A stretch of 64,000 nucleotides of DNA from Pseudidiomarina aquimaris. GTDB lineage: Bacteria; Pseudomonadota; Gammaproteobacteria; Enterobacterales; Alteromonadaceae. The position numbers and the translations under genes are program-made. The stretch lies in contig NZ_PIPT01000001.1 in the NCBI RefSeq assembly GCF_003987395.1, positions 62,001-126,000 of the forward strand, given 5' to 3'. Below, one piece after another: positions 1 to 64,000 of this stretch; the first letter of the stretch is position 1; each line of letters begins with the position of its first letter. The notes under the pieces are model-generated. The model was not told the DNA's origin. It saw only the letters and a list, made by a program, of their open reading frames with translations, and did not search any database.

Positions 1-780
1 GTGCGTATATGGCAGGCCAATATTGAGAAAACTATTGTTGCGCGGGTCCCCATGACCAACGGTGAAGTTCAGGAGACTGGCGACTTTGAGCTTGACGGTG
101 TGACGTTCCCAGCAGCCGAAGTGCAGGTCGAGTTTATGGACCCAGCCGCCGGAGAGGGTGCGATGTTCCCGACGGGTAATGTGCTCGATACTTTTGAAGT
201 TCCAGGTTTGGGCGAGTTGCAAGCAACCTTTATCAACGCCGGTATTCCGACGATTTTCGTCAACGCCGAGGCGATTGGTTACAACGGCACGGAATTGCAA
301 GGTGCGATCAATGAAGATCCGCAAGCCTTGCAGATGTTCGAAAGCTTGCGTGCCCATGGTGCGGTGAAAATGGGCTTGATTGCTGATGTGGCTGAGGCAG
401 CCAATCGTCAACACACGCCGAAGATTGCGTTTGTGGCGCCACCGCAGGACTACCTTGCTTCAAGTGGCAAGCAAATTCATGCAACAGAGATTGACGTGCT
501 CGTGCGGGCCATGTCGATGGGTAAATTGCACCATGCCATGATGGGGACTGCGGCAGTGGCGATTTCGGCGGCTGCAGCTGTACCTGGCACCTTGGTCAAC
601 TTGGCTGCCGGTGGCGGTGATCGCACTTCGATTCGTTTTGGACATCCCTCAGGTACCTTGCAAGTGGGCGCAGAAGCCAAGCAGGTCGATGGCGAGTGGA
701 CCGTGAGTAAGGCCATCATGAGCCGCAGTGCGCGTGTGCTGATGGAAGGCTGGGTGCGTGTCCCAGGTGATTGCTTCTAA
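1..780 (+). CDS. prpF: PrpF, 2-methylaconitate cis-trans isomerase (3' part)
   Basis: The reading frame is open at the window edge, so about 259 residues are seen of a protein that is normally near 395; the N-terminal third is missing. The visible part carries PrpF-like segments: GNVLDTFEVPG, the LINAG/FINAGIPTIFV stretch, a KMGLI segment with an essential-type lysine, and a Gly-rich FGHPSGTLQVG segment near the C-terminus. In the family PrpF works with AcnD in the methylcitrate cycle, isomerising the 2-methylaconitate made by AcnD so that aconitase can act on it during propionate breakdown. prpC/acnD would be expected upstream, outside the window. The next gene starts on the last base of the stop codon. 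Confidence 0.88.
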   Translation: MRIWQANIEKTIVARVPMTNGEVQETGDFELDGVTFPAAEVQVEFMDPAAGEGAMFPTGNVLDTFEVPGLGELQATFINAGIPTIFVNAEAIGYNGTELQGAINEDPQALQMFESLRAHGAVKMGLIADVAEAANRQHTPKIAFVAPPQDYLASSGKQIHATEIDVLVRAMSMGKLHHAMMGTAAVAISAAAAVPGTLVNLAAGGGDRTSIRFGHPSGTLQVGAEAKQVDGEWTVSKAIMSRSARVLMEGWVRVPGDCF

Positions 781-1181
781 TGGCTTTTAAAGCACCGAAG
801 AAGTGTCCGTGCGGTAACGGTCTGTATCGTAAGTGTTGTGGGCGTTTTCATCCGCTTTTCGCGGGTGAAAACGTTGTATTGCCCAAGAATGTCGAACTGC
901 TGATGCGCTCACGTTACAGCGCTTTTGCACTTGGCATGGCCGACTACTTACTCGACACCTGGCATCCGTCGACCCGCCCCAGCGAACTCGACTTCAGTGA
1001 CAGCCCGCAATGGATGCAGCTCGATATCTATAACGCAGAGCAAAGCGGCGACGAGGGCAGAGTCCACTTTTGTGCTTATTTTCAATTCGACGGCGAAGTC
1101 GGTGAACACGAAGAGCTTTCAGCATTCGTGCGCGAGGGCGGCCGTTGGTATTACCTTAAACCGATTGAAAGCCTAGCTTAA
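780..1181 (+). CDS. YchJ / UPF0225 family protein
   Basis: A 133-aa protein with an N-terminal SEC-C-like metal-binding motif (CPCGNGLYRKCCG, about residues 7-19) followed by an NTF2-like alpha/beta domain with the family's LMRSRYSAF signature. The function is not established; the SEC-C knuckle suggests zinc binding. The ATG at 780 overlaps the prpF stop (TAATG), implying translational coupling; an in-frame TTG at 771 is possible but would extend into prpF. Its stop codon overlaps that of the convergent toxin gene by two bases. Confidence 0.85.
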   Translation: MAFKAPKKCPCGNGLYRKCCGRFHPLFAGENVVLPKNVELLMRSRYSAFALGMADYLLDTWHPSTRPSELDFSDSPQWMQLDIYNAEQSGDEGRVHFCAYFQFDGEVGEHEELSAFVREGGRWYYLKPIESLA

Positions 1182-1465
1182 AGCCATTGTTCGAAATCTT
1201 GTCCACCGAGAATAGCCATGATCTCGACTTTTTGCTCATGCACTCGGAAATAGATACTGTCAACACCATAGACGGCGCGACGGTAGCCCTGTCTGATGTA
1301 ATCGACGCTTGGGTAGCGTAATGGTGTCTCGGCAATCTGAGCAAAGGTCGCAAAGAAACCACGGTAATACTTTTCCGCGGCATGTTCGCCAAAATGACTC
1401 ACACCATATTCATAGATGCGGCGTAAATCTTCTTTCGCTGCGTTGGAAAGTTGATAAACAGCCAA
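1178..1465 (-). CDS. ParE/RelE-family toxin
   Basis: 95 aa with the ParE layout: an N-terminal helical hairpin (LSNAAKEDLRRIYEYGVSHFG), a central RY.S segment (LRYPSVDYIRQGYRRAVYG) and a C-terminal strand pair (DSIYFRVHEQKVEIMAILGGQD). ParE toxins poison DNA gyrase, whereas RelE relatives cleave mRNA; the ParD-type partner favours ParE. It lies 5 bp downstream of the antitoxin gene on the same strand, the usual antitoxin-first order. It runs into the end of the ychJ-like gene. Confidence 0.85.
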   Translation of the reverse strand: MAVYQLSNAAKEDLRRIYEYGVSHFGEHAAEKYYRGFFATFAQIAETPLRYPSVDYIRQGYRRAVYGVDSIYFRVHEQKVEIMAILGGQDFEQWL

Positions 1466-1470
1466 TGTAA

Positions 1471-1722
1471 CTAGCTTCTTTTCTTCGCGACATTACGCTT
1501 AAACTCGCGCTTAAATTCCCGCAAAATGTCGTCTTCTGATTGCGAGGTATAACCGCTGAGTTCTGCTTGAGCTAACTTTTCATTAATCATTTCAACCCGA
1601 CGTGCTCGGCGAATCAAATCATTAATCAATTCACTTTTGCTGGCATATTCGCCCGTCGATTCAACATGCTCGCGCAACCATAGGTCGTTCTGTTCAGTGA
1701 GAGTGATACTTTGTCGTGTCAT
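1471..1722 (-). CDS. ParD-like ribbon-helix-helix antitoxin
   Basis: 83 aa. The N-terminal ribbon-helix-helix (ITLTEQNDLWLREHVESTG then SKSELINDLIRRAR) is of the ParD/CopG type; the basic C-terminal tail (KREFKRNVAKKRS) would bind the toxin. It should dimerise, bind its own operator and neutralise the downstream ParE. A perfect palindrome 22 bp upstream of the start is the obvious autoregulatory site. Likely co-transcribed with the toxin. Confidence 0.85.
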   Translation of the reverse strand: MTRQSITLTEQNDLWLREHVESTGEYASKSELINDLIRRARRVEMINEKLAQAELSGYTSQSEDDILREFKREFKRNVAKKRS

Positions 1723-1743
1723 TGCATATCAATTGGTTAGGTT

Positions 1744-1769
1744 ACTGTGGTGTAAATTTACACCACAGT
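1744..1769. promoter_or_regulatory. 26-bp perfect palindrome, probable ParD operator
   Basis: Left arm ACTGTGGTGTAAA is followed directly by its exact reverse complement, with no spacer. It lies 22 bp upstream of the parD-like start. ParD/CopG proteins bind short inverted repeats, so this is the expected autorepression site. The symmetry is seen directly; its role is inferred from position. Confidence 0.8.
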
Positions 1770-1789
1770 TGCAACTTTAGCAAGTTCGG

Positions 1790-3046
1790 TCAACGTTTAA
1801 ACGGTTGGCGCTCGCCGTAGGTGAGCGTCCGCCATAACCATTCGCAAGGACCGAAGCGGTAGCGCTCCAGCCACCAGCGACTCAAAGGTAATTGTAACAA
1901 CCACAAACCAATTGCCAGTGCTGTTGCAGTACTGCGACTGATCTCGCCATACATGCCGAAGCCATACCCGTAAAATAATGTGGTGAATACGATTGAGTGG
2001 GTTAAGTAGTTCGTTAAAGCCATGCGCCCAGCAGGTGCAAGGTGACGTAGCCAATGCTCCCGTTTCGCACGTTCTGCGCCGCGCAGAGCCAAGGCAATGA
2101 GACTCATGTAGGCGAAGCACAGACCTAAACTCGCGACGGCGGCGATGGTAAAGCCAAGTGCTGATTCGGGGGTGGGTAACAACATATTCGGGTTGGTATT
2201 GTAGAAACCTGTATACAGTGCCGCCGGCAAACCGAAGATCAACCCCCAACGAAGCAAGTGTTTGTAGGCGGTAGGGCGCTTATCAAATGAAGTGAATACG
2301 CCACTGCGCGCAAAACTTGCACCGATAAGAAAGATACCCAATAGCGTCGGCAAAAAGAAAAACATGCCGCCGGTACCGTACATTTTGCTGAGTTCTTCGA
2401 CGCGAACGGCAATGATTTGTGACCATGAGCCCTCTGCATAGACGCTATTGGCTTGCACGATAAAGTCTTTGATTGCCGTCTGTGTTGCCGTCATGTCACT
2501 AAGTATTTCGTCTGCAGCTGCGGGATCTTGCAGGGCAAAGTGCAAGCCGATGCCGCCCAGCCATACAGCCAGGATTGGCAATAAATAGATACCTACGCCC
2601 CATTTCCATAAGCTACTGGCCGATTTATTGATAAATAGCACGAGAAAAAGCGCGCAAATGGCGTAGGTGAGTAAGATGTCACCACCCCAGAAAAAGTAAA
2701 TATGCACCCAGCCAAATAGCGCTAAAATAATGGCGCGACGCACAAATAGTAAGCGTGGCCGAGGGTGTTCTTTGCCAATCGCACGGTCGCAGAAAATCAC
2801 AAAACCGATACCAAAGAGCAAGGAGAACATGGTGTAGAACTTGCCTTGCACGAAGGTAAAGACGGTCCAGCCCACAGCTTTATCAATGCCGGTTAAAGAT
2901 TGATCGAGTCCAAACAACATCGCTGTCATGGGCCGCTGAAAGTATTCGATGTTCATCAACAGAATGCCGAGCAGGGCAAAGCCGCGGATCACATCGAGCA
3001 TTTGAATGCGTTCGCGTTGGGCGATTGGCGTCGTGGTGGTGGTCAT
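1790..3046 (-). CDS. YeiB-type DUF418 membrane protein
   Basis: 418 aa, polytopic inner-membrane protein. The N-terminus RIQMLDVIRGFALLGILLMNI is the hallmark of the YeiB/DUF418 family; a second family segment near the C-terminus (PAGRMALTNYLTHSIVFT) is also present. About ten hydrophobic segments are visible. The family is related to acyltransferase-3-like membrane proteins but its reaction is unknown. It stands alone on the minus strand, diverging from the membrane protein at 3170. Confidence 0.85.
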   Translation of the reverse strand: MTTTTTPIAQRERIQMLDVIRGFALLGILLMNIEYFQRPMTAMLFGLDQSLTGIDKAVGWTVFTFVQGKFYTMFSLLFGIGFVIFCDRAIGKEHPRPRLLFVRRAIILALFGWVHIYFFWGGDILLTYAICALFLVLFINKSASSLWKWGVGIYLLPILAVWLGGIGLHFALQDPAAADEILSDMTATQTAIKDFIVQANSVYAEGSWSQIIAVRVEELSKMYGTGGMFFFLPTLLGIFLIGASFARSGVFTSFDKRPTAYKHLLRWGLIFGLPAALYTGFYNTNPNMLLPTPESALGFTIAAVASLGLCFAYMSLIALALRGAERAKREHWLRHLAPAGRMALTNYLTHSIVFTTLFYGYGFGMYGEISRSTATALAIGLWLLQLPLSRWWLERYRFGPCEWLWRTLTYGERQPFKR

Positions 3047-3169
3047 GAAATGTTCTCTTTTTGTTGTTTGCGTTTAAGCTTAGCCGCTTTTAAGAGATTG
3101 ACAACAAGCGTTAAGTCGATAACTTTGTAAGCAACTTTAAACAACTTTCAACAACAGGCTGAAAAACTT

Positions 3170-3847
3170 ATGACAGAGCGTCGCGAGATCTTGCTCGACC
3201 TACTTCTTTTTGTAACGGCGCTCTCGCTGGCCCTTTGGCAACGCGATGACGGCCATAGCATTGTCTGGGGTATGTGGTTGAGTAGCCTGTTGATTGGTTA
3301 TACCTATATCGTCAGCTCAATTGTCCGCTGGGTTGCGGCGATGTATCGCGTGGGCGGCGGTATGTTTTTGTTTGGGCTCGTTAATGGTCTCTTTTTATTA
3401 GCCTTCTTTACTGTTCACTTTGGTGGCTTTCACCTAGGCCACGCTATTTTCCTCAATGATTTCTTTCCTATACCGGTCGCTGCTGAGCGCCAAGGACTCT
3501 TTCTGGACCCGCAACAATATCTGTGGGTGGTAACCGAGTATTGGTGGTTTTTGCTGATAGTCTTGGTCTCTGACCGTCATGATTTACTTGGTCAGCGCGC
3601 GCCGTTGCCACAAGAACCGCAGAGCACCAAAAAAGCGATGAGCAAGATGAACCTGATGAAGCCCTATGCCAAGGTGGTGCGCTTGCATATCTTGATTTTT
3701 GTCTTTGCTGGAGCGCAAGCGCTGCAATGGTCAGAAGCCTTGGTGCTGGTCATTATCCATGCCGCTTACTTCTTGCCGTGGCGGCGTTTTTATCGATTAG
3801 TGAAACCACACAAAGTAACTACAGACGCAACTGCCCAGAGTGAATAG
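3170..3847 (+). CDS. polytopic membrane protein, DUF6498-like
   Basis: 225 aa with six or so hydrophobic helices; the GYTYIVSSIVRWVAAMY and FFTVHFGGFHLGHAIFL segments resemble DUF6498 proteins. Function unknown. The final helix is followed by a Trp/Arg-rich tail. It overlaps the 3' end of the convergent acyl-CoA synthetase gene by 29 bp. The family name is from memory of the sequence pattern and is the least certain part of this call. Confidence 0.6.
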   Translation: MTERREILLDLLLFVTALSLALWQRDDGHSIVWGMWLSSLLIGYTYIVSSIVRWVAAMYRVGGGMFLFGLVNGLFLLAFFTVHFGGFHLGHAIFLNDFFPIPVAAERQGLFLDPQQYLWVVTEYWWFLLIVLVSDRHDLLGQRAPLPQEPQSTKKAMSKMNLMKPYAKVVRLHILIFVFAGAQALQWSEALVLVIIHAAYFLPWRRFYRLVKPHKVTTDATAQSE

Positions 3848-5570
3848 CTTGATAAAGTTCATCGCTTAACGGTTGGTAACCTTGCTGACGGTCAACCAGC
3901 ACGTAGAGCGGATCCCGTACATGGTCAATGGCGAAACTCTCGGACTTCAATTGGCTTTTGCGGATCTTAAAGGTGGTCGTGACTTCGTGCACCTGCTGCA
4001 GGCGCACAAACAGTGGCTGTGCATAGTCGGGCAGTGACTGGCGAATGTGCTGATAGAATGCCTGAGCATCGAATCGTGCACCTTTAGCGAGCACTAGCGA
4101 AACCATGCCGGCACGCCCTTCGGTAAAGGGGACTTTGACGCCATAAGCGACCGCAGCCAGCACATCACCAAAGCGACTGACGTGCGCTTCGACTTCGGTG
4201 GTAGCGACATTCTCTGATTTCCAACGAAAGGTGTCACCGACGCGGTCAACGAACGCGATGTGGCGATAACCTTGATGTCGGACTAAGTCACCGGTATTGA
4301 ACCAACAATCCCCCGGCTTAAAAACATCCCGAAATAACTTGGCGTTATTGGCTTCGGGATTGTGCGTATAGCCGTCAAACGGCGCTTTGCGGGAAACTTC
4401 GGTGAGCAATAGGCCTACTTCGTTCTTCGCAACTTTTTGTAGACGACCTTGAGCATCACGCAGCGGTGTTTCCTGCTCATAGTCAAAGCGCACAATGGCA
4501 TAGGTCATCGGTGAGAAGCCAACGGTGCGCTTTAAATTAAAGACATTCACAAAGCCGACATTGCCCTCGCTAGCGCCGTACAGCTCGCAAATGCGTGGCA
4601 CTTTGAAACGTTGTTGAAAGTCATCCCAGAGTTCTGCGCGCAAGCCATTGCCAATCACCGCACGAATGTTGTTATTGCGCTCTTCGGCTTGTACCGATTG
4701 CTGCAGCAAATAACGGCACAGTTCGCCGACATAGACAAAACAGGTCGCGCCAAATTCCCGGACGTCAGACCAAAACTGACTGGCGCTAAACCGTTCGGCA
4801 AGTGCCAAACTGCTGTGGGTCATGACTACGGAGCTAACGGCAATCGACAGCGCGGTGTTGTGATAAAGCGGCAAGCAGTTATAGAGCGTATCGCGTTTAC
4901 TCAGACTCAATGACATGCGACCAAAGGCAATGCCCGCTTTGTACCAGCGTAAATGGGTCATGGCAGCGGCTTTCGGTAAACCTGTGGTGCCTGACGTCAT
5001 CATATAAAAGCAGGTAGCGCCGAGCTTGATGGTGGCTGTATGGGTGGGGTTCGGTTGTTCGCTCTGATGTGCTTGGCGGTGGAGTTCTTTGCTGGCAATC
5101 CATAGGCTTGGCAGCGTGTCGAGTTCGGCAAGTGTGGGCTCAAACTCTGCTGTGGCGACGACTAAGCGCGGCTGCATGACTGCAATACTGTGCGCTAGGT
5201 TTGCGCCGGTTTGTTTGGGATTGAGCATGCCAGCGACGGCGCCGAGCTTGTTCACGGCGAAGGCCCACGCCAGCACTTCTGGGCTATTGCGATCGAGCAG
5301 GGCGACACAATCGCCGGGCTGTATACCGAATTGCTGCAGTTTGTGCGCGAGGCCGTTGACCCATTGGTTGAACTCGGCATAACTGTAGCTGCCGGTCTTG
5401 CTCTTGATGAAGTTTCGCTGAGGGTGTCGTGCCGCGGCACGTTGCAGAAAGTAGCCGGTGGAGCCGCGGCGGCCTTTGTGCGCCCATGCGAGTTGCAGCA
5501 GCGTTAGGAAAAAACGCGGCAGTCGCGGGATAAAGCGGATGAGGGCGCTAAGTAGTTCTGCGAAAGACAT
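3819..5570 (-). CDS. long-chain acyl-CoA synthetase, FATP/FadD6 type
   Basis: 583 aa adenylate-forming enzyme. The P-loop-like AMP-binding motif MTSGTTGLPKAA is near residue 200, followed by the family ELYGASEGNVGF segment (about 335-346) and NTGDLVRHQGYRHIAFVDRVGD with a C-terminal hinge lysine region. The N-terminal hydrophobic stretch and overall layout match the very-long-chain/FATP branch (fadD6-like) rather than E. coli FadD. It would activate fatty acids to acyl-CoA at the membrane with ATP. Monocistronic; promoter probably in the 139-bp gap to the next gene. Confidence 0.85.
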   Translation of the reverse strand: MSFAELLSALIRFIPRLPRFFLTLLQLAWAHKGRRGSTGYFLQRAAARHPQRNFIKSKTGSYSYAEFNQWVNGLAHKLQQFGIQPGDCVALLDRNSPEVLAWAFAVNKLGAVAGMLNPKQTGANLAHSIAVMQPRLVVATAEFEPTLAELDTLPSLWIASKELHRQAHQSEQPNPTHTATIKLGATCFYMMTSGTTGLPKAAAMTHLRWYKAGIAFGRMSLSLSKRDTLYNCLPLYHNTALSIAVSSVVMTHSSLALAERFSASQFWSDVREFGATCFVYVGELCRYLLQQSVQAEERNNNIRAVIGNGLRAELWDDFQQRFKVPRICELYGASEGNVGFVNVFNLKRTVGFSPMTYAIVRFDYEQETPLRDAQGRLQKVAKNEVGLLLTEVSRKAPFDGYTHNPEANNAKLFRDVFKPGDCWFNTGDLVRHQGYRHIAFVDRVGDTFRWKSENVATTEVEAHVSRFGDVLAAVAYGVKVPFTEGRAGMVSLVLAKGARFDAQAFYQHIRQSLPDYAQPLFVRLQQVHEVTTTFKIRKSQLKSESFAIDHVRDPLYVLVDRQQGYQPLSDELYQAIHSGQLRL

Positions 5571-5709
5571 TTTTGTTGTTCGATGTTAGATGTTCGCTGT
5601 TTGTTAATGAAGCATATGTTGAATTCGAGATGGGTGCAATGGTGAACTTGTTTTGCGCGAAATTCGTAAACATTGGAAAGTTTACTAGAATTAAGAGTAG
5701 GTTAGATAA

Positions 5710-5982
5710 GTGAAGCACGAAAAGAATCAGGAGAGGTTGTGGCGGCCGGATGAGTTGTCACGGATCATTGAGATGGCGTGGGAGGATCGCACGCCCTTTG
5801 AGGCCATCGACTATACTTACGGCTTGTCTGAGCAAGAGGTGATTCAGCTGATGCGCCGTGAATTAAAGCCAAGTTCGTTTCGGCTCTGGCGCAAGCGCGT
5901 CACCGCGCGGAAGACCAAGCACTTGCAGTTACGCGAGCCAGGAGTGAATCGCGGCTATTGTCCGACACAATACAAACGCTAA
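5710..5982 (+). CDS. TIGR03643 / DUF2805 family protein
   Basis: 90-aa basic protein with the family's order of motifs: DELSRIIEMAWEDRTPFEAI, GLSEQEVIQLMRRELKPSSF, then a basic tail RVTARKTKHLQ. The first part reads like a small helix-turn-helix. Function unknown. The start is a GTG at 5710 because no ATG occurs until inside the conserved domain. A TAGAAT hexamer near 5687 could be its -10 element. 13 bp separate it from tspO. Confidence 0.75.
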   Translation: MKHEKNQERLWRPDELSRIIEMAWEDRTPFEAIDYTYGLSEQEVIQLMRRELKPSSFRLWRKRVTARKTKHLQLREPGVNRGYCPTQYKR

Positions 5983-5995
5983 AAAGGAATATTGT

Positions 5996-6484
5996 ATGCC
6001 CATTATGAAACAAATCGGTGGTTTACTGGCATGGTTAGCCTTGTCTTTTGTGGTCGCGGGGATTGGCGGCTGGGGCTCGGCCAATGCGCCAGTGTTTTAT
6101 CGTGAACTGATGTTGCCGGGTTGGGCGCCCCCAGCGTGGCTATTTGGGCCGGTGTGGACCGCGCTCTATACCATGATGGCGGTGTCGGCATGGCTGATCT
6201 GGCGTGAATTTGGTTTTCAAGGCCAAGCCAAGCGCGCCTTGCAGGTGAATTTCGTACAGCTGGGCTTGAACATGTTGTGGAGCTGGTTGTTCTTCGCCTG
6301 GTACTTAGGGGCGATTAGCTTCGTCGAAATTATCTTACTTTGGGGTACGATTGTGGCTACCATCGTGCTGTATTGGCGCTTAAATAAAGCAGCAGCGATA
6401 TTGCTTCTGCCTTATCTCGCTTGGGTTACCTTTGCTGCCTTACTTAACTTTAGTATTTGGCAACTAAACCCCGGCACACTCTAG
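5996..6484 (+). CDS. tspO: TspO/MBR family membrane protein
   Basis: 162 aa, five transmembrane helices. The diagnostic WAPPAWLFGPVW motif (residues about 43-54) and further conserved aromatic residues in WSWLFFAWYLG and AALLNFSIWQLN are present. TspO proteins bind porphyrins and cholesterol and have been linked to tetrapyrrole handling and stress; in proteobacteria the role is uncertain. A good AAGGA ribosome site sits 8 bp before the ATG. Confidence 0.9.
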   Translation: MPIMKQIGGLLAWLALSFVVAGIGGWGSANAPVFYRELMLPGWAPPAWLFGPVWTALYTMMAVSAWLIWREFGFQGQAKRALQVNFVQLGLNMLWSWLFFAWYLGAISFVEIILLWGTIVATIVLYWRLNKAAAILLLPYLAWVTFAALLNFSIWQLNPGTL

Positions 6485-6495
6485 CCGTTAGGTGT

Positions 6496-6523
6496 CACAA
6501 CTTAAGTACCACAACTTAAGTGC
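6496..6523. repeat. 14-bp tandem duplication across the selO stop codon
   Basis: Two adjacent copies of CACAACTTAAGT(A/G)C. The second copy contains the selO stop codon, so the first is a downstream duplicate of the gene's end. Likely slippage; no function assumed. Confidence 0.8.
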
Positions 6524-8000
6524 CACAGAAGGTGCGGGTGACCTGTTCGCCCGCCGCCGCTGGCAGTAGCAAATCAGCATTTTCTTCGCGCTCAATGAAA
6601 GGCTCACGCAAGACTTGATTCAGGCGGTTGAACTTGCGCAGTGAGCCTTCGTTGATCGCTTCATCAATCACTTCTTGGACGCGATGATTGCGCGGTATGT
6701 AGGCTGGATTTACTTGCGCTAATTGGTTCGGTGAAAAGCCTTCCGGCCAAGCTGCTTGCCAACGTTCATACCAAGGGCGCCAGACGTCGTCTTGTTTAAA
6801 GAGTGAAGCGAGTCGTGTCGGCACGTTATCACTCAAAAAGCGGAACGCTAGAGTAAAGTCGACACTGTGTTGCTCGAGTAGATCGAGGAAGTCTTGGACG
6901 AGAGTTTGTGCGCCTTTGTGCTCAGGTGTAAGCCCAATTTTTGCCGTCATGGCCTGCCAGTAGTGTTCTTGATAGCGCGCCTCAAAGCCTTCAACCGCGG
7001 CCGTCGCCAGCTTTATGGCAGTCTCGGCATCTTCGTCTTCGTTGTGTAGTAACGGCAACAAGGTTTCGGCAAAACGCGCCAGATTCCACATCGCGATGGG
7101 CGGTTGGTTTTGGTACATGTAGCGGCCGCGGCGGTCAATCGAGCTAAACACGGTGGCCGGGTCGTAGGCCTCCATAAATGCGCAGGGGCCATAGTCAATG
7201 GTTTCGCCTGATAGTGTCATATTATCGGTATTCATAACGCCATGAATAAAGCCAAGGCTCATCCATTTCGCCACCAGTTGTGCTTGGCGCTCGATAACCG
7301 CTTCGAGTAAGGCCAAATAAGGTTGCTTTGCGTCGGTGTCGGCGTTGGTGTTGGCGTCGGCGCAATCTGGGTAGTGGCGCTGAATCACGTAGTCTGCGAA
7401 GCGTTGCAGCAGCGCGCGGTCCTTAAAGGCCAATACGTACTGTGCGGTGCCGACGCGCAGGTGGCTGCTGGCCACGCGGGTCAGAATCGCGCCCGGCTCG
7501 GCGTGTTCGCGTTGGACTAATTCGCCGGTTGCCACGGCTGCTAATGCGCGCGTGGTCGGTACGCCGAGACGGTGCATAGCTTCGCTTACAAGGTATTCAC
7601 GCAATACCGGGCCGATAGGTGAGCGGCCATCACCGCCGCGAGAAAAAGGCGTGCGCCCCGAGCCTTTGAGCTGCAGATCGTAGCGCTTGCCGTCGCTGGC
7701 GATGATCTCTGCCAGCAACACTGCGCGGCCATCACCAAGTTGCGGTACATAATTGGCAAATTGATGCCCCGCATAGCCGACTGCTGCAGGCTGGGCCCAG
7801 TCGGGAACTTCGTTGCCGGCAAACACCCGCGCGCCTTGCTCAGTGCCACATAAAGCTTCAGGAATACCGAGATATTCGGCCAGCTCTGTGTTAACCGCAA
7901 GCCATTGTGGTTGCTGTACTGACGTGGGCGCACAACTAGCGCTCAAACGCGGATCGAGTTGCATGTAACTGTGTTCGGTTTGTGGCGTTTTATTGGGCAT
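6516..8000 (-). CDS. selO: SelO/YdiU protein adenylyltransferase (AMPylase)
   Basis: About 494 aa. It has the SelO pseudokinase landmarks: GYAGHQFANYVPQLGDGRA, QLKGSGRTPFSRGGDGRS, PTTRALA, and the active-site HGVMNTDNM with DYGPCAFMEAYDP. SelO enzymes bind ATP in a flipped orientation and AMPylate redox-related proteins; the Ser/Thr C-terminus here (TFCGT) retains the conserved Cys near the end. I chose ATG 8000, not the upstream ATG at 8036, because a GGAG lies about 10 bp before it. It overlaps the upstream LysR gene by 11 bp, so the two may be co-transcribed. A hexamer repeat inserts an Asn/Asp/Ala-rich loop. Confidence 0.9.
   Translation of the reverse strand: MPNKTPQTEHSYMQLDPRLSASCAPTSVQQPQWLAVNTELAEYLGIPEALCGTEQGARVFAGNEVPDWAQPAAVGYAGHQFANYVPQLGDGRAVLLAEIIASDGKRYDLQLKGSGRTPFSRGGDGRSPIGPVLREYLVSEAMHRLGVPTTRALAAVATGELVQREHAEPGAILTRVASSHLRVGTAQYVLAFKDRALLQRFADYVIQRHYPDCADANTNADTDAKQPYLALLEAVIERQAQLVAKWMSLGFIHGVMNTDNMTLSGETIDYGPCAFMEAYDPATVFSSIDRRGRYMYQNQPPIAMWNLARFAETLLPLLHNEDEDAETAIKLATAAVEGFEARYQEHYWQAMTAKIGLTPEHKGAQTLVQDFLDLLEQHSVDFTLAFRFLSDNVPTRLASLFKQDDVWRPWYERWQAAWPEGFSPNQLAQVNPAYIPRNHRVQEVIDEAINEGSLRKFNRLNQVLREPFIEREENADLLLPAAAGEQVTRTFCGT
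7330..7362. repeat. hexamer microsatellite inside selO
   Basis: About five and a half tandem hexamers of the type G(C/T)GT(C/T)G. On the coding strand they give an Ala/Asp/Asn/Thr-rich loop between the kinase-like N-lobe and the helix starting LALLEAVIERQ. Copy-number changes would stay in frame. Confidence 0.7.
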
Positions 8001-8925
8001 CCGATTGTTGCTCCGCAGTCGCTTGCTGTATGGCATCGATCATGGGTGATTGTAACAGCTCTGACAACAGCGGATGCTGAAATTTCCGTTGCAACGTGAC
8101 CGCGTAAAAGTTCTCAAAGGCATTGGGCAGATCAAAGCGTTTACTTAGTACGCCGCTTTGCAATTCGTCCCTTACGACGACGGCTGGCATGGCCGCAAGA
8201 GCGCCGCTGTCACGCGCTAACAGTCGCAACATGGCCATATCGTCGACCTCCGCGATGATCTCAGGTTCGAGTTGATGCTGAGTACAAAAACCTTCAAACG
8301 CCGCACGTAATGGTGAAGCACTGCCCGGTACCACCCAGCGTTGGCGGCGATAGGCAGGATCGATGTGGTTAGGCAAATCCGTTCTCGTGGCCGGGGCAAT
8401 AACGCTGAGCGCTTGCCGTGATAACAGTTGCGACTGCCAGGCAATGTCATCACTTAATGACACTTCACGGTTGGTCAGTACTACGTCAATTTGATGCTGT
8501 GCAAGCAAGTCGAGTAGCTCTGGCTGTGGGCGCGCTAGCAAGCGGAAACTGGCTTGCTTGGCGTGTGCGTTGTCACCGAGTAGCGGCTCAATAAAACTCT
8601 CAATAAAGTTACGCGACATGCTCGAGAGCATACCGATCCGTAATGAGGGCAGGGTAATAACGCCGCGCTTTAGCAGTTGCTGGAGCTCTTCGCCGCGTTG
8701 AAAAATATCCTCGGCGTAGTTGAGCACCGTATGACCCAGCTCCGTTAACACCAATTGCCGCCCCTCACGGGCAAACAGCGGTTGCCCAATGCTGTGCTCA
8801 AGTTGATTGATCTGCGCCGACAGCGCTGATTGCGAAATCGCGAGCTTCTCGGCAGTGGCAGTGAGGTTCCCCTGTTTGGCCACGCGCCAAAAATAGTACA
8901 GATGATGGTAGTTGAGTCGGTTCAT
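7990..8925 (-). CDS. LysR-family regulator, NhaR-like
   Basis: 311 aa. The N-terminal winged helix-turn-helix begins NYHHLYYFWRVAKQGNLTATAEKLAISQSALS, close in pattern to NhaR, and is followed by a substrate-binding domain. NhaR in E. coli activates the Na+/H+ antiporter gene nhaA in response to sodium. Here the gene diverges from dabB-dabA, and LysR genes beside dab operons are common, so I infer that it controls inorganic carbon uptake. It may also lead into selO, which it overlaps by 11 bp. Confidence 0.85.
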   Translation of the reverse strand: MNRLNYHHLYYFWRVAKQGNLTATAEKLAISQSALSAQINQLEHSIGQPLFAREGRQLVLTELGHTVLNYAEDIFQRGEELQQLLKRGVITLPSLRIGMLSSMSRNFIESFIEPLLGDNAHAKQASFRLLARPQPELLDLLAQHQIDVVLTNREVSLSDDIAWQSQLLSRQALSVIAPATRTDLPNHIDPAYRRQRWVVPGSASPLRAAFEGFCTQHQLEPEIIAEVDDMAMLRLLARDSGALAAMPAVVVRDELQSGVLSKRFDLPNAFENFYAVTLQRKFQHPLLSELLQSPMIDAIQQATAEQQSDAQ

Positions 8926-8948
8926 AGGTTGGTTTTCGCTTATCGTTC

Positions 8949-8991
8949 TATAAAAGTGAACATAAATAAATAATATATGTATTTTTATAAT
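8949..8991. promoter_or_regulatory. divergent lysR/dabB control region
   Basis: An AT-rich stretch with a perfect inverted repeat TATAAAA / TTTTATA (8949-8955 and 8983-8989) and a consensus -10 box TATAAT at 8986-8991 reading toward dabB. The matching -35 position is poor (TAAATA), as expected of an activator-dependent promoter. LysR proteins bind such interrupted dyads. The repeat and box are seen; the regulator assignment is inference. Confidence 0.55.
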
Positions 8992-9047
8992 GCTTCCAGT
9001 GGTTGCAGAATAGCCGCATGTTCATTTTTGCTAAGGGTAGGGAATTT

Positions 9048-10481
9048 ATGCCGTGGCGTGGTACGCAAACTGTACTGGTAATTCTCATGGGGCTGTTTCT
9101 TGCAAGCTGTATTGCTATGGCAAGTGGTTTTTCAACGCCGCTCTATGCTTTTGGGCTCGGTCTGACGCCGTTAAGTGCTGGTTTCGCGGCGATGATTTGT
9201 TTTATCGGCTTTATTGTTACGCGTTACGCGGCGCTGCAGTTTCGTGATGAGCGCGACAGCAGCAAGTTCTGGCGCCGCCTCGTCGCAACCATCGGCGCTA
9301 TTTTATTAACCGCCATCGCCGACCATTTTTTACTGTTTTGGCTTGGCTGGGTGTCAGTAAGCCTCACCTTACACCGCTTGCTCGTGTTCTACCCCGAGCG
9401 TCCACGCGCACTGCTAGCAGCGCACAAAAAGTTTATCTTCGCGCGCATCGCCGAAACGCTATTGGCCGTAACCCTCGTCAGTCTTTACCTTGTGTATGAC
9501 ATTCATGCGATCAGTCAATTGCCGCAAATCAGCGACCCCAGTGTCAGCAACTGGCTGGCCTTCTTGCTGGTCACCGTAGCGGCGATGAAGTGTGCGCAAC
9601 TGCCGGTCCACGGCTGGTTGTTGCAGGTGGTCGAAGCGCCGACGCCAGTGTCGGCTTTGTTGCACGCCGGCATTATCAACCTTGGCGGTTACCTGTTATT
9701 GCAATTCGCGCCCTTATTGACGCCTGCCGAAGGGGCGCGCTGGTTACTCGCGATTGTCGCGGGGCTGAGCATGTTGGTGGCAGCATCGGTGACCATGACA
9801 CGGATCAGCGTCAAGGTGCGTTTGGCCTGGTCGACGGTGGCACAGATGGCGCTGATGCTGGTGGAGATCAGTCTCGGTTTCTATGCCTTGGCCGCGCTGC
9901 ACCTGCTCGCCCACTCATGCTACAAAGCCTACTCCTTTCTTTCGGCCGGAAGCGTGGTTGAACAGGGCGAACGGCAGCAGTTTGCGCAGCTTACCTTGCC
10001 TCGGGTTAAGGGACTGCTGTTGGCTTCGGTATTGGCATTGGCGCTGGTGGTTTTGGCCGCTTGGTTATTCGGCGCACAACTCTATTTTGCCCCGTGGTTA
10101 GCGGTCGGTATGGCGCTCGCGCTGTGGCTGGCGAGTGAAATCGACTACTTTGGCCGACGCCATAGTCTGCGCACGGCACTCATCGCTGCGTTTTGGCTTG
10201 CGCTTTATGTTGCCGGCGCATGGATCTTCACTTTGCTGCTGCCAGCGCCGTATTCGGGCCACTACCTGCTCGGCATCGATTTGTGGGTGTGCTTGGTGTT
10301 GCTGGGCATTGCCGCCGTGTATTTGTGGCTGTTGTACCGTCCGCGCCGTGCGCTCGGCCACCGGCTGTTTATCGCCTTGAATGCCGGCTTGTATCTGGAT
10401 GAATGGGCGACACGCTTTAGCTTACGGTTATGGCCGTTGCGCCTGCCCTCGACAACCCCTCGTAAAGGAGACCGCGCATGA
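9048..10481 (+). CDS. dabB: DabB, membrane subunit of DAB inorganic carbon pump
   Basis: About 478 aa with 12 or more hydrophobic helices in the proton-translocating NuoL/MrpA fold. Family segments include the Lys-rich CAQLPVHGWLLQVVEAPTPVSALLHAGIINLGGY loop (quoted in part: PTPVSALLHAG) and LAHSCYKAYSFLSAGSV. In the DAB system DabB passes protons and drives DabA to convert CO2 to bicarbonate one way. I prefer ATG 9048, preceded by GGTAGGGA at good spacing, over the in-frame TTG at 9003 or ATG at 9018. The stop overlaps the dabA start (ATGA). Confidence 0.88.
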   Translation: MPWRGTQTVLVILMGLFLASCIAMASGFSTPLYAFGLGLTPLSAGFAAMICFIGFIVTRYAALQFRDERDSSKFWRRLVATIGAILLTAIADHFLLFWLGWVSVSLTLHRLLVFYPERPRALLAAHKKFIFARIAETLLAVTLVSLYLVYDIHAISQLPQISDPSVSNWLAFLLVTVAAMKCAQLPVHGWLLQVVEAPTPVSALLHAGIINLGGYLLLQFAPLLTPAEGARWLLAIVAGLSMLVAASVTMTRISVKVRLAWSTVAQMALMLVEISLGFYALAALHLLAHSCYKAYSFLSAGSVVEQGERQQFAQLTLPRVKGLLLASVLALALVVLAAWLFGAQLYFAPWLAVGMALALWLASEIDYFGRRHSLRTALIAAFWLALYVAGAWIFTLLLPAPYSGHYLLGIDLWVCLVLLGIAAVYLWLLYRPRRALGHRLFIALNAGLYLDEWATRFSLRLWPLRLPSTTPRKGDRA

Positions 10482-12952
10482 GTCAGTTGACGTTACAAGA
10501 ATTAGGCCAGCAAGTCTGTAAGCGCGTGGCCCCCGTGTGGCCGCTGCCGCGCAGTATTGCGGTGAACCCATGGTGGCAGCATCGAGAGGCGTCCATACGT
10601 GAAGTTGCTGAATATGAGCAAACCCATAAAAACGTACGCTTGTTGATGCCGGCGAGCTATTACCAGCAACGTTGGCTGCGTGAGATCCAACCGGAACATT
10701 TGGCGCAAGCGGCGCAAGAGCATGGTTTGCAGCAGTCGGCACAGCAACTGCTGCAGGCGTTACAAACCATGGACAGCAGCGCGGGCGCACTGCCGAGCAT
10801 TGCCGAGGTGATGAATAGCGGGCAGGAACGTACGCGGACGTTGCCGTGGCGCACGGAAATCGTGCATCAGCTGAGTCAGTTTTGTGCGCTGTGGGTCAAT
10901 TATCCAGAGCAATTTAATGGCGCGGACAGTGCCGATGCGTTGTATTTGGCGTGGCTTGATATCGTTCGCCATGACCGCGGCATCGAACTGTTGGTCGGTG
11001 AGCGGCGCGTGGAAGAGGAACTTGCGACATTGCCACGCAGCAGTGCGGAGTTGTGGCAACTGATTGCCGAGGAGATCCCCTTGAGTATGCCTGAGCAGCT
11101 GGATGCTTGGTTACAGGTAGCCTTACATGATATCTACGGCTGGGCCAGCGTGTTTGCGCAGCGGCGTTGGGCGCGCGAACTCGAGAACAGCGAGAATGTG
11201 TATGACGAGCTGGACCAACTGCTTGCCATCCGTGTGGCGTGGGAGCTGGTCTGTTGGCGCCTGAGTAACGCGACGCAACGGGAACGCTTTGTGGATGCTT
11301 ATCAGTCGCTCGCTGAGCGGCGTGCACAAACCGTGCACGAGCAGGAGGTGCTATGGGTGTGGCAACGCGCGCTGGAGCTGAGCTATCAAACTTCGTTAGC
11401 GCAGCAGTTGGGCCAATTGCAACCAGTCACATCAGGCGCGCCGCAATTGCAGGCAGTGTTTTGTATCGATGTGCGCTCGGAGCCGATGCGCCGTGCGCTC
11501 GAAGCACAGGATAAAGGCATTCAGACTTTTGGTTTTGCCGGCTTCTTTGGCTTGCCGGTCGATTATCAGGTCAGCGAGAGCTTAGTGAAGCCGCAATTGC
11601 CGGGCTTGCTCGCCCCGCAATTTCGCGTGACCCAAAAACAGGACGCAGCAGCGCAGGCCCAACGTACCCACAGCTGGCGTGCCGCAAGCTGGCACCGCTC
11701 GTTGGAAAGCCCAGCGGGCGCCTATGGCTGGGTCGAAATGAGCGGCCTCGCCAAAATCTGGAAGCTGCTCGAACGCAGCCTCTGGCCCAAACCCCAAGCC
11801 CGCATCGGCAGCGAAGTCATCCGCCCCCGCGAATGGCAGATAACAAAGAGAGGGCAGCCCTCTCTTTGCGAGCGGGCGGCGGCGCGGGCGGCGGCGGAGC
11901 CGGCGTCGGATGCAGAGCTGGCGGGGCTTGCGGCGAATGCGCTGCGCGGAATGGGGCTGACGGAGAATTTCGCGCGGCAGGTGCTGATTGTCGGTCATAG
12001 TGCTTGCGTGGCGAATAACCCGCATGCCGCAAGCCTTGACTGTGGCGCTTGTGGCGGGCAATCGGGTGAAGTAAATGCGCGGGTGTTGGTGCAGCTATTT
12101 AATAGGGCAGAGGTGCGGCGAATTTTGGCTGCCGAACACGGCATTACCATTCCGCAATCAACGCTGTTTTTGCCGGCGCTGCATGACACGACCCAGCAGG
12201 TTTTGCGCGTGCTGAGCACGGATTCGGAGACGAAAAACAGCGCGGACTCTGCACATAAAGGTGACACTCAACAGCTCGAAAAATGGCTGGAAAAAGCCAG
12301 CACCTCTGCCCAAAAAGAACAACGCGGTCGACTCGCCGATAAACCGCGCGCGGCGAAAGCGCTACAGCAGCGGGCGGCAAATTGGGCGGAACTGCGCCCA
12401 GAGTGGGGCTTAGCCCGCAACGCAGCGATCATTTTTGCGCCGCGCGAAGCGACCGCCAAAGGCCACTTCGACGCACGGGCGTTCCTACATACGTACTATG
12501 CCGAGCGTGATCCCGAGCAAGCGGTATTAACTCAGCTGATGACCGCACCGATGGTGGTCGCGCATTGGATCAACATGCAGTACTACGGCTCAATGACGGC
12601 TCCGCAAACCTTCGGCAGCGGCAACAAAATGCTGCACAACGTGGTGGCCGATGGCGTGGGCGTGTTCGAAGGCAATGGTGGAGACCTGCGCATCGGTTTG
12701 GCGCGTCAATCGCTGCATGATGGCAAAGATTGGTATCACCAGCCACTGCGCCTCACCGTGGTCATCGCGGCGTCGATCAGCGCTATCGATAAAGTCATCG
12801 CTGAACAAAAGGTGGTACGCGAATTAGTCGAAAATGAATGGCTGTATCTATGGCAATGGGAACCCACAACAGGCGACCTGCAGCAGCGCAACGCCGCAGG
12901 CTGGCAAGCAATTTCAAAACTACAGGAGACGCAACATGACCTTGCGATTTAA
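10478..12952 (+). CDS. dabA: DabA, zinc subunit of DAB inorganic carbon pump (DUF2309)
   Basis: 824 aa cytoplasmic-side protein with a beta-carbonic-anhydrase-like zinc site. The ligands are visible as C329-x-D331 (in FCIDVRSEP) and H507 ... C522 (in VGHSACVANNP and LDCGACGG). The 15-residue spacing of the second pair equals that of the characterised Halothiobacillus DabA2 (H524/C539). A strong AAGGAG site precedes the ATG. With DabB it forms an energised CO2-trapping complex at the inner membrane. A low-complexity, Ala-rich and very GC-rich insert with a perfect hairpin lies just before the H507 segment. Confidence 0.92.
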   Translation: MSQLTLQELGQQVCKRVAPVWPLPRSIAVNPWWQHREASIREVAEYEQTHKNVRLLMPASYYQQRWLREIQPEHLAQAAQEHGLQQSAQQLLQALQTMDSSAGALPSIAEVMNSGQERTRTLPWRTEIVHQLSQFCALWVNYPEQFNGADSADALYLAWLDIVRHDRGIELLVGERRVEEELATLPRSSAELWQLIAEEIPLSMPEQLDAWLQVALHDIYGWASVFAQRRWARELENSENVYDELDQLLAIRVAWELVCWRLSNATQRERFVDAYQSLAERRAQTVHEQEVLWVWQRALELSYQTSLAQQLGQLQPVTSGAPQLQAVFCIDVRSEPMRRALEAQDKGIQTFGFAGFFGLPVDYQVSESLVKPQLPGLLAPQFRVTQKQDAAAQAQRTHSWRAASWHRSLESPAGAYGWVEMSGLAKIWKLLERSLWPKPQARIGSEVIRPREWQITKRGQPSLCERAAARAAAEPASDAELAGLAANALRGMGLTENFARQVLIVGHSACVANNPHAASLDCGACGGQSGEVNARVLVQLFNRAEVRRILAAEHGITIPQSTLFLPALHDTTQQVLRVLSTDSETKNSADSAHKGDTQQLEKWLEKASTSAQKEQRGRLADKPRAAKALQQRAANWAELRPEWGLARNAAIIFAPREATAKGHFDARAFLHTYYAERDPEQAVLTQLMTAPMVVAHWINMQYYGSMTAPQTFGSGNKMLHNVVADGVGVFEGNGGDLRIGLARQSLHDGKDWYHQPLRLTVVIAASISAIDKVIAEQKVVRELVENEWLYLWQWEPTTGDLQQRNAAGWQAISKLQETQHDLAI
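11844..11868. repeat. perfect 11-bp hairpin inside dabA
   Basis: Arms CAAAGAGAGGG (11844-11854) and CCCTCTCTTTG (11858-11868) with a 3-nt loop CAG. It encodes the ITKRGQPSLCER stretch and is followed by about 35 bases of nearly pure G/C. This looks like an inserted small palindromic element or slippage product that stayed in frame. Confidence 0.75.
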
Positions 12953-13562
12953 TGCGGAAAAGCCCAAAGAGTTGCGCCATATTGGTCGCATCCTAGAGCT
13001 CGGCGGCATTGTCGCCTTGCCGACAGATATTGCTTACGGCGTAGCCGCTGATGCGAGCAATGTTGAAGCGGTAAAAAGTGCGTATGCGGTGCTCGAGCGG
13101 CCGATCGGTGAACCGTCCATCGTGCACCTTGGTCATCCGCGGCAGCTCAAGGATTGGGCGGTCGATATTCCCGCCGTGGCGGAGAAACTGGTCAAGGAGC
13201 ACTGGCCCGGGGCGCTAACCCTCATACTGCACCGTCACCCCCATGTATCGCCACTTATCACGGGCGGCGGCCATAGCATCGCATTGCGGGTGCCTGCGCA
13301 GGAGCAATTGCGTGAGCTGCTTAGCAATTTCAATTTAGGGATCATCGTGCCGTCGATTGGCGACGACTATTGCACGGCTGAAGACGCGCATAAGTTACTT
13401 GATGGCAAAATTGACGGGGTGTTAGACAGTGGCGAGTGCAGCGCTAATGCGAAGTCTACGATTCTCGATTTACGCGGCAAGCAGCCCATCATCACCCGTG
13501 AGGGAAGTGTGCCGGCAGCGGCCTTAGCTGCGCTGCTCGGCACGGAGCTAGAAATAGCTTAG
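12936..13562 (+). CDS. Sua5/YciO/YrdC family protein, divergent
   Basis: 208 aa. The YrdC fold is recognisable from GGIVALPTDIAYGVAADAS, HWPGALTLIL, IALRVPAQ and a C-terminal STILDL...ITREGSV. TsaC/Sua5 enzymes make threonylcarbamoyl-AMP for tRNA t6A. Two canonical active-site features differ here: the lysine of the KRP motif is Glu (LERPIGEPS) and the usual S-A-N segment reads VPSIGDDYC. This is therefore probably a YciO-like paralogue, not the t6A enzyme. ATG 12936 follows AGGAG and overlaps dabA by 17 bp, so it is probably in the dab operon. Confidence 0.8.
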   Translation: MTLRFNAEKPKELRHIGRILELGGIVALPTDIAYGVAADASNVEAVKSAYAVLERPIGEPSIVHLGHPRQLKDWAVDIPAVAEKLVKEHWPGALTLILHRHPHVSPLITGGGHSIALRVPAQEQLRELLSNFNLGIIVPSIGDDYCTAEDAHKLLDGKIDGVLDSGECSANAKSTILDLRGKQPIITREGSVPAAALAALLGTELEIA

Positions 13563-14620
13563 GCGACCGCTGAACCGAGTAATTTCAGGGTTGCCGCATC
13601 GGCGTCGAGTTCAACCACATGGCCAACCGGGAGAATATGGTTGTCGCGAATGTGGCCGAACTGGGCGCCGGTGTAGGTGGGCACGCCTAACGGCTTGAAG
13701 TAGTGCTCAAATACTTCGTGCAGGGTAAAGCTACCGAAACCGCCGCCTGGATCGCACTCGGTGCAATGGCCAAAGACAATGCCAGCAACGCCTTCTAAAT
13801 GCCCAGCTAATTGTAATTGCGACAAGAAGCGGTCGATGCGGTAAATGTTTTCACCGACATCCTCGAGCATCAAAATTTTGCCCTTGAGGTCAGGGAAGTA
13901 AGGCGTTCCGCAGAGACTGGTTAATACGGTCAGGTTACCGCCCACGAGTACACCTTGCGCCGTACCGCTATTCACCGTGGTGGTGCGGTTACTCATCATG
14001 GTCAAGGTTTCTTCTTTTTCTTTGTAGTTGCGCATGGTGGTTGATTTGCCGTCCATGATCACATCACGGAACTGTTGCGCTTGGAAATCCGCCCAATACG
14101 AGAAGCCATTAGGGCCATGAAATGACACCATGCCGGTTTTCACGTACAACGCGTTCATCAATGAGGTGATGTCGCTGTAGCCAAGCAGAACTTTGTTGTT
14201 GGCGCGAATCATATCGTAGTCGAGCAGAGGTAAAATACGATTACAGCCCCAGCCGCCGCGCACCGCAATCACAGCATCTACGCTGTCATCGGCAAAGGCC
14301 TTGTTGACGTCTTCGGCGCGCTCGGCGTCGGTTCCGGACAAATAGCCATGACGGCCAAATACGTATTCGCCAAGCTCAACGTTAAAGCCCAGGGCCTCAA
14401 ACGATTCTTTGGCAATCAGCACGTGGTGGCGATCCAACACCGCACTGGCAGGCGCCACCATACGTACCGTGTCACCTCTTTTCAGGCGCTTGGGTAAACG
14501 CCCAGCGCCGAGGCCGCTGCCTTGCTGGAATAGCGGCGCATTGGCCAGCGCGCTAGGCGATAAAACAGAGGTTGCTACCGCACCGGCGGCTAGCGTTTTC
14601 ATAAACGATCTGCGATCCAT
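13559..14620 (-). CDS. LD-carboxypeptidase, S66 family, Tat-exported
   Basis: 353 aa. The N-terminus MDRRSFMKTLAAGAVATS is a twin-arginine signal. The mature enzyme shows S66 features: RLKRGDTVRMVAPAS, AVRGGWGCNRILPLLD, the nucleophile elbow LLGYSDITSL, and LMLEDVGENIYRIDRFL with a downstream FGHCTECDPG. Such enzymes remove the terminal D-Ala from murein tetrapeptides during recycling. Classical LdcA is cytoplasmic, so Tat export is notable and suggests action in the periplasm. The 3' end overlaps the Sua5-like gene by 4 bp (convergent). Confidence 0.87.
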   Translation of the reverse strand: MDRRSFMKTLAAGAVATSVLSPSALANAPLFQQGSGLGAGRLPKRLKRGDTVRMVAPASAVLDRHHVLIAKESFEALGFNVELGEYVFGRHGYLSGTDAERAEDVNKAFADDSVDAVIAVRGGWGCNRILPLLDYDMIRANNKVLLGYSDITSLMNALYVKTGMVSFHGPNGFSYWADFQAQQFRDVIMDGKSTTMRNYKEKEETLTMMSNRTTTVNSGTAQGVLVGGNLTVLTSLCGTPYFPDLKGKILMLEDVGENIYRIDRFLSQLQLAGHLEGVAGIVFGHCTECDPGGGFGSFTLHEVFEHYFKPLGVPTYTGAQFGHIRDNHILPVGHVVELDADAATLKLLGSAVA

Positions 14621-14753
14621 GACAAGGTCACCTTTTGTTGGTCTTAGTTTTGTGCCTGTTCAACGACTGTCAGTTGACGCCGATTCGACGTAACCGTTAC
14701 GCTCAATCCTAGTAATAATTTATTAGTAATTGAACCCTAGAGTGCAATAAAAA

Positions 14754-16151
14754 ATGAAAAAAAGCTTTCAAAGCCTTATCGCAAGTGTAGTTGTCAGTGC
14801 CAGTATGACGCTGAGCGTAGCAGCGCAAGCGCACGAAAACCATCAACATAAAGTTGAAATGCTACCAGGCCTCGACCAACAGCAGATTCGCTTAGCAGAT
14901 ATTGAACCCTTGATCCGCCGCGTTAAACGCAGCGAAGTAATCACCACCAAGCAGGTGGGCGAGTCCTATCAAGGTCGGCCGATTTATCGTTTCAGCGTCG
15001 GCAACGGCGATACCGTGGTATTAATGTGGTCGCAAATGCACGGTGACGAATCGACCGCAACCCCAGCACTGTTCGATCTCATGCACAAGATTGAAAAGGA
15101 CGCGACCTGGCGTGAGCACTGGGCCGACAAAATCACCTTGCACATGATACCGATGGTTAACCCTGATGGCGCCGAACTAGCTCAGCGTTATAACGTTCAA
15201 GGCATCGACGTGAATCGCGATGCGCGCGCGCTACAAACCCCAGAAGGGCGTGTATTGATGGCGCAAGGCCGTGAGCTGAAGCCAGACTTTGGCTTTAACC
15301 TGCATGACCAAAGTCGCTACTACGAAGTGGGCAATACCGGCAAGCCAGCCACGATCTCGTTGCTTGCACCAGCGTTCAATCACGCCAAGGACATCAATGA
15401 CAAACGTCACCGCGCGATGCAGCTCATCGGTGATATGAAAGCGGTCGGCGATCGCATCATCCCTGGGCACATGGGTCGCTACAACGACACCTTCGCTCCG
15501 CGTGCGTTTGGCGATAACTTCTCGGCGATGGGCATCAGCACCATTTTGATCGAATCGGGCGCGTTTCCGAACGATCCTAATCGGCAGAAAGCCCGTGCGG
15601 TAAACGTCGCGATGCTCATTGAAGCGATCGATAGCATTGCCGGTGAACACTACGCCGAGCAAACGCTAGAGCCGTATCACAGCATTCCGATGAACAATTC
15701 AAATAGCTTCAAAGATGTAATTTTGGAGCAAGTGCTAGTGCGTGATAGCGGCCACGAATATCGTGTCGATATCGGTATCAATCGCAGCAGCGATGCGCGA
15801 CAAAACGGCTACATCCGCGAAGTGGGCGACTTGTCAGTGTTCCCAGCATTTGATCGCTATGACACCAACGAATACGTATATCAGGCTGGCAAAGCCTACG
15901 AGCTACCAGCTTCTGGCGAGGCTTTAGCTTTGTCGCATCACGAATATCTCGATTTACTCAAGCAGGGCTACACCCATTTTGTCGGTGCTGACGCCATGCT
16001 CAATGTACGCACGCATTTGCCGGTGTTGGTGAATCCGCGCGATGTCCCTGGCTCACGCCCCCAACAACGGCAAAACGCTACTTTTTTGTTGAATAAGCAA
16101 GGTGAGGTAGCGCTAGCCGTGTTGGCGGGAGTGGTTATTCAACTGCAGTAA
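14754..16151 (+). CDS. exported M14 zinc carboxypeptidase
   Basis: 465 aa with a Sec signal (MKKSFQSLIASVVVSASMTLSVAAQA). The M14 domain has HGDE (zinc ligands H and E, in MWSQMHGDEST), the substrate-binding DVNRDAR, a third zinc ligand in FGFNLHDQS and a catalytic Glu in STILIESGAF. A C-terminal extension of about 170 residues is of unknown role. Next to a divergent exported LD-carboxypeptidase, it could act on peptidoglycan peptides or on external peptides. Confidence 0.87.
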   Translation: MKKSFQSLIASVVVSASMTLSVAAQAHENHQHKVEMLPGLDQQQIRLADIEPLIRRVKRSEVITTKQVGESYQGRPIYRFSVGNGDTVVLMWSQMHGDESTATPALFDLMHKIEKDATWREHWADKITLHMIPMVNPDGAELAQRYNVQGIDVNRDARALQTPEGRVLMAQGRELKPDFGFNLHDQSRYYEVGNTGKPATISLLAPAFNHAKDINDKRHRAMQLIGDMKAVGDRIIPGHMGRYNDTFAPRAFGDNFSAMGISTILIESGAFPNDPNRQKARAVNVAMLIEAIDSIAGEHYAEQTLEPYHSIPMNNSNSFKDVILEQVLVRDSGHEYRVDIGINRSSDARQNGYIREVGDLSVFPAFDRYDTNEYVYQAGKAYELPASGEALALSHHEYLDLLKQGYTHFVGADAMLNVRTHLPVLVNPRDVPGSRPQQRQNATFLLNKQGEVALAVLAGVVIQLQ

Positions 16152-16171
16152 AAGCCGTTATTCGTTGTTCG

Positions 16172-16462
16172 TTATTCGAGGGGCGGGTGCTGTCTTTGGT
16201 GCAGCACCCGTAGCACGTAGATAGTAGTGGCTTGTGCCGTTACGTCGGCGGTGTAGAGAACCAAAAGCGATAGCGTAGGTAGAACAAGCAAGCGACCGGG
16301 TAGATTTTGGCGCTGAACGCCAAGCTCAGGGAAACGCTCGAGCCGTTGAATAGCTTCAGTCAAATAGGTATCAGCGCGCTCTGCGGCTAATGGGTTCTCC
16401 GCATGAATGAAGCGATAGAATTCAAAGCGATCATTTAGGGCATCCTTCTCCCAGTAGATCAT
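16172..16462 (-). CDS. RelE/ParE-superfamily toxin
   Basis: 96 aa: WEKDALNDRFEFYRFIHAENPLAAERADTY followed by RLERFPELG, a typical ParE/RelE core, with a C-terminal strand TIYVLRVLHQRQHP. One base separates it from the antitoxin stop. Likely a ribosome-dependent mRNA interferase or gyrase poison; the residues do not decide which. Confidence 0.8.
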   Translation of the reverse strand: MIYWEKDALNDRFEFYRFIHAENPLAAERADTYLTEAIQRLERFPELGVQRQNLPGRLLVLPTLSLLVLYTADVTAQATTIYVLRVLHQRQHPPLE

Positions 16463-16463
16463 G

Positions 16464-16754
16464 TTAAGTATCCTTACCCGTTGGTTGCGCTAACGCTTGT
16501 TTAAAAGTTCGCATGCGCTCGTTGGCAGTGTCAGCGTCGATAAATTCGGCTTCACCGCGCTCGAGTTTTGCGTATGCTCGCTGAACTTCTTTGGCTAACC
16601 ACTCGTCATGAGAGCTTTTTAAACGCTGTTGCTCTGCCAACAATTCTGTATGCCGACGACAGGCCTCGCTTAGCGTCATTCCTTGACTCTCAGCCATTTC
16701 TTGCGCGAGACGCTTCGTCTCTTCATCGATGCGGAATTGAATACGCGTTTCCAT
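16464..16754 (-). CDS. RelB/DinJ-like antitoxin
   Basis: 96 aa from ATG 16754, chosen because AGGAG lies 5 bp upstream; the longer frame to 16808 adds an unlikely Cys/Tyr-rich lead. The N-terminal METRIQFRIDEETKRLAQEMAESQGMTLSEA is a ribbon-helix-helix of the RelB/DinJ type. The C-terminal helices should wrap the toxin encoded 1 bp downstream. Confidence 0.82.
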   Translation of the reverse strand: METRIQFRIDEETKRLAQEMAESQGMTLSEACRRHTELLAEQQRLKSSHDEWLAKEVQRAYAKLERGEAEFIDADTANERMRTFKQALAQPTGKDT

Positions 16755-16823
16755 AACTGCTCCTGCGTAGCATTTGTAAGTCCAATATGTACACACAAAT
16801 GTTAGCACAGGAGCCGTGGTTTG

Positions 16824-17279
16824 CTAGTTGTTATCACCTTTCTTTTTGTCCGATTTTTTCGGTTTATCAGCTTCGGCGCTTCCGTCGTCAGCTTCGGCAG
16901 CACCTTTTTTCAATGTGATGTCGCCGTATTTGGTGCGACCAGGGCGCTTGCGCTTGGTGGCATCGGCACCTTCTTTTTGTTGCACGGTGTGAGCAGCCTC
17001 GTGGGCTTCTTCGCGGGCTAAATCACCGACACCATCGACATCACCAAGACCATCACCGTCATCGTCGTCATCAAGATAATCAGGGTCTGGCGCTTTGGCT
17101 TTCACCGTATCCGCCAGTGCCTTACCGGCTTTAAATTTACCAGCACGCTGCGTGTCTTTGATTTCTTTACCAGTTTGTGGATTGCGATCGGTTTCTTGCT
17201 CGGCTTGCGCTTGGTCTTGTGCGAAGGCAGAGCCTGTTAGAGCAAGGCTTACAGCCATAATGAGAGTTGCGATTTTCAT
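16824..17279 (-). CDS. secreted mosaic protein with HU-arm-like, HExxH and tail-tube-like segments
   Basis: 151 aa with a Sec signal ending AFA. Three pieces look borrowed. RNPQTGKEI ... FKAGKALADTVK (about 32-60) matches the DNA-binding arm and last helix of histone-like HU, without HU's dimerisation helices. EEAHEAAHTVQQ holds a zinc-protease-type HExxH as in DUF4157-like proteins. RPGRTKYGDITLKKG resembles a strand of T4 gp19-like tail-tube proteins. Between them lies an Asp-rich DDDDDGDGLGDVDG segment; the tail is Lys-rich. A consensus AGGAGGT precedes the start. No overall family recognised and no function assigned. Confidence 0.55.
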   Translation of the reverse strand: MKIATLIMAVSLALTGSAFAQDQAQAEQETDRNPQTGKEIKDTQRAGKFKAGKALADTVKAKAPDPDYLDDDDDGDGLGDVDGVGDLAREEAHEAAHTVQQKEGADATKRKRPGRTKYGDITLKKGAAEADDGSAEADKPKKSDKKKGDNN

Positions 17280-17350
17280 GGGGTACCTCCTGCATAGAGT
17301 ATCTATAGGTATAACCCATGCTCAGAAATTAACCAAATCTTGAAAGAGCA

Positions 17351-17400
17351 AAAGCCCTGCAAAGGGACTTTAAGCTGAAGCGAAGATAGCTATAGTGAAA
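17351..17400 (+). promoter_or_regulatory. hairpin plus GCTATAGTGAAA box upstream of BON gene
   Basis: A small hairpin (AAAGCCC / GGGaCTTT, 17351-17371) is followed by GCTATAGTGAAA at 17389-17400, where TATAGT could be a -10. Exactly the same 12 bases occur 54 bp before the second BON gene at 63722, also behind a hairpin. The shared box suggests common control. Confidence 0.5.
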
Positions 17401-17438
17401 TCGAACCAAGCAATTGGGAACAACTAGGAGGAACTATT

Positions 17439-17783
17439 ATGAAACTATCTAATGTACTTACTTCAATCGCTTCAGTAATGGCACTTACGTTCGGTACCGT
17501 CGCAATGGCGACTACCTTGCAAGATCCAGAAACTGCACAGCAGCAGGGTATGGAAAAGGCTGGTGACCATATCAGTGATTCAGCGATTACTGCAAACGTT
17601 AAAAGTGCACTTATGTCACAAGCAAGTGGCATGCAAATCAACGTTTCAACTACTGACGGTGAAGTAACGCTGAGCGGTGAAGTTGAAAGCCAAGCCGACA
17701 TCAGTGCTATCGAGCGTATAGTACGCAATGTTGAAGGCGTTAAAAACGTTCGTAACGAACTGAAAGTGAAGTCTGAAGCTTAA
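17439..17783 (+). CDS. periplasmic BON-domain protein, OsmY-like
   Basis: 114 aa: Sec signal (to VAMA), a short linker, then a single BON domain (about 45-112) with SDSAITANVKSALM, the glycine-bearing TTDGEVTLSGEVES and VRNVEGVKNVRNEL. BON domains bind membranes or ligands; OsmY-type proteins are stress-induced. AGGAGGAA lies 6-7 bp before the ATG. A paralogue begins at 63722. Confidence 0.88.
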   Translation: MKLSNVLTSIASVMALTFGTVAMATTLQDPETAQQQGMEKAGDHISDSAITANVKSALMSQASGMQINVSTTDGEVTLSGEVESQADISAIERIVRNVEGVKNVRNELKVKSEA

Positions 17784-17808
17784 TTTCCAGTTCGATACAA
17801 TCTCCCGT

Positions 17809-17844
17809 AACCCCGTGTGGCCGCGCTTGCCCACGGGGTTTTTT
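17809..17844 (+). terminator. rho-independent terminator after BON gene
   Basis: Stem CCCCGTG (17811-17817) / CACGGGG (17832-17838), extended by AA/TT, followed by six T on the plus strand. It sits 26 bp after the BON stop and before the convergent bcsG end. Confidence 0.88.
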
Positions 17845-17859
17845 AATAACAAAAGTCCA

Positions 17860-19467
17860 TTACTGTTTGTAGGGCAACCAGTTACGCTCTTTGATTTTCA
17901 ACCAGAAGTTGTTTTTGTAGTCGATCACCTTGATATCTTTATTTTCTGCAACCCATTCCGTCGATGGTAACTGCTCTGCCACTTTCGTTAATGAGAAGGA
18001 CGGGTTACTAAACGGTTGTTGCGCATTTATTTCGAAGATCGCACTGGTAATTGCGGTAGGCCCAGTATTGCGCTCAACTACCAGTTGTTCCTGCGGCGCT
18101 TCAAAGCCTTCGCCAAATAGGGAAATCAGCACTGGAACATGCGTGATCGGCGGGGTTGGTATCTCACGTAACCCTGGCAATTGTAAGGCATCTCCCTTTA
18201 GATTCGCCCCATGCTCCGGAGCAATAATAAGTAAAACACGCCGTCCCGAAGCTTTAATTGCCATTTGTAACTGATAAATCTCATCTAGCAACGTGGCGGT
18301 CCGCATGGCATAACTATCTAAACTATTGCCATTGAAACCGGGCACGCGATTACCGTCGTGTAAGCTGAGCGTATTATAAAAAGTAAAGCGCGAATCGCTG
18401 TTTGTGCTGCTGGCCAACCAGTTTTGCAGAATAGCACTGTCGGATTTAATTAGACTGCCGTCAAAACCTGTCATACTGATCGGCGCACTGGTATTGAATT
18501 GCGGTGCTGGCATGCCAGCAAATTGCTGCAAAAGGCCGCTAAAGTCATCATATTCACCGGTATGGTTTAACAATACCTCAGGGCGATAACCTAGCTTTTC
18601 GAGTTGTTGGCTGACCATGCATTGCGGAGTGTTAGTGAATAGTTGTTGGTGGGGCTGGTGGCCACAATTTGCGCGTAGTAAACGTAATGCTGACGGCCCC
18701 GAGTAAGACGTCGCGCTGTTGTAGTTCTCGAACATTAGGTGCGCATCTTTGATCACCGGGTGGTCTTGTAAGCCAGCGGTGGCCAGATCTTGCCACGACA
18801 TCGAGCATATGTTGATTAGCAAAATATCGAAGTCGGCTGTGCTTTCTCGACTGGGCGTTAACTTGAATTTTTGTTGCTCATCGTAAAAGGCTTCGAGCTT
18901 TTCGCTTGGCGAATTGAACTGTATCGCATCTGGGGTATCGATGGTGGTCAGATCCAGCGTCGTTGGTACGGCTTGCAATGGGGTCTCGGCAGGCTGTTGG
19001 GCGACACCGGCAGCAATGACTGCGATAAAAGCAATGACCGTCATGCGAACTATATTTTGCAAGTATACGAAGCCAATCCACGCAATAAGAAGAACGATAA
19101 TAAACTCAACTTGTATCGAGCGTGTAAGTAGTTCCCACATATAGGCGAAACTAAAGCCAGTAATGGAGGACCATTGGTCGATGATGCTGCTAAATGGCGG
19201 CAATGAGCTTTCGTGGTAGAGCAACCCGAGACCGACGGGGATCGCCACAATTTGCCGCAACCATTTGAGCGCTGTAGTGCGCATTGGTAAGGTGAGCAAC
19301 ATCATCATGGCCAAGTTTTCCCAAAGGCCTATTTCTAAATAACCACGAAAAGCTAGAATAACTTTGGCAATAAAATAAAAGGCCCACGCACTAAGGCCTG
19401 GCCACATAAATAGAGGGCGATTGAGTAACTCTTCGCGATGACGCCAGTAGAGGCTTGGTTCAGCCAT
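17860..19467 (-). CDS. bcsG: BcsG, cellulose phosphoethanolamine transferase
   Basis: 535 aa. Four to five N-terminal membrane helices (after FMWPGLSAWAFYFIAKVI) are followed by a periplasmic alkaline-phosphatase-superfamily domain with LINICSMSW (catalytic Ser/Thr region), LFENYNSATSYSGPSALRLLRANCG and a late APEHG metal-binding segment. BcsG transfers phosphoethanolamine from phosphatidylethanolamine to nascent cellulose. It is the last gene of bcsE-bcsF-bcsG, with a 21-bp gap after bcsF. Confidence 0.92.
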   Translation of the reverse strand: MAEPSLYWRHREELLNRPLFMWPGLSAWAFYFIAKVILAFRGYLEIGLWENLAMMMLLTLPMRTTALKWLRQIVAIPVGLGLLYHESSLPPFSSIIDQWSSITGFSFAYMWELLTRSIQVEFIIVLLIAWIGFVYLQNIVRMTVIAFIAVIAAGVAQQPAETPLQAVPTTLDLTTIDTPDAIQFNSPSEKLEAFYDEQQKFKLTPSRESTADFDILLINICSMSWQDLATAGLQDHPVIKDAHLMFENYNSATSYSGPSALRLLRANCGHQPHQQLFTNTPQCMVSQQLEKLGYRPEVLLNHTGEYDDFSGLLQQFAGMPAPQFNTSAPISMTGFDGSLIKSDSAILQNWLASSTNSDSRFTFYNTLSLHDGNRVPGFNGNSLDSYAMRTATLLDEIYQLQMAIKASGRRVLLIIAPEHGANLKGDALQLPGLREIPTPPITHVPVLISLFGEGFEAPQEQLVVERNTGPTAITSAIFEINAQQPFSNPSFSLTKVAEQLPSTEWVAENKDIKVIDYKNNFWLKIKERNWLPYKQ

Positions 19468-19488
19468 GAATTCCTCGATATTTACTCA

Positions 19489-19638
19489 TTAATTAAGCTT
19501 ACGAAAATAGCGGAAGCGTGCGGTCAGTCGCCACAACCAGTTAAAGAACAGCTTAAGTAGTTTGAGACTAAAAAGACCACCAAGAAAACCTAGTGCAAAG
19601 GTCGCAAGCGCAATCTGAATGACTTGAGTTTCTGGCAT
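19489..19638 (-). CDS. bcsF: BcsF-like single-pass membrane peptide
   Basis: A 49-aa frame read from ATG 19638: MPETQVIQIALATFAL... with one hydrophobic helix (about residues 6-27) and a basic aromatic tail ending RFRYFRKLN. It starts 1 bp after the bcsE stop and ends 21 bp before bcsG, exactly where BcsF is found in E. coli-type loci. BcsF anchors BcsE at the membrane so that c-di-GMP can stimulate the synthase. It is shorter than E. coli BcsF (63 aa); the call rests on position, size and topology. Confidence 0.78.
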   Translation of the reverse strand: MPETQVIQIALATFALGFLGGLFSLKLLKLFFNWLWRLTARFRYFRKLN

Positions 19639-19639
19639 A

Positions 19640-21181
19640 TCAAGATTCCTTGGGCGAGGTAACAGTTCGTAAGGGCGAGAAACTTTGTGGGAAAACTCGG
19701 CGGTAGGTGTGATCAGAGGTATCTTCTTCCACTACATCCGCTTGCCCGAGCATCTCGGTTAAGTCTAACTGTTCATTAACAGTCTGCAGCAGGTCCAGTT
19801 TGTCTTCTAAACTCTGCAAGGTATGAACACGTTCGTCTTTGGCAAACAAGTTAGCAAGTGGCGCCCCAAATAAAAACTCTAATGTCTGCTTAACATCCTG
19901 AGCACGACAACCGAATAGGAAAATCGGTACCTGGCGCTCAACACTACTAATCAGATCGCCGCCACGCCGATGCTGAAAGCGCTGCACCACGTCGACCACT
20001 TTGAGTCCGCGGGCAGGTCTGCCTAATATGAAGCTGAAATCAATGTTTTGTGCATTGGCTAAACGTGCGAGTCGACGAACATGATCAACAAACTTAGTTA
20101 GCGGCTGATAGCCTTGCAGCTCGTCCGGGACAAATTGTTCTTGTAGCGCAGCAAAGCTAGCGGGCAAACTACGCGCAAAACGCCAGCCCACAGATGACTC
20201 GATCAAAGAAATCACTTGGTTAAAGCGTAAGTTGATCGGCAGAATCAAGGTTGCGCCGGCCTGTAATAGCAATTGTTCGTCGGTATGCCGAATCGCTTGA
20301 TCGAGCTCGCGGATGTAGATGCGCAGGTAGCGACCAAAGTGACTACGTAGCGTAAATATGGTGCGCATTAACTCGGTAACATCTTGGCCGCGGTAATAGG
20401 AAAGAAGAAGGGCGTCATCGCTATTGCGTTCCAGCGCTGCAGTTATCGCTGTCTCAGAATGTAACTGTTGCCATTCAGCAGGAGCTATCTCCTGACCAGT
20501 GACAGCACTACTAAGGTAGAAGATGGGCGCTCTTTCTAAGCGTAACTTAGCTTGCTGCTCGTCTAAAAAGCCTGAGGAGTCAAGCGTCCATTGTTGCTGA
20601 CTATCGACCCGAATACGAAATTTGTCTTGCCGAACTTTGCCTTGGTAAAACCAGTAATGAACCTCGAACCAATAGCCTTGTTGTGTGGCAGTAAAACTGC
20701 TCAAGCTTTGGAATCGACTCTCAGTTTGTCTTAGCCATTGTTGCAGCGATGTTGCTGCGACATCGCCAGAAAAACAGAAACAAACTACTTTATTATGTCG
20801 GGCCGCCCAGTTTTCGAGTGTGACAAGTTGCTTTCCGTTTAACAAAAAGTCGCTTAGAGGGCTTCGTTCTGCACTAAAGTGAAAAACAATGGCCTGGTGG
20901 TTTGCGCTTAACCGTTCAAGTCCAGCGTAAAAGTCACCGGCTTTAAAGTTTCGACGGAACTTCATCTCGGCTTGCGAGATATCATGGCTGGCAGGAAAAA
21001 GCCGCTTGCGCTCGGTGATGTTGATATCACAGACATAAAGCACGGAGGTTTGCTGGTGGAGAACCGAGATTAACTTCGCCAGCGGCTCACTGGTGTTTGC
21101 ACTAAACGCATGCACCTGGCCACCATTTAATGGTGGCAAAATGTTCTCGTGATGATTTACCAACTCCGCTAGCGTAAGCAT
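19640..21181 (-). CDS. bcsE: BcsE, c-di-GMP-binding cellulose regulator
   Basis: 513 aa. Divergent N-terminal RecA/receiver-like part, then the GIL domain. The RxGD c-di-GMP motif is seen as R406-G-G-D409 in FQHRRGGDLISS, close to its position in E. coli BcsE. The protein binds c-di-GMP and, via BcsF and BcsQ/R, raises cellulose output. First gene of the minus-strand bcsEFG set, diverging from bcsRQABZC. Confidence 0.88.
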   Translation of the reverse strand: MLTLAELVNHHENILPPLNGGQVHAFSANTSEPLAKLISVLHQQTSVLYVCDINITERKRLFPASHDISQAEMKFRRNFKAGDFYAGLERLSANHQAIVFHFSAERSPLSDFLLNGKQLVTLENWAARHNKVVCFCFSGDVAATSLQQWLRQTESRFQSLSSFTATQQGYWFEVHYWFYQGKVRQDKFRIRVDSQQQWTLDSSGFLDEQQAKLRLERAPIFYLSSAVTGQEIAPAEWQQLHSETAITAALERNSDDALLLSYYRGQDVTELMRTIFTLRSHFGRYLRIYIRELDQAIRHTDEQLLLQAGATLILPINLRFNQVISLIESSVGWRFARSLPASFAALQEQFVPDELQGYQPLTKFVDHVRRLARLANAQNIDFSFILGRPARGLKVVDVVQRFQHRRGGDLISSVERQVPIFLFGCRAQDVKQTLEFLFGAPLANLFAKDERVHTLQSLEDKLDLLQTVNEQLDLTEMLGQADVVEEDTSDHTYRRVFPQSFSPLRTVTSPKES

Positions 21182-21268
21182 TGAGTGTTTGTCTTTTCTT
21201 TATAATTTTTAGTATGATAACAAACCAAAATAACTAAAAACAACTGATAAAAAATAACACTCAGTATG

Positions 21269-21292
21269 TTGATTATATATAAATGTAATCAA
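21269..21292. promoter_or_regulatory. inverted repeat in bcsE/bcsR divergent promoter region
   Basis: TTGATTA (21269-21275) and TAATCAA (21286-21292) flank a 10-bp AT-rich spacer, within the 141-bp gap between the two cellulose operons. The gap is strongly AT-rich. A regulator site for one or both operons is plausible; none is identified. Confidence 0.5.
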
Positions 21293-21322
21293 TAAGTTGG
21301 ATTTGAGGGCGAAAGGGGCATT

Positions 21323-21511
21323 ATGAGTACAGCAAAAGGTAGCGACGATCGTACTGCGCTCGACATCCGTAATCTCCGGTATTTTGTGCCCTCGTATCAG
21401 CAGCCGTTCATCGAGGCCGTTGCCACGCAACGCGTCGCGGCAATACGTAAAAAATGGCGTCTGTTTAGCAAGCAAACGTCTGCCTTCACCAGTTCGAGCG
21501 CCACAGAATGA
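21323..21511 (+). CDS. BcsR-like small cellulose protein
   Basis: 62 aa, the same length as E. coli BcsR, and in the same place, overlapping the bcsQ start (ATGA). The stretch VPSYQQPFIEAVATQRVAAIRKKWRLFS recalls BcsR's REQLAAALKRWPLL helix (quoted part: QRVAAIRKKWRLF). BcsR forms a complex with BcsQ that stabilises the secretion machinery and c-di-GMP response. AAAGGGG lies 4 bp before the ATG. Confidence 0.7.
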   Translation: MSTAKGSDDRTALDIRNLRYFVPSYQQPFIEAVATQRVAAIRKKWRLFSKQTSAFTSSSATE

Positions 21512-22260
21512 AATTACTCGCGATTGAGAGCCTCGTCGGCGGAGCCGGCGCGACAACTCTAACAGCAAACCTCGCAGCAGCCTTACGGCAAGGCGAGCAA
21601 CGCGTTGCGGTTATTGACTGTTGTGCGCAGAATCATCTCGCCGCGCATTTTGGTCAGCCGCTAACAGAGGCTATGGGTGTTTTTACTGATGCTGAGGCGC
21701 CGAAAAGCTTACTGGAATCCGCTTTTATCTCAGCTTCAGGCGTGCTTGTCGCTCCCTATGGCAGCGCCACCGAAAACACGCAATCGATTACGGCGCAACA
21801 TCAACAGCGTTTCGAGCAACTGTTACAGGAGCTGCAAGAGCTAAGTAAGCCACGCGTAGATTGGGTCTTGCTGAATTTGCCGACGGGTTTCAGCTTTGCC
21901 CCGAATGTAATGTTACCGAATGCCGCATCATGCTTGCTGGTGCTAGAGCCTGAACCTCGTTGTTATATGAACTTGCAGCGTTGGCAGGCGCGCCAAGACC
22001 GCCCGGAACAATTAAGATACCGTGCGATCATGAATAAGGTTGCACCGCACCTTGAATTACCGCGTGACATTTTTGACTTATGTCAGGCGGAACTTGATCC
22101 AGAATGGTTACTGCCACTTTACATTAATCGTGACCAACATATCCCCGAGGCACTCGCCACGCAGCAATTACTTTTTGAGTACACGCTAGGAGCGCAGGGC
22201 AACGCTGACTTCGCCGAGCTGGCAGCATGGCTACAAGCCTCTGCGGAGATTGAACAGTGA
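21508..22260 (+). CDS. bcsQ: BcsQ, MinD/ParA-like cellulose ATPase
   Basis: 250 aa SIMIBI NTPase. The P-loop reads VGGAGATTLTAN, lacking the usual second lysine, as is also seen in other BcsQ proteins; a switch-like VIDCCAQN follows. BcsQ places the cellulose complex at the pole and supports its assembly. It overlaps bcsR-like and bcsA by 4 bp each. Confidence 0.9.
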   Translation: MKLLAIESLVGGAGATTLTANLAAALRQGEQRVAVIDCCAQNHLAAHFGQPLTEAMGVFTDAEAPKSLLESAFISASGVLVAPYGSATENTQSITAQHQQRFEQLLQELQELSKPRVDWVLLNLPTGFSFAPNVMLPNAASCLLVLEPEPRCYMNLQRWQARQDRPEQLRYRAIMNKVAPHLELPRDIFDLCQAELDPEWLLPLYINRDQHIPEALATQQLLFEYTLGAQGNADFAELAAWLQASAEIEQ

Positions 22261-24827
22261 TATTGATCCGTCAACAGTGGCAAGAATTGCGGCGTCGCCA
22301 ACCCGTGTTACGGGCGGCGATGAACATGCTTTTGCTTTACCTTGAGGTCGTGCTGCTGCAAGTGAATCCGCAACGACAGGCCAAGCTTGGGCCCGAGTTT
22401 GATAAGCGCCGCAGTTTAAGGTTTTGGTTTCCACATGTACGTTGGGATCGTCCGAATCCGCTGGATGTTATCAGAATCCTATTGCAAAGTGTTTGGTTAC
22501 TGGTCGCAAAAACACGCATTGAACGAGACCAGCAACGGCGGCGAGGCTGGTCGGTGGCAACCCCCGTAGAAGTTACACAAAAAGGTGTGCGCGCAACATT
22601 AAGTCATCCGTTGCGTTGGGCGACGCTATGGTTTGAGCGCTTTTTTCAACAACGAGCACAGAGTCAAACGACGCGGTGGAATCTTCCGTTTCGTATCGTG
22701 TTAACGATCATTGCCAGCGCCACCGCACTGATTATTATTGGCTTACCAATGGAAGCAACGTCGCAAGCGATTCTGCTCTTGTGTTTCTGGGCAGTGGCGT
22801 TGTGGGTTCGTAATATTCGAGGTCGCATCCCTTTACTGCTAATGGTGACGTTGTCGGTGTTGGTGAGTACACGTTATTTGTTTTGGCGGGTTACGCAGAC
22901 GATTAACTGGGATGTCACCATGGATATGGTGTTCGGTCTCATCCTTCTCAGTGCTGAGGTATACGCTTGGACCATTCTGACGCTGGGCTATATTCAGTCA
23001 GCATGGCCGTTGCAACGAAAAGTTGCACCTTTACCTGACGATGTTGGGCTTTGGCCCAGCGTGGATATATTTATACCGACCTATAATGAACCCTTGTCGG
23101 TCGTACGACACACAATTTTGGCGGCTCAAGTTATTGACTGGCCACAAGAAAAGCTCAATGTCTATGTGCTGGACGACGGTAAACGTGATGAAATTCGACG
23201 TTTTTGTGAAGAAATTAACGCCACATACTTGACCCGCCCGGATAACAGTCATGCGAAAGCGGGCAATTTGAATCACGCTTTGAAGTACTCCTCTGGCGAC
23301 TACATAGCGATTTTTGACTGCGATCATATTCCAACTCGGGGTTTCCTGCAGTTAACCATGGGCTGGTTCCTGCGTGATGATAAACTCGCATTAGTACAGA
23401 CACCACACCACTTTTTCTCGGCCGATCCCTTTGAAAAAAATCTTCGCGTGTTTCGTAAGAACCCCAATGAAGGCGAATTGTTTTATGGCCTAATACAAGA
23501 TGGCAATGACATGTGGAACGCGTCATTTTTTTGTGGTTCATGCGCAGTTATGAAACGTGGTCCCCTGCAGGAGGTTGGTGGAATCGCCGTCGAGACAGTA
23601 ACCGAGGACGCGCATACGGCATTAAAGCTGCATCGTCGCGGCTATAACTCTGCCTATTTGAATATCCCCTTGGCGGCCGGCCTTGCTACCGAAAGCCTAT
23701 CCGCTCATATCGGGCAGCGCATACGCTGGGCGCGGGGAATGGCGCAGATATTTAGAGTTGATAACCCATTGGTAGGCAAAGGCCTCAATTGGGGGCAGCG
23801 ACTCTGTTACGCCAATGCCATGTTGTATTTTCTAAATGGTATTCCGCGCGTGATTTTTTTATTGGCGCCACTGGCATTTTTGCTACTGCATAGTTATATC
23901 GTATTTGCTCCAGCGATTATGATCGCTATTTACGCCATTCCGCATCTCGTCCATGCCAACCTTGCGAACTCGCGCTCGCAAGGTAAGTTCCGCCATTCGT
24001 TTTGGGCGGAAATGTATGAGACTGTATTGGCATGGTACATTTTACGACCCACAACTGTGGCGCTCATTTCGCCTAAACTTGGTAAGTTTAATGTAACGCA
24101 AAAAGGCGGAATTACCGAGCGTTCCTTTTTTGACTGGCGTATATCGTGGCCATATATCACCTTGATTACGCTGAGTCTATTAGGGTTTGGTTTCGGTGTT
24201 TGGCGTCTTATAGAAGGCCCTAAGGACGAGTACTTAACCGTTGTATTGAATCTGTTTTGGGTGACCTATAACCTTATATTATTAGGTGGAGCCGTCGCTG
24301 TTGCAGAAGAGGCGAAACAAGTGCGCAATGCCCACCGTATCAATGTAAACAAAGTAGTGACTATCGTTGATCACGAAGAACGAATGTACCAAGTAACGAT
24401 GACGGATTTCTCCCATGCTGGAGTTGGCTTAGAGTTACCGAAAGGGTTACTGCTGCGCGAGGGCGATTTAGTAAATCTTATCTTAGTGGATGGCACGCAA
24501 CAGATAGCGGTGAAATTGCAGGTTAAGTCGCGACGTGGTCAAAGTGTTGGCACGCGCGTATTATTTGACACCTACGAGCAGGAGCGCGCGTTTTTACGGG
24601 CCACCTTTGCGCGCGCTGATGCATGGCTTGGCTGGCGTCCGGAAGATAGTGTTGATAAACCCATACAAAGTTTAACTGAAGTGGTTGGTATCGGAATTAA
24701 AGGCTACCAGCGACTCTTTTTGCATTTGGCACCGAGGATGAGACCGGTAGCGAATCTATTAGGTAGAGCCTGGCGTACTTTTCTGAGTATTTTGCCACGG
24801 TCTCCAATAACGAGGAACGAAGGATGA
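22257..24827 (+). CDS. bcsA: BcsA, cellulose synthase catalytic subunit
   Basis: 856 aa. A GT2 domain is framed by membrane helices with all hallmarks: D306-D307-G, D354-C-D356, T449-E-D451 and Q487-R-I-R-W491. The C-terminal PilZ domain has R690-N-A-H-R694 and D717-FSHAGVG, the two c-di-GMP-binding motifs. An N-terminal extension of about 130 residues precedes the first helix. It polymerises UDP-glucose and extrudes the chain, gated by c-di-GMP. Overlaps of 4 bp on both sides indicate a tight operon. Confidence 0.96.
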   Translation: MILIRQQWQELRRRQPVLRAAMNMLLLYLEVVLLQVNPQRQAKLGPEFDKRRSLRFWFPHVRWDRPNPLDVIRILLQSVWLLVAKTRIERDQQRRRGWSVATPVEVTQKGVRATLSHPLRWATLWFERFFQQRAQSQTTRWNLPFRIVLTIIASATALIIIGLPMEATSQAILLLCFWAVALWVRNIRGRIPLLLMVTLSVLVSTRYLFWRVTQTINWDVTMDMVFGLILLSAEVYAWTILTLGYIQSAWPLQRKVAPLPDDVGLWPSVDIFIPTYNEPLSVVRHTILAAQVIDWPQEKLNVYVLDDGKRDEIRRFCEEINATYLTRPDNSHAKAGNLNHALKYSSGDYIAIFDCDHIPTRGFLQLTMGWFLRDDKLALVQTPHHFFSADPFEKNLRVFRKNPNEGELFYGLIQDGNDMWNASFFCGSCAVMKRGPLQEVGGIAVETVTEDAHTALKLHRRGYNSAYLNIPLAAGLATESLSAHIGQRIRWARGMAQIFRVDNPLVGKGLNWGQRLCYANAMLYFLNGIPRVIFLLAPLAFLLLHSYIVFAPAIMIAIYAIPHLVHANLANSRSQGKFRHSFWAEMYETVLAWYILRPTTVALISPKLGKFNVTQKGGITERSFFDWRISWPYITLITLSLLGFGFGVWRLIEGPKDEYLTVVLNLFWVTYNLILLGGAVAVAEEAKQVRNAHRINVNKVVTIVDHEERMYQVTMTDFSHAGVGLELPKGLLLREGDLVNLILVDGTQQIAVKLQVKSRRGQSVGTRVLFDTYEQERAFLRATFARADAWLGWRPEDSVDKPIQSLTEVVGIGIKGYQRLFLHLAPRMRPVANLLGRAWRTFLSILPRSPITRNEG

Positions 24828-27055
24828 GAATGTCTTGGACATTGCCATGGCTATTTCTGACCGTACTGTTAGGAAGTGCGCCAGTGTTAGCGCAAGTCGA
24901 AAACCAAGAGAAGATGCTTGAGGAGTGGCAAAAGCTACCTCGTTGGCAAGAAGATTACTCGCTAAATGCTGCCGCAAACTCGCAACAACTGCGGATTGAT
25001 GGTTTACGTCCCGAAATGACCATTGGCTTCGGCGGACGTTATGATCGTGTGGTTGAAGGGGCAGAGCTAGACTTGGCGTTTATGATCTCGCCGGCAATGG
25101 TCGATACGGTAAGTCAACTCCGCGTGAGCATGAATGAAGAAGTCATTGGTAGCGTGTCATTACAAAAAAGTATGGCGAATACCGTGCAGCGCCGCAGCTT
25201 CAACATCGATCCGCGCCTTTTCACTAGTTACAACCAACTTCGCCTCGAATTAATCAGTGAAGTGTTTAATGGGCAGTGCACGCTAGCATCGCCTGCAGCC
25301 TGGATTGAGTTTTTAGATGACAGTACCTTAACGCTCGACTATCAGCAGCTTCGTGTAGCGAACGAGTTGTCTTACTTCCCGGAACCATGGTTTGATCGGA
25401 ATGACTTTAGCGCTGTGAACCTCAACTTTGTCAGTTTTGGCGTGCCAACTATGGCAACAGCCGAAGCACATGCCGTATTGGCGAGTTATTTTGGCCAAGT
25501 CGCTGATTGGCGCGCGGTTACGGTTGAGCATTACGACGTGGAGCCTGCCATCGGAAGCTTATTGCAGGATCACGAGTGGCGCCAGCAATGGCCGCAAGAC
25601 CATGCCATTATGACCTTGACTAACGAGCAACGACCAAGACCGTTTCATCGGTTGGAAAAGGTTACAGCGCCGACCGTAAGAGTCGTGCCCAACCCAGCTT
25701 ATCCTGCTTACAAATTATTGCTGATTGCAGCGCCAGATGAGGAACAATTGCGCGCCACGGTAAGTACGTTTGTACTGAGTAATCAAACGATGAGTGGCGA
25801 CCAGGTGGTAGTGGAGCCACAAGCATTGGCACCGCGTGACGCGTACCAAGCTCCGCGGTGGGTTTCCACCGAGCGTCCGGTGCAGATTAGTGAGCTGGTG
25901 GACCATCCAAGTGAGTTGCAGCGTTCCGCGCGCAATACGGCTCCAGTAAATGTTGAGTTGCGTTTACCGCCCGACTTGTTTATTTGGCAACGTAACGGTA
26001 TTCCGTTGGACCTCCGCTTCCGGTACACCCCGCCATTAAGCGAAGATGAAAGTCGCATGTTGGTGAGTATCAATAACGAATTCATCAAAGCATTCGATTT
26101 AAATGAAACGGGCAGCGAAAATAATGAAGAACGTTTGCGGATTCCGATTTTATCAGGCTCGCTGCTGCCCGAAGATGACAATGTGACCTTACCCTCATTC
26201 CGCCTCGGCGCGGTCAATAATATGGAGTTTCGGTTTGATTTTGGCAATGTAAGTGATGTGTGTAGTACGCCTCCTTTGTTGAACTCGCAAGGCGTTATTG
26301 AAGGGGACTCGACCATTGATCTACGTGGCTATGATAATTATGTGGCATTGCCTGATGTGCAACTGTTCATGAAAACAGGTTACCCATTTACCCGTTGGGA
26401 TGATTTGTCACAAACGTTAGTGGTAGTACCTGAACAACTTAATGGTGATTTATATGTCACCTTATTGATGACATTGGCGAAGCTCAGTGGGGCAACTGGA
26501 TACCCGGCAACACAGCTGGAGCTCGTGAGTGCAGCCAATTTGCCGGAAACAACCGACAAAGATGTATTGCTAATCGGCAGTCAAAGTTTGCAACGTTTTC
26601 TTAAAGCTTACGGCACCGCTGAACTCGATCGTCAAATCGAAAAGCAACGCTTAGCAGGGCGCGAGCAATTACTCTACAGCCCGCAACTTGCACTAAGAAA
26701 TAGTGGACCAAGCGCAGCGGTAGTGGGTTTTAGATCACCGTTTGCTGAGCAACGCTCGGTGGTTGCCGTGACCGCCACTACTGATAGCTATCTCGATCGG
26801 TATCGCCAAGCATTGATTAGCGATACATTGTCGAACGAAATGACTGGCTTTTTGGCTGTTCTAACACCCGCCCGGGTGAGCTCTTTCGAGCCACAGGAAA
26901 GCTACTATGTCGGCAATTTGAGTTGGTGGAACCGACTCATGTACCACCTGGCAAAGTACCCTGTGTTGGTTACCGTACTTGCGTTACTCGCGTTACTGGT
27001 ACTCGTTATCGCGCTCTATCGCTTGTTCGTCGCCAAAGTTCGTACGCGTCAATAG
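24824..27055 (+). CDS. bcsB: BcsB, periplasmic cellulose synthase subunit
   Basis: 743 aa. Sec signal (to VLAQ), two jelly-roll/flavodoxin-like pairs typical of BcsB, and one C-terminal membrane helix (YPVLVTVLALLALLVLVIAL) that packs on BcsA. The paired segments GQCTLASPAAWIEFLDDSTL and FSDVCSTPPLL-like DVCSTPPLLN hold the conserved cysteines. Guides glucan across the periplasm. Confidence 0.92.
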   Translation: MRMSWTLPWLFLTVLLGSAPVLAQVENQEKMLEEWQKLPRWQEDYSLNAAANSQQLRIDGLRPEMTIGFGGRYDRVVEGAELDLAFMISPAMVDTVSQLRVSMNEEVIGSVSLQKSMANTVQRRSFNIDPRLFTSYNQLRLELISEVFNGQCTLASPAAWIEFLDDSTLTLDYQQLRVANELSYFPEPWFDRNDFSAVNLNFVSFGVPTMATAEAHAVLASYFGQVADWRAVTVEHYDVEPAIGSLLQDHEWRQQWPQDHAIMTLTNEQRPRPFHRLEKVTAPTVRVVPNPAYPAYKLLLIAAPDEEQLRATVSTFVLSNQTMSGDQVVVEPQALAPRDAYQAPRWVSTERPVQISELVDHPSELQRSARNTAPVNVELRLPPDLFIWQRNGIPLDLRFRYTPPLSEDESRMLVSINNEFIKAFDLNETGSENNEERLRIPILSGSLLPEDDNVTLPSFRLGAVNNMEFRFDFGNVSDVCSTPPLLNSQGVIEGDSTIDLRGYDNYVALPDVQLFMKTGYPFTRWDDLSQTLVVVPEQLNGDLYVTLLMTLAKLSGATGYPATQLELVSAANLPETTDKDVLLIGSQSLQRFLKAYGTAELDRQIEKQRLAGREQLLYSPQLALRNSGPSAAVVGFRSPFAEQRSVVAVTATTDSYLDRYRQALISDTLSNEMTGFLAVLTPARVSSFEPQESYYVGNLSWWNRLMYHLAKYPVLVTVLALLALLVLVIALYRLFVAKVRTRQ

Positions 27056-27066
27056 GGGTGAAATTG

Positions 27067-28257
27067 ATGAGTGCTCTGCGACATGTCATTGCGTTAGTTT
27101 TGCTGGGGCTCTTGTGCGGTTGTGGCCAAGCCGAACCAGAGAACACGGCGCAGTCGACACCGTCAGATCCGAGACTTATGGCCAAAGCTGAAGCTCTAGT
27201 TTTTCAACATCATTACCAGCGCATGGTGAAGCGATTCGTTGATGAACAGGGGCGAGTTATCGATCACAGTGATGAGCGCCTGATTAGCACGTCAGAGGGA
27301 CAAAGTTACGCAATGTTATTTGCGTTAGTAGCTAACGATGAAGCACTGTTTGCTAAATTACTTGAGTGGACCGAGAATAATTTAGCCCAAGGCGACTTGA
27401 CCACTCACCTTCCGGCGTGGCTCTGGGGACGCACAAGTGACGGTCAGTGGCAGATACTCGATGATAACTCGGCAAGCGATGCTGATGTGATCCTCGCCTA
27501 CGCGCTACTGCAAGCCGGTGAGTTGTGGCAGGCTCCACGCTACCGTGCGTTAGGTGAACGTTTGGCATGGTTAATTTTGGCCCGAGAGGTTGAGCTTATA
27601 GGCTCTCATCACTGGCTGCTGCCAGGCTATTTTGGCTTTGTTGATCGTTCCGAGCAAACGGTTAAATTGAACCTGAGTTATTATGCATTGCCATTGCTAA
27701 AGTATTTCGCTAATGCGCTTGGTGCTGCGGAGTGGCAACAAGTCTACGAAAGCGCAACGACCTTGTTGAACTACCATCAGCAGGGTTTTGCCAGTGACTG
27801 GATCGTTCTTAAACACACCGGTGAGTTGGCCGAGCAACAACAAGCTGAAGCCGACTACGATGCCATACGCGTCTATTTTTGGTGGGCTTTAGCCGCACAG
27901 CATGACGCAAATGCAAAAGCACAACTGGCACGTTTTGTTGGTGTACCAACTGCAGTGGAAAACTTGGGGAGTATGGCGCAACATACGAATTGGTTAACCG
28001 GTGCTTATGCTGAACACGGGCCTATAGGTTTTTCGGCGGCGGTTTTACCGCTTCTTGAGCAGGTCGCTCCAGAGCTTGCTGCAGTCGAACGGCAAAGGGT
28101 CGCGGCAATGAACCCAGCAAGCTATGCAGACAATTACTACGACACTATGTTGCTCTTGTACGGTATTGGGGCCGATCAAGGTTGCTTAAACTTCAACGCT
28201 AGCGGCGAGTTAAAAACGGATTGGAATAATCCGGAGTGTGCCTATGTTTCTAACTAA
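27067..28257 (+). CDS. bcsZ: BcsZ, GH8 endo-1,4-glucanase
   Basis: 396 aa from ATG 27067, which has AGGGGTG at proper distance; the longer frame into bcsB is rejected. GH8 features: the acid Glu in ISTSEGQSYAML, WLWGRTSDGQW, DNSASDADVILAYALLQA, and the base Asp in EADYDAIRVYFWW. The N-terminus LLGLLCGCGQAE may be a lipobox, so the enzyme could be a lipoprotein, unlike soluble E. coli BcsZ. Trims or proofreads periplasmic cellulose. Confidence 0.92.
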   Translation: MSALRHVIALVLLGLLCGCGQAEPENTAQSTPSDPRLMAKAEALVFQHHYQRMVKRFVDEQGRVIDHSDERLISTSEGQSYAMLFALVANDEALFAKLLEWTENNLAQGDLTTHLPAWLWGRTSDGQWQILDDNSASDADVILAYALLQAGELWQAPRYRALGERLAWLILAREVELIGSHHWLLPGYFGFVDRSEQTVKLNLSYYALPLLKYFANALGAAEWQQVYESATTLLNYHQQGFASDWIVLKHTGELAEQQQAEADYDAIRVYFWWALAAQHDANAKAQLARFVGVPTAVENLGSMAQHTNWLTGAYAEHGPIGFSAAVLPLLEQVAPELAAVERQRVAAMNPASYADNYYDTMLLLYGIGADQGCLNFNASGELKTDWNNPECAYVSN

Positions 28258-30652
28258 ATCACTTACGCTTGCCTTTTTAGTCTGGCAGAACACGCAACCT
28301 GCCAGTCAAATTGACCAGGTCGACCAACGCCTGTATGAACGCTCTCGTAGTTTAGTCGAGGAGCGCTTGCAGCTGTGGAGTCATCGTAAACAGGACGTTG
28401 AGCTCGAAGAGGTTATGGCACAATTGATGCGCGTAGCTCCAGAGCATCCTCAATTACTTGAATTGGCGATTTATGCAGCACTTGCTGAGGAACGCATCGG
28501 CGATGTGCAACGCTTGTGGCGGCGGCTACAACGACAGGCGCCGCAGCATATTGCGACGCGTCGAGTCGCTGAACGAATGCAGCTATCGACGGCACAACAA
28601 CAAACCCTTTCGCAGGCTGAACTGTACTATTTTGCTGGGCGCTATGATGAGGCAGAGCAATTGCTTAACTCAGTGTATGCCACACCGCCGATAACGCTTA
28701 ATACTGCAATTCTTTATTGGGATGTTATTGGCAGTGCGCAGAGTCGCGTGCAAGCGATCGGCGGCCTACGTCAATTACAGGCGTGGTACCCTGAGGCGCC
28801 AGAGTTGGAGCTAGCAATTATCGGGCATCAAGTGGCGATTGATGCGGTTGAGCCAGAAGCTTTAGCGCGACTGACCGAGCTGAGTCTCAACCCAGTCTAT
28901 GGTGAACAAGCCTTAACCCTTTGGCTGCGAGCGTTTCCTAGCTTAACACCTAACGCTGCGACATTAAGAGAGGTAAACACACTCGCTGGTTATTATCCGC
29001 GGCATGCCGAAATTGCTCGTTATCGAAAACAATTAATTGCGCGACAGAATGAAGTTCAGCCCACGCAACAGCGTGTTGTCAATGCACAACCACAAGCTCC
29101 GGTGGAGCCTGAAGTTCCGGAGCTTCCCGATCCTTGGGCAGCATTTGATCGGGCGGTAGCTGCTGTAGAGGCTGGAGAGAACGCTAAAGCCGAAAGCGAA
29201 ATGCAGCAGTTAATCGACGAAAACAACTCCACCGACGCCCGCTTTGCCTACGCGCTGATCCTAGAAAAGCTCGACCGCGAGCCAGAAGCCTTGCGACTCG
29301 CTCGCCAAGTACTCGCCGAGGAGGAAGGTGATGGGGTTGTGGCCTTATTCGAGCGCTTAACCACAAGAGCAGCACAAGCCGAAGCGCAAGCCCAGGCAGA
29401 GGCTCAGGTTGAGGCTAGGATAGCGACAGCTGGCGTAGCGACGGAGGCAAATAGCAACGAGCTGTCGCAAGCTGAGCGTAACAAGGCCGAACGGTTTTTA
29501 TGGGTTGGCTACAACCTTGCTGACCGCGATAGCACGCCGGGCATTAGCTCATTAGAAGCGAAGACATGGATGCTACGTTACAGTTCAACCTTCGGTAGCG
29601 AACAAGAGGATCGTTGGTTTGTCCAGATCGAACCAACCAAACTTAACGCCGGTGCCGCCGATTTAAACGATAGTTACTGGCGTTCGCGGTTTGGCACCGG
29701 CTTGTTATGCGACGATAGCTGCCCAACAGGCCTGTGGCCTGAAGCGCAAGATAGCGGCGTGGCAGTAGGTGTCGGTATCGAGTGGCAAAATTGGCACGCC
29801 GACCTTGGTAGGTCACCGATCGGGTTTGCTGAGTCAAAATGGGTTGGCTCGCTCGGCTACGACGGTGATTTAGGAGAGTTTGGATGGGGGGCCGAAATTG
29901 AACGCAGAATCTTAACTTCGGCATTGGTTAACTTTGCTGGAGCACAGGACCCATACTCTGCTCGTGAATGGGGACCCGTTGTCGAAACGACACTGGGCGG
30001 CAGTTTGAACTGGGACCAGGGTACAGGCTGGGGTTGGTGGTCAAATTTCGGTGTAAGTCGCTACACAGGAACCAATGTAAAATCAAACCAGCGCTGGTAT
30101 GCCTACACGGGAGTCTATAAAACGTTTTATGACACCGAGGCCTTGGCTTTTGACAGTGGCCTGACAGCACTGGCATGGGGCTTTGATAACGATCAAAGTC
30201 AGACCACCTATGGACAAGGCGGTTATTACAGCCCTAAAAACTACTTTTCACTGAGCATACCGTTGAGTGTGTATGGGCGCCTCGGGCGTTTTGCCTATCA
30301 CGTGCGCGCATCGTTTGGACAATCCGAATCGCGCCTCCATGCTGCCGACTTCTTCCCAGAGCATCCTGAACTCCAGCAACAAGCGCTGGCTTTGACGGAG
30401 CAAACTGGTATCACGCCTGTGTTTGAGGGGGGCGAAGGAGGAGGCTTTGGCCGCAGCTTGAGCGCAACACTGGAGTATCAAGTGAGTAATCATTGGTATA
30501 TTGGTGCGAGTGCATTGCTGGAGCGTTCCGAATTCTATGATCCGAACAACTTTACCCTGTACTTGCGGTACGATTTCGGTGGTTCACGCCGCGCCCCTAA
30601 TCGACCGCCTTTTCCACCACAACGTTACGTGAGCGAGCCATGGTGGGAATAA
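28244..30652 (+). CDS. bcsC: BcsC, cellulose export porin with TPR scaffold (short form)
   Basis: About 802 aa from ATG 28244 (GGAG 7 bp upstream), against 1157 in E. coli. The N-terminal TPR region is much reduced and includes a Pro/Glu-rich linker (PVEPEVPELPDP) and an Ala/Gln/Glu repeat (AEAQAQAEAQVEA). The C-terminal 350 residues are the BCSC_C beta-barrel, ending YLRYDFGG plus a tail. It spans the outer membrane and lets cellulose out. Overlaps bcsZ by 14 bp and DUF924 by 13 bp. Confidence 0.9.
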   Translation: MFLTKSLTLAFLVWQNTQPASQIDQVDQRLYERSRSLVEERLQLWSHRKQDVELEEVMAQLMRVAPEHPQLLELAIYAALAEERIGDVQRLWRRLQRQAPQHIATRRVAERMQLSTAQQQTLSQAELYYFAGRYDEAEQLLNSVYATPPITLNTAILYWDVIGSAQSRVQAIGGLRQLQAWYPEAPELELAIIGHQVAIDAVEPEALARLTELSLNPVYGEQALTLWLRAFPSLTPNAATLREVNTLAGYYPRHAEIARYRKQLIARQNEVQPTQQRVVNAQPQAPVEPEVPELPDPWAAFDRAVAAVEAGENAKAESEMQQLIDENNSTDARFAYALILEKLDREPEALRLARQVLAEEEGDGVVALFERLTTRAAQAEAQAQAEAQVEARIATAGVATEANSNELSQAERNKAERFLWVGYNLADRDSTPGISSLEAKTWMLRYSSTFGSEQEDRWFVQIEPTKLNAGAADLNDSYWRSRFGTGLLCDDSCPTGLWPEAQDSGVAVGVGIEWQNWHADLGRSPIGFAESKWVGSLGYDGDLGEFGWGAEIERRILTSALVNFAGAQDPYSAREWGPVVETTLGGSLNWDQGTGWGWWSNFGVSRYTGTNVKSNQRWYAYTGVYKTFYDTEALAFDSGLTALAWGFDNDQSQTTYGQGGYYSPKNYFSLSIPLSVYGRLGRFAYHVRASFGQSESRLHAADFFPEHPELQQQALALTEQTGITPVFEGGEGGGFGRSLSATLEYQVSNHWYIGASALLERSEFYDPNNFTLYLRYDFGGSRRAPNRPPFPPQRYVSEPWWE

Positions 30653-31224
30653 AAGAAAGCGAAAGCCCAAAAGCGGTCTTAGAATTTTGGTTTCAAGAGC
30701 TTTTACCGCAGGACTGGTTCAAAAAGAGCGAGGCATTGGACCAAGCAATCAACAAGCGTTTCAATAAGGTGTTGAAGGCATGTGCTGCGGGCGAGTGCTG
30801 GGAGTGGCGCCGCCCAGATGCGGCGGGGCCGGGCACCGATGGACTTGGTCGACTTGCTGAAATCTTGGTACTCGATCAATTTTCACGCAATATCTATCGC
30901 GATGACGCTCGTGCATTCGCGCAAGACCCATTAGCGCTGGGGCTCGCGCAAGAAGCGGTGGCAGGGGGCGTTGATAAATCGATGAATGCTTCGCAGCGCG
31001 CGTTTTTGTATATGCCGTACATGCATAGCGAGTCCCTGCTGGTGCACGATGAAGCCATGCGCCTATTTAACCAACCGGGACTCGAAACCAACTACGAATT
31101 CGAAATCAAACACCGTGAAATTCTCGAACGTTTTGGCCGCTATCCGCATCGTAACAAAGCTCTCGGGCGCGCTTCTACACCCGCGGAGCTAGAGTTTTTA
31201 AGCCAACCCGGCTCCAGCTTCTAA
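30640..31224 (+). CDS. DUF924 family protein
   Basis: 194 aa all-helical protein with the family motifs EFWFQELLPQDWFKK, VLDQFSRNIYRD and FLYMPYMHSESL, ending in KHREILERFGRYPHRN. DUF924 proteins have a TPR-like fold and no established function. The start overlaps the end of bcsC, so it may be read through from the cellulose operon. Confidence 0.88.
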   Translation: MVGIKESESPKAVLEFWFQELLPQDWFKKSEALDQAINKRFNKVLKACAAGECWEWRRPDAAGPGTDGLGRLAEILVLDQFSRNIYRDDARAFAQDPLALGLAQEAVAGGVDKSMNASQRAFLYMPYMHSESLLVHDEAMRLFNQPGLETNYEFEIKHREILERFGRYPHRNKALGRASTPAELEFLSQPGSSF

Positions 31225-31250
31225 CTAAGAAATTACTGTAGCCCGATGTA

Positions 31251-31265
31251 ATGGTCTCCTCCAAC
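31251..31265 (+). repeat. IS left subterminal inverted repeat
   Basis: ATGGTCTCCTCCAAC, exact reverse complement of the right repeat. Located 5 bp inside the inferred left end. Confidence 0.93.
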
Positions 31266-31326
31266 AATACGGCATCGCAATGTGCCAAAATGATACGTGA
31301 TCATTTACATGCTGGAGGAGACACAG

Positions 31327-32358
31327 GTGAGTATTGTAACCAGAATCGGACTGGATTTGGCAAAAGATGTTTTTCAGGTGCATGCGGTTGATGCACAGGA
31401 TGAAAAAGTTACCAACAAGCAGCTCAAGCGTAAAGATTTGCTGCAATGGTTTGCCAAGTTAGAGCGCAGTGACGATTGTCTGGTCGCGATGGAAGCCTGT
31501 GGTAGCAGTCATCACTGGCGCCGTGAGTTAGAGAAGTTGGGGTATCGCACGATGGCGATCCCACCGGCGTACGTAAAGCCGTATGTGCGGACGAACAAGA
31601 ACGACGCCAATGACGCACGAGCGATTTGTGAAGCAGCGAGCCGGCCTGGCATGCCAACAGTACGATTAAAAACAGTGGCTGAGCAAGACGCAATGATGCT
31701 GATAAAGCAACGCGATGGCCTCGTCAGAGAGCGTACGCGACAAGTGAACCGCATTCGTGGACAGCTGAGCGAGTACGGCATTTTCATCGGCCAAGGCATT
31801 AATACGCTACGCCGTAAGTTGCCGGAGATTTTGGAAGATGCGGACAACGGCCTAGAAACGCTAGGGCGTTCATTGGTGCAGCTGTCGTACGATTATATCG
31901 TGGGCATTGATGCGCAGATTGAATTGTACGAGAACAAGATAAAAGAGTTAGCACGCAGCAGTGCGCAAGCACAACGCTTGCAAACAGCACCGGGCATTGG
32001 CCCGATAACAGCGATGACGCTCATCGCGCAGCTTGGCGATATGAAACAGTTTGCGCACGCTAGAAGCGCTTCAGAGTACTTAGGTGTGGTGCCTCGGCAG
32101 TTTAGTAGTGGCGGCAAAACGATGCTTGGCGGTATAAGTAAACGCGGCAATAGTCAGTTAAGAAGCTTACTGATTCACGGTGCTCGCTCGGTGATACGAG
32201 TGGCCAAGAATAAAGATGATAAGTTCAGCCGCTGGGCGGTCAGCGTGGCAGAGCGTCGTGGCAACAATGTTGCCGCTGTGGCGGTTGCGAACAAACTATT
32301 GCGCATCGTTTGGGCGATGCAAACCAAAGAGCAAGAGTATCGCGCGATGGCTGCGTAA
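31327..32358 (+). CDS. IS110/IS1111 transposase (DEDD)
   Basis: About 343 aa from GTG 31327, chosen because GGAGGAG lies 6 bp upstream and the protein then begins VSIVTRIGLDLAKDVFQVH as in relatives. RuvC-like DEDD residues: D in GLDLAKD, E in AMEACGSSHHW, DD in KNDANDARAI. The C-terminal transposase_20 domain has PGIGPITAMTLIAQLGD and the catalytic serine region FSSGGKTMLGGISKRGN. The frame is intact. Such enzymes recombine DNA guided by a bridge RNA. Confidence 0.93.
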   Translation: MSIVTRIGLDLAKDVFQVHAVDAQDEKVTNKQLKRKDLLQWFAKLERSDDCLVAMEACGSSHHWRRELEKLGYRTMAIPPAYVKPYVRTNKNDANDARAICEAASRPGMPTVRLKTVAEQDAMMLIKQRDGLVRERTRQVNRIRGQLSEYGIFIGQGINTLRRKLPEILEDADNGLETLGRSLVQLSYDYIVGIDAQIELYENKIKELARSSAQAQRLQTAPGIGPITAMTLIAQLGDMKQFAHARSASEYLGVVPRQFSSGGKTMLGGISKRGNSQLRSLLIHGARSVIRVAKNKDDKFSRWAVSVAERRGNNVAAVAVANKLLRIVWAMQTKEQEYRAMAA

Positions 32359-32620
32359 GCTAGCGCATCTTTTTAATAGAGTCACCCGAAAGAACGACGT
32401 AAGAGCTACAACAACGATTGTGAATTAAAACTGATGGTAAACGAGTCATCCTGCATGGCGTGAGACCGATGAACTGCAGTCATTGAATGACGTTAGCCCG
32501 ATAGGCCACACCATGCGCGGATTACATCAAGGCCCCACAATGAGCTAGAAGTGAATACATTGTGACTCGAGGCCGAATATACGAACGCAACTTCGCTTAC
32601 GACCGGTTTTAACTTGCAAA
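32359..32620 (+). ncRNA. candidate bridge RNA (seekRNA) of the IS
   Basis: Four guide-like segments lie in order in this tail. AACTGC (32472-32477) is antisense to the right target flank. TAGCCCG(AT) (32494-32502) is sense to the left flank. ATTACATC (32521-32528) is antisense to the left IS end. ATATACG (32577-32583) is sense to the right IS end. Each pair surrounds a hairpin: GTCAT/ATGAC (32479-32491), and GGCC-CACAATG/CATTGTG-GGCC within 32531-32574. Both 5' guides end in CA and both 3' guides in CGA at the core position. This is the two-loop architecture of IS110 bridge RNAs. RNA ends are not known. Confidence 0.75.
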
Positions 32621-32635
32621 GTTGGAGGAGACCAT
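32621..32635 (-). repeat. IS right subterminal inverted repeat
   Basis: GTTGGAGGAGACCAT, exact reverse complement of the left repeat, 5 bp inside the inferred right end. Confidence 0.93.
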
Positions 32636-32640
32636 ATACG

Positions 32641-32655
32641 CAGTTTTACTGCGGG
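32641..32655. other. right half of the interrupted hairpin target
   Basis: CAGT-TTT-ACTGCGGG; joined to CCCG at 31242-31245 it forms an 8-bp perfect stem. The IS split the 5' arm of the hairpin after its fourth base. The original hairpin lay about 17 bp after the DUF924 stop and may have been its 3' end structure. Confidence 0.75.
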
Positions 32656-32714
32656 GCAAGCCTAGCGCCAATAAAAATGGCAAGAATTTGAAAGATACTG
32701 GTTGGGAGAAACGA

Positions 32715-33413
32715 ATGGATATTAAGTTGTACGAAGGACTGATGTTACTTGCGCTCAACGAAGAGAAAGGCACCATGAGTGGCGCTTACATTGAGTATAG
32801 CGTGGCGGCGGCAGTGCTAGCAGAGTTACTGCTGTTAAAGCGGATTCAGGTGGATCGGGACGATAAAGATAAGGTCGACGTGGTTGATGACTCGCCAACA
32901 GGCGACAAGGTGCTCGATGAAGCATTAGAAAAAATTAGCAAAGCTAAGCGTCGACGTAAGCTCAAGGACTGGGTCTCAAGTATCGGTCATATCAAAGATT
33001 TAAAGCATAAGGTCGCTGAACAGCTTGTTAAAGACGGTATTATCGAAATTGAGAAGAAAAAAGTTCTTTGGCTGTTTACGCAAAAAGTCTATCCCGAAGT
33101 CAATCCACAGCCAGAACAACATTTGCGTCATGAAATGCGCCGTTTAGTGCTGGATCGTCCGTTGGAAATCGATCCGCGCATAGCGCTTATGGTGTCGCTT
33201 GCGCAGAGCGCACGGTTGCTTGAGCAGGTGTTTAGCAAAGAGGAATTGAATTCGAGCAAGAAGCGCATCGAAAACATCGCCAAAGGCGAAGAGTTAGGTG
33301 CTATAGCGAAAGAAGTAGTTGCCGCGGTTGAAGTCGCGGTGATGATTGCCGTGATGATGCCTGCTATCACCGCCGCCACAACCGCGTCGTCAGCTAGCAC
33401 ACCCAGCTGCTGA
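32715..33413 (+). CDS. GOLPH3/Vps74 (GPP34) family protein
   Basis: 232 aa from ATG 32715 (GGGAG 7 bp upstream). The start LYEGLMLLALNEEKGTM and the alternating helices (AAAVLAELLLLKRIQVD, VLDEALEKISKAKRRRKLKDWV, VAEQLVKDGIIEIEKKKVLWLF) match GPP34, known from eukaryotic Golgi phosphoprotein 3, which binds phosphoinositides. The C-terminus is an Ala/Val/Thr-rich hydrophobic stretch. Bacterial members are uncharacterised. The IS lies directly upstream and may have displaced its promoter. Confidence 0.83.
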   Translation: MDIKLYEGLMLLALNEEKGTMSGAYIEYSVAAAVLAELLLLKRIQVDRDDKDKVDVVDDSPTGDKVLDEALEKISKAKRRRKLKDWVSSIGHIKDLKHKVAEQLVKDGIIEIEKKKVLWLFTQKVYPEVNPQPEQHLRHEMRRLVLDRPLEIDPRIALMVSLAQSARLLEQVFSKEELNSSKKRIENIAKGEELGAIAKEVVAAVEVAVMIAVMMPAITAATTASSASTPSC

Positions 33414-33507
33414 TTCTATGATGAACCTTTAGCTGAAGCAAATTTGCCTTAATCAGATACGCTGTTATATTAACCCTATGTTATTTAAATGTGTGTAAAA
33501 AATCACA

Positions 33508-35298
33508 ATGAAAAGTAAGCTTTTTCGCAGTTTAGAGTGGTACCACTGGGTTGTCGTCGTTTTGTCACTCGCATTGACACTGTCAGCGTGGCATATCACT
33601 CGCACGCAGGCGTACGAGAAGTCTGAAGCGTTGTTCAAGTTTCAGTCGGGTCAAGTAATAGATCTTCTTGTAGAACGTATGGCCAAGTATGAAGAGGCTT
33701 TGCGTGCCGGCGTGGCGATGCTCAAGGTTATGCCGCCTGAAATGAGTCGGGCTGAGTGGAAAGAGTTTGCGGCGACGTTAAATGTTGAAGAACGGTTTCC
33801 CGGTATCAATGGTATCGGCGTGATTCATTTTGTCCCCTCCAGTAAGAAAGCTGCATTTCTTGCTTGGCAGCGTAGTTCAATGCCTAACTTTGTAATCTTT
33901 CCAGCTCACGATAAGAACGAATTTTGGCCAATCTCGTATATCGAACCTATACAGACCAACTTTAAAGCTGTGGGTTTAGATATGGCTCACGAACAGAATC
34001 GATATAACGCAGCCACCAAAGCGAGAGACGAACGAAGTGCCCAAATAACCGGCCCAATAAATTTAGTTCAAGACGACCAACAAACACCTGGTTTTCTTTT
34101 TTACGTGCCGTGGTATACCGACGAAATACCTTCAACTTACGGTGACGAGTCGAGCAATCTAGCGGGCTTAGTTTATGCTCCTTTTATTGTAAACAAATTG
34201 ATGGGTGGAGCACTGAGCAATGTTAATGATCTCATCAACTTTACCATCCGAGACCAAAACACCTTGCTATTTGAAGATGTTGGGCGAGATACGGATGAGT
34301 ATCAGCCGATGTTTGCAGAGACTCGCGAGGTGGGAATGTACGGACGTATTTGGACGTTCGAATTAGAGACTTCACGGGCATTTGCTGAGCAAGTTGAAAC
34401 TGTTGAGCCTACAGTTATTCTCGTCACTGGTATTGTGATAGATATCTTACTGATCACTTTATTTTTAACACTTTCGCAAACAAAGCAGCGCGCTACCCAA
34501 CTAGCGCAGAAAGCAACACGAAGACTTAACGAAAGACGAACCGAACTGGAACTAGCGAAAGCAGAATTAATTAAACAAAATGAAGAACTAATCGAGGCAA
34601 ATAAGGAGTTAGATCGGTTTGCCTTCGTGGCGTCGCACGACTTGAAAGCACCACTACGCGGCATCGCACAATTAAGCGAATGGATTGAAGATGAGACGCA
34701 AGGAACACTTTCAGAGGACGCTGAAAAATACTTGAAGCTTCTAAAAAGTCGAATTTTACGATTAGAACGCCTCTTAAACGCGCTCTTGCAATACTCACGA
34801 GTTGATAAAAAGGGTCAACCTTTCGAGTCTATCGACTTTCCTGATTTTGTTAGTGAATTATTTAGTCTAAATGCACACCCGCAAGGTTTTGAGCTACAGT
34901 TGCAAGAGAATGTCCAAGAAGTCACGACAGACAAGGAAGCTCTGGGACGAGTACTTGGTAACGTTATGAATAATGCGGTAAAGCACCATCATCGTGACAG
35001 TGGCGTGATAACCGTTACAAGTCGATGGCTTAATGGTGCGCTTGAAATTCAGATCGCGGATGATGGCCCAGGCATTCCTGTGAAATACCAAGGTCGTGTG
35101 TTCGAGCTTTTTCATACGCTAAAACCGCGCGATGAAGTTGAGGGAAGTGGATTGGGCCTTGCGATCGTTAAAAAGATAATAGAGAAAATGGGTGGTAGTT
35201 ATCGCTTAGAAACGAATTTGTCTGGCGGATTGACGTTCGTTATTGTTTGGCCCATAAGCGAAAAGTCGGAAGTGTATAGTGGTGAGGGAGCATTATGA
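33508..35298 (+). CDS. CHASE-domain sensor histidine kinase
   Basis: 596 aa. Membrane helix about 12-30, periplasmic CHASE sensor (about 70-280), second helix about 308-330, coiled coil, then HisKA with phospho-acceptor H377 in VASHDLKAPLRG and an HATPase with NVMNNAVKHH, DDGPGIP and GSGLGLAIV. It senses an external small molecule and should phosphorylate a receiver, most simply that of the next gene, which it overlaps by 4 bp. Confidence 0.9.
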   Translation: MKSKLFRSLEWYHWVVVVLSLALTLSAWHITRTQAYEKSEALFKFQSGQVIDLLVERMAKYEEALRAGVAMLKVMPPEMSRAEWKEFAATLNVEERFPGINGIGVIHFVPSSKKAAFLAWQRSSMPNFVIFPAHDKNEFWPISYIEPIQTNFKAVGLDMAHEQNRYNAATKARDERSAQITGPINLVQDDQQTPGFLFYVPWYTDEIPSTYGDESSNLAGLVYAPFIVNKLMGGALSNVNDLINFTIRDQNTLLFEDVGRDTDEYQPMFAETREVGMYGRIWTFELETSRAFAEQVETVEPTVILVTGIVIDILLITLFLTLSQTKQRATQLAQKATRRLNERRTELELAKAELIKQNEELIEANKELDRFAFVASHDLKAPLRGIAQLSEWIEDETQGTLSEDAEKYLKLLKSRILRLERLLNALLQYSRVDKKGQPFESIDFPDFVSELFSLNAHPQGFELQLQENVQEVTTDKEALGRVLGNVMNNAVKHHHRDSGVITVTSRWLNGALEIQIADDGPGIPVKYQGRVFELFHTLKPRDEVEGSGLGLAIVKKIIEKMGGSYRLETNLSGGLTFVIVWPISEKSEVYSGEGAL

Positions 35299-37010
35299 AC
35301 GTTTTGATTATCGATGATGATACCGTTGACCGTTTGGCAACAAAAAAGGTTCTCAAGGATTCCGAGCTTAGAGTAAAAAAAGTTACTGAGGCAACTACCG
35401 CGAATGAAGGGTTAGAACACGCCAAAAATGGTGATTATGATCTGATTTTATTGGACTATCAGTTGCCTCCTACGAATGGAATCGAAGTCCTAAGAGAGTT
35501 GCGCGGAACCAACGATTCTAGTGCAGCTATGGTGATGATTAGTCATAGTAACGATGAGGAGCTAGCTGTGCGCTGTATTGAAGCAGGCGCACAGGACTTT
35601 CTTATGAAAGGAGAAGTTACTGCTGCTCGACTTAAACGTTCGGTGTTACTTGCGACGGAACGTTATGAGCTTGAGAGGCAAATCCAGGCAAGTCACGACC
35701 AACTAAAAAGACTCGCGGAACAGGATTCTTTGACTGGACTAACGAATCGTTACTATTTCGACGAAGCCTTAAAATATGCCATTCCTCGCGCAAATCGAGA
35801 GGGAACAAATATTTTACTGTTAATGATTGATTTGGACCGCTTTAAGAACATCAATGATACGCTTGGGCACCAAGCAGGTGACTCGCTGTTGAAACAAGTT
35901 GCACAACGATTGCGGACGCCGCTGCGTGGTGACGATAAGATCTCTCGTTTAGGTGGTGATGAATTTGCCATCATGGTCGAATCGCTCGAACATGCCAATG
36001 ATGCCCGTATGCTGGTAAATCGTCTTTTAGAGGAGTTTGAGCAACCTTTTCTGCTTGAGGGAGACAAAGTTCGGGTGTCTGCCAGCATAGGCGTTGCTAC
36101 TTATCCAGAATGTGGCAGCAATGCCGTCGAGCTGATGAAAAGCGCTGATGTCGCAATGTACAGAGCAAAGGGAGCTGGACGAGGACAAGCACAATATTAC
36201 TCGCGCGATTTTCATGAACAAATAGAGAAACGTGCGCGGTTAGAGTCCGATCTTGTAAACGCGCTCGAAAAGCAACAATTTGTCTTACACTACCAGCCAC
36301 AAGTCGATCGCGACGGCAAGAAACTTATTGGAATTGAAGCGTTGATCCGTTGGCAACATCCCGAGCTGGGCATGATACCGCCAGATGAGTTTATTTCTAT
36401 TGCAGAAGAGTCGAACTTCATTAACGAGCTGGGACGGTGGGTGATTAAGTCAGCATGCGCACAATTTCGTGTTTGGCTTGATGAGTTTGCGCTAACTGAC
36501 ATTTCTTTTTCTGTAGCGGTCAATCTATCTGCGAAGCAGCTCAAGGATAAAGGGTTAATTGACTATTGCCGTACGTGCATCGAACATTACTGCATTCCGG
36601 CAAATCGTTTTGAGTTAGAACTAACTGAGAGTAATTTAGTTACTAGCTTGGAGGCAGTGGATACACTCAATGAGTTGGCTAACATAGGTGTTGAGCTGGC
36701 TCTTGATGATTTTGGCACCGGCTACTCGTCGCTATCGCACTTGAAAGATTACCCATTTACTATTTTGAAAATTGATAAAATGTTCGTCCAGTCCGCTGAA
36801 AGTGGCCAGGATGACAGTATGCTTAAAGCGGTTTGTGCTTTTGCGAAATCATTGAATTATAAGACGGTCGCGGAAGGAATAGAAACAGCCTATCAACATA
36901 AAATGTGCGTTGATTTAGAGGTGGATCGACTTCAGGGTTTTTACTTTAGCAAACCGCTTGCAGCTAGCGAACTAAAACAGCAGTGGCTGCTCGGGCAGGA
37001 TAAAGTATGA
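35295..37010 (+). CDS. response regulator with GGDEF and EAL domains
   Basis: 571 aa. The receiver domain has D7-D8-D9, phospho-acceptor D54 and the switch lysine in FLMKGE. GGDEF is intact at 220-224 with an I-site R211-G-D-D214 five residues before it. EAL is at 348-350, with later motifs LTESN, DDFGTGYSSL and KIDKMF present. Both c-di-GMP synthesis and hydrolysis are therefore possible, chosen by phosphorylation. It is sandwiched between two kinases with 4-bp overlaps. Confidence 0.92.
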   Translation: MNVLIIDDDTVDRLATKKVLKDSELRVKKVTEATTANEGLEHAKNGDYDLILLDYQLPPTNGIEVLRELRGTNDSSAAMVMISHSNDEELAVRCIEAGAQDFLMKGEVTAARLKRSVLLATERYELERQIQASHDQLKRLAEQDSLTGLTNRYYFDEALKYAIPRANREGTNILLLMIDLDRFKNINDTLGHQAGDSLLKQVAQRLRTPLRGDDKISRLGGDEFAIMVESLEHANDARMLVNRLLEEFEQPFLLEGDKVRVSASIGVATYPECGSNAVELMKSADVAMYRAKGAGRGQAQYYSRDFHEQIEKRARLESDLVNALEKQQFVLHYQPQVDRDGKKLIGIEALIRWQHPELGMIPPDEFISIAEESNFINELGRWVIKSACAQFRVWLDEFALTDISFSVAVNLSAKQLKDKGLIDYCRTCIEHYCIPANRFELELTESNLVTSLEAVDTLNELANIGVELALDDFGTGYSSLSHLKDYPFTILKIDKMFVQSAESGQDDSMLKAVCAFAKSLNYKTVAEGIETAYQHKMCVDLEVDRLQGFYFSKPLAASELKQQWLLGQDKV

Positions 37011-38086
37011 CTCTTGCGAAGAGCGAAGATTTAACCAGCGCTCATTTCCTTGAGCTTCTTTTTAATACCATTCCCGGCCTAGCTTTCGTGAAAAACGAGC
37101 GCTTTGAAATTGTTAAAGCGAACGATGCCTTTTTGGCTATTTATCCAGCCGATATGCGTGAGCATGTAATTGGATCAACAACTGTTGAGTCGTATTCACA
37201 GGAGGACCGGGATGCATTCTTGGCGCACGACAGGCTAGCGTTCGAGACGGGGTATAACGAAACCATAGAAACGATACTTTTTCCTGATGGAAAGATTCGC
37301 AAGCTTTTAACAAAAAAGCGTCGCTTCTACACTGAAAGTGGTGAGTGCTATATTTTGGGAATCGCAACCGATATTACGCAGCAAGAGGAGGCATTACGTA
37401 AACTGGAAGAGTCAAATAAAGACTTGAAGAGTTTTATTCATATTGCGTCGCATGATTTGAAAGCTCCGTTAGCAAATATTAAGCAACTTATTGATTGGAT
37501 CAACGAAGAGCACCGTAACGCTTTATCGAACGAGGTACGCGACTACTTTGACATGATCCAAGTCCGTGCAGTGCGTTTACAGCGTTTGTTAAATGACCTT
37601 TTGCTATTTTCAACAATGAGCCAGATCTCGGGGCGCTACCAAACTTTCAACTTGAAAGTGATGGCGATGGAGCTTCTGACACTGTTGGATACTGAATCTA
37701 ATTTCGAGTTAGAGGCAACAGACACTGAGGTCACTTTACCACGACGAGAGTTCGAGATTGTTTTGCGCAATCTTATTTCTAACGCGATAAAACATCATGA
37801 TAAGAAGCATGGAAAGCTCAAAGTGTCGATTGAAGACGTAAACCACGATTATGTTATTGAAGTCACGGACGATGGTCCAGGTGTGCCTTTTGAATTTCGA
37901 GAGCGCATCTTTGAAATGTTTACCCGCTTGAAGTCGCAAGATGAAGTCGAGGGAAGTGGCATTGGGTTAGCCATCGTGAAGCGTATAATCGAAAAATGCG
38001 GCGGCTCGATTGACTTAAAATCGGGCTCGAGCGGTGCAACATTTAAGCTTATCTGGCCGAAAGAAATAGCCGCACCGAGCGATTAA
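37007..38086 (+). CDS. PAS-domain histidine kinase
   Basis: 359 aa, soluble. PAS domain (about 10-128, ending YILGIATDITQQ), HisKA with H149 in IASHDLKAPLAN, and HATPase with NLISNAIKHHDKK, DDGPGVP and GSGIGLAIV. Its kinase core is close in sequence to that of the CHASE kinase, suggesting duplication. Probably a second input to the shared GGDEF-EAL regulator. It converges on the next gene with a 4-bp overlap. Confidence 0.9.
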   Translation: MTLAKSEDLTSAHFLELLFNTIPGLAFVKNERFEIVKANDAFLAIYPADMREHVIGSTTVESYSQEDRDAFLAHDRLAFETGYNETIETILFPDGKIRKLLTKKRRFYTESGECYILGIATDITQQEEALRKLEESNKDLKSFIHIASHDLKAPLANIKQLIDWINEEHRNALSNEVRDYFDMIQVRAVRLQRLLNDLLLFSTMSQISGRYQTFNLKVMAMELLTLLDTESNFELEATDTEVTLPRREFEIVLRNLISNAIKHHDKKHGKLKVSIEDVNHDYVIEVTDDGPGVPFEFRERIFEMFTRLKSQDEVEGSGIGLAIVKRIIEKCGGSIDLKSGSSGATFKLIWPKEIAAPSD

Positions 38087-39483
38087 GTTGTCGGTGCCGT
38101 AGGTCTATCTAGCTCGGCCTGCGGCTCAATGCGATTTCGGCCATTTTTCTTTGCCTGATAGAGGCAACTGTCTGCTTCGGCAAGCAAACTTTCAATACTC
38201 GATTGCTTGTGGGCGACAGCAATACCTATCGACGTTGTAATACCACCATGGGTATCAGTCCAACCCGGTACTTCCATTCGTTGAACATAATCAAGAAGGT
38301 GAGTGGCAACCCGGTGCGCGCCATTAAAGTTAGTATCAGGAAGTACGACGACAAACTCCTCTCCACCAATTCGTGCCACAAGGTCGACTTTGCGTACAGA
38401 GGAGCGAAGTAAAGCGCCAAGTGAAACGAGCACACGATCACCTACGTCATGACCTGCGGTGTCATTGACGTTTTTGAAATGATCGATATCGAGCATCAAG
38501 AGACAAAGATCATTACGCTGGTGTCGGTTTAGTCGGTTGAGTTCGTGGGTGAGGAACTCAACAAAGCGTCGACGGTTGGGTAGCTGAGTTAAAGGATCGG
38601 TTTCCGCCTGTTGCTCGAGTTGACGCATGAGGCGTTGTGTTCTTTGTTCTGCTGCAGTTTGGAACATCGCTGAAATGCTTACCATCAAAATAATAAACCA
38701 GCTCATGATCACGATCAGTAGCCCAACCGCTAGTCCATCAATTGAGGTGACGAATTTCAGCATCAAATAGCCAATCAGCGCAGGAAACGCATAGCCAATG
38801 AGAACCTGAAATCGTGCAAGTTTGCCGCCGAAGTAGGGGCTTAAAATGGAACGAATCGGGTTATTGTGGGCGTTCCGAGCAAGCGTGGCAGCCCCGAGAA
38901 CAAAACCTAAGGTCGCGCTTATCAGCGACATTTGCCCGTAGAAATTATCGAGACCGTATGCATAGCCGGTGAATGAAACTGTCGGTACGGCAATGCCCAA
39001 AAACGACAATAATTGTGCGATCGTCGGAAAGTGAATATGTTGAAATACCAACGAAAAAGCGACAAAAAGCAGCGTAATGGAGGTGTTTACACCCATCTTG
39101 TTACTCTTACCAATCGCTCCTTCCGCGTCTACAACCTTATAAAAGGGCGTCAACAAATTTGCCTGCTGCGTATGATTTATAATGTCAAAAATATTCACAG
39201 CTAGCAGGCAAAAGGCAAAGGCAAGCGCAGTAATAAATAATGTTTGAGTTATTCGATTTGCGCGTTCTGCACTAAGAACACCGACCCCTAAAAGTAGAAT
39301 AGTTGTAGCTGTGAGCGGGTGCGTCGCAGGTCCATCAGCTATCGGGCGGTAGAGATTCTCCATACCCGCGGCATAACCAAATAAAACGACCACAGCAAAC
39401 AGTATGCACAATAGCGCAAGCGGGGTTGCTAGTACTCTTGTGTTGACTACCAAAGGCCAAGACTTTGTGTTCGTTGAGGTCAT
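38083..39483 (-). CDS. membrane diguanylate cyclase
   Basis: 466 aa. About eight hydrophobic helices (to residue about 275) form a MASE-like sensor, then a GGDEF domain with GGEEF at 373-377 and an RKVD I-site five residues earlier. It should make c-di-GMP with product inhibition. Encoded convergently to the kinase block; its product could feed BcsA and BcsE. Confidence 0.9.
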   Translation of the reverse strand: MTSTNTKSWPLVVNTRVLATPLALLCILFAVVVLFGYAAGMENLYRPIADGPATHPLTATTILLLGVGVLSAERANRITQTLFITALAFAFCLLAVNIFDIINHTQQANLLTPFYKVVDAEGAIGKSNKMGVNTSITLLFVAFSLVFQHIHFPTIAQLLSFLGIAVPTVSFTGYAYGLDNFYGQMSLISATLGFVLGAATLARNAHNNPIRSILSPYFGGKLARFQVLIGYAFPALIGYLMLKFVTSIDGLAVGLLIVIMSWFIILMVSISAMFQTAAEQRTQRLMRQLEQQAETDPLTQLPNRRRFVEFLTHELNRLNRHQRNDLCLLMLDIDHFKNVNDTAGHDVGDRVLVSLGALLRSSVRKVDLVARIGGEEFVVVLPDTNFNGAHRVATHLLDYVQRMEVPGWTDTHGGITTSIGIAVAHKQSSIESLLAEADSCLYQAKKNGRNRIEPQAELDRPTAPTT

Positions 39484-39539
39484 GGTTAGTTACTCTTTTT
39501 GTTAATTTTTTCTGAGTATAGCGTTCCTCAATTTTAATG

Positions 39540-40793
39540 TCAGCTACGGCGATTGCCTGACGGCTTGCCCTTACGTTTGTTCGCGTTGGCACTTGCGCCA
39601 TCGCGACGAGGCTTACGCTGTTGACCACCGCGCGGTGGTGGAGGGGTTTTCCCGGTCAGCTCAACATTGCTAAAGCCCTGTAACTGCTTGCGCTCAATAG
39701 GTTGACCGATAAGCTTTTCGATCGCTTTAAGCGTTTTGTACTCTTCATCCATGACCAATGAGATGGCATGACCGGTTTGCCCAGCACGGCCGGTGCGGCC
39801 GATGCGATGTACATAATCCTCAGCAACCTGCGGCAGGTCGTAATTGATTACATACGGCAGTTTATCGATATCGAGGCCACGCGCGGCGATGTCGGTCGCA
39901 ACGAGCACATTCACTTCACCTGATTTGAACTCGGCGAGAGCTTTGGTACGTGCGCCTTGGCTCTTGTTGCCGTGAATGGCGGCGGCAAGAAAACCATCAG
40001 CGTTAAGCTGACGCACAAGTTTATTAGCGCCGTGTTTGGTGCGTGAGAACACAATCACTTGCGGCAAGCTCAGATCGCGTAACAGCTGCATCAGCATGCG
40101 CGGCTTTTCGTTCTTGGTCGCCGTGTACATGGTTTGTTCAATTCGCTCTGCCGTAGAGTTTGGCGGCGCCACAGAAACCTCAACCGGGTTATTGACCAAG
40201 GTTTTCGCTAATGCACGAATGTCCTTCGAGAACGTCGCCGAAAACATCAACGTTTGACGCTTAGCTGGTAACAGCTTGATGATCTTCTTGATATCGTGGA
40301 TAAAGCCCATGTCGAGCATGCGGTCGGCTTCGTCCAGCACCAACACTTCAAGCTTTGGAAACTTCACCGCGTTCTGCTGATACAAATCTAGCAAACGACC
40401 TGGCGTGGCGACCAAAATATCAACGCCTTTGCGCAGCTTCATCATCTGAGGATTGATCTTGACCCCACCGAAGACCACCGCGTAATTAAGATTGAGTCCA
40501 GCACCATAGGTCGCGACGCTTTCACCAACTTGCGCCGCCAGCTCGCGCGTCGGCGTCAAAATAAGTACCCGCGCCGTATTTGCTTTCGCGCGTTCGCCGT
40601 CTTTCAGCCTCTCTAAAATCGGCAACGTAAAGCCCGCAGTTTTACCCGTCCCTGTTTGCGCCGCCGCCATCACGTCACGACCTTCGAGCACCGGCGGAAT
40701 CGCTTGCGCTTGTATCGGAGTTGGCTCGGTATAACCTTGGCGGGTGAGGGCATTCAGAATTTCGGGGCAAAGCTGGAGTTCAGAAAATGTCAT
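39540..40793 (-). CDS. rhlE: DEAD-box RNA helicase RhlE
   Basis: 417 aa. The Q motif (GYTEPTPIQ), Walker A QTGTGKT (46-52), [18 protein letters not shown], and ARGLDID ... [11 protein letters not shown] are all present. The C-terminal tail is Arg/Lys/Gly-rich, as in RhlE. RhlE remodels RNA in ribosome assembly and cold response. Confidence 0.9.
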
Positions 40794-40874
40794 GTATAAA
40801 TGTGCAACTTAATTAGGATAAGGACGCACATTATAGCGCAGAGTGGGGTGCAGCGCAGTTTATTTAGTGTTTTC

Positions 40875-41699
40875 TTACTCTGACCCGTAAATCCAATCTA
40901 ACCCTTGAATCAAGGTGGTAGGGAACGCAGTGGCGTGTTTGGCACCATCGATGATGTTCAATTTGATCGCGACGTTCTCGCTAGCCTCTTCCTGTAACTT
41001 TGCGTGAAGCTGCTGTGCACCAGCGACCATGTCTTGTCCTTCGCCATACTGCGGTCGCTCTAGACTACCCACAGCCAGGTAGACTTTGATTGGGGCTTCT
41101 GTAGTCTTGATCTCGCGGGCTAACACTTCATGGTCATTAAACCACACCGAAGGACTCCCTAGCACATAGTTGTCGAACATCTCAGGATGCTCAAACAGCA
41201 CATAAGCACCGAACAGCCCACCTAATGAATTGCCTACAAAGGTTTGATTCGCTGCGCTGATGCGATAGTTTTTCTGCATATAGCTGAACACAGTCTCACG
41301 AATAAAGTGCGCATGATTCGCCGCTTCGCCCGTCGCTAGCTTCCAATCCGCGGCCTTGCTCGGCGTGTAATCGCGGATACGACTCGAGGCACCTTTCGAA
41401 CCCACCGAATACGCTAAACTGACAATAATCGCCTCCTGCATTGCACCACTATTCATTGGAAACCGCGTCGCGCCCGAGGCAATCTGAAAACCGTACATAC
41501 CATCGGTGAGGTAGATGACAGGGTAGTGCTTCTCCGGACTCGTGGCATAAGAGCGGGGCGTTTTGATGAAGATCGGATAACTGCGCTCGCTGTTTTCGTC
41601 TTTAAGCACCACTTTAGTGCTGCGGGGAATTTCGACTGGCTCGTTCGCTTGGGTCATCGGCGCGAAGATGAGGAGAGCGAGTAGGGGGTATGGCTTCAT
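40875..41699 (-). CDS. exported alpha/beta hydrolase, IroE/Fes-type esterase
   Basis: 274 aa with a Sec signal (to TQA). The YPVIYLTDGMYGF strand, nucleophile elbow GNSLGGLFG, and a late HATAFP histidine match the putative esterase D-like family (IroE, YbbA). Members cleave siderophore esters or acyl esters. No iron-uptake neighbours are seen, so the substrate is open. Confidence 0.82.
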   Translation of the reverse strand: MKPYPLLALLIFAPMTQANEPVEIPRSTKVVLKDENSERSYPIFIKTPRSYATSPEKHYPVIYLTDGMYGFQIASGATRFPMNSGAMQEAIIVSLAYSVGSKGASSRIRDYTPSKAADWKLATGEAANHAHFIRETVFSYMQKNYRISAANQTFVGNSLGGLFGAYVLFEHPEMFDNYVLGSPSVWFNDHEVLAREIKTTEAPIKVYLAVGSLERPQYGEGQDMVAGAQQLHAKLQEEASENVAIKLNIIDGAKHATAFPTTLIQGLDWIYGSE

Positions 41700-41782
41700 T
41701 TTTTGACTTCCTGTGTCTGGAGTAGTGTTTTTTGAGCGGAGCCTCTGTTACCAATTAACCTCCGCTAAGTGCCAATAGCGGA

Positions 41783-41842
41783 CGTTAACGCCTCAAACAC
41801 CGGTGCAGCTTTGCTGCGTCCGTGTGATTTGACTTGTTAGGT
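41783..41842 (-). other. attC-like integron recombination site
   Basis: Read on the minus strand, ACCTAAC (fits RYYYAAC) begins 4 bp after the stop of the gene at 41846. AAGTCAAA then pairs with TTTGA before the distal core, a GCAGC-AAA-GCTGC hairpin lies in the centre, and the distal core GTTAACG closes the site at 60 bp. The distal core departs from GTTRRRY at two places. Layout and position after a stop codon are typical of cassette ends. Confidence 0.5.
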
Positions 41843-41845
41843 GCT

Positions 41846-42217
41846 TCACTCGTTATTTTTCCCCAACTCTGGAAAAAACAACTCATCTATTACTTGATCT
41901 GCTGATCGCTTCACCACGTCAGAAGGCTCAGGATCCAAGTTAGATTCGACGGCATTAATTATGTCCATCCATTTAATATATTCTTCATCATCGAATTCTT
42001 CTGCTTTCTTCCCAGCGCTTTCTTCTATGAATTTTATCAACGAGAAAGTAAGATCCTTAGCTATATCAGACGGGGCACTTTGATAATCATCTTCAAAAAA
42101 ATCTTTTTCGTATTCAGTGAAATAATCAGCTTGTTTTAAATATCTACTTAAATAATAAAAAGCCGACCTTATATCTATTACTTCATGACCCTGCACTAAA
42201 TCTTCAAGCTTTTTCAT
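41846..42217 (-). CDS. hypothetical acidic protein of cassette-like unit
   Basis: About 123 aa from ATG 42217, one base after the stop of the upstream gene and behind AGGATTGG. Acidic, helical, cytoplasmic (e.g. DYFTEYEKDFFEDDYQ, EFDDEEYIKW). The longer frame to 42307 overlaps the upstream gene and is rejected. No family recognised. Base use is AT-rich beside the neighbours, as is common for cassettes. Confidence 0.65.
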   Translation of the reverse strand: MKKLEDLVQGHEVIDIRSAFYYLSRYLKQADYFTEYEKDFFEDDYQSAPSDIAKDLTFSLIKFIEESAGKKAEEFDDEEYIKWMDIINAVESNLDPEPSDVVKRSADQVIDELFFPELGKNNE

Positions 42218-42218
42218 A

Positions 42219-42716
42219 TTAACCAATCCTAATAATGTCAAACGCGGACTGCGGCAAATCCGACAAGATATACTCATGCGATAGAGGGTTTGCTCTATCT
42301 TTAACATCTACCTTTTGGTAATACGGCACAGCTTCAAGTCGTGCAATTACACATAGAAGAGGTCTAAAATGCTGATCTTTGGCATTCTTTGAAATGTAAA
42401 CAATTTCATCGTGAGCATCTTGAGTTATTTTCCCCAGCTTCAACATGATTGAAGCTCCTTTTCGGATTCCTCTTCTATTAAGGTCAATTTTCGTATTGTG
42501 ATGATCGGCGCCTTCAACTTCTTTTTTTAAGGTGTTGTATATCTCTACAGGAGATGAGCTAGGAGGAACTGTAAAATGAGGAGAATCAAAATCAGAGCCA
42601 AAATATGGAGTGCACCACATGTAATGCTTATCCTCATAGTATTTTTTATTGATGTTATAAGCTAATGTCGTCATTGCCGAATACAGAATCGGATGACTTA
42701 TATCTTTTAGTGACAT
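42219..42716 (-). CDS. hypothetical protein of cassette-like unit
   Basis: 165 aa, mixed alpha/beta, no signal peptide. Notable segments are KYYEDKHYMWCTPYFGSDFD and RRGIRKGASIMLKLGKI. Family not recognised. It begins 35 bp after a GTTAGGT core (minus strand) and is followed at once by the gene at 42217, then by an attC-like site. This spacing is what a two-gene integron cassette would show. Confidence 0.6.
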   Translation of the reverse strand: MSLKDISHPILYSAMTTLAYNINKKYYEDKHYMWCTPYFGSDFDSPHFTVPPSSSPVEIYNTLKKEVEGADHHNTKIDLNRRGIRKGASIMLKLGKITQDAHDEIVYISKNAKDQHFRPLLCVIARLEAVPYYQKVDVKDRANPLSHEYILSDLPQSAFDIIRIG

Positions 42717-42750
42717 TCATTTCCCTCAAGTTTCATCATCACTGAGTTGC

Positions 42751-42818
42751 ACCTAACATTTGTATATTGTGCGTGCGCACTTCAGAGCTCGTTCAAGTGA
42801 TAGCTCTCGGCTCTTAGG
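42751..42818 (-). other. second attC-like site and surrounding 444-bp noncoding stretch
   Basis: On the minus strand a GTTAGGT core (42751-42757) pairs with an ACCTAAG-like core (42812-42818, one mismatch to RYYYAAC), enclosing AGAGCT/AGCTCT arms. A further GTTAGAT occurs at 42911-42917. The rest of 42717-43160 shows no reading frame that I would call. It could hold remnants of an ORF-less cassette and the region upstream of nothing obvious on either strand. Confidence 0.35.
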
Positions 42819-43160
42819 TTACTGATCAAGATAACCTTCCTGACTTGAGAAGTCCCAAGTTAATAAAGGCAATTTGAGCATGCGCAGTTACGCTCTACCG
42901 AGCGCACGATATCTAACCTTTATTTTTTGTTATGTCATTGACAGTAAACGACCTAAATACACAAGACAACAAAAAAACACGCAATATTGTCGAAGTTAAT
43001 GTGCCGCGCATCGTTGGCATCATCCACACTTACTTAGTCACTAGTTGAAGTAGACCGAAAGTCGGAAGGTCCGCTATTCGCTCAAAGCAGACCCTTCCTC
43101 GAATTCCCAAGTCACGCCAGTAATTAAATTATCTAACACCACAAGAAACAATATTTCGAC

Positions 43161-43736
43161 TCAGTTCAATCGAAGCCAAACCTTCGGGTTGTCCGCTAAA
43201 AACTCCTCAAACGCAAACAAGCAATTGCTCAGAGGATAAATTTCAGCAGAATCAAAGACGATATAAACATCGTCGTCGCGAACCCCTACAAAGCACTTAT
43301 CACGTGTAGCTTGCGCAGCACTCTTTGCTGTCGCAAACTCAAAGTCGTCTGTAAAAATCTCAGTAAATGCAGGCTGCTTACTGACCGAACTTAGATCGAA
43401 AGTTGTTACCAAGCTTCCCCGATTCTCGAACTCATCCGGTACGGAACTCAATCCGGTTTTACGACACTGGAGGTTGTCGCCTTCGACTTCTCCATGACTA
43501 ATACACATGTAGCCAGCATTGATTTTGTCGAAGCTAAACATTGAGAAAATGACGTCGCTGTCCTCGTAGTAACTGATTTGGTACGCAGGGCTGGGAAGGG
43601 TATTTGTGCACATGACTGCGCTGGTAAAGTTGTTACCAATATCGCCGGTCACTTGATTTAAACACCCGGCGAAGGTGGGTGCAAACGCACCCGCACCGAG
43701 TGTCATAACGCCAACAACAAAGGCCTTAAAAGTCAT
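43161..43736 (-). CDS. exported protein of unknown function, operon gene 6
   Basis: 191 aa from ATG 43736 with a Sec signal (MTFKAFVVGVMTLGAGAFAP to FA). Five or six cysteines in the mature part (AGCLNQ, VMCTN, YMCIS, LQCRK, DKCFVG, NCLFAF) suggest disulfides. The C-terminal half, with ATRDKCFVGVRDDDVYIVF, looks like a small beta domain. No family recognised. It overlaps gene 5 by 11 bp, the last gene of the exported-protein operon. Confidence 0.6.
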   Translation of the reverse strand: MTFKAFVVGVMTLGAGAFAPTFAGCLNQVTGDIGNNFTSAVMCTNTLPSPAYQISYYEDSDVIFSMFSFDKINAGYMCISHGEVEGDNLQCRKTGLSSVPDEFENRGSLVTTFDLSSVSKQPAFTEIFTDDFEFATAKSAAQATRDKCFVGVRDDDVYIVFDSAEIYPLSNCLFAFEEFLADNPKVWLRLN

Positions 43737-44346
43737 CTGCGAGGTCGCTCTTCTTACGATAACCGTTTGCTTCTTTAACTTTCTGTTTGGCACGTTCTTC
43801 TGCTTTGGTCTTTTCAGAACCATCACCTTGTGCGGTCGCTTTTGCATTCTGCGCCATGCGCGCATATTCGGGCTTCCATCCCATCCGAACGATCAAGAAC
43901 TTACCCTCTGTATCTACACATTCATCCAGTTTAACGATGCCTGAAATAACTGCAGAGGTACTGCTGCTAATAGCGTCGCTAGCGCGCTTTAACTCAACGG
44001 CAACCGCTTCAGTATTACCGGCGCCGTCTGTTTTCTCTGCTTGCTCCGTCAACGACTCAGCGAGGGTGTCTCTTGCAATTGCGTCTTCAAAGAACTTGGC
44101 GAGCTCTGATTTGGCGCGTAATTCCGCTTCGTCTCGTGCGGTGCGGATCAAGCTGCGTTTCGGTGCGATGAAAGTCGCATCGGCGTACATTGAAATCGAA
44201 TGTAGTTCGCCGTTTTCAGTAAACTTCGGTACGGCTCCTGAAATTGCGCTAATCTCAGCTTCCATTGCGTCGCACGCCCCGGCATAACTTGCTCCAGAAG
44301 CTGCAAGCAGTGAAACTGCTAATAGGGTTTTACCAATCGTCTTCAT
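43726..44346 (-). CDS. exported protein, short paralogue of the CsgG-like operon gene
   Basis: 206 aa from ATG 44346 (GGAG 7 bp upstream), overlapping the preceding gene by 17 bp. After the Sec signal, residues to about 165 closely parallel the N-terminal domain of the upstream 518-aa protein: CDAMEAEISAISGAVPKF, MYADATFIAPKRSLI, VKLDECVDTEGKFLIVRMGWKP. It lacks that protein's CsgG-like half and ends in a charged helix. A domain duplication within one operon. Confidence 0.7.
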   Translation of the reverse strand: MKTIGKTLLAVSLLAASGASYAGACDAMEAEISAISGAVPKFTENGELHSISMYADATFIAPKRSLIRTARDEAELRAKSELAKFFEDAIARDTLAESLTEQAEKTDGAGNTEAVAVELKRASDAISSSTSAVISGIVKLDECVDTEGKFLIVRMGWKPEYARMAQNAKATAQGDGSEKTKAEERAKQKVKEANGYRKKSDLADDF

Positions 44347-45886
44347 ATTCTTTCTCCATTTTCTTTTGTTTTTCAGCAACGCGCTTTTTCGCTTCTTCTA
44401 CCTTCCTTCTAGCCGCGGCATTATCTTCCACTACCGGCGCCTCCATGACTTTTGCACTGAGTTGTCGGGTAATGATGTCGGCGTAATTTGCTAGGCTAGG
44501 TTTAGGCACGCGGTGGCCACTAATACTCACAATGTCACTGACTACGACCTGCGTGGTGGCTGGATTAATCACTTTCACTCGCACTTCAGCGTTAAGTTCG
44601 CTCCGCTCTAAAGTGCGATTACCGACTTGTCGTTCAGAAGTATTAATGGCGTAGTTACTGATTTCAGTAATGACCAACAAATCGGCGCCGACTTGGTTAC
44701 CCAGTCGCGAGAGCTCTTCTACTGGACTATTTCCAGAGGCGACAAAGCCGAGTTCACTATTGGCAGCATCGATGAACTCTCGGTCGAGCAAATTGAATTT
44801 GTTCGAGCGAGCTAATTGCTGTTCGAGTCTTCGTTGAATGCTTTCTGCAATTGCGATGTTCTCGGCGTTTGCTAAGGTCGGCAAGACCACGATGTTTTGT
44901 TTGGATGTATCGAGGCCGCTATTGTATTCCGCTAGCACTACATTGAGCGTGGTCGTGTAGCCATCAGCGTGCTCTTCAACTTGCAGGATTTGGTACTTGC
45001 GAATAATGCCCGAGGTTGTGCTTGAACTGGATTCAGTAGTACTGCTCGCCTCAGCGGCTACTGCATAACTATTATTCTCTGAGTCGGAGAGCTCTAGGGT
45101 GTCGACTTGTTTGCTAACCGACTGGCTCGATGCAAAGCTTTCGCCAAACACTTGCGCAACTGCCGAGCGAAGCGCACTGCGTACGGCGTCTTCATAAGTG
45201 GCGCCGTTACCAATCGTTTCTACTTCAGTGTATTGAACACCTGCTTTACCAGAACTCGTGCTTGTCGGCGAATCTGGACCTCCGGATGCAGCAGCACGTT
45301 GTGATGGTTGGGTATTACTCGTCGAAGTCGTTGAGCTCGGTGTAGGGTTTGCTGCTTGGTTCTGTGCTTGCTGCGCTTGCTCTGCAAAGCTTGGTTTCCA
45401 GCCCATGCGCACCAAAATGTATTTTTCGTCCGTATCGACGCATTCTTCTAGCTTTACCACCCCGCGTAAAACAGCTGAGCTGTTCGAGGAGATATAGTCA
45501 GAGGTTCGCTTTAGTTCAACAGCATAAGCTTCTGTTGAACCGTCTGCTGAGGTTAACTCAGCGCTTTCCATTAGACTTTCAGCAAGAGTATTACGCGCAA
45601 TCTGTTCTTCAAAAAATGCGCTGAGCGAAGATTTAGCGCGCATTTCGGCTTCAGTGCGGGCGCTGGCGATGAGACTTCGTTTTGCTGAGATAAAAGTGCT
45701 CTCGCCATACATTGAAACGGAAACTAATTGGCCGTTTTCGAACTTTGGCACTGCACCGCTAATTGCGTCAGCTTCGGCAGCCATCGCATCACAATGACTT
45801 TGCGCGTAGGCTTGAGAGGACAACGCTACAGCTACTAGGGCGCCGGCGATTTTAGTTTTCATAAACCAATTAGTTTTCCGTTGCAT
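44330..45886 (-). CDS. exported protein with N-terminal repeat domain and CsgG/FlgT-like C-domain
   Basis: 518 aa; AGGAGG 4 bp before ATG 45886. Sec signal to AYAQ. N-domain (30-165) is duplicated in the next gene; a Ser/Thr/Pro-rich linker follows; then YTEVETIGNGATYEDAVRSALRSAVAQVFGESF, an LPP20/FlgT-N-like domain; and from about 325 a CsgG-like fold (NIVVLPTLANAENIA ... KFNLLDREFIDAANSELGF ... GADLLVITEIS). CsgG, FlgT and LpoB relatives work at the outer membrane. No lipobox is seen. The central gene of the unknown six-gene operon. Confidence 0.68.
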   Translation of the reverse strand: MQRKTNWFMKTKIAGALVAVALSSQAYAQSHCDAMAAEADAISGAVPKFENGQLVSVSMYGESTFISAKRSLIASARTEAEMRAKSSLSAFFEEQIARNTLAESLMESAELTSADGSTEAYAVELKRTSDYISSNSSAVLRGVVKLEECVDTDEKYILVRMGWKPSFAEQAQQAQNQAANPTPSSTTSTSNTQPSQRAAASGGPDSPTSTSSGKAGVQYTEVETIGNGATYEDAVRSALRSAVAQVFGESFASSQSVSKQVDTLELSDSENNSYAVAAEASSTTESSSSTTSGIIRKYQILQVEEHADGYTTTLNVVLAEYNSGLDTSKQNIVVLPTLANAENIAIAESIQRRLEQQLARSNKFNLLDREFIDAANSELGFVASGNSPVEELSRLGNQVGADLLVITEISNYAINTSERQVGNRTLERSELNAEVRVKVINPATTQVVVSDIVSISGHRVPKPSLANYADIITRQLSAKVMEAPVVEDNAAARRKVEEAKKRVAEKQKKMEKEYEDDW

Positions 45887-45894
45887 AAAGCCTC

Positions 45895-46551
45895 CTAAAT
45901 CATACCTAGCATTTCGTCACCACCTTCTGGCTTTTTAATATCTGCAGCGGTTGCAATATTAAAAAGAGTCGGGGCGGTCTGCGCGATATTGGCAGCACCT
46001 TTTGCAGCGGTGGGAACAGCTTTAATAAGCCCTAAGAATTTAGGTTTTTGCAGCATCGGAGCGTCAGCAGCAATTTCACCCAAGCGTCGTGCGTCCTTTA
46101 GACCTGTTGCGAATTGAATACCGCCCACAACATATTTCTTCAAAGCTTCTTCGGCTTTCGCTTTTTGATCATCAGAAAGAGACTCAGCTTGTCTTTCCAG
46201 CTCCGCAACCACCTGTTCTTGCACCTTGGCATCCTGTTCGGTCACTTCAGAAAACTCTGAGCATGAACTTGCACCACATTCGCTGACTGCTTGTGCAGAG
46301 GCGCGCAAACCAGCGGCTTCGTCTTGCAACTCTAGAATGTCAGCTAGGTCTGCCACTGCGCTTGAAAGGGTTGCCTGGCCTTGATAAAGGTTAATTAGTG
46401 CAGCGTCCGATTGAGTTGAGACGTCGCCCCAATCAACCGAGCTCTCTTTTTTGCCAAAACCAAAGCTTTGCGCGTTAGCTGGTAACGCTAAGGCTGCTAC
46501 TGACAATGAAAGTGCGGCGACACTGAAAAGTTTGATGAGTTTTGTAGTCAT
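45895..46551 (-). CDS. exported helical protein of unknown function, operon gene 3
   Basis: 218 aa, Sec signal to NAQ. Rich in Ala/Glu helices, with one CGASSC cysteine pair (SECGASSCSEF) and a C-terminal Ala-rich segment FLGLIKAVPTAAKGAANIAQ. No family recognised. Lies 8 bp upstream of the CsgG-like gene and 26 bp after the FlgT-like gene. Confidence 0.62.
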   Translation of the reverse strand: MTTKLIKLFSVAALSLSVAALALPANAQSFGFGKKESSVDWGDVSTQSDAALINLYQGQATLSSAVADLADILELQDEAAGLRASAQAVSECGASSCSEFSEVTEQDAKVQEQVVAELERQAESLSDDQKAKAEEALKKYVVGGIQFATGLKDARRLGEIAADAPMLQKPKFLGLIKAVPTAAKGAANIAQTAPTLFNIATAADIKKPEGGDEMLGMI

Positions 46552-46577
46552 GGTTTAGTTCCTTTAAGTAGGGGTGT

Positions 46578-47660
46578 TTATCGAACACTTCTTTGTTGTA
46601 ATTTCGCGACCACCGTATCAAGTGCATATTCTGCGGCCTTAATAACAGCTTCTTGCTCGGCGGCAAGCTCACTCTGGTGCATCGCGGTGTGAGTTTTGTT
46701 GCGTACGGAGGCGACTCGGCGCGCACGGCCATCTTCGATACTCCACACGGAGTAAGAGACATTGGCATCGACAGCGCGCAAACCGGTGGCGGAGTCGTTA
46801 CGGTGACCACTTAAGGTAACTGAACCGATACCGATATAGGACCAGCCACAATCGACTGCGGCGTCACGGATGGATTTTTCCATGCGCGAGCTCATGTCGG
46901 CATTACTGCGAAACTCGCCGTAAACGTCTTCGATAAATGGCGCACCACAATCGGTTAGCTCAACATATTCGAGCGGGAAATAACCCGCATCTTCAAGCTT
47001 TTCGTAAACGACATCAGCGAGCGAGTCGTTGTAGTCTTCGTTAACTTCGTATTCAGATTCTGCGCGACGACTTACTGTGCTACCGCCTGTTTCACGCACG
47101 GTCATGTCACTGGTCGAAACGCTATCGACCGCTGAAGTATCATCGCTGGCAAAGTCTTCCTCGACTGTTGAATTGGTTTTGGTGCGTTCAACCTCTGTAC
47201 GACGGTCGTCAAAGCGTTTTTGCGAGACAACTACCTTGGCGAGGAAGAGCGAACCAAAGTCTGCTGCGTCACGATAGTCTTGGTTTGCTGCAGCAGAGTT
47301 GCGTCGAAAAATTTCTGCAACGAGTGCATCATTGATCTCAGCGCGAATGGCGACGTTGAATAAGTCTTGGCTCTTATCGTTTTTCTCGGCTTCGACACGA
47401 ACATTTGAAATCAGATTGGGGAGTTCAGCTGCGAACTGGCTTTTTAGCTGTGATTGATACATCGCCATTTGCGCCGAAGTAAAGCTGCCGACATAATTCT
47501 TCCATGCATCTTCTTTCGCTTTTTCGATGGCTTCTGCTTTTACTTCGTCATTAAACCAACTGTATTTGACAGAACCGACGCCCCGAACCTCTTTTGCTTC
47601 AGATGCTATTGAGCTAAAAGCAAGGAAGACAACTAGGAGTGGAATTAGGTAACGTTTCAT
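46578..47660 (-). CDS. exported FlgT/LPP20-like protein, operon gene 2
   Basis: 360 aa, Sec signal to SEA. The segment VRGVGSVKYSWFNDEVKAEAIEKAKEDAWKNYVG is the FlgT-N/LPP20 pattern of conserved small residues and alternating acid/Ala helices. A second domain (about 225-355) has DCGWSYIGIGSVTLSGHRND and VDANVSYSVWSIEDGRARRVASV, like the C-terminal barrel of FlgT/CsgG partners. No flagellar genes are nearby, so a flagellar role is not implied. Confidence 0.62.
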   Translation of the reverse strand: MKRYLIPLLVVFLAFSSIASEAKEVRGVGSVKYSWFNDEVKAEAIEKAKEDAWKNYVGSFTSAQMAMYQSQLKSQFAAELPNLISNVRVEAEKNDKSQDLFNVAIRAEINDALVAEIFRRNSAAANQDYRDAADFGSLFLAKVVVSQKRFDDRRTEVERTKTNSTVEEDFASDDTSAVDSVSTSDMTVRETGGSTVSRRAESEYEVNEDYNDSLADVVYEKLEDAGYFPLEYVELTDCGAPFIEDVYGEFRSNADMSSRMEKSIRDAAVDCGWSYIGIGSVTLSGHRNDSATGLRAVDANVSYSVWSIEDGRARRVASVRNKTHTAMHQSELAAEQEAVIKAAEYALDTVVAKLQQRSVR

Positions 47661-47696
47661 AGTGATAGCCTGTTGTTAGGATTATTATTTGCTTCG

Positions 47697-48890
47697 CTAC
47701 TGGGCGAAAACCTCGTTAAGTTTCTTTATCGCAGCACGGGTATGCTTTGGATTATCGGTGTATTTATTTATCCAGTTTGCGTCTTGCGTTTTGAATTGTT
47801 TGGCATACTTTTCGAGCATACCCATGATCAATTTCATGTACTCAGCATCGTGTGACAAAATCGAATCGTGTCCTACGACCGCACAGTTGACGTTTTTTAG
47901 ATCGGTAGAACCAACAGTTTCCTCGCCAAACACTAACTCGTGCAGCTGCCACTGAACTCTAGCGGCCCAACAAAATGAATCGGAGCCGTTGCCAGGTTTG
48001 CGTTGGAATAAGAGTTTGGCTACGTTGACGGTCATGGTGTAACCGGGGTCGGGGAGTTCAATTGTTAGATCGCCAGAAGGTAAGCGTGTGGCAATCTTAT
48101 TTCCTACTGCGTGCCCGACAGCGTTGGGGATGAGCGCATAACCCGTCTCTTTCACAAAAACGTTTTCGAAGTAGGTGGCAAGGAATCGCTGCGCGGCACC
48201 AAAGTTAAATTGCTCTGAAAAGTTTTCCCTGACGTCATCGCTAAAGCTCGCTGCGGTAATTTTTAGGTATGCCGTCGGCTCAGCTTGAAACTCTACTTTG
48301 GCGAGGCGCTCCGCCATTTCGTCAAAGAAATTGATGCCCAAGCTGTCGTTCTGGAGCATGCTTTGGAACACGGTTTGTTGTTCTTGGGTATCGGGCTTCG
48401 AGTCATAAACCGTCGTATAACGTGTAATGAGAGGCACCGAGTAAATTAGTTTTTTGCTTGCTAGGTCAAAGAAAAGCGAACTTCCAGCGATACTGTAATT
48501 GGTCAAGTAAGAAACCTTACCACCGACGCTGAGTTCTTCTATGACCACGGATTCATTTGCAATTGCTAACGCTAGACCGACTTTATCCAGCGCATCTTCA
48601 TCGATAAGACCTAGCTTCAAAGTAAAATTACTCTCGTTTAAGGCGCCGGAGTCAAGTAGTCGCTCACGTGCCCAGATCTCGATTGAATTTGAGGCGTCAC
48701 AGGGCTGTGTTGTGCAAAAGTAACTGCTGGTATGCGGATAGATTTCGGCGCGACTACCCCAGTCACCAGAAAAACCCACGCCCGACCAGGTTACGGTGGG
48801 CTTTGCATCAGCTGTGTAGCTAACCGGCGTACAAGCGATAAACAAGAAGAGCCCCAGAGCTCGAATTGCATCCTTTCTTGTTATTTCCAT
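47697..48890 (-). CDS. exported protein of unknown function, operon gene 1
   Basis: 397 aa with an N-terminal signal helix (ALGLFLFIACTPVSYTADA); FIAC could be a lipobox. Contains a CTTQPCDAS cysteine pair and long beta-rich stretches. No family recognised. It heads the minus-strand run of six genes, each separated by at most 36 bp or overlapping. Confidence 0.6.
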   Translation of the reverse strand: MEITRKDAIRALGLFLFIACTPVSYTADAKPTVTWSGVGFSGDWGSRAEIYPHTSSYFCTTQPCDASNSIEIWARERLLDSGALNESNFTLKLGLIDEDALDKVGLALAIANESVVIEELSVGGKVSYLTNYSIAGSSLFFDLASKKLIYSVPLITRYTTVYDSKPDTQEQQTVFQSMLQNDSLGINFFDEMAERLAKVEFQAEPTAYLKITAASFSDDVRENFSEQFNFGAAQRFLATYFENVFVKETGYALIPNAVGHAVGNKIATRLPSGDLTIELPDPGYTMTVNVAKLLFQRKPGNGSDSFCWAARVQWQLHELVFGEETVGSTDLKNVNCAVVGHDSILSHDAEYMKLIMGMLEKYAKQFKTQDANWINKYTDNPKHTRAAIKKLNEVFAQ

Positions 48891-48945
48891 AATTACTTTG
48901 TAAAGTCTATGTAAAGATTTTCTCAGAATAGACGAAGATTAAAGA

Positions 48946-49224
48946 ATGAACAAGCCCAAAATTTTAGTACTAATTTCGGTGGTATTACTGACTTTAATTA
49001 TGGTTGGTTGTGCTGCACCCAATAGCCGGTTGTCGGGAAATGACCGTGTACTCATGGCTAATGATGAGCTTATTCGGTTTGTATATGAGTTGAATCAATC
49101 TGACTTGTCTGAACTTTATAATTATGCGGCAGAGCATTGCTCAAAGTTAAACAAACGCGCAGAGCAAGGCACGCGAACTTGTGATGGTAATAGGTGTGAG
49201 ATTGCCTATTTTTGCGAAGGGTGA
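48946..49224 (+). CDS. small lipoprotein
   Basis: 92 aa. The signal helix ends in MVGC (lipobox), giving a mature lipoprotein of about 71 residues with three or four Cys (EHCSKLN, TCDGNRCEIAYFC). Divergent from the exported-protein operon with a 55-bp gap, so possibly co-regulated. Family unknown. Confidence 0.68.
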   Translation: MNKPKILVLISVVLLTLIMVGCAAPNSRLSGNDRVLMANDELIRFVYELNQSDLSELYNYAAEHCSKLNKRAEQGTRTCDGNRCEIAYFCEG

Positions 49225-49325
49225 AAAATAAAATCTGAGGCGTGGCAGGGTGATTTTATGCTCCGGCTTGATTCAAAATTTGGTGCTGGTGGGATTATGG
49301 AGCATCAAGGCTATCGATTGGATGT

Positions 49326-50537
49326 TTAGACTGAAAAGTTTTTAATGAACGCGTCATTACACCCATGCTCCAGATAAACCTTCACAGCTCTACAAATCAT
49401 CAGGTTCGCTAATTTCAGCAAGTCATCATTGTAGCCAACACGAGCATTCACTTCGTAGCTATAACGGGACTGTGAAAAATGATTACGGTATTTGTTTAAC
49501 GTCACTAAATCCGCAGAAGCGACCAGTTTGTCTTTTAAAGGCGAAGGAAGGTCGTCGTACAAGGCTGAAAGATCATGTCCTGCGACGGAGTTGCGCTTCC
49601 ACTCGTATCGCTCATTTGCATCACCAATATTCAATGCCGGTGTCAAACGAAAGCTTTTCAGCAATATCTCAATTGCTAATGCCGCGTTGGTCATACTAAC
49701 TTTGCCATCTACTCTCCACGTCTCAATCGCTGCGCGATAGTAATTGTATGCTGTTTCAACTGCCCATGGAGCCATATGCCAAGGTTCTTCGCTCGAATTC
49801 ACATTTATATAGGACTGGCACTTTGGAGTAACAATATAACCAGTTTCTATGGTGCCGTGAGTCACTGTATTCTGCGTTGCATGTAAGCCTGCAACATAAA
49901 GACAAACCAACGCATCAAGCTTGTCTTCGTGATTTTTGAGTGCTTTACCTGATAGGCGGTCCTCACTTCCAAAAGCAAAGTTTTCTAGAGCAACCTTGCT
50001 AGGTATATGAAGCTGGAGCACTGGCGAAATTTCAAGGGCTTTAAGAAGCTTTCCTAGTTTGTGTAAGCCATATTGCTGGTCGGCTACACGCATTCCCTTT
50101 TTCTTTTTATATTTTAGGCGTTCAACTAAATCGAAAATCGTAATTATCGCAGGGTGAGGGTAGCACTCGACTTGCCATTTTGAATGTATATTAAGGTGGT
50201 TGTATCCAGCATTTAACAGTTGTTCTGAGAGGTTAACAGCCGGATGATTTGGATACTTCGAGAGGTTACTTGGCATACATGAGGCCTTTTTTGAACCAAA
50301 CTCGCGACCAATTGAGCGCTCGCACTCGCGCATCCCTGTGGGATTATTAATGACCAGTGGAGCATCTATCGCGACCCCATCGATATGCCGATTCTTTAAC
50401 TCTGAGCAAATTGAATTCGGTGAGAAGACTCCGCAATCGATATGATTGACCGTTAAGCTATTCCCCGTTAACTTCCCGAACGCAATACCAGAACAGTTTT
50501 TCTCTGTCCAAGCTAAATCGATACCTGCGAGCTTCAT
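49326..50537 (-). CDS. DUF429 (RNase H-like) fused to a HEPN-like domain
   Basis: 403 aa. Residues 1-230 are DUF429: GIDLAWTEKNCSGIAFG, VAIDAPLVINNPTGMRECE, CYPHPAIITIF, HEDKLDALVCLYVAGLHA, ETGYIVTPK. Residues about 258-400 look like HEPN: YNYYRAAIETWR, AALAIEILLKSF, RNSVAGHDLSALYDDLP, then KYRNHFSQSRYSYE. An R-x5-H is present in RNSVAGH, though not clearly in the usual helix. The start has AAGGA 6 bp upstream, inside the WYL gene's end. DUF429 has a predicted nuclease-like fold; HEPN proteins are often RNases. Confidence 0.72.
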   Translation of the reverse strand: MKLAGIDLAWTEKNCSGIAFGKLTGNSLTVNHIDCGVFSPNSICSELKNRHIDGVAIDAPLVINNPTGMRECERSIGREFGSKKASCMPSNLSKYPNHPAVNLSEQLLNAGYNHLNIHSKWQVECYPHPAIITIFDLVERLKYKKKKGMRVADQQYGLHKLGKLLKALEISPVLQLHIPSKVALENFAFGSEDRLSGKALKNHEDKLDALVCLYVAGLHATQNTVTHGTIETGYIVTPKCQSYINVNSSEEPWHMAPWAVETAYNYYRAAIETWRVDGKVSMTNAALAIEILLKSFRLTPALNIGDANERYEWKRNSVAGHDLSALYDDLPSPLKDKLVASADLVTLNKYRNHFSQSRYSYEVNARVGYNDDLLKLANLMICRAVKVYLEHGCNDAFIKNFSV

Positions 50538-50540
50538 ACG

Positions 50541-51416
50541 TTATCCTTTCGAATCATACCCCGGCGCAATCGCCAAATTCCCCACATCCATCAAGGTAGC
50601 CCGGTTCTGCAGCCAAAGCTGGTATTCGGGGCCGCGTAGCGCGGCGTCGGCGGTGCAGTCGACGTTCCAGCGCCGTAGCAGGTAGCCGGCCATGGCGGCG
50701 CGGACTTCGACGTTGAGTACGCTGTTACGCATGCCGTAGTCCATTTCGATGGCTTTGGGGTAGTCGATGTTATGCGGGTGTGGTGTAAGTTGCAGTGGTA
50801 TGAGGCGCTGCCACGCGTGGTCGGCTTCGGCTTCTTCGTGCGGGGCGGGGGCTGTGTCAACGAAGTTGACGGCGCGCACGCGAGTGAGCACGAAGTCGCG
50901 GAAGCTTTCGGATTTGCGGTCGAAGGCGCGCACGTGCCAGCGCAGGCCGTTGTCGACGATGGCGTGGGGCACGAGTTCGCGTGTCACGTTGCCGCTGCTT
51001 AACGAGGTGTAGCTGACGCTAATGGCTTTGCCGTTGAGCATGGCTTGTACGATGCGCGCGACAATAAAGATGTTGGGGACGTTGAGCGTTGAAGGCGCTT
51101 CAACTGGAAAGTGCACGTCACCGATGGCATCGAAACCGTCGGAGATATCGTTTGCGAGTTTCACCAAGGTACGCTGGGCGTCGTGCTCAAATAGCGGCAC
51201 AAATTGCTCGGTCTGAAAATAGCGCTTGGCTTTGGAGTCGTAGGTTAAATTCTGCGGCGCCAATTCCTTATATAAGGTGAAGTCGCGTGAGCCTGCCGAT
51301 AGACCGACTTCAAAGCGTTGCACGAGGTCATTTCGGTGCACCGAGCCGCGAAAGAGTAGACAAAAATCGATATAAGCGAGGCGTTGTTTCTGTGCGTATG
51401 AGATTGTGTCGAGCAT
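50541..51416 (-). CDS. BrxR/CapW-like winged-helix WYL regulator
   Basis: 291 aa from ATG 51416; the longer frame has no conserved content. N-terminal winged helix: QRLAYIDFCLLFRGSVHRND, then LSAGSRDFTLYKELAPQNL and YDSKAKRYF, the BrxR/CapW signature. The WYL core follows (VSYTSLSSG ... LVPHAIVDNGLRWHVRAFD ... DFVLTRV) and a WCX-like tail. Such repressors control BREX, CBASS and other defence loci. It is 3 bp upstream of the DUF429-HEPN gene, clearly one operon. Confidence 0.85.
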   Translation of the reverse strand: MLDTISYAQKQRLAYIDFCLLFRGSVHRNDLVQRFEVGLSAGSRDFTLYKELAPQNLTYDSKAKRYFQTEQFVPLFEHDAQRTLVKLANDISDGFDAIGDVHFPVEAPSTLNVPNIFIVARIVQAMLNGKAISVSYTSLSSGNVTRELVPHAIVDNGLRWHVRAFDRKSESFRDFVLTRVRAVNFVDTAPAPHEEAEADHAWQRLIPLQLTPHPHNIDYPKAIEMDYGMRNSVLNVEVRAAMAGYLLRRWNVDCTADAALRGPEYQLWLQNRATLMDVGNLAIAPGYDSKG

Positions 51417-51561
51417 AGTAGTTGTTGTTATTTTTGTATGAATAAATCCAGTCTGGTTTATTTTGACTCGGATGTAAAGTCCTCGGTTAAAGCTGACAAA
51501 ACAATACGTTTGCCATGTCGTTACGTTCCACTTAGCCTTCCTTTTGTTAAGTTTGGATAAT

Positions 51562-51608
51562 GTGTTAACCGCAGTTGACACAATGAAGAGTGTTAACTAT
51601 AGTTGGCA
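51562..51608 (+). promoter_or_regulatory. sigma-70 promoter with two operator repeats for the HigBA-like locus
   Basis: TTGACA (51575-51580), 17-bp spacer, TATAGT (51598-51603). Two 19-bp direct repeats of the type GTGTTAAC-N3-AGTTG(A/G)CA (51562-51580, 51590-51608) cover the -35 and -10 boxes, as expected for autorepression by the antitoxin. Confidence 0.8.
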
Positions 51609-51614
51609 AAGGAT

Positions 51615-51746
51615 ATGGATATTCTAAAGACAGAAGTTTTTGATAAGTGGTTTGCTGCTTTAAAAGATCGCCAAGGAAGAGCTCTGATACAAGCAAAAAT
51701 TGACAGGCTCGAAGTTACTTTACTTGGCGACTTCAAAACAACTTGA
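51615..51746 (+). pseudogene. truncated HigB/Gp49-type toxin
   Basis: A 43-codon frame from ATG 51615, too short to be called routinely: KTEVFDKWFAALKDRQGRAL, IQAKIDRLE and LGDFKTT then stop. It matches the first 40 or so residues of the about 100-aa PF05973 toxins, which go on to the ELRI-GYRVYF catalytic half. The toxic half is deleted and only 9 bp separate the stop from the antitoxin start. Confidence 0.8.
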
Positions 51747-51755
51747 GACATTACC

Positions 51756-52055
51756 ATGACACTAAAACTCACCCGCTGGGACTCATCTGAATATCTTGAT
51801 AGTGATGAGGCTATCCAAGCCTATCTTGATGCTTGTATGGACGAGGCTAATGGTGATCCAGCGTTTATAGTACATGCGCTCGGCGTGATCGCCCGGGCAA
51901 AGAACATGAGCGAACTAGCTCGCGATACGGGGATTAGCCGCGAGGGCCTCTATAAAGCTTTTTCCGAACAGGGCAACCCGACATTTGCAACTGTCGCTAA
52001 GGTCGCTACGGCGCTTGGGTTGTCGCTAGAACTAAAGACGGTTAATGCTGAGTAA
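51756..52055 (+). CDS. HigA-like antitoxin (addiction-module antidote)
   Basis: 99 aa. DAIQAYLDACMDEANGDPAFIVHALGVIARAKNMSELARDTGISREGLYKAFSEQGNP is the conserved antidote layout with a Cro/C1-type helix-turn-helix (quoted part: MSELARDTGISREGLYKAF). Its toxin is truncated, so it now survives as an orphan, probably still repressing its own promoter. Confidence 0.87.
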   Translation: MTLKLTRWDSSEYLDSDEAIQAYLDACMDEANGDPAFIVHALGVIARAKNMSELARDTGISREGLYKAFSEQGNPTFATVAKVATALGLSLELKTVNAE

Positions 52056-52158
52056 GCACGCTGGAAAATCACGCTACATCAGCTAGGCTTAATGCATAGG
52101 AAAAACGAACTCACCGACCATCTACAATGCATGTTTAACATGCGATAGAGGAGGCGTT

Positions 52159-52386
52159 ATGAAGCTCGAAGACATCCTACAAGATCCCGCGGAAGTTTAT
52201 AACAAGCCGCAAGAAGTGCTAGATGACGGTAATTTGTCAGAAGACGAGAAGTGCAAGGTTCTGGCGCAGTGGAAATACGACGCAGAAGAGTTGCAAACGG
52301 CAACGGCGGAGAATATGCCTGGTCCGGACGATAGTCTGCTGGACGATATTCTTGCCGCGCGCAAGAAGCTAAACTGCAAAGACTAA
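52159..52386 (+). CDS. small acidic protein of unknown function
   Basis: 75 aa, acidic, predicted helical (EDILQDPAEVYNKPQEVL, EKCKVLAQWKYDAEELQ). A strong GGAGG lies 5 bp before ATG 52159. The same small protein type is seen in many proteobacteria but has no role known to me. Followed 27 bp later by the Rho-N-like gene; the two may be a stress operon. Confidence 0.7.
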   Translation: MKLEDILQDPAEVYNKPQEVLDDGNLSEDEKCKVLAQWKYDAEELQTATAENMPGPDDSLLDDILAARKKLNCKD

Positions 52387-52413
52387 GCATTACCAACGCA
52401 CAAGGAATCAATG

Positions 52414-52716
52414 ATGCCAGACGCATGGCGCGAAAAGGACGAACGTCAGTATCAGCACATTAAGCAAAGCCTGCTCGATGAGGGAAAGAGCGAAGAGCAA
52501 GCGGAAGAAATTGCGGCGCGCACGGTCAACAAGCAGCGCCGCGAAGAGGGCATTACGCCCAACAAGACCAGCCAAGGCACGGGGAACCCTCACTCACGGC
52601 TTGAAGACCGCACCAATCAAGAGCTGTATAACCGTGCCAAAGAGCTCGACATCGAGAACCGCAGCGAAATGAGCAAAGACGAGCTGATCGCTGCGATTCG
52701 AGAAGCCAATTCTTAA
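52414..52716 (+). CDS. Rho N-terminal-like (SAP-like) small protein
   Basis: 100 aa from the second ATG (52414), which has AAGGA at 7 bp and gives the family start MPDAWREKDERQYQHIK. The C-terminal 40 residues (NQELYNRAKELDIENRSEMSKDELIAAIR) form a Rho-N/SAP-like helix-extended-helix. Often annotated as plasmid stabilisation protein; actual role unknown. Confidence 0.78.
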   Translation: MPDAWREKDERQYQHIKQSLLDEGKSEEQAEEIAARTVNKQRREEGITPNKTSQGTGNPHSRLEDRTNQELYNRAKELDIENRSEMSKDELIAAIREANS

Positions 52717-52742
52717 AACCATTTCTTAAAACCATTTCTTAA
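52711..52742. repeat. 13-bp tandem repeat over the stop codon
   Basis: TCTTAAAACCATT occurs twice in tandem (52711-52723, 52724-52736), followed by TCTTAA. Each unit carries a TAA; the first is the stop of the Rho-N-like gene. Confidence 0.85.
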
Positions 52743-53935
52743 TACTTAAAAGTCAGCATACCCCATAGCTTGTTGGTATCGTCCGACAGGCTATCGGCGT
52801 TGTAGCTGGCGTACTTCACGAGCAGTCCTATATTTTTTGCAAGCGGGTACTTGGCGGTAATGTTGAATTCAGTGCCGTAATCGATGTCATCGACGTCTGA
52901 TGTGAAGTCATGCCAACTGGCGCTTAGTCCTAACTTGCCAACCGCACCTGAAACTTTGAGGTAAATGTCATTAATCCCTTCAGCTGGGGTACCGAGGAAC
53001 TTATCGGTAAAACCTTGGAATTTATGTAAGGTTGCCAGCGGCGTACTAAAGCCGACGCCATTATCGCTTCCCAGTGATTCGTAACCCACACCAAAGTTAA
53101 CGCCAGCGAGTTGTGTGCTCAGATCGATGTTGAAGTAGTCAGCGCCAAAGCTTGCAGGGTTGTCGCCTGTTTCCGTTTGATACGCATAGGCTGCATGAAT
53201 TTTGAAAGCGCCGAATTTACCGTCGTAATTCACACCGTAGGTACGCGTCGCGAACGCAAGTGCGGTGTCAAAGTCGAGCTCATACACGAAGCCGCCTAAT
53301 TGGTGTGCTTTGCTCAGTACGTAGTTGCTGTTGAACAGGTGGAGATTCCCGTCAAGGTCGCTATTCGGGCTGTCATTGCCAAAGATACGATTGACGTTGT
53401 GGACATAGCTGTAATCAAGTTTCAGCTCAGAATTCACAGCATACTGCAGGCGATAACCATCATAGGTCTGCTCGTTTTGCCGCCAGCCGACACCGCCAAC
53501 AAAGCGTTGGTCGTTATGATTAATGCGCTGGCGTCCTGCTGTTACCAGCAAGTTGCCACTGCGATAACCTAGGTAAGCTTGGTTAAAGTCTGACCCCGTT
53601 GGGTCGGCAACCACAGGGTACTGCGTTTTGCCATTCACCGTGCTGTTGTAGTTGTCGTTACCTATTGCCGTCACATGGTCAAACTCAAGTTGTGTGAAGA
53701 AGCCCTGATAGTCAGCGCTCTTGTAGCTTAAGCGGGTGAGTAGGGTAGACGCATTGGCGTCTTTGTCAAAGCTGTCTTGCTCGACGCGTTCGTAACGGTA
53801 GCGCAGCAAAATATCAGTGGAGCCATCGGCAAGCGCATCTTGTAGTGTGACAAGCTCACTGGCGTGACTGCTAAAAGGCGTGAAGAGGGTACCTGAGAAA
53901 ATGGCGGTGAGGGCAATAGCAATAGGTGTTTTCAT
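52739..53935 (-). CDS. outer-membrane porin (OprB/alginate-export-like barrel)
   Basis: 398 aa from ATG 53935 (AGGAAG upstream); the longer frame is rejected. Sec signal to SHA, then an all-beta protein with alternating aromatic strands and a C-terminal Tyr (MLTFKY) typical of barrels. The segment ILLRYRYERVEQDSFDKDANASTLLTRL resembles alginate-export-type porins of marine bacteria. Substrate unknown. Confidence 0.78.
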   Translation of the reverse strand: MKTPIAIALTAIFSGTLFTPFSSHASELVTLQDALADGSTDILLRYRYERVEQDSFDKDANASTLLTRLSYKSADYQGFFTQLEFDHVTAIGNDNYNSTVNGKTQYPVVADPTGSDFNQAYLGYRSGNLLVTAGRQRINHNDQRFVGGVGWRQNEQTYDGYRLQYAVNSELKLDYSYVHNVNRIFGNDSPNSDLDGNLHLFNSNYVLSKAHQLGGFVYELDFDTALAFATRTYGVNYDGKFGAFKIHAAYAYQTETGDNPASFGADYFNIDLSTQLAGVNFGVGYESLGSDNGVGFSTPLATLHKFQGFTDKFLGTPAEGINDIYLKVSGAVGKLGLSASWHDFTSDVDDIDYGTEFNITAKYPLAKNIGLLVKYASYNADSLSDDTNKLWGMLTFKY

Positions 53936-53953
53936 AACGGTCTTCCTGCTTGA

Positions 53954-53980
53954 TTGACTCCCACCCATTCTAGGAGTCAA
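53954..53980. promoter_or_regulatory. hairpin in the porin 5' leader
   Basis: TTGACTCC (53954-53961) / GGAGTCAA (53973-53980), 11-nt loop, 18 bp upstream of the porin start; no T-run on either side. The rest of 53981-54202 shows nothing I can call. Confidence 0.5.
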
Positions 53981-54202
53981 AAACAAGAAAACCATTAAAT
54001 ATCATGTAACTACCACGAATAAGACGGTGCAGTACCAATAGGCGTAGCAAGTCTACCCCTACGGGGTTGCAAATGGCTAAACCAATAGAGGGATAAGTTA
54101 CCTGGTGTAAACCTATTCGCGGCGTATCAATATTCAGCACCGCTTGGTCTATCAGGTGCTGTCCGAAACGCGGCAAGTCAAGGTGTTAAGGCTCTGGTCC
54201 CA

Positions 54203-54982
54203 CTACGACTGAGCGAACTTGCGCTGCATCAAGCGCTGATAAAGCCTTGGTGCGAGGCGATAGAGTAGGCTTGCGAAGTAAGTAAATTTATCGGGGAACA
54301 AGCGTTCACGGCCTGTATCGAGCGCCGCGACGATGCGCTCGGCCATCCACTGACTTGAACGCATCTTACCGACCATAGAGCGTGGGTGTTGGGCGATACC
54401 GCCAGAGCCGTCCAATGCATGGTTTTCAATCGGGGTATCAAGGAAACTTGGGTACACCTGCAGCACGCGCACTGGTGACGCCGCCGTTGCTAGTTCTACG
54501 CGCAACACTTCAAAGTACTGATGCAATGCCGACTTAGCTGCGCAATAGCCGGCGCGCTCGATGACTGGCATCCAACCCGCCATTGAACCTATGGTGACAA
54601 TACATCCACCGTTTTCGGCTTCGAGCAGTGGCATGAGTGCTTGGGTAAGTTTCACGGGCGCAAAATAGTCGACGGCCATGACCTTATGTATAACCTGTTG
54701 TGAGGTTTCACGTGCTAGTGAGCGATGGGTGACGCCAGCATTATTAATGAGGACATCTAAGCGCGGCAGCTCGGCAGTCAACAACTCGGTAAGCTCAGCC
54801 AGTGCTTCACTGCTGGCGAGATCCACTTGATAGCAGCGCGCGCTGGGGAACAGCTTCGCACAGGCGTCTAGGCCTTCTTGATTCACATCTAACAGCACCA
54901 GTTGGTAGTCGTGTTGTAGCAGCCGAGCCAAGTCGAGCCCAATCCCCGAGGCTGCGCCGGTTATCAGCGCGGCGGGTTTCAT
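54203..54982 (-). CDS. short-chain dehydrogenase/reductase
   Basis: 259 aa. TGAASGIGLDLA (cofactor loop), NNAG, a catalytic Ser in TIGSMAG and YCAAKSA (YxxxK). The Asp after the second strand (LLDVNQEG) favours NAD. Last gene of the FMO operon; overlaps the epimerase gene by 4 bp. Confidence 0.9.
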   Translation of the reverse strand: MKPAALITGAASGIGLDLARLLQHDYQLVLLDVNQEGLDACAKLFPSARCYQVDLASSEALAELTELLTAELPRLDVLINNAGVTHRSLARETSQQVIHKVMAVDYFAPVKLTQALMPLLEAENGGCIVTIGSMAGWMPVIERAGYCAAKSALHQYFEVLRVELATAASPVRVLQVYPSFLDTPIENHALDGSGGIAQHPRSMVGKMRSSQWMAERIVAALDTGRERLFPDKFTYFASLLYRLAPRLYQRLMQRKFAQS

Positions 54983-55923
54983 TTCGAGAGCTCCGCGGCA
55001 TGCAGATTATGCTCAACAAAAAACTCAAACACTTCACGGCTGGTTTTCATGGGCGTATAGCCAAACTCTTCGCGTAAGGCGGTGTTATCTAGCACCGGGC
55101 GATAGCGTAAGAAATCAAGCTGCTCGGCGCTGTATTGGGTAAGCCCTAGGGCATGACCGATACGCAAAGCGCCGCCGAGTAGCCACGCTGGTAGTATCAT
55201 TAAGGGCTTGTCCAATACTTGTGCGATCTCCTGCATAGGCATGGCGCCGGTACCCGCTAAGTTATAAATGCCCGCTTTTGAGTGCAGCACGCCCTGGTAA
55301 ATAATTTCAATGACGTCTTTGTCCCAGATAAACACAAAGGGAGAGGGCGAGCCCTTAATTGCTAGCAGCCGCTTGCGCTTAAACAAGTCGGTGATTTGGT
55401 TATCGGTGGTGCGGCCTAAAACAGTGCCTGGGCGTAGTACGAGTTGCTGTAGCTTAGGGTGATCCGCACGAAACTCAGCTAACAGCTCTTCGATGAGGCG
55501 CTTGTGGTGGCTATAAGCAAAGCTCTCATTGCCGCGCAATGGATCGCTCTCACTTAGCCAGTCAGGGTTGTCGGCATGATAACCATAAGCTGCGCCGCTG
55601 CTAGTCACAGTGAAATGCTGCACGCCTGCCGCAATGCAGGCGTTTAACACGTTACGGGTGCCATTTACGTCAATGTCGTAGTCGCGCTGGCGGTCAGGGC
55701 TGGCCTGCATCACACTCGCCAGGTGAACGACGTGGGTAATGCCGTGCGTTTGCATAAGCTCTGTAAGTTCGCTCGCGCGGATATCCATGGCGACAAAGGT
55801 GTAATTTTCCTGTGCTGGCGCGCGCTGCGCTAAATCGATACCCACGACTTCGCACTTCGGCGTTAACTTCGCTACCAAAGCTTGGCCAATATAACCCTCA
55901 CTACCGGTAATTAAGACCTTCAT
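54979..55923 (-). CDS. NAD-dependent epimerase/dehydratase (extended SDR)
   Basis: 314 aa. TGSEGYIGQAL (TGxxGxxG), VVHLASVMQ, TSSGAAYG and YSHHKRLIEE (YxxxK). A sugar-nucleotide or steroid/dihydroflavonol-type substrate cannot be told apart. Overlaps both neighbours by 4 bp. Confidence 0.88.
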   Translation of the reverse strand: MKVLITGSEGYIGQALVAKLTPKCEVVGIDLAQRAPAQENYTFVAMDIRASELTELMQTHGITHVVHLASVMQASPDRQRDYDIDVNGTRNVLNACIAAGVQHFTVTSSGAAYGYHADNPDWLSESDPLRGNESFAYSHHKRLIEELLAEFRADHPKLQQLVLRPGTVLGRTTDNQITDLFKRKRLLAIKGSPSPFVFIWDKDVIEIIYQGVLHSKAGIYNLAGTGAMPMQEIAQVLDKPLMILPAWLLGGALRIGHALGLTQYSAEQLDFLRYRPVLDNTALREEFGYTPMKTSREVFEFFVEHNLHAAELSK

Positions 55924-56819
55924 GCGTTGCTACCTCTTACTGCAAGTGCACGGCGGTCACGTGACTGCCAGAACAAGGTCAGGCTAAGTCCTGAAATCAG
56001 ATGCCAGATCCCCCACGCGGCGGCGATAATCGCCATTTCGGTGAGTGACGAGAAGTAGGTAAAGATGATCCCTAAGCCAAGCCCTGAGTTTTGTAGGCCC
56101 ACCTCAAGGGTGATCGCACGGCGATCAGCGACCGGTAAACCCAATGCACGGGCTGAGCCCCAACCGATGCTAAGTGCCACCGCATTGTGCACTACAACGG
56201 CCAACAAGAAGATGCTGGCGCCGGCGACAAAGCGCTCCCAGTTGAGTACTAGCGCAATAGCGACGAAACCAAATAATGCCAACAGCGAGGCGATGCGGAA
56301 AAAGCCCTCGCTGCGCAGCGCAAACCGCGGGAAGACACGCGCACACCAAAGGCCTAAAGCGAGGGGAATGGCAAGGACGAAAAACACAATTGCCAGCATG
56401 TCCCAAGTCGAAACGTCGATGGATTTTAGTAGGGCATCGGTATGTGGGTTCAGACTCGCGTAGAACATGAAGTTAATCGGCGTGAGTAATGACGCGGCGA
56501 GGCTGGCAATACCGGTCATGCTGACGGACATTGCGGCGTTGCCATTGGCCAAGTAGGTCATCAGGTTCGAGAAGCTACCACCCGGGCAGCAACTCACCAG
56601 CAACAAGCCGAGCGCGATCTCTGCGGGTATTGGCACTATTGAAATCGCGGCAAAGGTTATTAGTGGCAGCAACAGGAATTGCGCTAATAGCCCAACGAGA
56701 GGACCTTTGGGTTGTTGCACCACGCGCTTGAAGTCGTCGGGTTTGAGGCTCAACGCAATGCCAAACATCATCATCGCCAGTACGGCATTGAGCACCAGTA
56801 AAGAGGTTGCGGACATCAT
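55920..56819 (-). CDS. bile acid:sodium symporter (BASS) family transporter
   Basis: 299 aa, nine to ten helices. Family segments FGIALSLKPDDFKRV, CCPGGSFSNLMTYLANGNAAMS and TLEVGLQNSGLGLGI are present. BASS proteins take up organic anions with Na+. In this operon it probably imports the substrate of the monooxygenase. Overlaps neighbours by 4 bp. Confidence 0.88.
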   Translation of the reverse strand: MMSATSLLVLNAVLAMMMFGIALSLKPDDFKRVVQQPKGPLVGLLAQFLLLPLITFAAISIVPIPAEIALGLLLVSCCPGGSFSNLMTYLANGNAAMSVSMTGIASLAASLLTPINFMFYASLNPHTDALLKSIDVSTWDMLAIVFFVLAIPLALGLWCARVFPRFALRSEGFFRIASLLALFGFVAIALVLNWERFVAGASIFLLAVVVHNAVALSIGWGSARALGLPVADRRAITLEVGLQNSGLGLGIIFTYFSSLTEMAIIAAAWGIWHLISGLSLTLFWQSRDRRALAVRGSNA

Positions 56820-58111
56820 GAGGCCTTAAGTTGGCGCATTCCGTTGGCCAAGGCTTTCAAATAGGTGTCTTTGTGCACGTAGTAGGCCATGCGTTCAACT
56901 TGTAGGTAGTTCATGCCACCGTCCAGGCGTTCGTTGGCATGGGCGCGCACTTTAGCGAAGAACTGGCCGTGCCGCTTAGGTGCATCGCGTTGCGCCCGGA
57001 TCACTTCGGCCACCAGTTGTGCTTGCTCGTCGCGACCTTGCCAGCCCAACCCAGAGGCTTCAACCATGCCCATGACAAAGAGGTTGTCATGCAGCGGGTT
57101 GAAGACGTTCAAATAAAGCTGCGGTGCATGGCCGCGCCAGTTCAGGTGTTCTTGCTCGATAAACGGATAATGCAGCTTGTAACCGGTGGCCTGCAAGATG
57201 AGGTCGTAGTCACCGTGTTTGCCATCAACAAAGTCGACGCCATCGGGAGTGAGTTGTTTAATATCAGGCCGCACCGTGATGTCGCCATGACCGATATGAT
57301 GCAAAAATAAAGTATTGATGACGGGGTGTGATTCATACATTTTGTAGTCAGGGTCGGGCAGGCCGAAGCTGCTTGGCTTTCCTGATAAAAGTCGTACGAG
57401 CAGGCCATCGACTTTCTGTTTAAGCTTTAAGGGTAATTTAACTTTACCGCCTAAGGTGTCAATCGGCCGCCCAGCGACAAACTTAGGCAAGAAGTAATAG
57501 CCGCGACGCACGGTCATATCGACACTTTTCGCGCGGTGCACGGCATCTACGGCGATATCGCAGCCGCTATTGCCACAACCGATAATGAGCACGCGTTTGT
57601 TTTCGAAGATAGCCGGGTCACGATAATCGCAGCTATGTAGCATTTCGCCGTTGAACTCGCCGACAAATTCGACGCGATTTGGATGGTGCAGGGTACCGTT
57701 AGCCAGCAGTACGTTGCTCGCCAGAATTTCATGGGTTTCATCTTTTTGGCGATAGGTCACGCGCCATTGTTTGTCCGCTGCCGGTTCGACTTTTTCGACC
57801 CAGCTACCGAAGCGGTAATGCTTTTTGAGATCAAAGTGTGCAGCGTAGTCACGAAAATACTGGCGCATTTCATCATGCTTGGGGTAGGTCGCTACATGCT
57901 CAGCCATTGGAAAGTCTTTGTACTCGGTCATACGTTTCGATGAAATTAAATGCGCCGAGTCATACATGGTGCTGGTAGGGCTATCGATATCCCACAGTCC
58001 ACCCACATCGCTATGCGCCTCAAGGCCAATCACCTCGAGGTTCTGCTCAAGCAACCGTCGTACTGTACACAAGCCCATCGGTCCTGCGCCAATGACTACA
58101 CATGGATTCAT
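56816..58111 (-). CDS. flavin-containing monooxygenase
   Basis: 431 aa from ATG 58111 (AGGGAAC upstream). FAD-binding GAGPMGLC, the FMO fingerprint FVGEFNGEMLHS, and NADPH-binding IGCGNSGCDIAVDA are in order. It could oxidise N/S nucleophiles or act as a Baeyer-Villiger enzyme. Leads the operon FMO-BASS-epimerase-SDR, divergent from the AraC gene. Confidence 0.9.
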   Translation of the reverse strand: MNPCVVIGAGPMGLCTVRRLLEQNLEVIGLEAHSDVGGLWDIDSPTSTMYDSAHLISSKRMTEYKDFPMAEHVATYPKHDEMRQYFRDYAAHFDLKKHYRFGSWVEKVEPAADKQWRVTYRQKDETHEILASNVLLANGTLHHPNRVEFVGEFNGEMLHSCDYRDPAIFENKRVLIIGCGNSGCDIAVDAVHRAKSVDMTVRRGYYFLPKFVAGRPIDTLGGKVKLPLKLKQKVDGLLVRLLSGKPSSFGLPDPDYKMYESHPVINTLFLHHIGHGDITVRPDIKQLTPDGVDFVDGKHGDYDLILQATGYKLHYPFIEQEHLNWRGHAPQLYLNVFNPLHDNLFVMGMVEASGLGWQGRDEQAQLVAEVIRAQRDAPKRHGQFFAKVRAHANERLDGGMNYLQVERMAYYVHKDTYLKALANGMRQLKAS

Positions 58112-58227
58112 TTGTTGTTCCCTAATCAACATCAGATAGCATGATAATAACAATTGATCGGGATCAAGCCATGCTTTGTTCGGACAAGCAACTGGTTAAT
58201 TTAGGCCATCCAGCGTAAAGTAGCTTT

Positions 58228-59223
58228 ATGAACAAACAACAGCAACCACTCTGTAAAGCCAGCGTCACGCAAAGCTTCACTCAGGCAATTGTGCACCAGT
58301 TGGCACAGTTGGGCGTGCAGCTGCCCCCGACATTGACCGAGCAATTGGCTGCGCAACAAAGCCAACAGCGACTTCCGCTGGCGCTACAAGATGCGTTATG
58401 GCAAGCACTTGAGCAGCAGCGGCAGCCGGAGCTTGGCTTGCAAATAGGCATGGCATTGCAGCCGCAGCACTTCGATACGATTGGTTTCTTATTGTTAAGC
58501 TCCCCCAGTTTGAGTACGGCGGTCGAGAGCTTAGTTAACTATTCGTCGCTTATCGGGGAGGGCGGTACTTTCAGCAAGGCGAAGTCACCTAGCGGCTGGC
58601 AGATCAGCTACGAAGATCACTTCAAAATCGCCGTTGCACTGCGTATCGAGGCAATTTTTGCGAGTATTGCCACAGGTGCTCGTTGGGTCGCTGGCAAAGC
58701 GATTACGCCGCTGCAGGTGCAATTCAAACACGCGCAGCAGTTACCCACGGAGCTCTATCAACAAGCGTTTGGTGACGCCGAAGTTCGTTTTGAGCAAGCA
58801 CAGAATAGTATTACCTACAGTGACGACGATTGGCATTTTCGTCAGCAAGAAGTCAATCCATTGCTGCAGCAACAAATGCTTGAGCTGGCGCAGCAACAAT
58901 TACAGCAATTGCAGCCACGGTCGCTGACGGAACGCATCGAGGCGCTGCTGCATCGGCAACCATGGCTCACGCGGCCACAGCTTGCGGCAAGCCTGGCGGT
59001 AAGCGAGCGCACCCTCGCACGTCATCTAGCCGCAGCGAATACCAGCTACAATGCGCTCTCGCAGCAGGTCAAAAAGCATCTCGCCTTGCAGCAATTACAG
59101 CAACCCCACGTCACCCAAGCCAGTCTGGCCGATTTTCTTGGCTATAGCGACGAGCAAGCGTTCGCCAAAGCCTTTCGGCGTTGGACGGGCATGACGTTTT
59201 CCGACTATCGCCGTCACCAATAG
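58228..59223 (+). CDS. AraC-family regulator (arabinose-binding-like N-domain)
   Basis: 331 aa. N-terminal ligand domain of the PF12625 type (HFDTIGFLLLSSPSLSTAVE) and C-terminal double helix-turn-helix (LAASLAVSERTLARHLAAANTS, ADFLGYSDEQAFAKAFRRWTG). Divergent from the FMO operon with a 116-bp gap. Resembles the VirS-mymA arrangement, so an activator of that operon is likely. Confidence 0.88.
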   Translation: MNKQQQPLCKASVTQSFTQAIVHQLAQLGVQLPPTLTEQLAAQQSQQRLPLALQDALWQALEQQRQPELGLQIGMALQPQHFDTIGFLLLSSPSLSTAVESLVNYSSLIGEGGTFSKAKSPSGWQISYEDHFKIAVALRIEAIFASIATGARWVAGKAITPLQVQFKHAQQLPTELYQQAFGDAEVRFEQAQNSITYSDDDWHFRQQEVNPLLQQQMLELAQQQLQQLQPRSLTERIEALLHRQPWLTRPQLAASLAVSERTLARHLAAANTSYNALSQQVKKHLALQQLQQPHVTQASLADFLGYSDEQAFAKAFRRWTGMTFSDYRRHQ

Positions 59224-59237
59224 GCTCATGATTGATC

Positions 59238-59264
59238 ACTGTGCGACATCAGGTGTCGCACAGT
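59238..59264. terminator. 11-bp hairpin after araC-type gene
   Basis: ACTGTGCGACA (59238-59248) / TGTCGCACAGT (59254-59264), loop TCAGG. It lies 15 bp after the stop codon. No T-run follows, so it may be a transcript-stabilising or weak terminator structure. Confidence 0.55.
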
Positions 59265-59304
59265 CGCGCTAACTTGCTCTTAGTTTCTAGTAACGGAGCG
59301 AGCC

Positions 59305-59583
59305 ATGATGAAAGGTATGGAAGATTGGACCGATGCGAAACTCGATGCGTTTTGTGAACGGATTAATCACGCCCTTTATACCACCGACCCAATGCACACC
59401 TGCTGCGTTGAGAACGACTGCAAAGACGAGTATTACGCGATTGCCGAAGCAACCGTGAATTACATGCTTAAAGGTGAAAGCCAGCGCCAAGCTATTGAGC
59501 ATGCACTTAAAGATAGCTTTGACGATCTGGTAACTTTAGCTAAAGTAGATGTGGTCATGGATGAATTAGAGAACAATTTATAA
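59305..59583 (+). CDS. small soluble protein of unknown function
   Basis: 92 aa, acidic, helical, with TCCVENDCKDEYYAIAEA (three Cys). No family recognised. Shares the base at 59583 with the next gene's ATG (TAATG), indicating coupling. Confidence 0.65.
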   Translation: MMKGMEDWTDAKLDAFCERINHALYTTDPMHTCCVENDCKDEYYAIAEATVNYMLKGESQRQAIEHALKDSFDDLVTLAKVDVVMDELENNL

Positions 59584-59981
59584 TGCGGATGTTATCTTTC
59601 GGTCTTTTCGCCGCTGTAATGGCGGCGATTGTTTATGCTGTTGTTGCACGACAGATGCCTGCCTGGGTGCTGTTTTATTTTCCAACCATTAATGTCCTCA
59701 CATTTGCCATTTATAGCCACGACAAATCCCACGCCGAGCGTGATCTCAGGCGTGTTTCCGAGCGCACGTTACTTACATTAGGTGCGGCGGGAGGTTGGCT
59801 AGGAGGTTTATTAGCTCGGCATATGTTCCGACACAAAACACGCAAGCAGCCGTTTCGAAATTACTTTTGGGGTACGGTACTCGTGAACCTCTTTATCTTG
59901 CTCTGGCTGAGTGAGTTTGGCTTGGCGCTTGAGCATCACGCATATGATCTCATCATGCAAGCGCGCAGCTATACGCGCTAA
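59583..59981 (+). CDS. DUF1294 membrane protein
   Basis: 132 aa with four helices and the family motif AIYSHDKSHAERDLRRVSERTLLTLGAAGGWLGGLLAR (quoted part: RVSERTLLTLGAAGGWLG), then RHKTRKQPF. Function unknown. Overlaps the previous gene by one base. Confidence 0.85.
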   Translation: MRMLSFGLFAAVMAAIVYAVVARQMPAWVLFYFPTINVLTFAIYSHDKSHAERDLRRVSERTLLTLGAAGGWLGGLLARHMFRHKTRKQPFRNYFWGTVLVNLFILLWLSEFGLALEHHAYDLIMQARSYTR

Positions 59982-60125
59982 AGGCCTCAATAAGCAGTTC
60001 TTATACCAATAGCTATATGCGCTTCAGCATATTGTGCAACCCCACATGCTGGCTAATATTTAGCCAATGCCGAAATAATGTTGTACGGCGGTAGACACCT
60101 ACTCTATCAACATGTGGATACGACC

Positions 60126-61232
60126 ATGAAAACAATTAAGAAATCTTTGCTTGCCGGCGCCATCTGCGCGTCACTCGGCGCAACGGCACCAGCTCTCGCC
60201 GATGTCCGAACCATTATTTTTGAAGGTAACGTCGAATACCTTGATTTTGATACCGACCGTGAAGGATTCCAGCTCGATAACGAAGAAAGTATTGTACGGT
60301 TCCGTGCGATTGCGACCTATGACGATGATCGCATGTTTTACGATGAATACTTTTATATGTACTGGCGTGATGTGTACTACGAAGATAATGGCGACCCAGA
60401 GGAAGCCGCTCTGGTAGGGCTAACCTTTCAATTCTTAGATGCTATGGGCAATGTCGTGCCGCAAAGTAGTATTCCAATGGAAGTGAATTTCGAGGCGGAA
60501 CATGTCGATGAGTCCGACTTTGAGTTCTATCAATATTACTATGATGACGGCGAATTCATCGTCTTCGACAATGAACAAGTTGGGTCACAAGATGTTGGCG
60601 AATTTGTAAGCGTTGACGAAGGTTATGATATCGAATTTGATTATCGAGAGGATAGGGAAGAAGAAGGCGGTTGTAGCGCAGAATTTGAAGAAGACTATAA
60701 CTGTGGTGAATTTGAGTATGACTTTGATGTCGATAACTACAACTACATGATGATGAATCCTCCACTCTTCACGGACACCGGCACGGAGCTTGAGCCCGTT
60801 GAATATTTCGGTGATGGTGAATTCTATTTTCAATTCGACTTTAGGCAATACGACTACATAGACGGCGGTGAAAGCAGCTATCTGGAATTCTATGCCGAAG
60901 GTGAAATGGATACGATCTATTTCGGTATGCCTGACGCGGACGCTGATGGCGTTCCGGATGATGTGGACCAATGCAGCGCTTCATTGACTGAGGAAACCGT
61001 AATGTTTGGCGAGTATGATTCTTCAGTGACCAACTATGTTGACGAACAAGGCTGCACCATTATGGATCACTACGCTGCGTGTCCAGAGGAAACCTCATCG
61101 CGTGGTATCCGTTCAGTGCGCAGTGGGCCTTCAAATTGCGAGAAAGCAATATCGTATGAACTGGTAAGCGATGGTGTGATCACCTATAGCGAAGCCCGTT
61201 TGTTACGCAGCGCTTTATATAACTCGCAGTAA
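60126..61232 (+). CDS. secreted, very acidic protein with Ca-binding-type repeat
   Basis: 368 aa from ATG 60126. Sec signal to ALA. The mature protein is extremely rich in Asp, Glu, Tyr and Phe (e.g. FEFYQYYYDDGEFIVFD), with DADADGVPDDVDQC, a thrombospondin type-3-like calcium loop, near residue 280. A C-terminal CPEETSSRG ... NCEKAISYELV segment holds more cysteines. No family recognised beyond the loop. A surface or matrix protein is plausible. Confidence 0.65.
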   Translation: MKTIKKSLLAGAICASLGATAPALADVRTIIFEGNVEYLDFDTDREGFQLDNEESIVRFRAIATYDDDRMFYDEYFYMYWRDVYYEDNGDPEEAALVGLTFQFLDAMGNVVPQSSIPMEVNFEAEHVDESDFEFYQYYYDDGEFIVFDNEQVGSQDVGEFVSVDEGYDIEFDYREDREEEGGCSAEFEEDYNCGEFEYDFDVDNYNYMMMNPPLFTDTGTELEPVEYFGDGEFYFQFDFRQYDYIDGGESSYLEFYAEGEMDTIYFGMPDADADGVPDDVDQCSASLTEETVMFGEYDSSVTNYVDEQGCTIMDHYAACPEETSSRGIRSVRSGPSNCEKAISYELVSDGVITYSEARLLRSALYNSQ

Positions 61233-61238
61233 TCTTTT

Positions 61239-61312
61239 GTTACGCTTTCCAGTTGCTATCTTTGTGCAAAGAAAATAAAATCTTTGCACAAAGGCAACTG
61301 GAGAGTCGTAAC
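61239..61312 (+). promoter_or_regulatory. long hairpin burying the ribosome site of the hydrolase gene
   Basis: About 31 base pairs: GTTACG/CGTAAC, CTTT/AGAG, CCAGTTGC/GCAACTGG, then 13 bp ending TTTGTGCAAAGA/TCTTTGCACAAA around an 8-nt AT loop. Only a 1-nt and a 3-nt bulge interrupt it. The ribosome site GGAGAG (61300-61305) is inside the stem and the ATG is 3 bp past it. No T-run, so not a standard terminator. Confidence 0.8.
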
Positions 61313-61314
61313 CT

Positions 61315-62685
61315 ATGAAATTCCCTAAAATTTACTTGTTCATTTTTGTGATGCTGAGTCTAATCGGCCCGCAAACGCCAGCTTTTTCAGCTACTGCGCA
61401 GCAAGAGATACCCGCAAAACTAAATGATTTGATGGCCGCATATGAAGATACCTATGGCTTCTCAGGCACCGTCAAAGTTGTTCAAGACGATCATCCGCTA
61501 TTTGAGCGAAGCTATGGCCTCGCAAACCGCAGTTTTGGCATCAAAAATACGCCCACCACGCGCAACTCAATCAATTCCATTTCGAAGACCTTCACGGCAT
61601 TTGCGGTTCTGTTGCTCGTTGAGGAGGGCAAGATTGACTTGCAGGCAAGCATCGGCGGCTATTTGCCATACTTAACCGCTGCTTGGAAAGACCAAGTAAC
61701 TGTGCATCAGCTGCTGACGCATAGTTCTGGACTGCCACGGGAGTCAGGCGTGCAACCGCATGATGAGCTATCGTTGAAGCAACAAGCAACGCAACTGGTA
61801 GATAAGCAAGACCTGTTATTCACCCCCGGTAGTCAGTACGGCTATTCGAATTCTGGTTTGATTCTGCTCGGCGCGTTGCTTGAGCAGGTATCTGGGCAAA
61901 GTTATGGACGTTTCATCACGCAGCGAGTGCTGGTGCCCATGGGCTTGCAGAACACGGGGTACTATGACGGTCGCAACGTGGTTAACAACCAAGCCACGCC
62001 ATACCGCATGAGTAGCAGCGGTCTTCAGTTTGCGCAACGTAGTAAGCATTACGGTGGCAATGCGGGCGGTGGTTTGTATTCCACAGCAAGCGACTTATAT
62101 CAGTACGTGCGAGCGATTGAGTCGCACGAGCTGCTGAGTGAGGAAACCACGGCCTTGTTGTTTACGCCGCACATCAAAAGCGGTGAGACCGACGCCGAAG
62201 GGTATGCCTGGAGCATTAAGCAGTTTGGTGACGAAACCTTGTACTTCGCTGCAGGGAGTGGTTATGGCACCAAAAGCGTCATGGTCCGTGCGCCACAGAG
62301 TAAAGATTTCATTGCGATTACCTCTAACTGGGGCAATACGCCGATCTTAAATATGTTGGCCGATATTTACCTGACTTTAAAAGGGCAAGAAGTTGCGCCG
62401 CCCGACGCCAATCGGCTTGCCAAACCTGTAATGTTTGCAGGTCAGTTAGGAACGTATCGTTTCGACGCCGAACAAACCCAAATACATCTCGGTATGGATA
62501 CTGCCACCATTAAGCTTCATGCGCACGAGAACAAGCTATTTATGAACGATGAATTGATGGCAAACAAAGGCGAGGGCGTGATTGGTCTTACCTACACGGA
62601 CGAATTAACGATTCATTTTGACGGCGCCAGAATGGTGATTCGCATCAATGGCAATGAATTAGTTGGGGAGCGCGTAACTGACTAG
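61315..62685 (+). CDS. class C beta-lactamase-like serine hydrolase
   Basis: 456 aa, Sec signal to FSA. SxxK is S-I-S-K in NSISKTFTAF and YxN is Y-S-N in YGYSNSGLIL; AGSGYGTKSVM stands where the KTG-like motif should be. A C-terminal lipocalin-like extension (after PPDANRLAK) follows. More likely a D-Ala-D-Ala peptidase or esterase than an antibiotic-resistance enzyme. Confidence 0.87.
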   Translation: MKFPKIYLFIFVMLSLIGPQTPAFSATAQQEIPAKLNDLMAAYEDTYGFSGTVKVVQDDHPLFERSYGLANRSFGIKNTPTTRNSINSISKTFTAFAVLLLVEEGKIDLQASIGGYLPYLTAAWKDQVTVHQLLTHSSGLPRESGVQPHDELSLKQQATQLVDKQDLLFTPGSQYGYSNSGLILLGALLEQVSGQSYGRFITQRVLVPMGLQNTGYYDGRNVVNNQATPYRMSSSGLQFAQRSKHYGGNAGGGLYSTASDLYQYVRAIESHELLSEETTALLFTPHIKSGETDAEGYAWSIKQFGDETLYFAAGSGYGTKSVMVRAPQSKDFIAITSNWGNTPILNMLADIYLTLKGQEVAPPDANRLAKPVMFAGQLGTYRFDAEQTQIHLGMDTATIKLHAHENKLFMNDELMANKGEGVIGLTYTDELTIHFDGARMVIRINGNELVGERVTD

Positions 62686-62689
62686 ACAA

Positions 62690-62742
62690 TCCTTGTTGTT
62701 TCGCTAGTATGGTTGGCGGATATAACAACAAAAAAACAAGGA
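62690..62742 (+). promoter_or_regulatory. possible ribosome-site-pairing stem before DUF4177 gene
   Basis: TCCTTGT (62690-62696) can pair with ACAAGGA (62736-62742), which holds the AAGGA ribosome site 7 bp before ATG 62750. The loop is long (39 nt), so the stem is weaker evidence than the upstream hairpin. Confidence 0.4.
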
Positions 62743-62749
62743 ATGCACG

Positions 62750-62965
62750 ATGTCTAAATTCACTGAATATAAGATGATTCACGTGGCCGAAGGTGGCTGC
62801 GGCACGCTATTGCTAGGCTCAAGTGGCTTGCCGCTGAAGAAAATCGAAGCGACGCTGAACCGCGAGGCTGCCGATGGCTGGCAGGTCGTGTTTCAGGTGT
62901 TGGAGCAGAAGCGCTTTTGGCTATTTTGGACGCGTGAAGCGGCCATTATTACTCTTGGTCGCTAA
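62750..62965 (+). CDS. DUF4177 family protein
   Basis: 71 aa: EYKMIHVAEGG ... IEATLNREAADGWQVVFQV ... FWTREAAIITLGR, the DUF4177 pattern of a small alpha/beta fold. Function unknown. Only 6 bp before yidD. Confidence 0.82.
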   Translation: MSKFTEYKMIHVAEGGCGTLLLGSSGLPLKKIEATLNREAADGWQVVFQVLEQKRFWLFWTREAAIITLGR

Positions 62966-62971
62966 GTTACG

Positions 62972-63229
62972 ATGCTAAAGACCTCTGTGCTTGGCGCGAT
63001 CCGCTGGTATCAGCGGCGAGGTGGCTCGCGTCGCTTCTTTAACTTGGATTGTAATTTTGAGCCTTCTTGCTCGGAATATACAGCACAAGCGATCGAACGC
63101 CACGGCCTTGGCCAAGGTCTCAAGTTGGGCTTGCAGCGCATTCGGCGCTGCAATGATCCTGATTGCGTTGCAAAACACCTCGACCCTGTACCTACCTTAC
63201 CCACGAGTCTAAAGTCCCATGAATCTTGA
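62972..63229 (+). CDS. yidD: YidD, membrane protein insertion efficiency factor
   Basis: 85 aa. RFFNLDCNFEPSCSEYTAQAIERHG ... LQRIRRCNDPDC is the YidD signature (quoted core: FEPSCSEYTAQAIERHG). YidD usually sits in the rpmH-rnpA-yidD-yidC cluster; here it is away from it, so this may be a second copy. Overlaps the next gene by 11 bp. Confidence 0.88.
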   Translation: MLKTSVLGAIRWYQRRGGSRRFFNLDCNFEPSCSEYTAQAIERHGLGQGLKLGLQRIRRCNDPDCVAKHLDPVPTLPTSLKSHES

Positions 63230-63605
63230 GCAACTCCAAGAAGAAGAGGAGCAGTTGCGACAGCAGGTCCGTGAACTGGGCCCTGAGCAACGCAAACTGT
63301 TTTATAAACTGCAAGAAAAGCAAATCAAAGATCCGGACACTTATGCTGTTTTGAATTACTTTTTTGTGGCCGGCTTACATCACTTTTATCTGCGCAAATA
63401 CCTTTGGGGAAGCATCGATTTAACCCTGATGATCATCGGTATTTTGACCTTTCCGCTGGGCGGTTTTGTACTTTTAATTCTGTTGGTGCTGCTTGAACTC
63501 CCGCAATTATTCATGTCGCAACGTATTGTGCAGCGCTACAACAACCAAGTGATGCGTGACTGTCTGGCACAGGCACGAAACCAAACGCGGGTTGTGACAC
63601 ATTGA
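63219..63605 (+). CDS. TM2-domain membrane protein
   Basis: 128 aa. An N-terminal coiled coil (LEQLQEEEEQLRQQVRELG) is followed by a TM2 pair, YFFVAGLHHFYLRKYLWGSIDLTLMIIGI and VLLILLVLLELPQLF (partly quoted). Role unknown. Overlaps yidD. Confidence 0.8.
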   Translation: MNLEQLQEEEEQLRQQVRELGPEQRKLFYKLQEKQIKDPDTYAVLNYFFVAGLHHFYLRKYLWGSIDLTLMIIGILTFPLGGFVLLILLVLLELPQLFMSQRIVQRYNNQVMRDCLAQARNQTRVVTH

Positions 63606-63614
63606 TCTTTACAA

Positions 63615-63679
63615 AACCTTGAGCTTGTAAAAGCTCGGAAAAGCGCCTTCAAGGTTAGAATTGGCTCGCTATAGTGAAA
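63615..63679 (+). promoter_or_regulatory. hairpin plus GCTATAGTGAAA box before the second BON gene
   Basis: AACCTTGA (63615-63622) / TCAAGGTT (63649-63656) encloses GAGCTT-GTAA-AAGCTC (63621-63636); the two stems compete by two bases. GCTATAGTGAAA follows at 63668-63679, identical to the box at 17389-17400. Confidence 0.5.
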
Positions 63680-63721
63680 GCGTAAGTTAATTTTAACTCG
63701 TCACCAACTGGAGGTGTTCTC

Positions 63722-64000
63722 ATGAAAAACTTACGTTTAGCTACTGTGATTTCGTCTGTTTTCGCTCTGACTTTTGGTCCAGCTGTATTGGCTATGAACT
63801 TGGACGCGATTCAGGATCAGCAAAATAAAGCCGAGCAAGCTGCAGAAGCAACGGGTGAGTACGTGAGTGATGCGGCGCTGACCACTAAGGTTAAAGCGAC
63901 CATTTTGGCTAGCGACGCCTTGAATGTGCTCGAAATTAACGTTGAAACCAATGATGGTGTGGTGCAGCTGAGTGGTTTTGTTGAGCAAGAAGAAGACATC
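63722..64000 (+). CDS. BON-domain periplasmic protein (5' part)
   Basis: 93 residues seen before the window ends; open frame. Sec signal to VLA, linker, then BON start: SDAALTTKVKATILASDALNVLEINVETNDGVVQLSGFVEQ (partly quoted). Paralogue of the protein at 17439. GGAGGTG lies 7 bp before the ATG. Confidence 0.87.
   Translation, partial: MKNLRLATVISSVFALTFGPAVLAMNLDAIQDQQNKAEQAAEATGEYVSDAALTTKVKATILASDALNVLEINVETNDGVVQLSGFVEQEEDI

Follow-up and report, generated by a model that had tools for sequence, protein, structure and literature searches.

An IS1111-family insertion sequence in a REP of Pseudidiomarina aquimaris, with a downstream RNA region that matches its target and both of its ends

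The element, its target and the host copies

The window, a stretch of 64,000 nucleotides from Pseudidiomarina aquimaris, contains a complete IS1111-family insertion sequence of 1395 bp (31244–32638, plus strand; Table 1). Its transposase gene, tnp, is followed by a noncoding stretch of 280 nt that reaches from the stop at 32358 to the IS end at 32638 and includes the right subterminal inverted repeat (sTIR), as is typical of the downstream region of IS1111 elements. The GTG start of tnp at 31327 was picked from an alignment, and the reading frame is open. The transposase matches PF01548 (8.8e-21) and PF02371 (1.6e-25) in Pfam. D10, E56, D93 and D96 are invariant in the 13 sequences of alignment A1 (the window element and 12 relatives), and the translation contains the SG motif (GVVPRQFSSG), as expected of a DEDD transposase with a C-terminal Tnp_20 domain. 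The sTIRs form a perfect 15-bp repeat, where IS1111 elements have about 11 bp or more. Extensions of 7 bp on the left and 3 bp on the right are the arrangement described for IS1111 elements (PMC11187229; this and the other papers cited were available in part, and what is said of them is limited to those parts). The DEDD transposase, the 15-bp subterminal repeats, the extensions and the noncoding tail bear out the IS1111-type membership that had been proposed from the sequence. The original prediction had placed the element at 31246–32640. An element does lie there, but family convention, which counts the CG at the left end, gives 31244–32638.

Table 1. Features of the IS1111-family element and its flanks, in window coordinates
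Feature	Position	Strand	Remarks
Left half of interrupted REP target, GTAGCC	31238–31243	+	intact REP copies in genome
Complete IS1111-family insertion sequence	31244–32638	+	sTIRs, 7/3-bp extensions; further ends elsewhere in genome
Left 7-bp extension CGATGTA, begins with core CG	31244–31250	+	
Left subterminal inverted repeat ATGGTCTCCTCCAAC	31251–31265	+	
Third, direct copy of right sTIR over tnp ribosome-binding site	31313–31325	+	10/13 identical
tnp, 343-aa DEDD transposase, GTG start	31327–32358	+	PF01548, PF02371; invariant D10, E56, D93, D96
seekRNA/bridge RNA region (predicted)	32437–32600	+	model R2 52.3 bits, E 2.8e-13; model R1 67.5 bits
Outer stem of target loop, 5' arm (3' arm 32507–32515)	32454–32462	+	read by eye; predicted folds
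Right target guide AACTGCA, antisense	32472–32478	+	6/7 match; pairs with top strand of right flank
Hairpin GTCATTGAATGAC between target guides	32479–32491	+	predicted folds, helix 4
Left target guide TAGCCCG, sense	32494–32500	+	7 match; pairs with bottom strand of left flank
Left donor guide ATTACATCA, antisense to left IS end	32521–32529	+	8/9 match
Hairpin between donor guides, GGCC 32531–32534 with GGCC 32571–32574	32531–32574	+	predicted folds, helix 6
Right donor guide ATATACG, sense to right IS end	32577–32583	+	7 match
Candidate -35 box TTGCAA of circle-junction promoter	32614–32619	+	by eye
Right subterminal inverted repeat GTTGGAGGAGACCAT	32621–32635	+	
Right 3-bp extension ATA	32636–32638	+	
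Right half of interrupted REP target, CGCAGTTTTACTGCGGG	32639–32655	+	rejoined halves equal intact copy

The flanks of the element, when rejoined, read GTAGCCCGCAGTTTTACTGCGGG and are identical to an intact copy elsewhere in the genome (G000:C21:63586-63608). Intact repeats of the pattern GTAGCCCGYAGTNNNACTRCGGG number 32 in the host genome, against none for a reversed-pattern control, and REPs of this pattern occur in 7 of 26 genomes of the genus, the host included. Besides one full copy of the element, the host genome contains, at contig breaks, four of its left ends and four of its right ends, which puts the copy number at about five. For the other four copies the assembly includes only ~125 nt per end, a length that lacks the guide region and leaves the ends unpairable. 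All five left and five right ends sit at the same point in one family of GTAG-headed palindromic REPs. The left flanks all end in CC before CG (GTAGCC in four of five, GTCACC in one), and the right flanks are CGYAGTTYTACTRCGGG in all five, three of C type and two of T type. A sibling in the congener G002, 87% identical in DNA and with the same target guides, sits at the same point in a T-type REP; both repeat types fit the right guide, because a G in the guide pairs with C or wobbles with T. One specific target in one orientation, as is usual for IS1111, is thus seen at the host ends and in the G002 copy, with one deviating left flank. Comparison with the flanks of other copies had been proposed as a check, and it turned up a shared target and no unrelated flanks. 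A search of 15 congener loci, where the upstream sequence differs, revealed no orthologous empty site.

The transposase frame of the G002 sibling (G002:C13:122667-123694; L026/L136) is broken near codon 145, giving two overlapping matches. This broken frame could be taken to mean that the window element is likewise a dead copy, its RNA no longer working. Such a reading is unlikely, given that tnp is open in the window, with its catalytic residues invariant in A1, and that five left and five right ends occupy different sites in one genome.

The hallmark of REPs linked to Y1 (RAYT) transposases is a GTAG with an imperfect palindrome behind it; two congeners, G008 and G003, each have a Y1_Tnp gene situated among REPs of the target family. 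The only Y1_Tnp gene found in the host (L145:1420-2166, on G000:C21) is ~45 kb from the nearest such REP on its contig. The hairpin flanking this gene is of the GAGAGGGCAGCCCTCCC type, unlike the GTAGCCCG REP when compared by eye, and a partnership with the REP target is unsupported. The REP family of the target seems to be present in the host genome without an adjacent cognate gene.

Guide segments and fold of the predicted downstream RNA

Four segments of the tail match, in order, the right target half, the left target half, the left IS end and the right IS end (Table 1). All had been predicted, and all are present at the places and in the order and sense claimed. Scored as an ordered chain they reach 28 of 30, a value attained by none of 5000 dinucleotide shuffles (maximum 26). 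When 384 combinations of order and sense were tried on the real tail, the proposed order tied for first with one other, both at 28; the order is therefore unproved by the window element alone, and it is settled by the relatives. Each pair of guides straddles a hairpin, as had been noted: GTCATTGAATGAC in the first pair, and AGGCC...GAGGCC with an inner CACAATG/CATTGTG in the second. The description of the guide ends was also correct, the 5' guides ending in CA and the 3' guides having an A after CG. In the window element the final A of both 5' guides lies opposite the core C, a mismatch.

Relatives were gathered from two sources. Matches were obtained in 64 of 146 genomes, of which the best 30 loci were kept, the window element among them, and a scan of genome contigs contributed 80 loci kept of at least 582 confirmed relatives. 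The resulting 110 loci were reduced to 104 with a repeat candidate, 75 with clean ATGG...CCAT ends and both flanks, 74 distinct elements and 73 tested, one being dropped because its tail fell short of the fixed window. To position the RNA, the donor guides were fitted to the IS ends and to two core bases of the right flank, and scores for the target guides were then taken over a fixed window.

At least 12 of 14 guide positions agree with the element's own flanks in 49 of the 73 elements, the window element among them; with swapped flanks the count is 33 of 5329. With one element per 60%-identity cluster, the figures are 27 of 35 own and 6 of 1190 swapped at the same threshold. Guides that follow the flanks across relatives are the covariation that had been proposed as a check. 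Target guides for both strands, the top-strand guide first, are characteristic of seekRNA/bridge RNA systems and are found here. Fourteen of the 73 elements score 10/14 or less, so some are mis-bounded or under other rules. These fourteen include four elements closely related to one another (L035, L037, L038 and L124), in which the left guide fits at least partly and no guide for the right flank is visible; they possibly follow a relaxed or different right-target rule.

Profiles were drawn from 59 elements chosen for a good target match, which inflates the values at the fitted target positions. In these profiles the match of the left guide spans the core and five bases of the flank and has an abrupt end, while the right guide extends to +8, two positions beyond the fitted stretch. 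Positions +7 and +8 of the right flank, which lie outside that stretch, covary too (z 7.3 and 3.6). Single pairs of elements illustrate the same behavior. L067 and L072, with transposases 89% identical, differ by one base in guide and target alike, and L060 and L072, with transposases 76% identical, have wholly different targets, each matched 14/14. The assertion that the tail matches are hard to ascribe to chance is upheld by the shuffled tails, the own-versus-swapped flanks and the per-cluster test, and a chance origin is rejected.

An alternative is that the transposase protein itself recognises the REP DNA or its hairpin, and that the tail matches are non-guiding relics such as captured flanking DNA. 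IS3-family elements, which are not known to have such an RNA, target REPs as well (PMC1525189), and 7 of 70 empty sites form stems of at least 7 bp, compared with 2.8% of random sites. However, the other 63 sites are not strong palindromes and yet the guides track the flanks across the set, and similar transposases with different guides have matching different targets (L067/L072 and L060/L072). With only 7 of 70 sites strongly palindromic, recognition of REPs by protein alone is strongly disfavoured, and we hold it to be very improbable.

Among the 74 elements, GTAG stands at the same offset from the insertion point in five (L025, L026, L029, L084 and L096, of which L025 and L026 are siblings), and other offsets give 0 to 3. 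Insertion in these five is after base 6 of GTAG-headed sites of differing sequence. Four of the five sites are strong palindromes, L096 not being among the sites in that palindrome listing. The genome that carries L029, G100, has 12 matches to related GTAGGG palindromes, with two mismatches each.

An RNA region downstream of the transposase had been claimed, and covariance model R2, built without the window element or its sibling, finds it at 32437–32600 (52.3 bits, E 2.8e-13). Model R1, whose training set includes the window element, gives 67.5 bits there. R1 was applied to 94 of the 110 loci and matches 90; since 52 of the loci were its training set, this amounts to 38 of 42 others. An E. 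coli plasmid element, absent from all other tests, scores 106.1 bits and its guides match the flanks 14/14. A plasmid element from Alteromonas (88.5 bits, 11/14 guide matches) is no independent case, because in tail and flanks it is very similar to L027. Rfam gave no match up to E 1 in 31200–32700.

RNAalifold, run on 52 tails, predicts 20 pairs, 19 of them with two-sided changes. These tails make up alignment A2, that is, the 59 selected elements less seven that were removed manually as duplicates or for doubtful placement. A2 misplaces the outer stem of the window element by ~1 base, as judged by eye, and pairs were therefore counted in alignment A3, whose fit to the model biases it in the model's favour. 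This alignment consists of 93 matches from 90 of 94 loci, three loci being represented twice, one of these by a 55-nt fragment at E 0.0093. In the 93 model-aligned matches 95.5% of cells pair, compared with 30–42% in slid controls, and helices 5 and 6, those of the donor guides, are conserved. The models thus point to a conserved two-loop fold, as in other seekRNA/bridge RNA systems. Folding of the tail had been suggested as a check, and its outcome is mixed: the predicted two-loop fold is conserved over the relatives, but for the window tail by itself RNAfold gives a fold just slightly more stable than those of shuffles (z -1.87, with 10 of 200 as good).

The donor guides call for a test of their own, as the ends are so conserved that swapping them and comparing scores has little power (for the window element, 2 of 73 foreign ends score no worse than its own). 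We located them by motifs, picked after the tails had been seen. The first motif, CCG[AGT]AT, is absent from five elements and the second from two further ones. For the right donor guide, the triplet that follows CCG[AGT]AT is identical to the 3-bp right extension in 65 of 69 elements, where the best of 2000 shuffles reached 35; among the 33 elements with an extension other than ATA, agreement is exact in 31. The two bases before CAT match for the left donor guide in 48 of 67 (best of 2000 shuffles, 21). By this motif-placed test, donor guides for both IS ends are present, as seekRNA/bridge RNA systems would have them, and they agree with the predictions of PMC11208160. They go beyond PMC11187229, where, in the part available, only target matches are described.

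A further possibility is that the RNA works through its target half alone, and that the donor guides are a by-product of binding of the sTIR or the ends by the transposase. The ISEc11 seekRNA of 82 nt is reported to be sufficient and even more efficient (PMC11187229), and a fit of the left donor guide to the second core base is seen in just 0.37 of the 59 selected elements. Judged by the spacing seen here, this 82-nt RNA should lack the right donor guide. Against such a restriction, the donor guides covary with the terminal extensions (65/69 exact, 31/33 when not ATA) and donor helices 5 and 6 are conserved; we consider it rather unlikely. The donor half clearly covaries as judged by sequence, which is the less expected given that the published 82-nt RNA sufficed, and within this portion of the IS1111 family the existence of a donor loop is very likely.

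The predicted circle junction and a third repeat copy at the start of tnp

The common CG core that had been described holds in the window element, but it is not general among relatives. The second core base of the 59 selected elements is A at the left end in 42 and G in the right flank in 51, and most right-donor and left-target guides have G there. If the ends of the window element were joined, TA (32637–32638) and CGAT (31244–31247) would form a -10 box, TACGAT, 17 nt past TTGCAA, as read by eye. In the joined ends of relatives, a -10-like box arises where the TA of the right end meets the NAAT of the left, and a -35-like box lies in the right end, usually 17 bases away. Promoter-like boxes at the junction score at least 9/12 in 74% of 74 elements and in 1.5% of shuffled ones. 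The junction promoter itself is already published (PMC11187229). Its duty in joining TA to NAAT suggests an explanation for the A at the second core base of the left end.

A third, direct copy of the right sTIR covers the ribosome-binding site of tnp. Among relatives such a copy reaches at least 9/13 in 53 of 73 elements and at least 10/13 in 36 of 73 (27 of 35 and 17 of 35, respectively, per 60% cluster). Shuffled repeats reach 10 in 1.0%, and swapped repeats differing at three or more positions in 5.1%; an element's own repeat outdoes such a swap in 73% of comparisons. The copy, placed by its best own match, changes in step with the sTIR, most strongly at two variable positions (z 10.5 and 9.1, 68 elements). 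In 52 of 53 elements it ends within 3 nt of an in-frame start codon. Literature searches, at the level of their result listings, found nothing on a third repeat copy in IS1111, a 2003 paper on IS4321/IS5075 being outside their reach.

Because it is complementary to the left sTIR, the third copy folds with it in all 53 predicted leaders that have it, a result that is partly by construction and assumes that the transcript includes the left sTIR. The predicted leader of the window element (31251–31345) has -30.9 kcal/mol, with the third copy paired to the left sTIR. We consider the chances about even that, in much of the IS1111 family, this copy hides the tnp ribosome site by forming a hairpin with the left-end repeat in any left-end transcript, of host or circle-junction origin. 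The ends would then serve as recombination ends, guide partners, -10 box and translation switch, with the promoter duty accounting for the core mismatch at the left end. However, many differences of the third copy from the sTIR are A for G, which would break hairpin pairs and speaks against a role in RNA. The copy may have a role at the DNA level, for example in binding of the transposase to the start of its own gene.

Comparison with known systems and proposed mechanism

The window element and its RNA belong to an already known kind of system, the seekRNA or bridge RNA described in 2024. IS621 has the mirror guide order and the core CT. That the order found here mirrors IS621 was part of the original prediction, and it agrees with the published difference between IS1111 and IS110 (PMC11187229). 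The IS621 bridge RNA resembles the present one in its two loops, four guides, REP target and DEDD recombinase, but IS621 belongs to the IS110 group, carries the RNA in its left end and has a STIR of only 2–3 bp (PMC11208160). ISPa11, an IS1111-family element of Pseudomonas aeruginosa, has a downstream seekRNA, a REP target and the same order of target guides (PMC11187229), and inserts between REP bases 6 and 7 (PMC1525189), as does the window element when counted from GTAG. It differs in host and REP, and the two were compared by description, unaligned. The seekRNAs of ISEc11, ISKpn4 and ISPst6 share with it the family, the RNA position, the top-strand guide before the bottom-strand guide and the 7/3-bp extensions, whereas their targets are linear or attC sites and, in the available part of the paper, only target matches are described, donor guides being readable here (PMC11187229). 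ISPpu9 also has a REP target, a small RNA downstream of tnp and an inhibitory 5'-UTR fold that buries the tnp ribosome site, comparable to the leader hairpin predicted here; however, it is of IS110/IS492 type without clear terminal repeats, and an antisense RNA has been proposed to open the fold (PMC8450116).

We regard it as highly probable that this IS1111-family element finds its site by the RNA encoded downstream of tnp, with two loops and four guides. The basis is the anatomy of the element, the uniformity of the target, the covariation of the guides with target and ends, and the covariation within the RNA fold. By analogy with the known systems, the RNA would be expressed and bound by the transposase, and a circle intermediate would recombine with the target. 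In the first loop, the right target half would be paired on its top strand by the 5' guide, and the left target half on its bottom strand by the 3' guide, the target here being the head of a GTAG-type REP palindrome (GTAGCC and CGYAGTT on either side of the insertion point). The two guides of the second loop would pair likewise with the joined IS ends. The transposase–RNA complex would bring together the circularised IS and the REP and recombine them at the shared core in one orientation, and insertion would be expected into GTAGCCCGCAGTT and GTAGCCCGTAGTT. The interpretation first put forward for this locus is supported as a whole, in family, downstream RNA, guide roles and target.

The guide RNAs of IS1111 elements may thus be readable from sequence alone and pairable with their target and ends, and this reading would include the donor half, which two papers of 2024 handle differently. 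Two features give the window system its interest: the clean covariation of its donor guides and the third repeat copy, which makes a control point for the transposase directly testable. Its relatives form a large set of natural guide–target pairs from which RNA-guided recombinases may be chosen.
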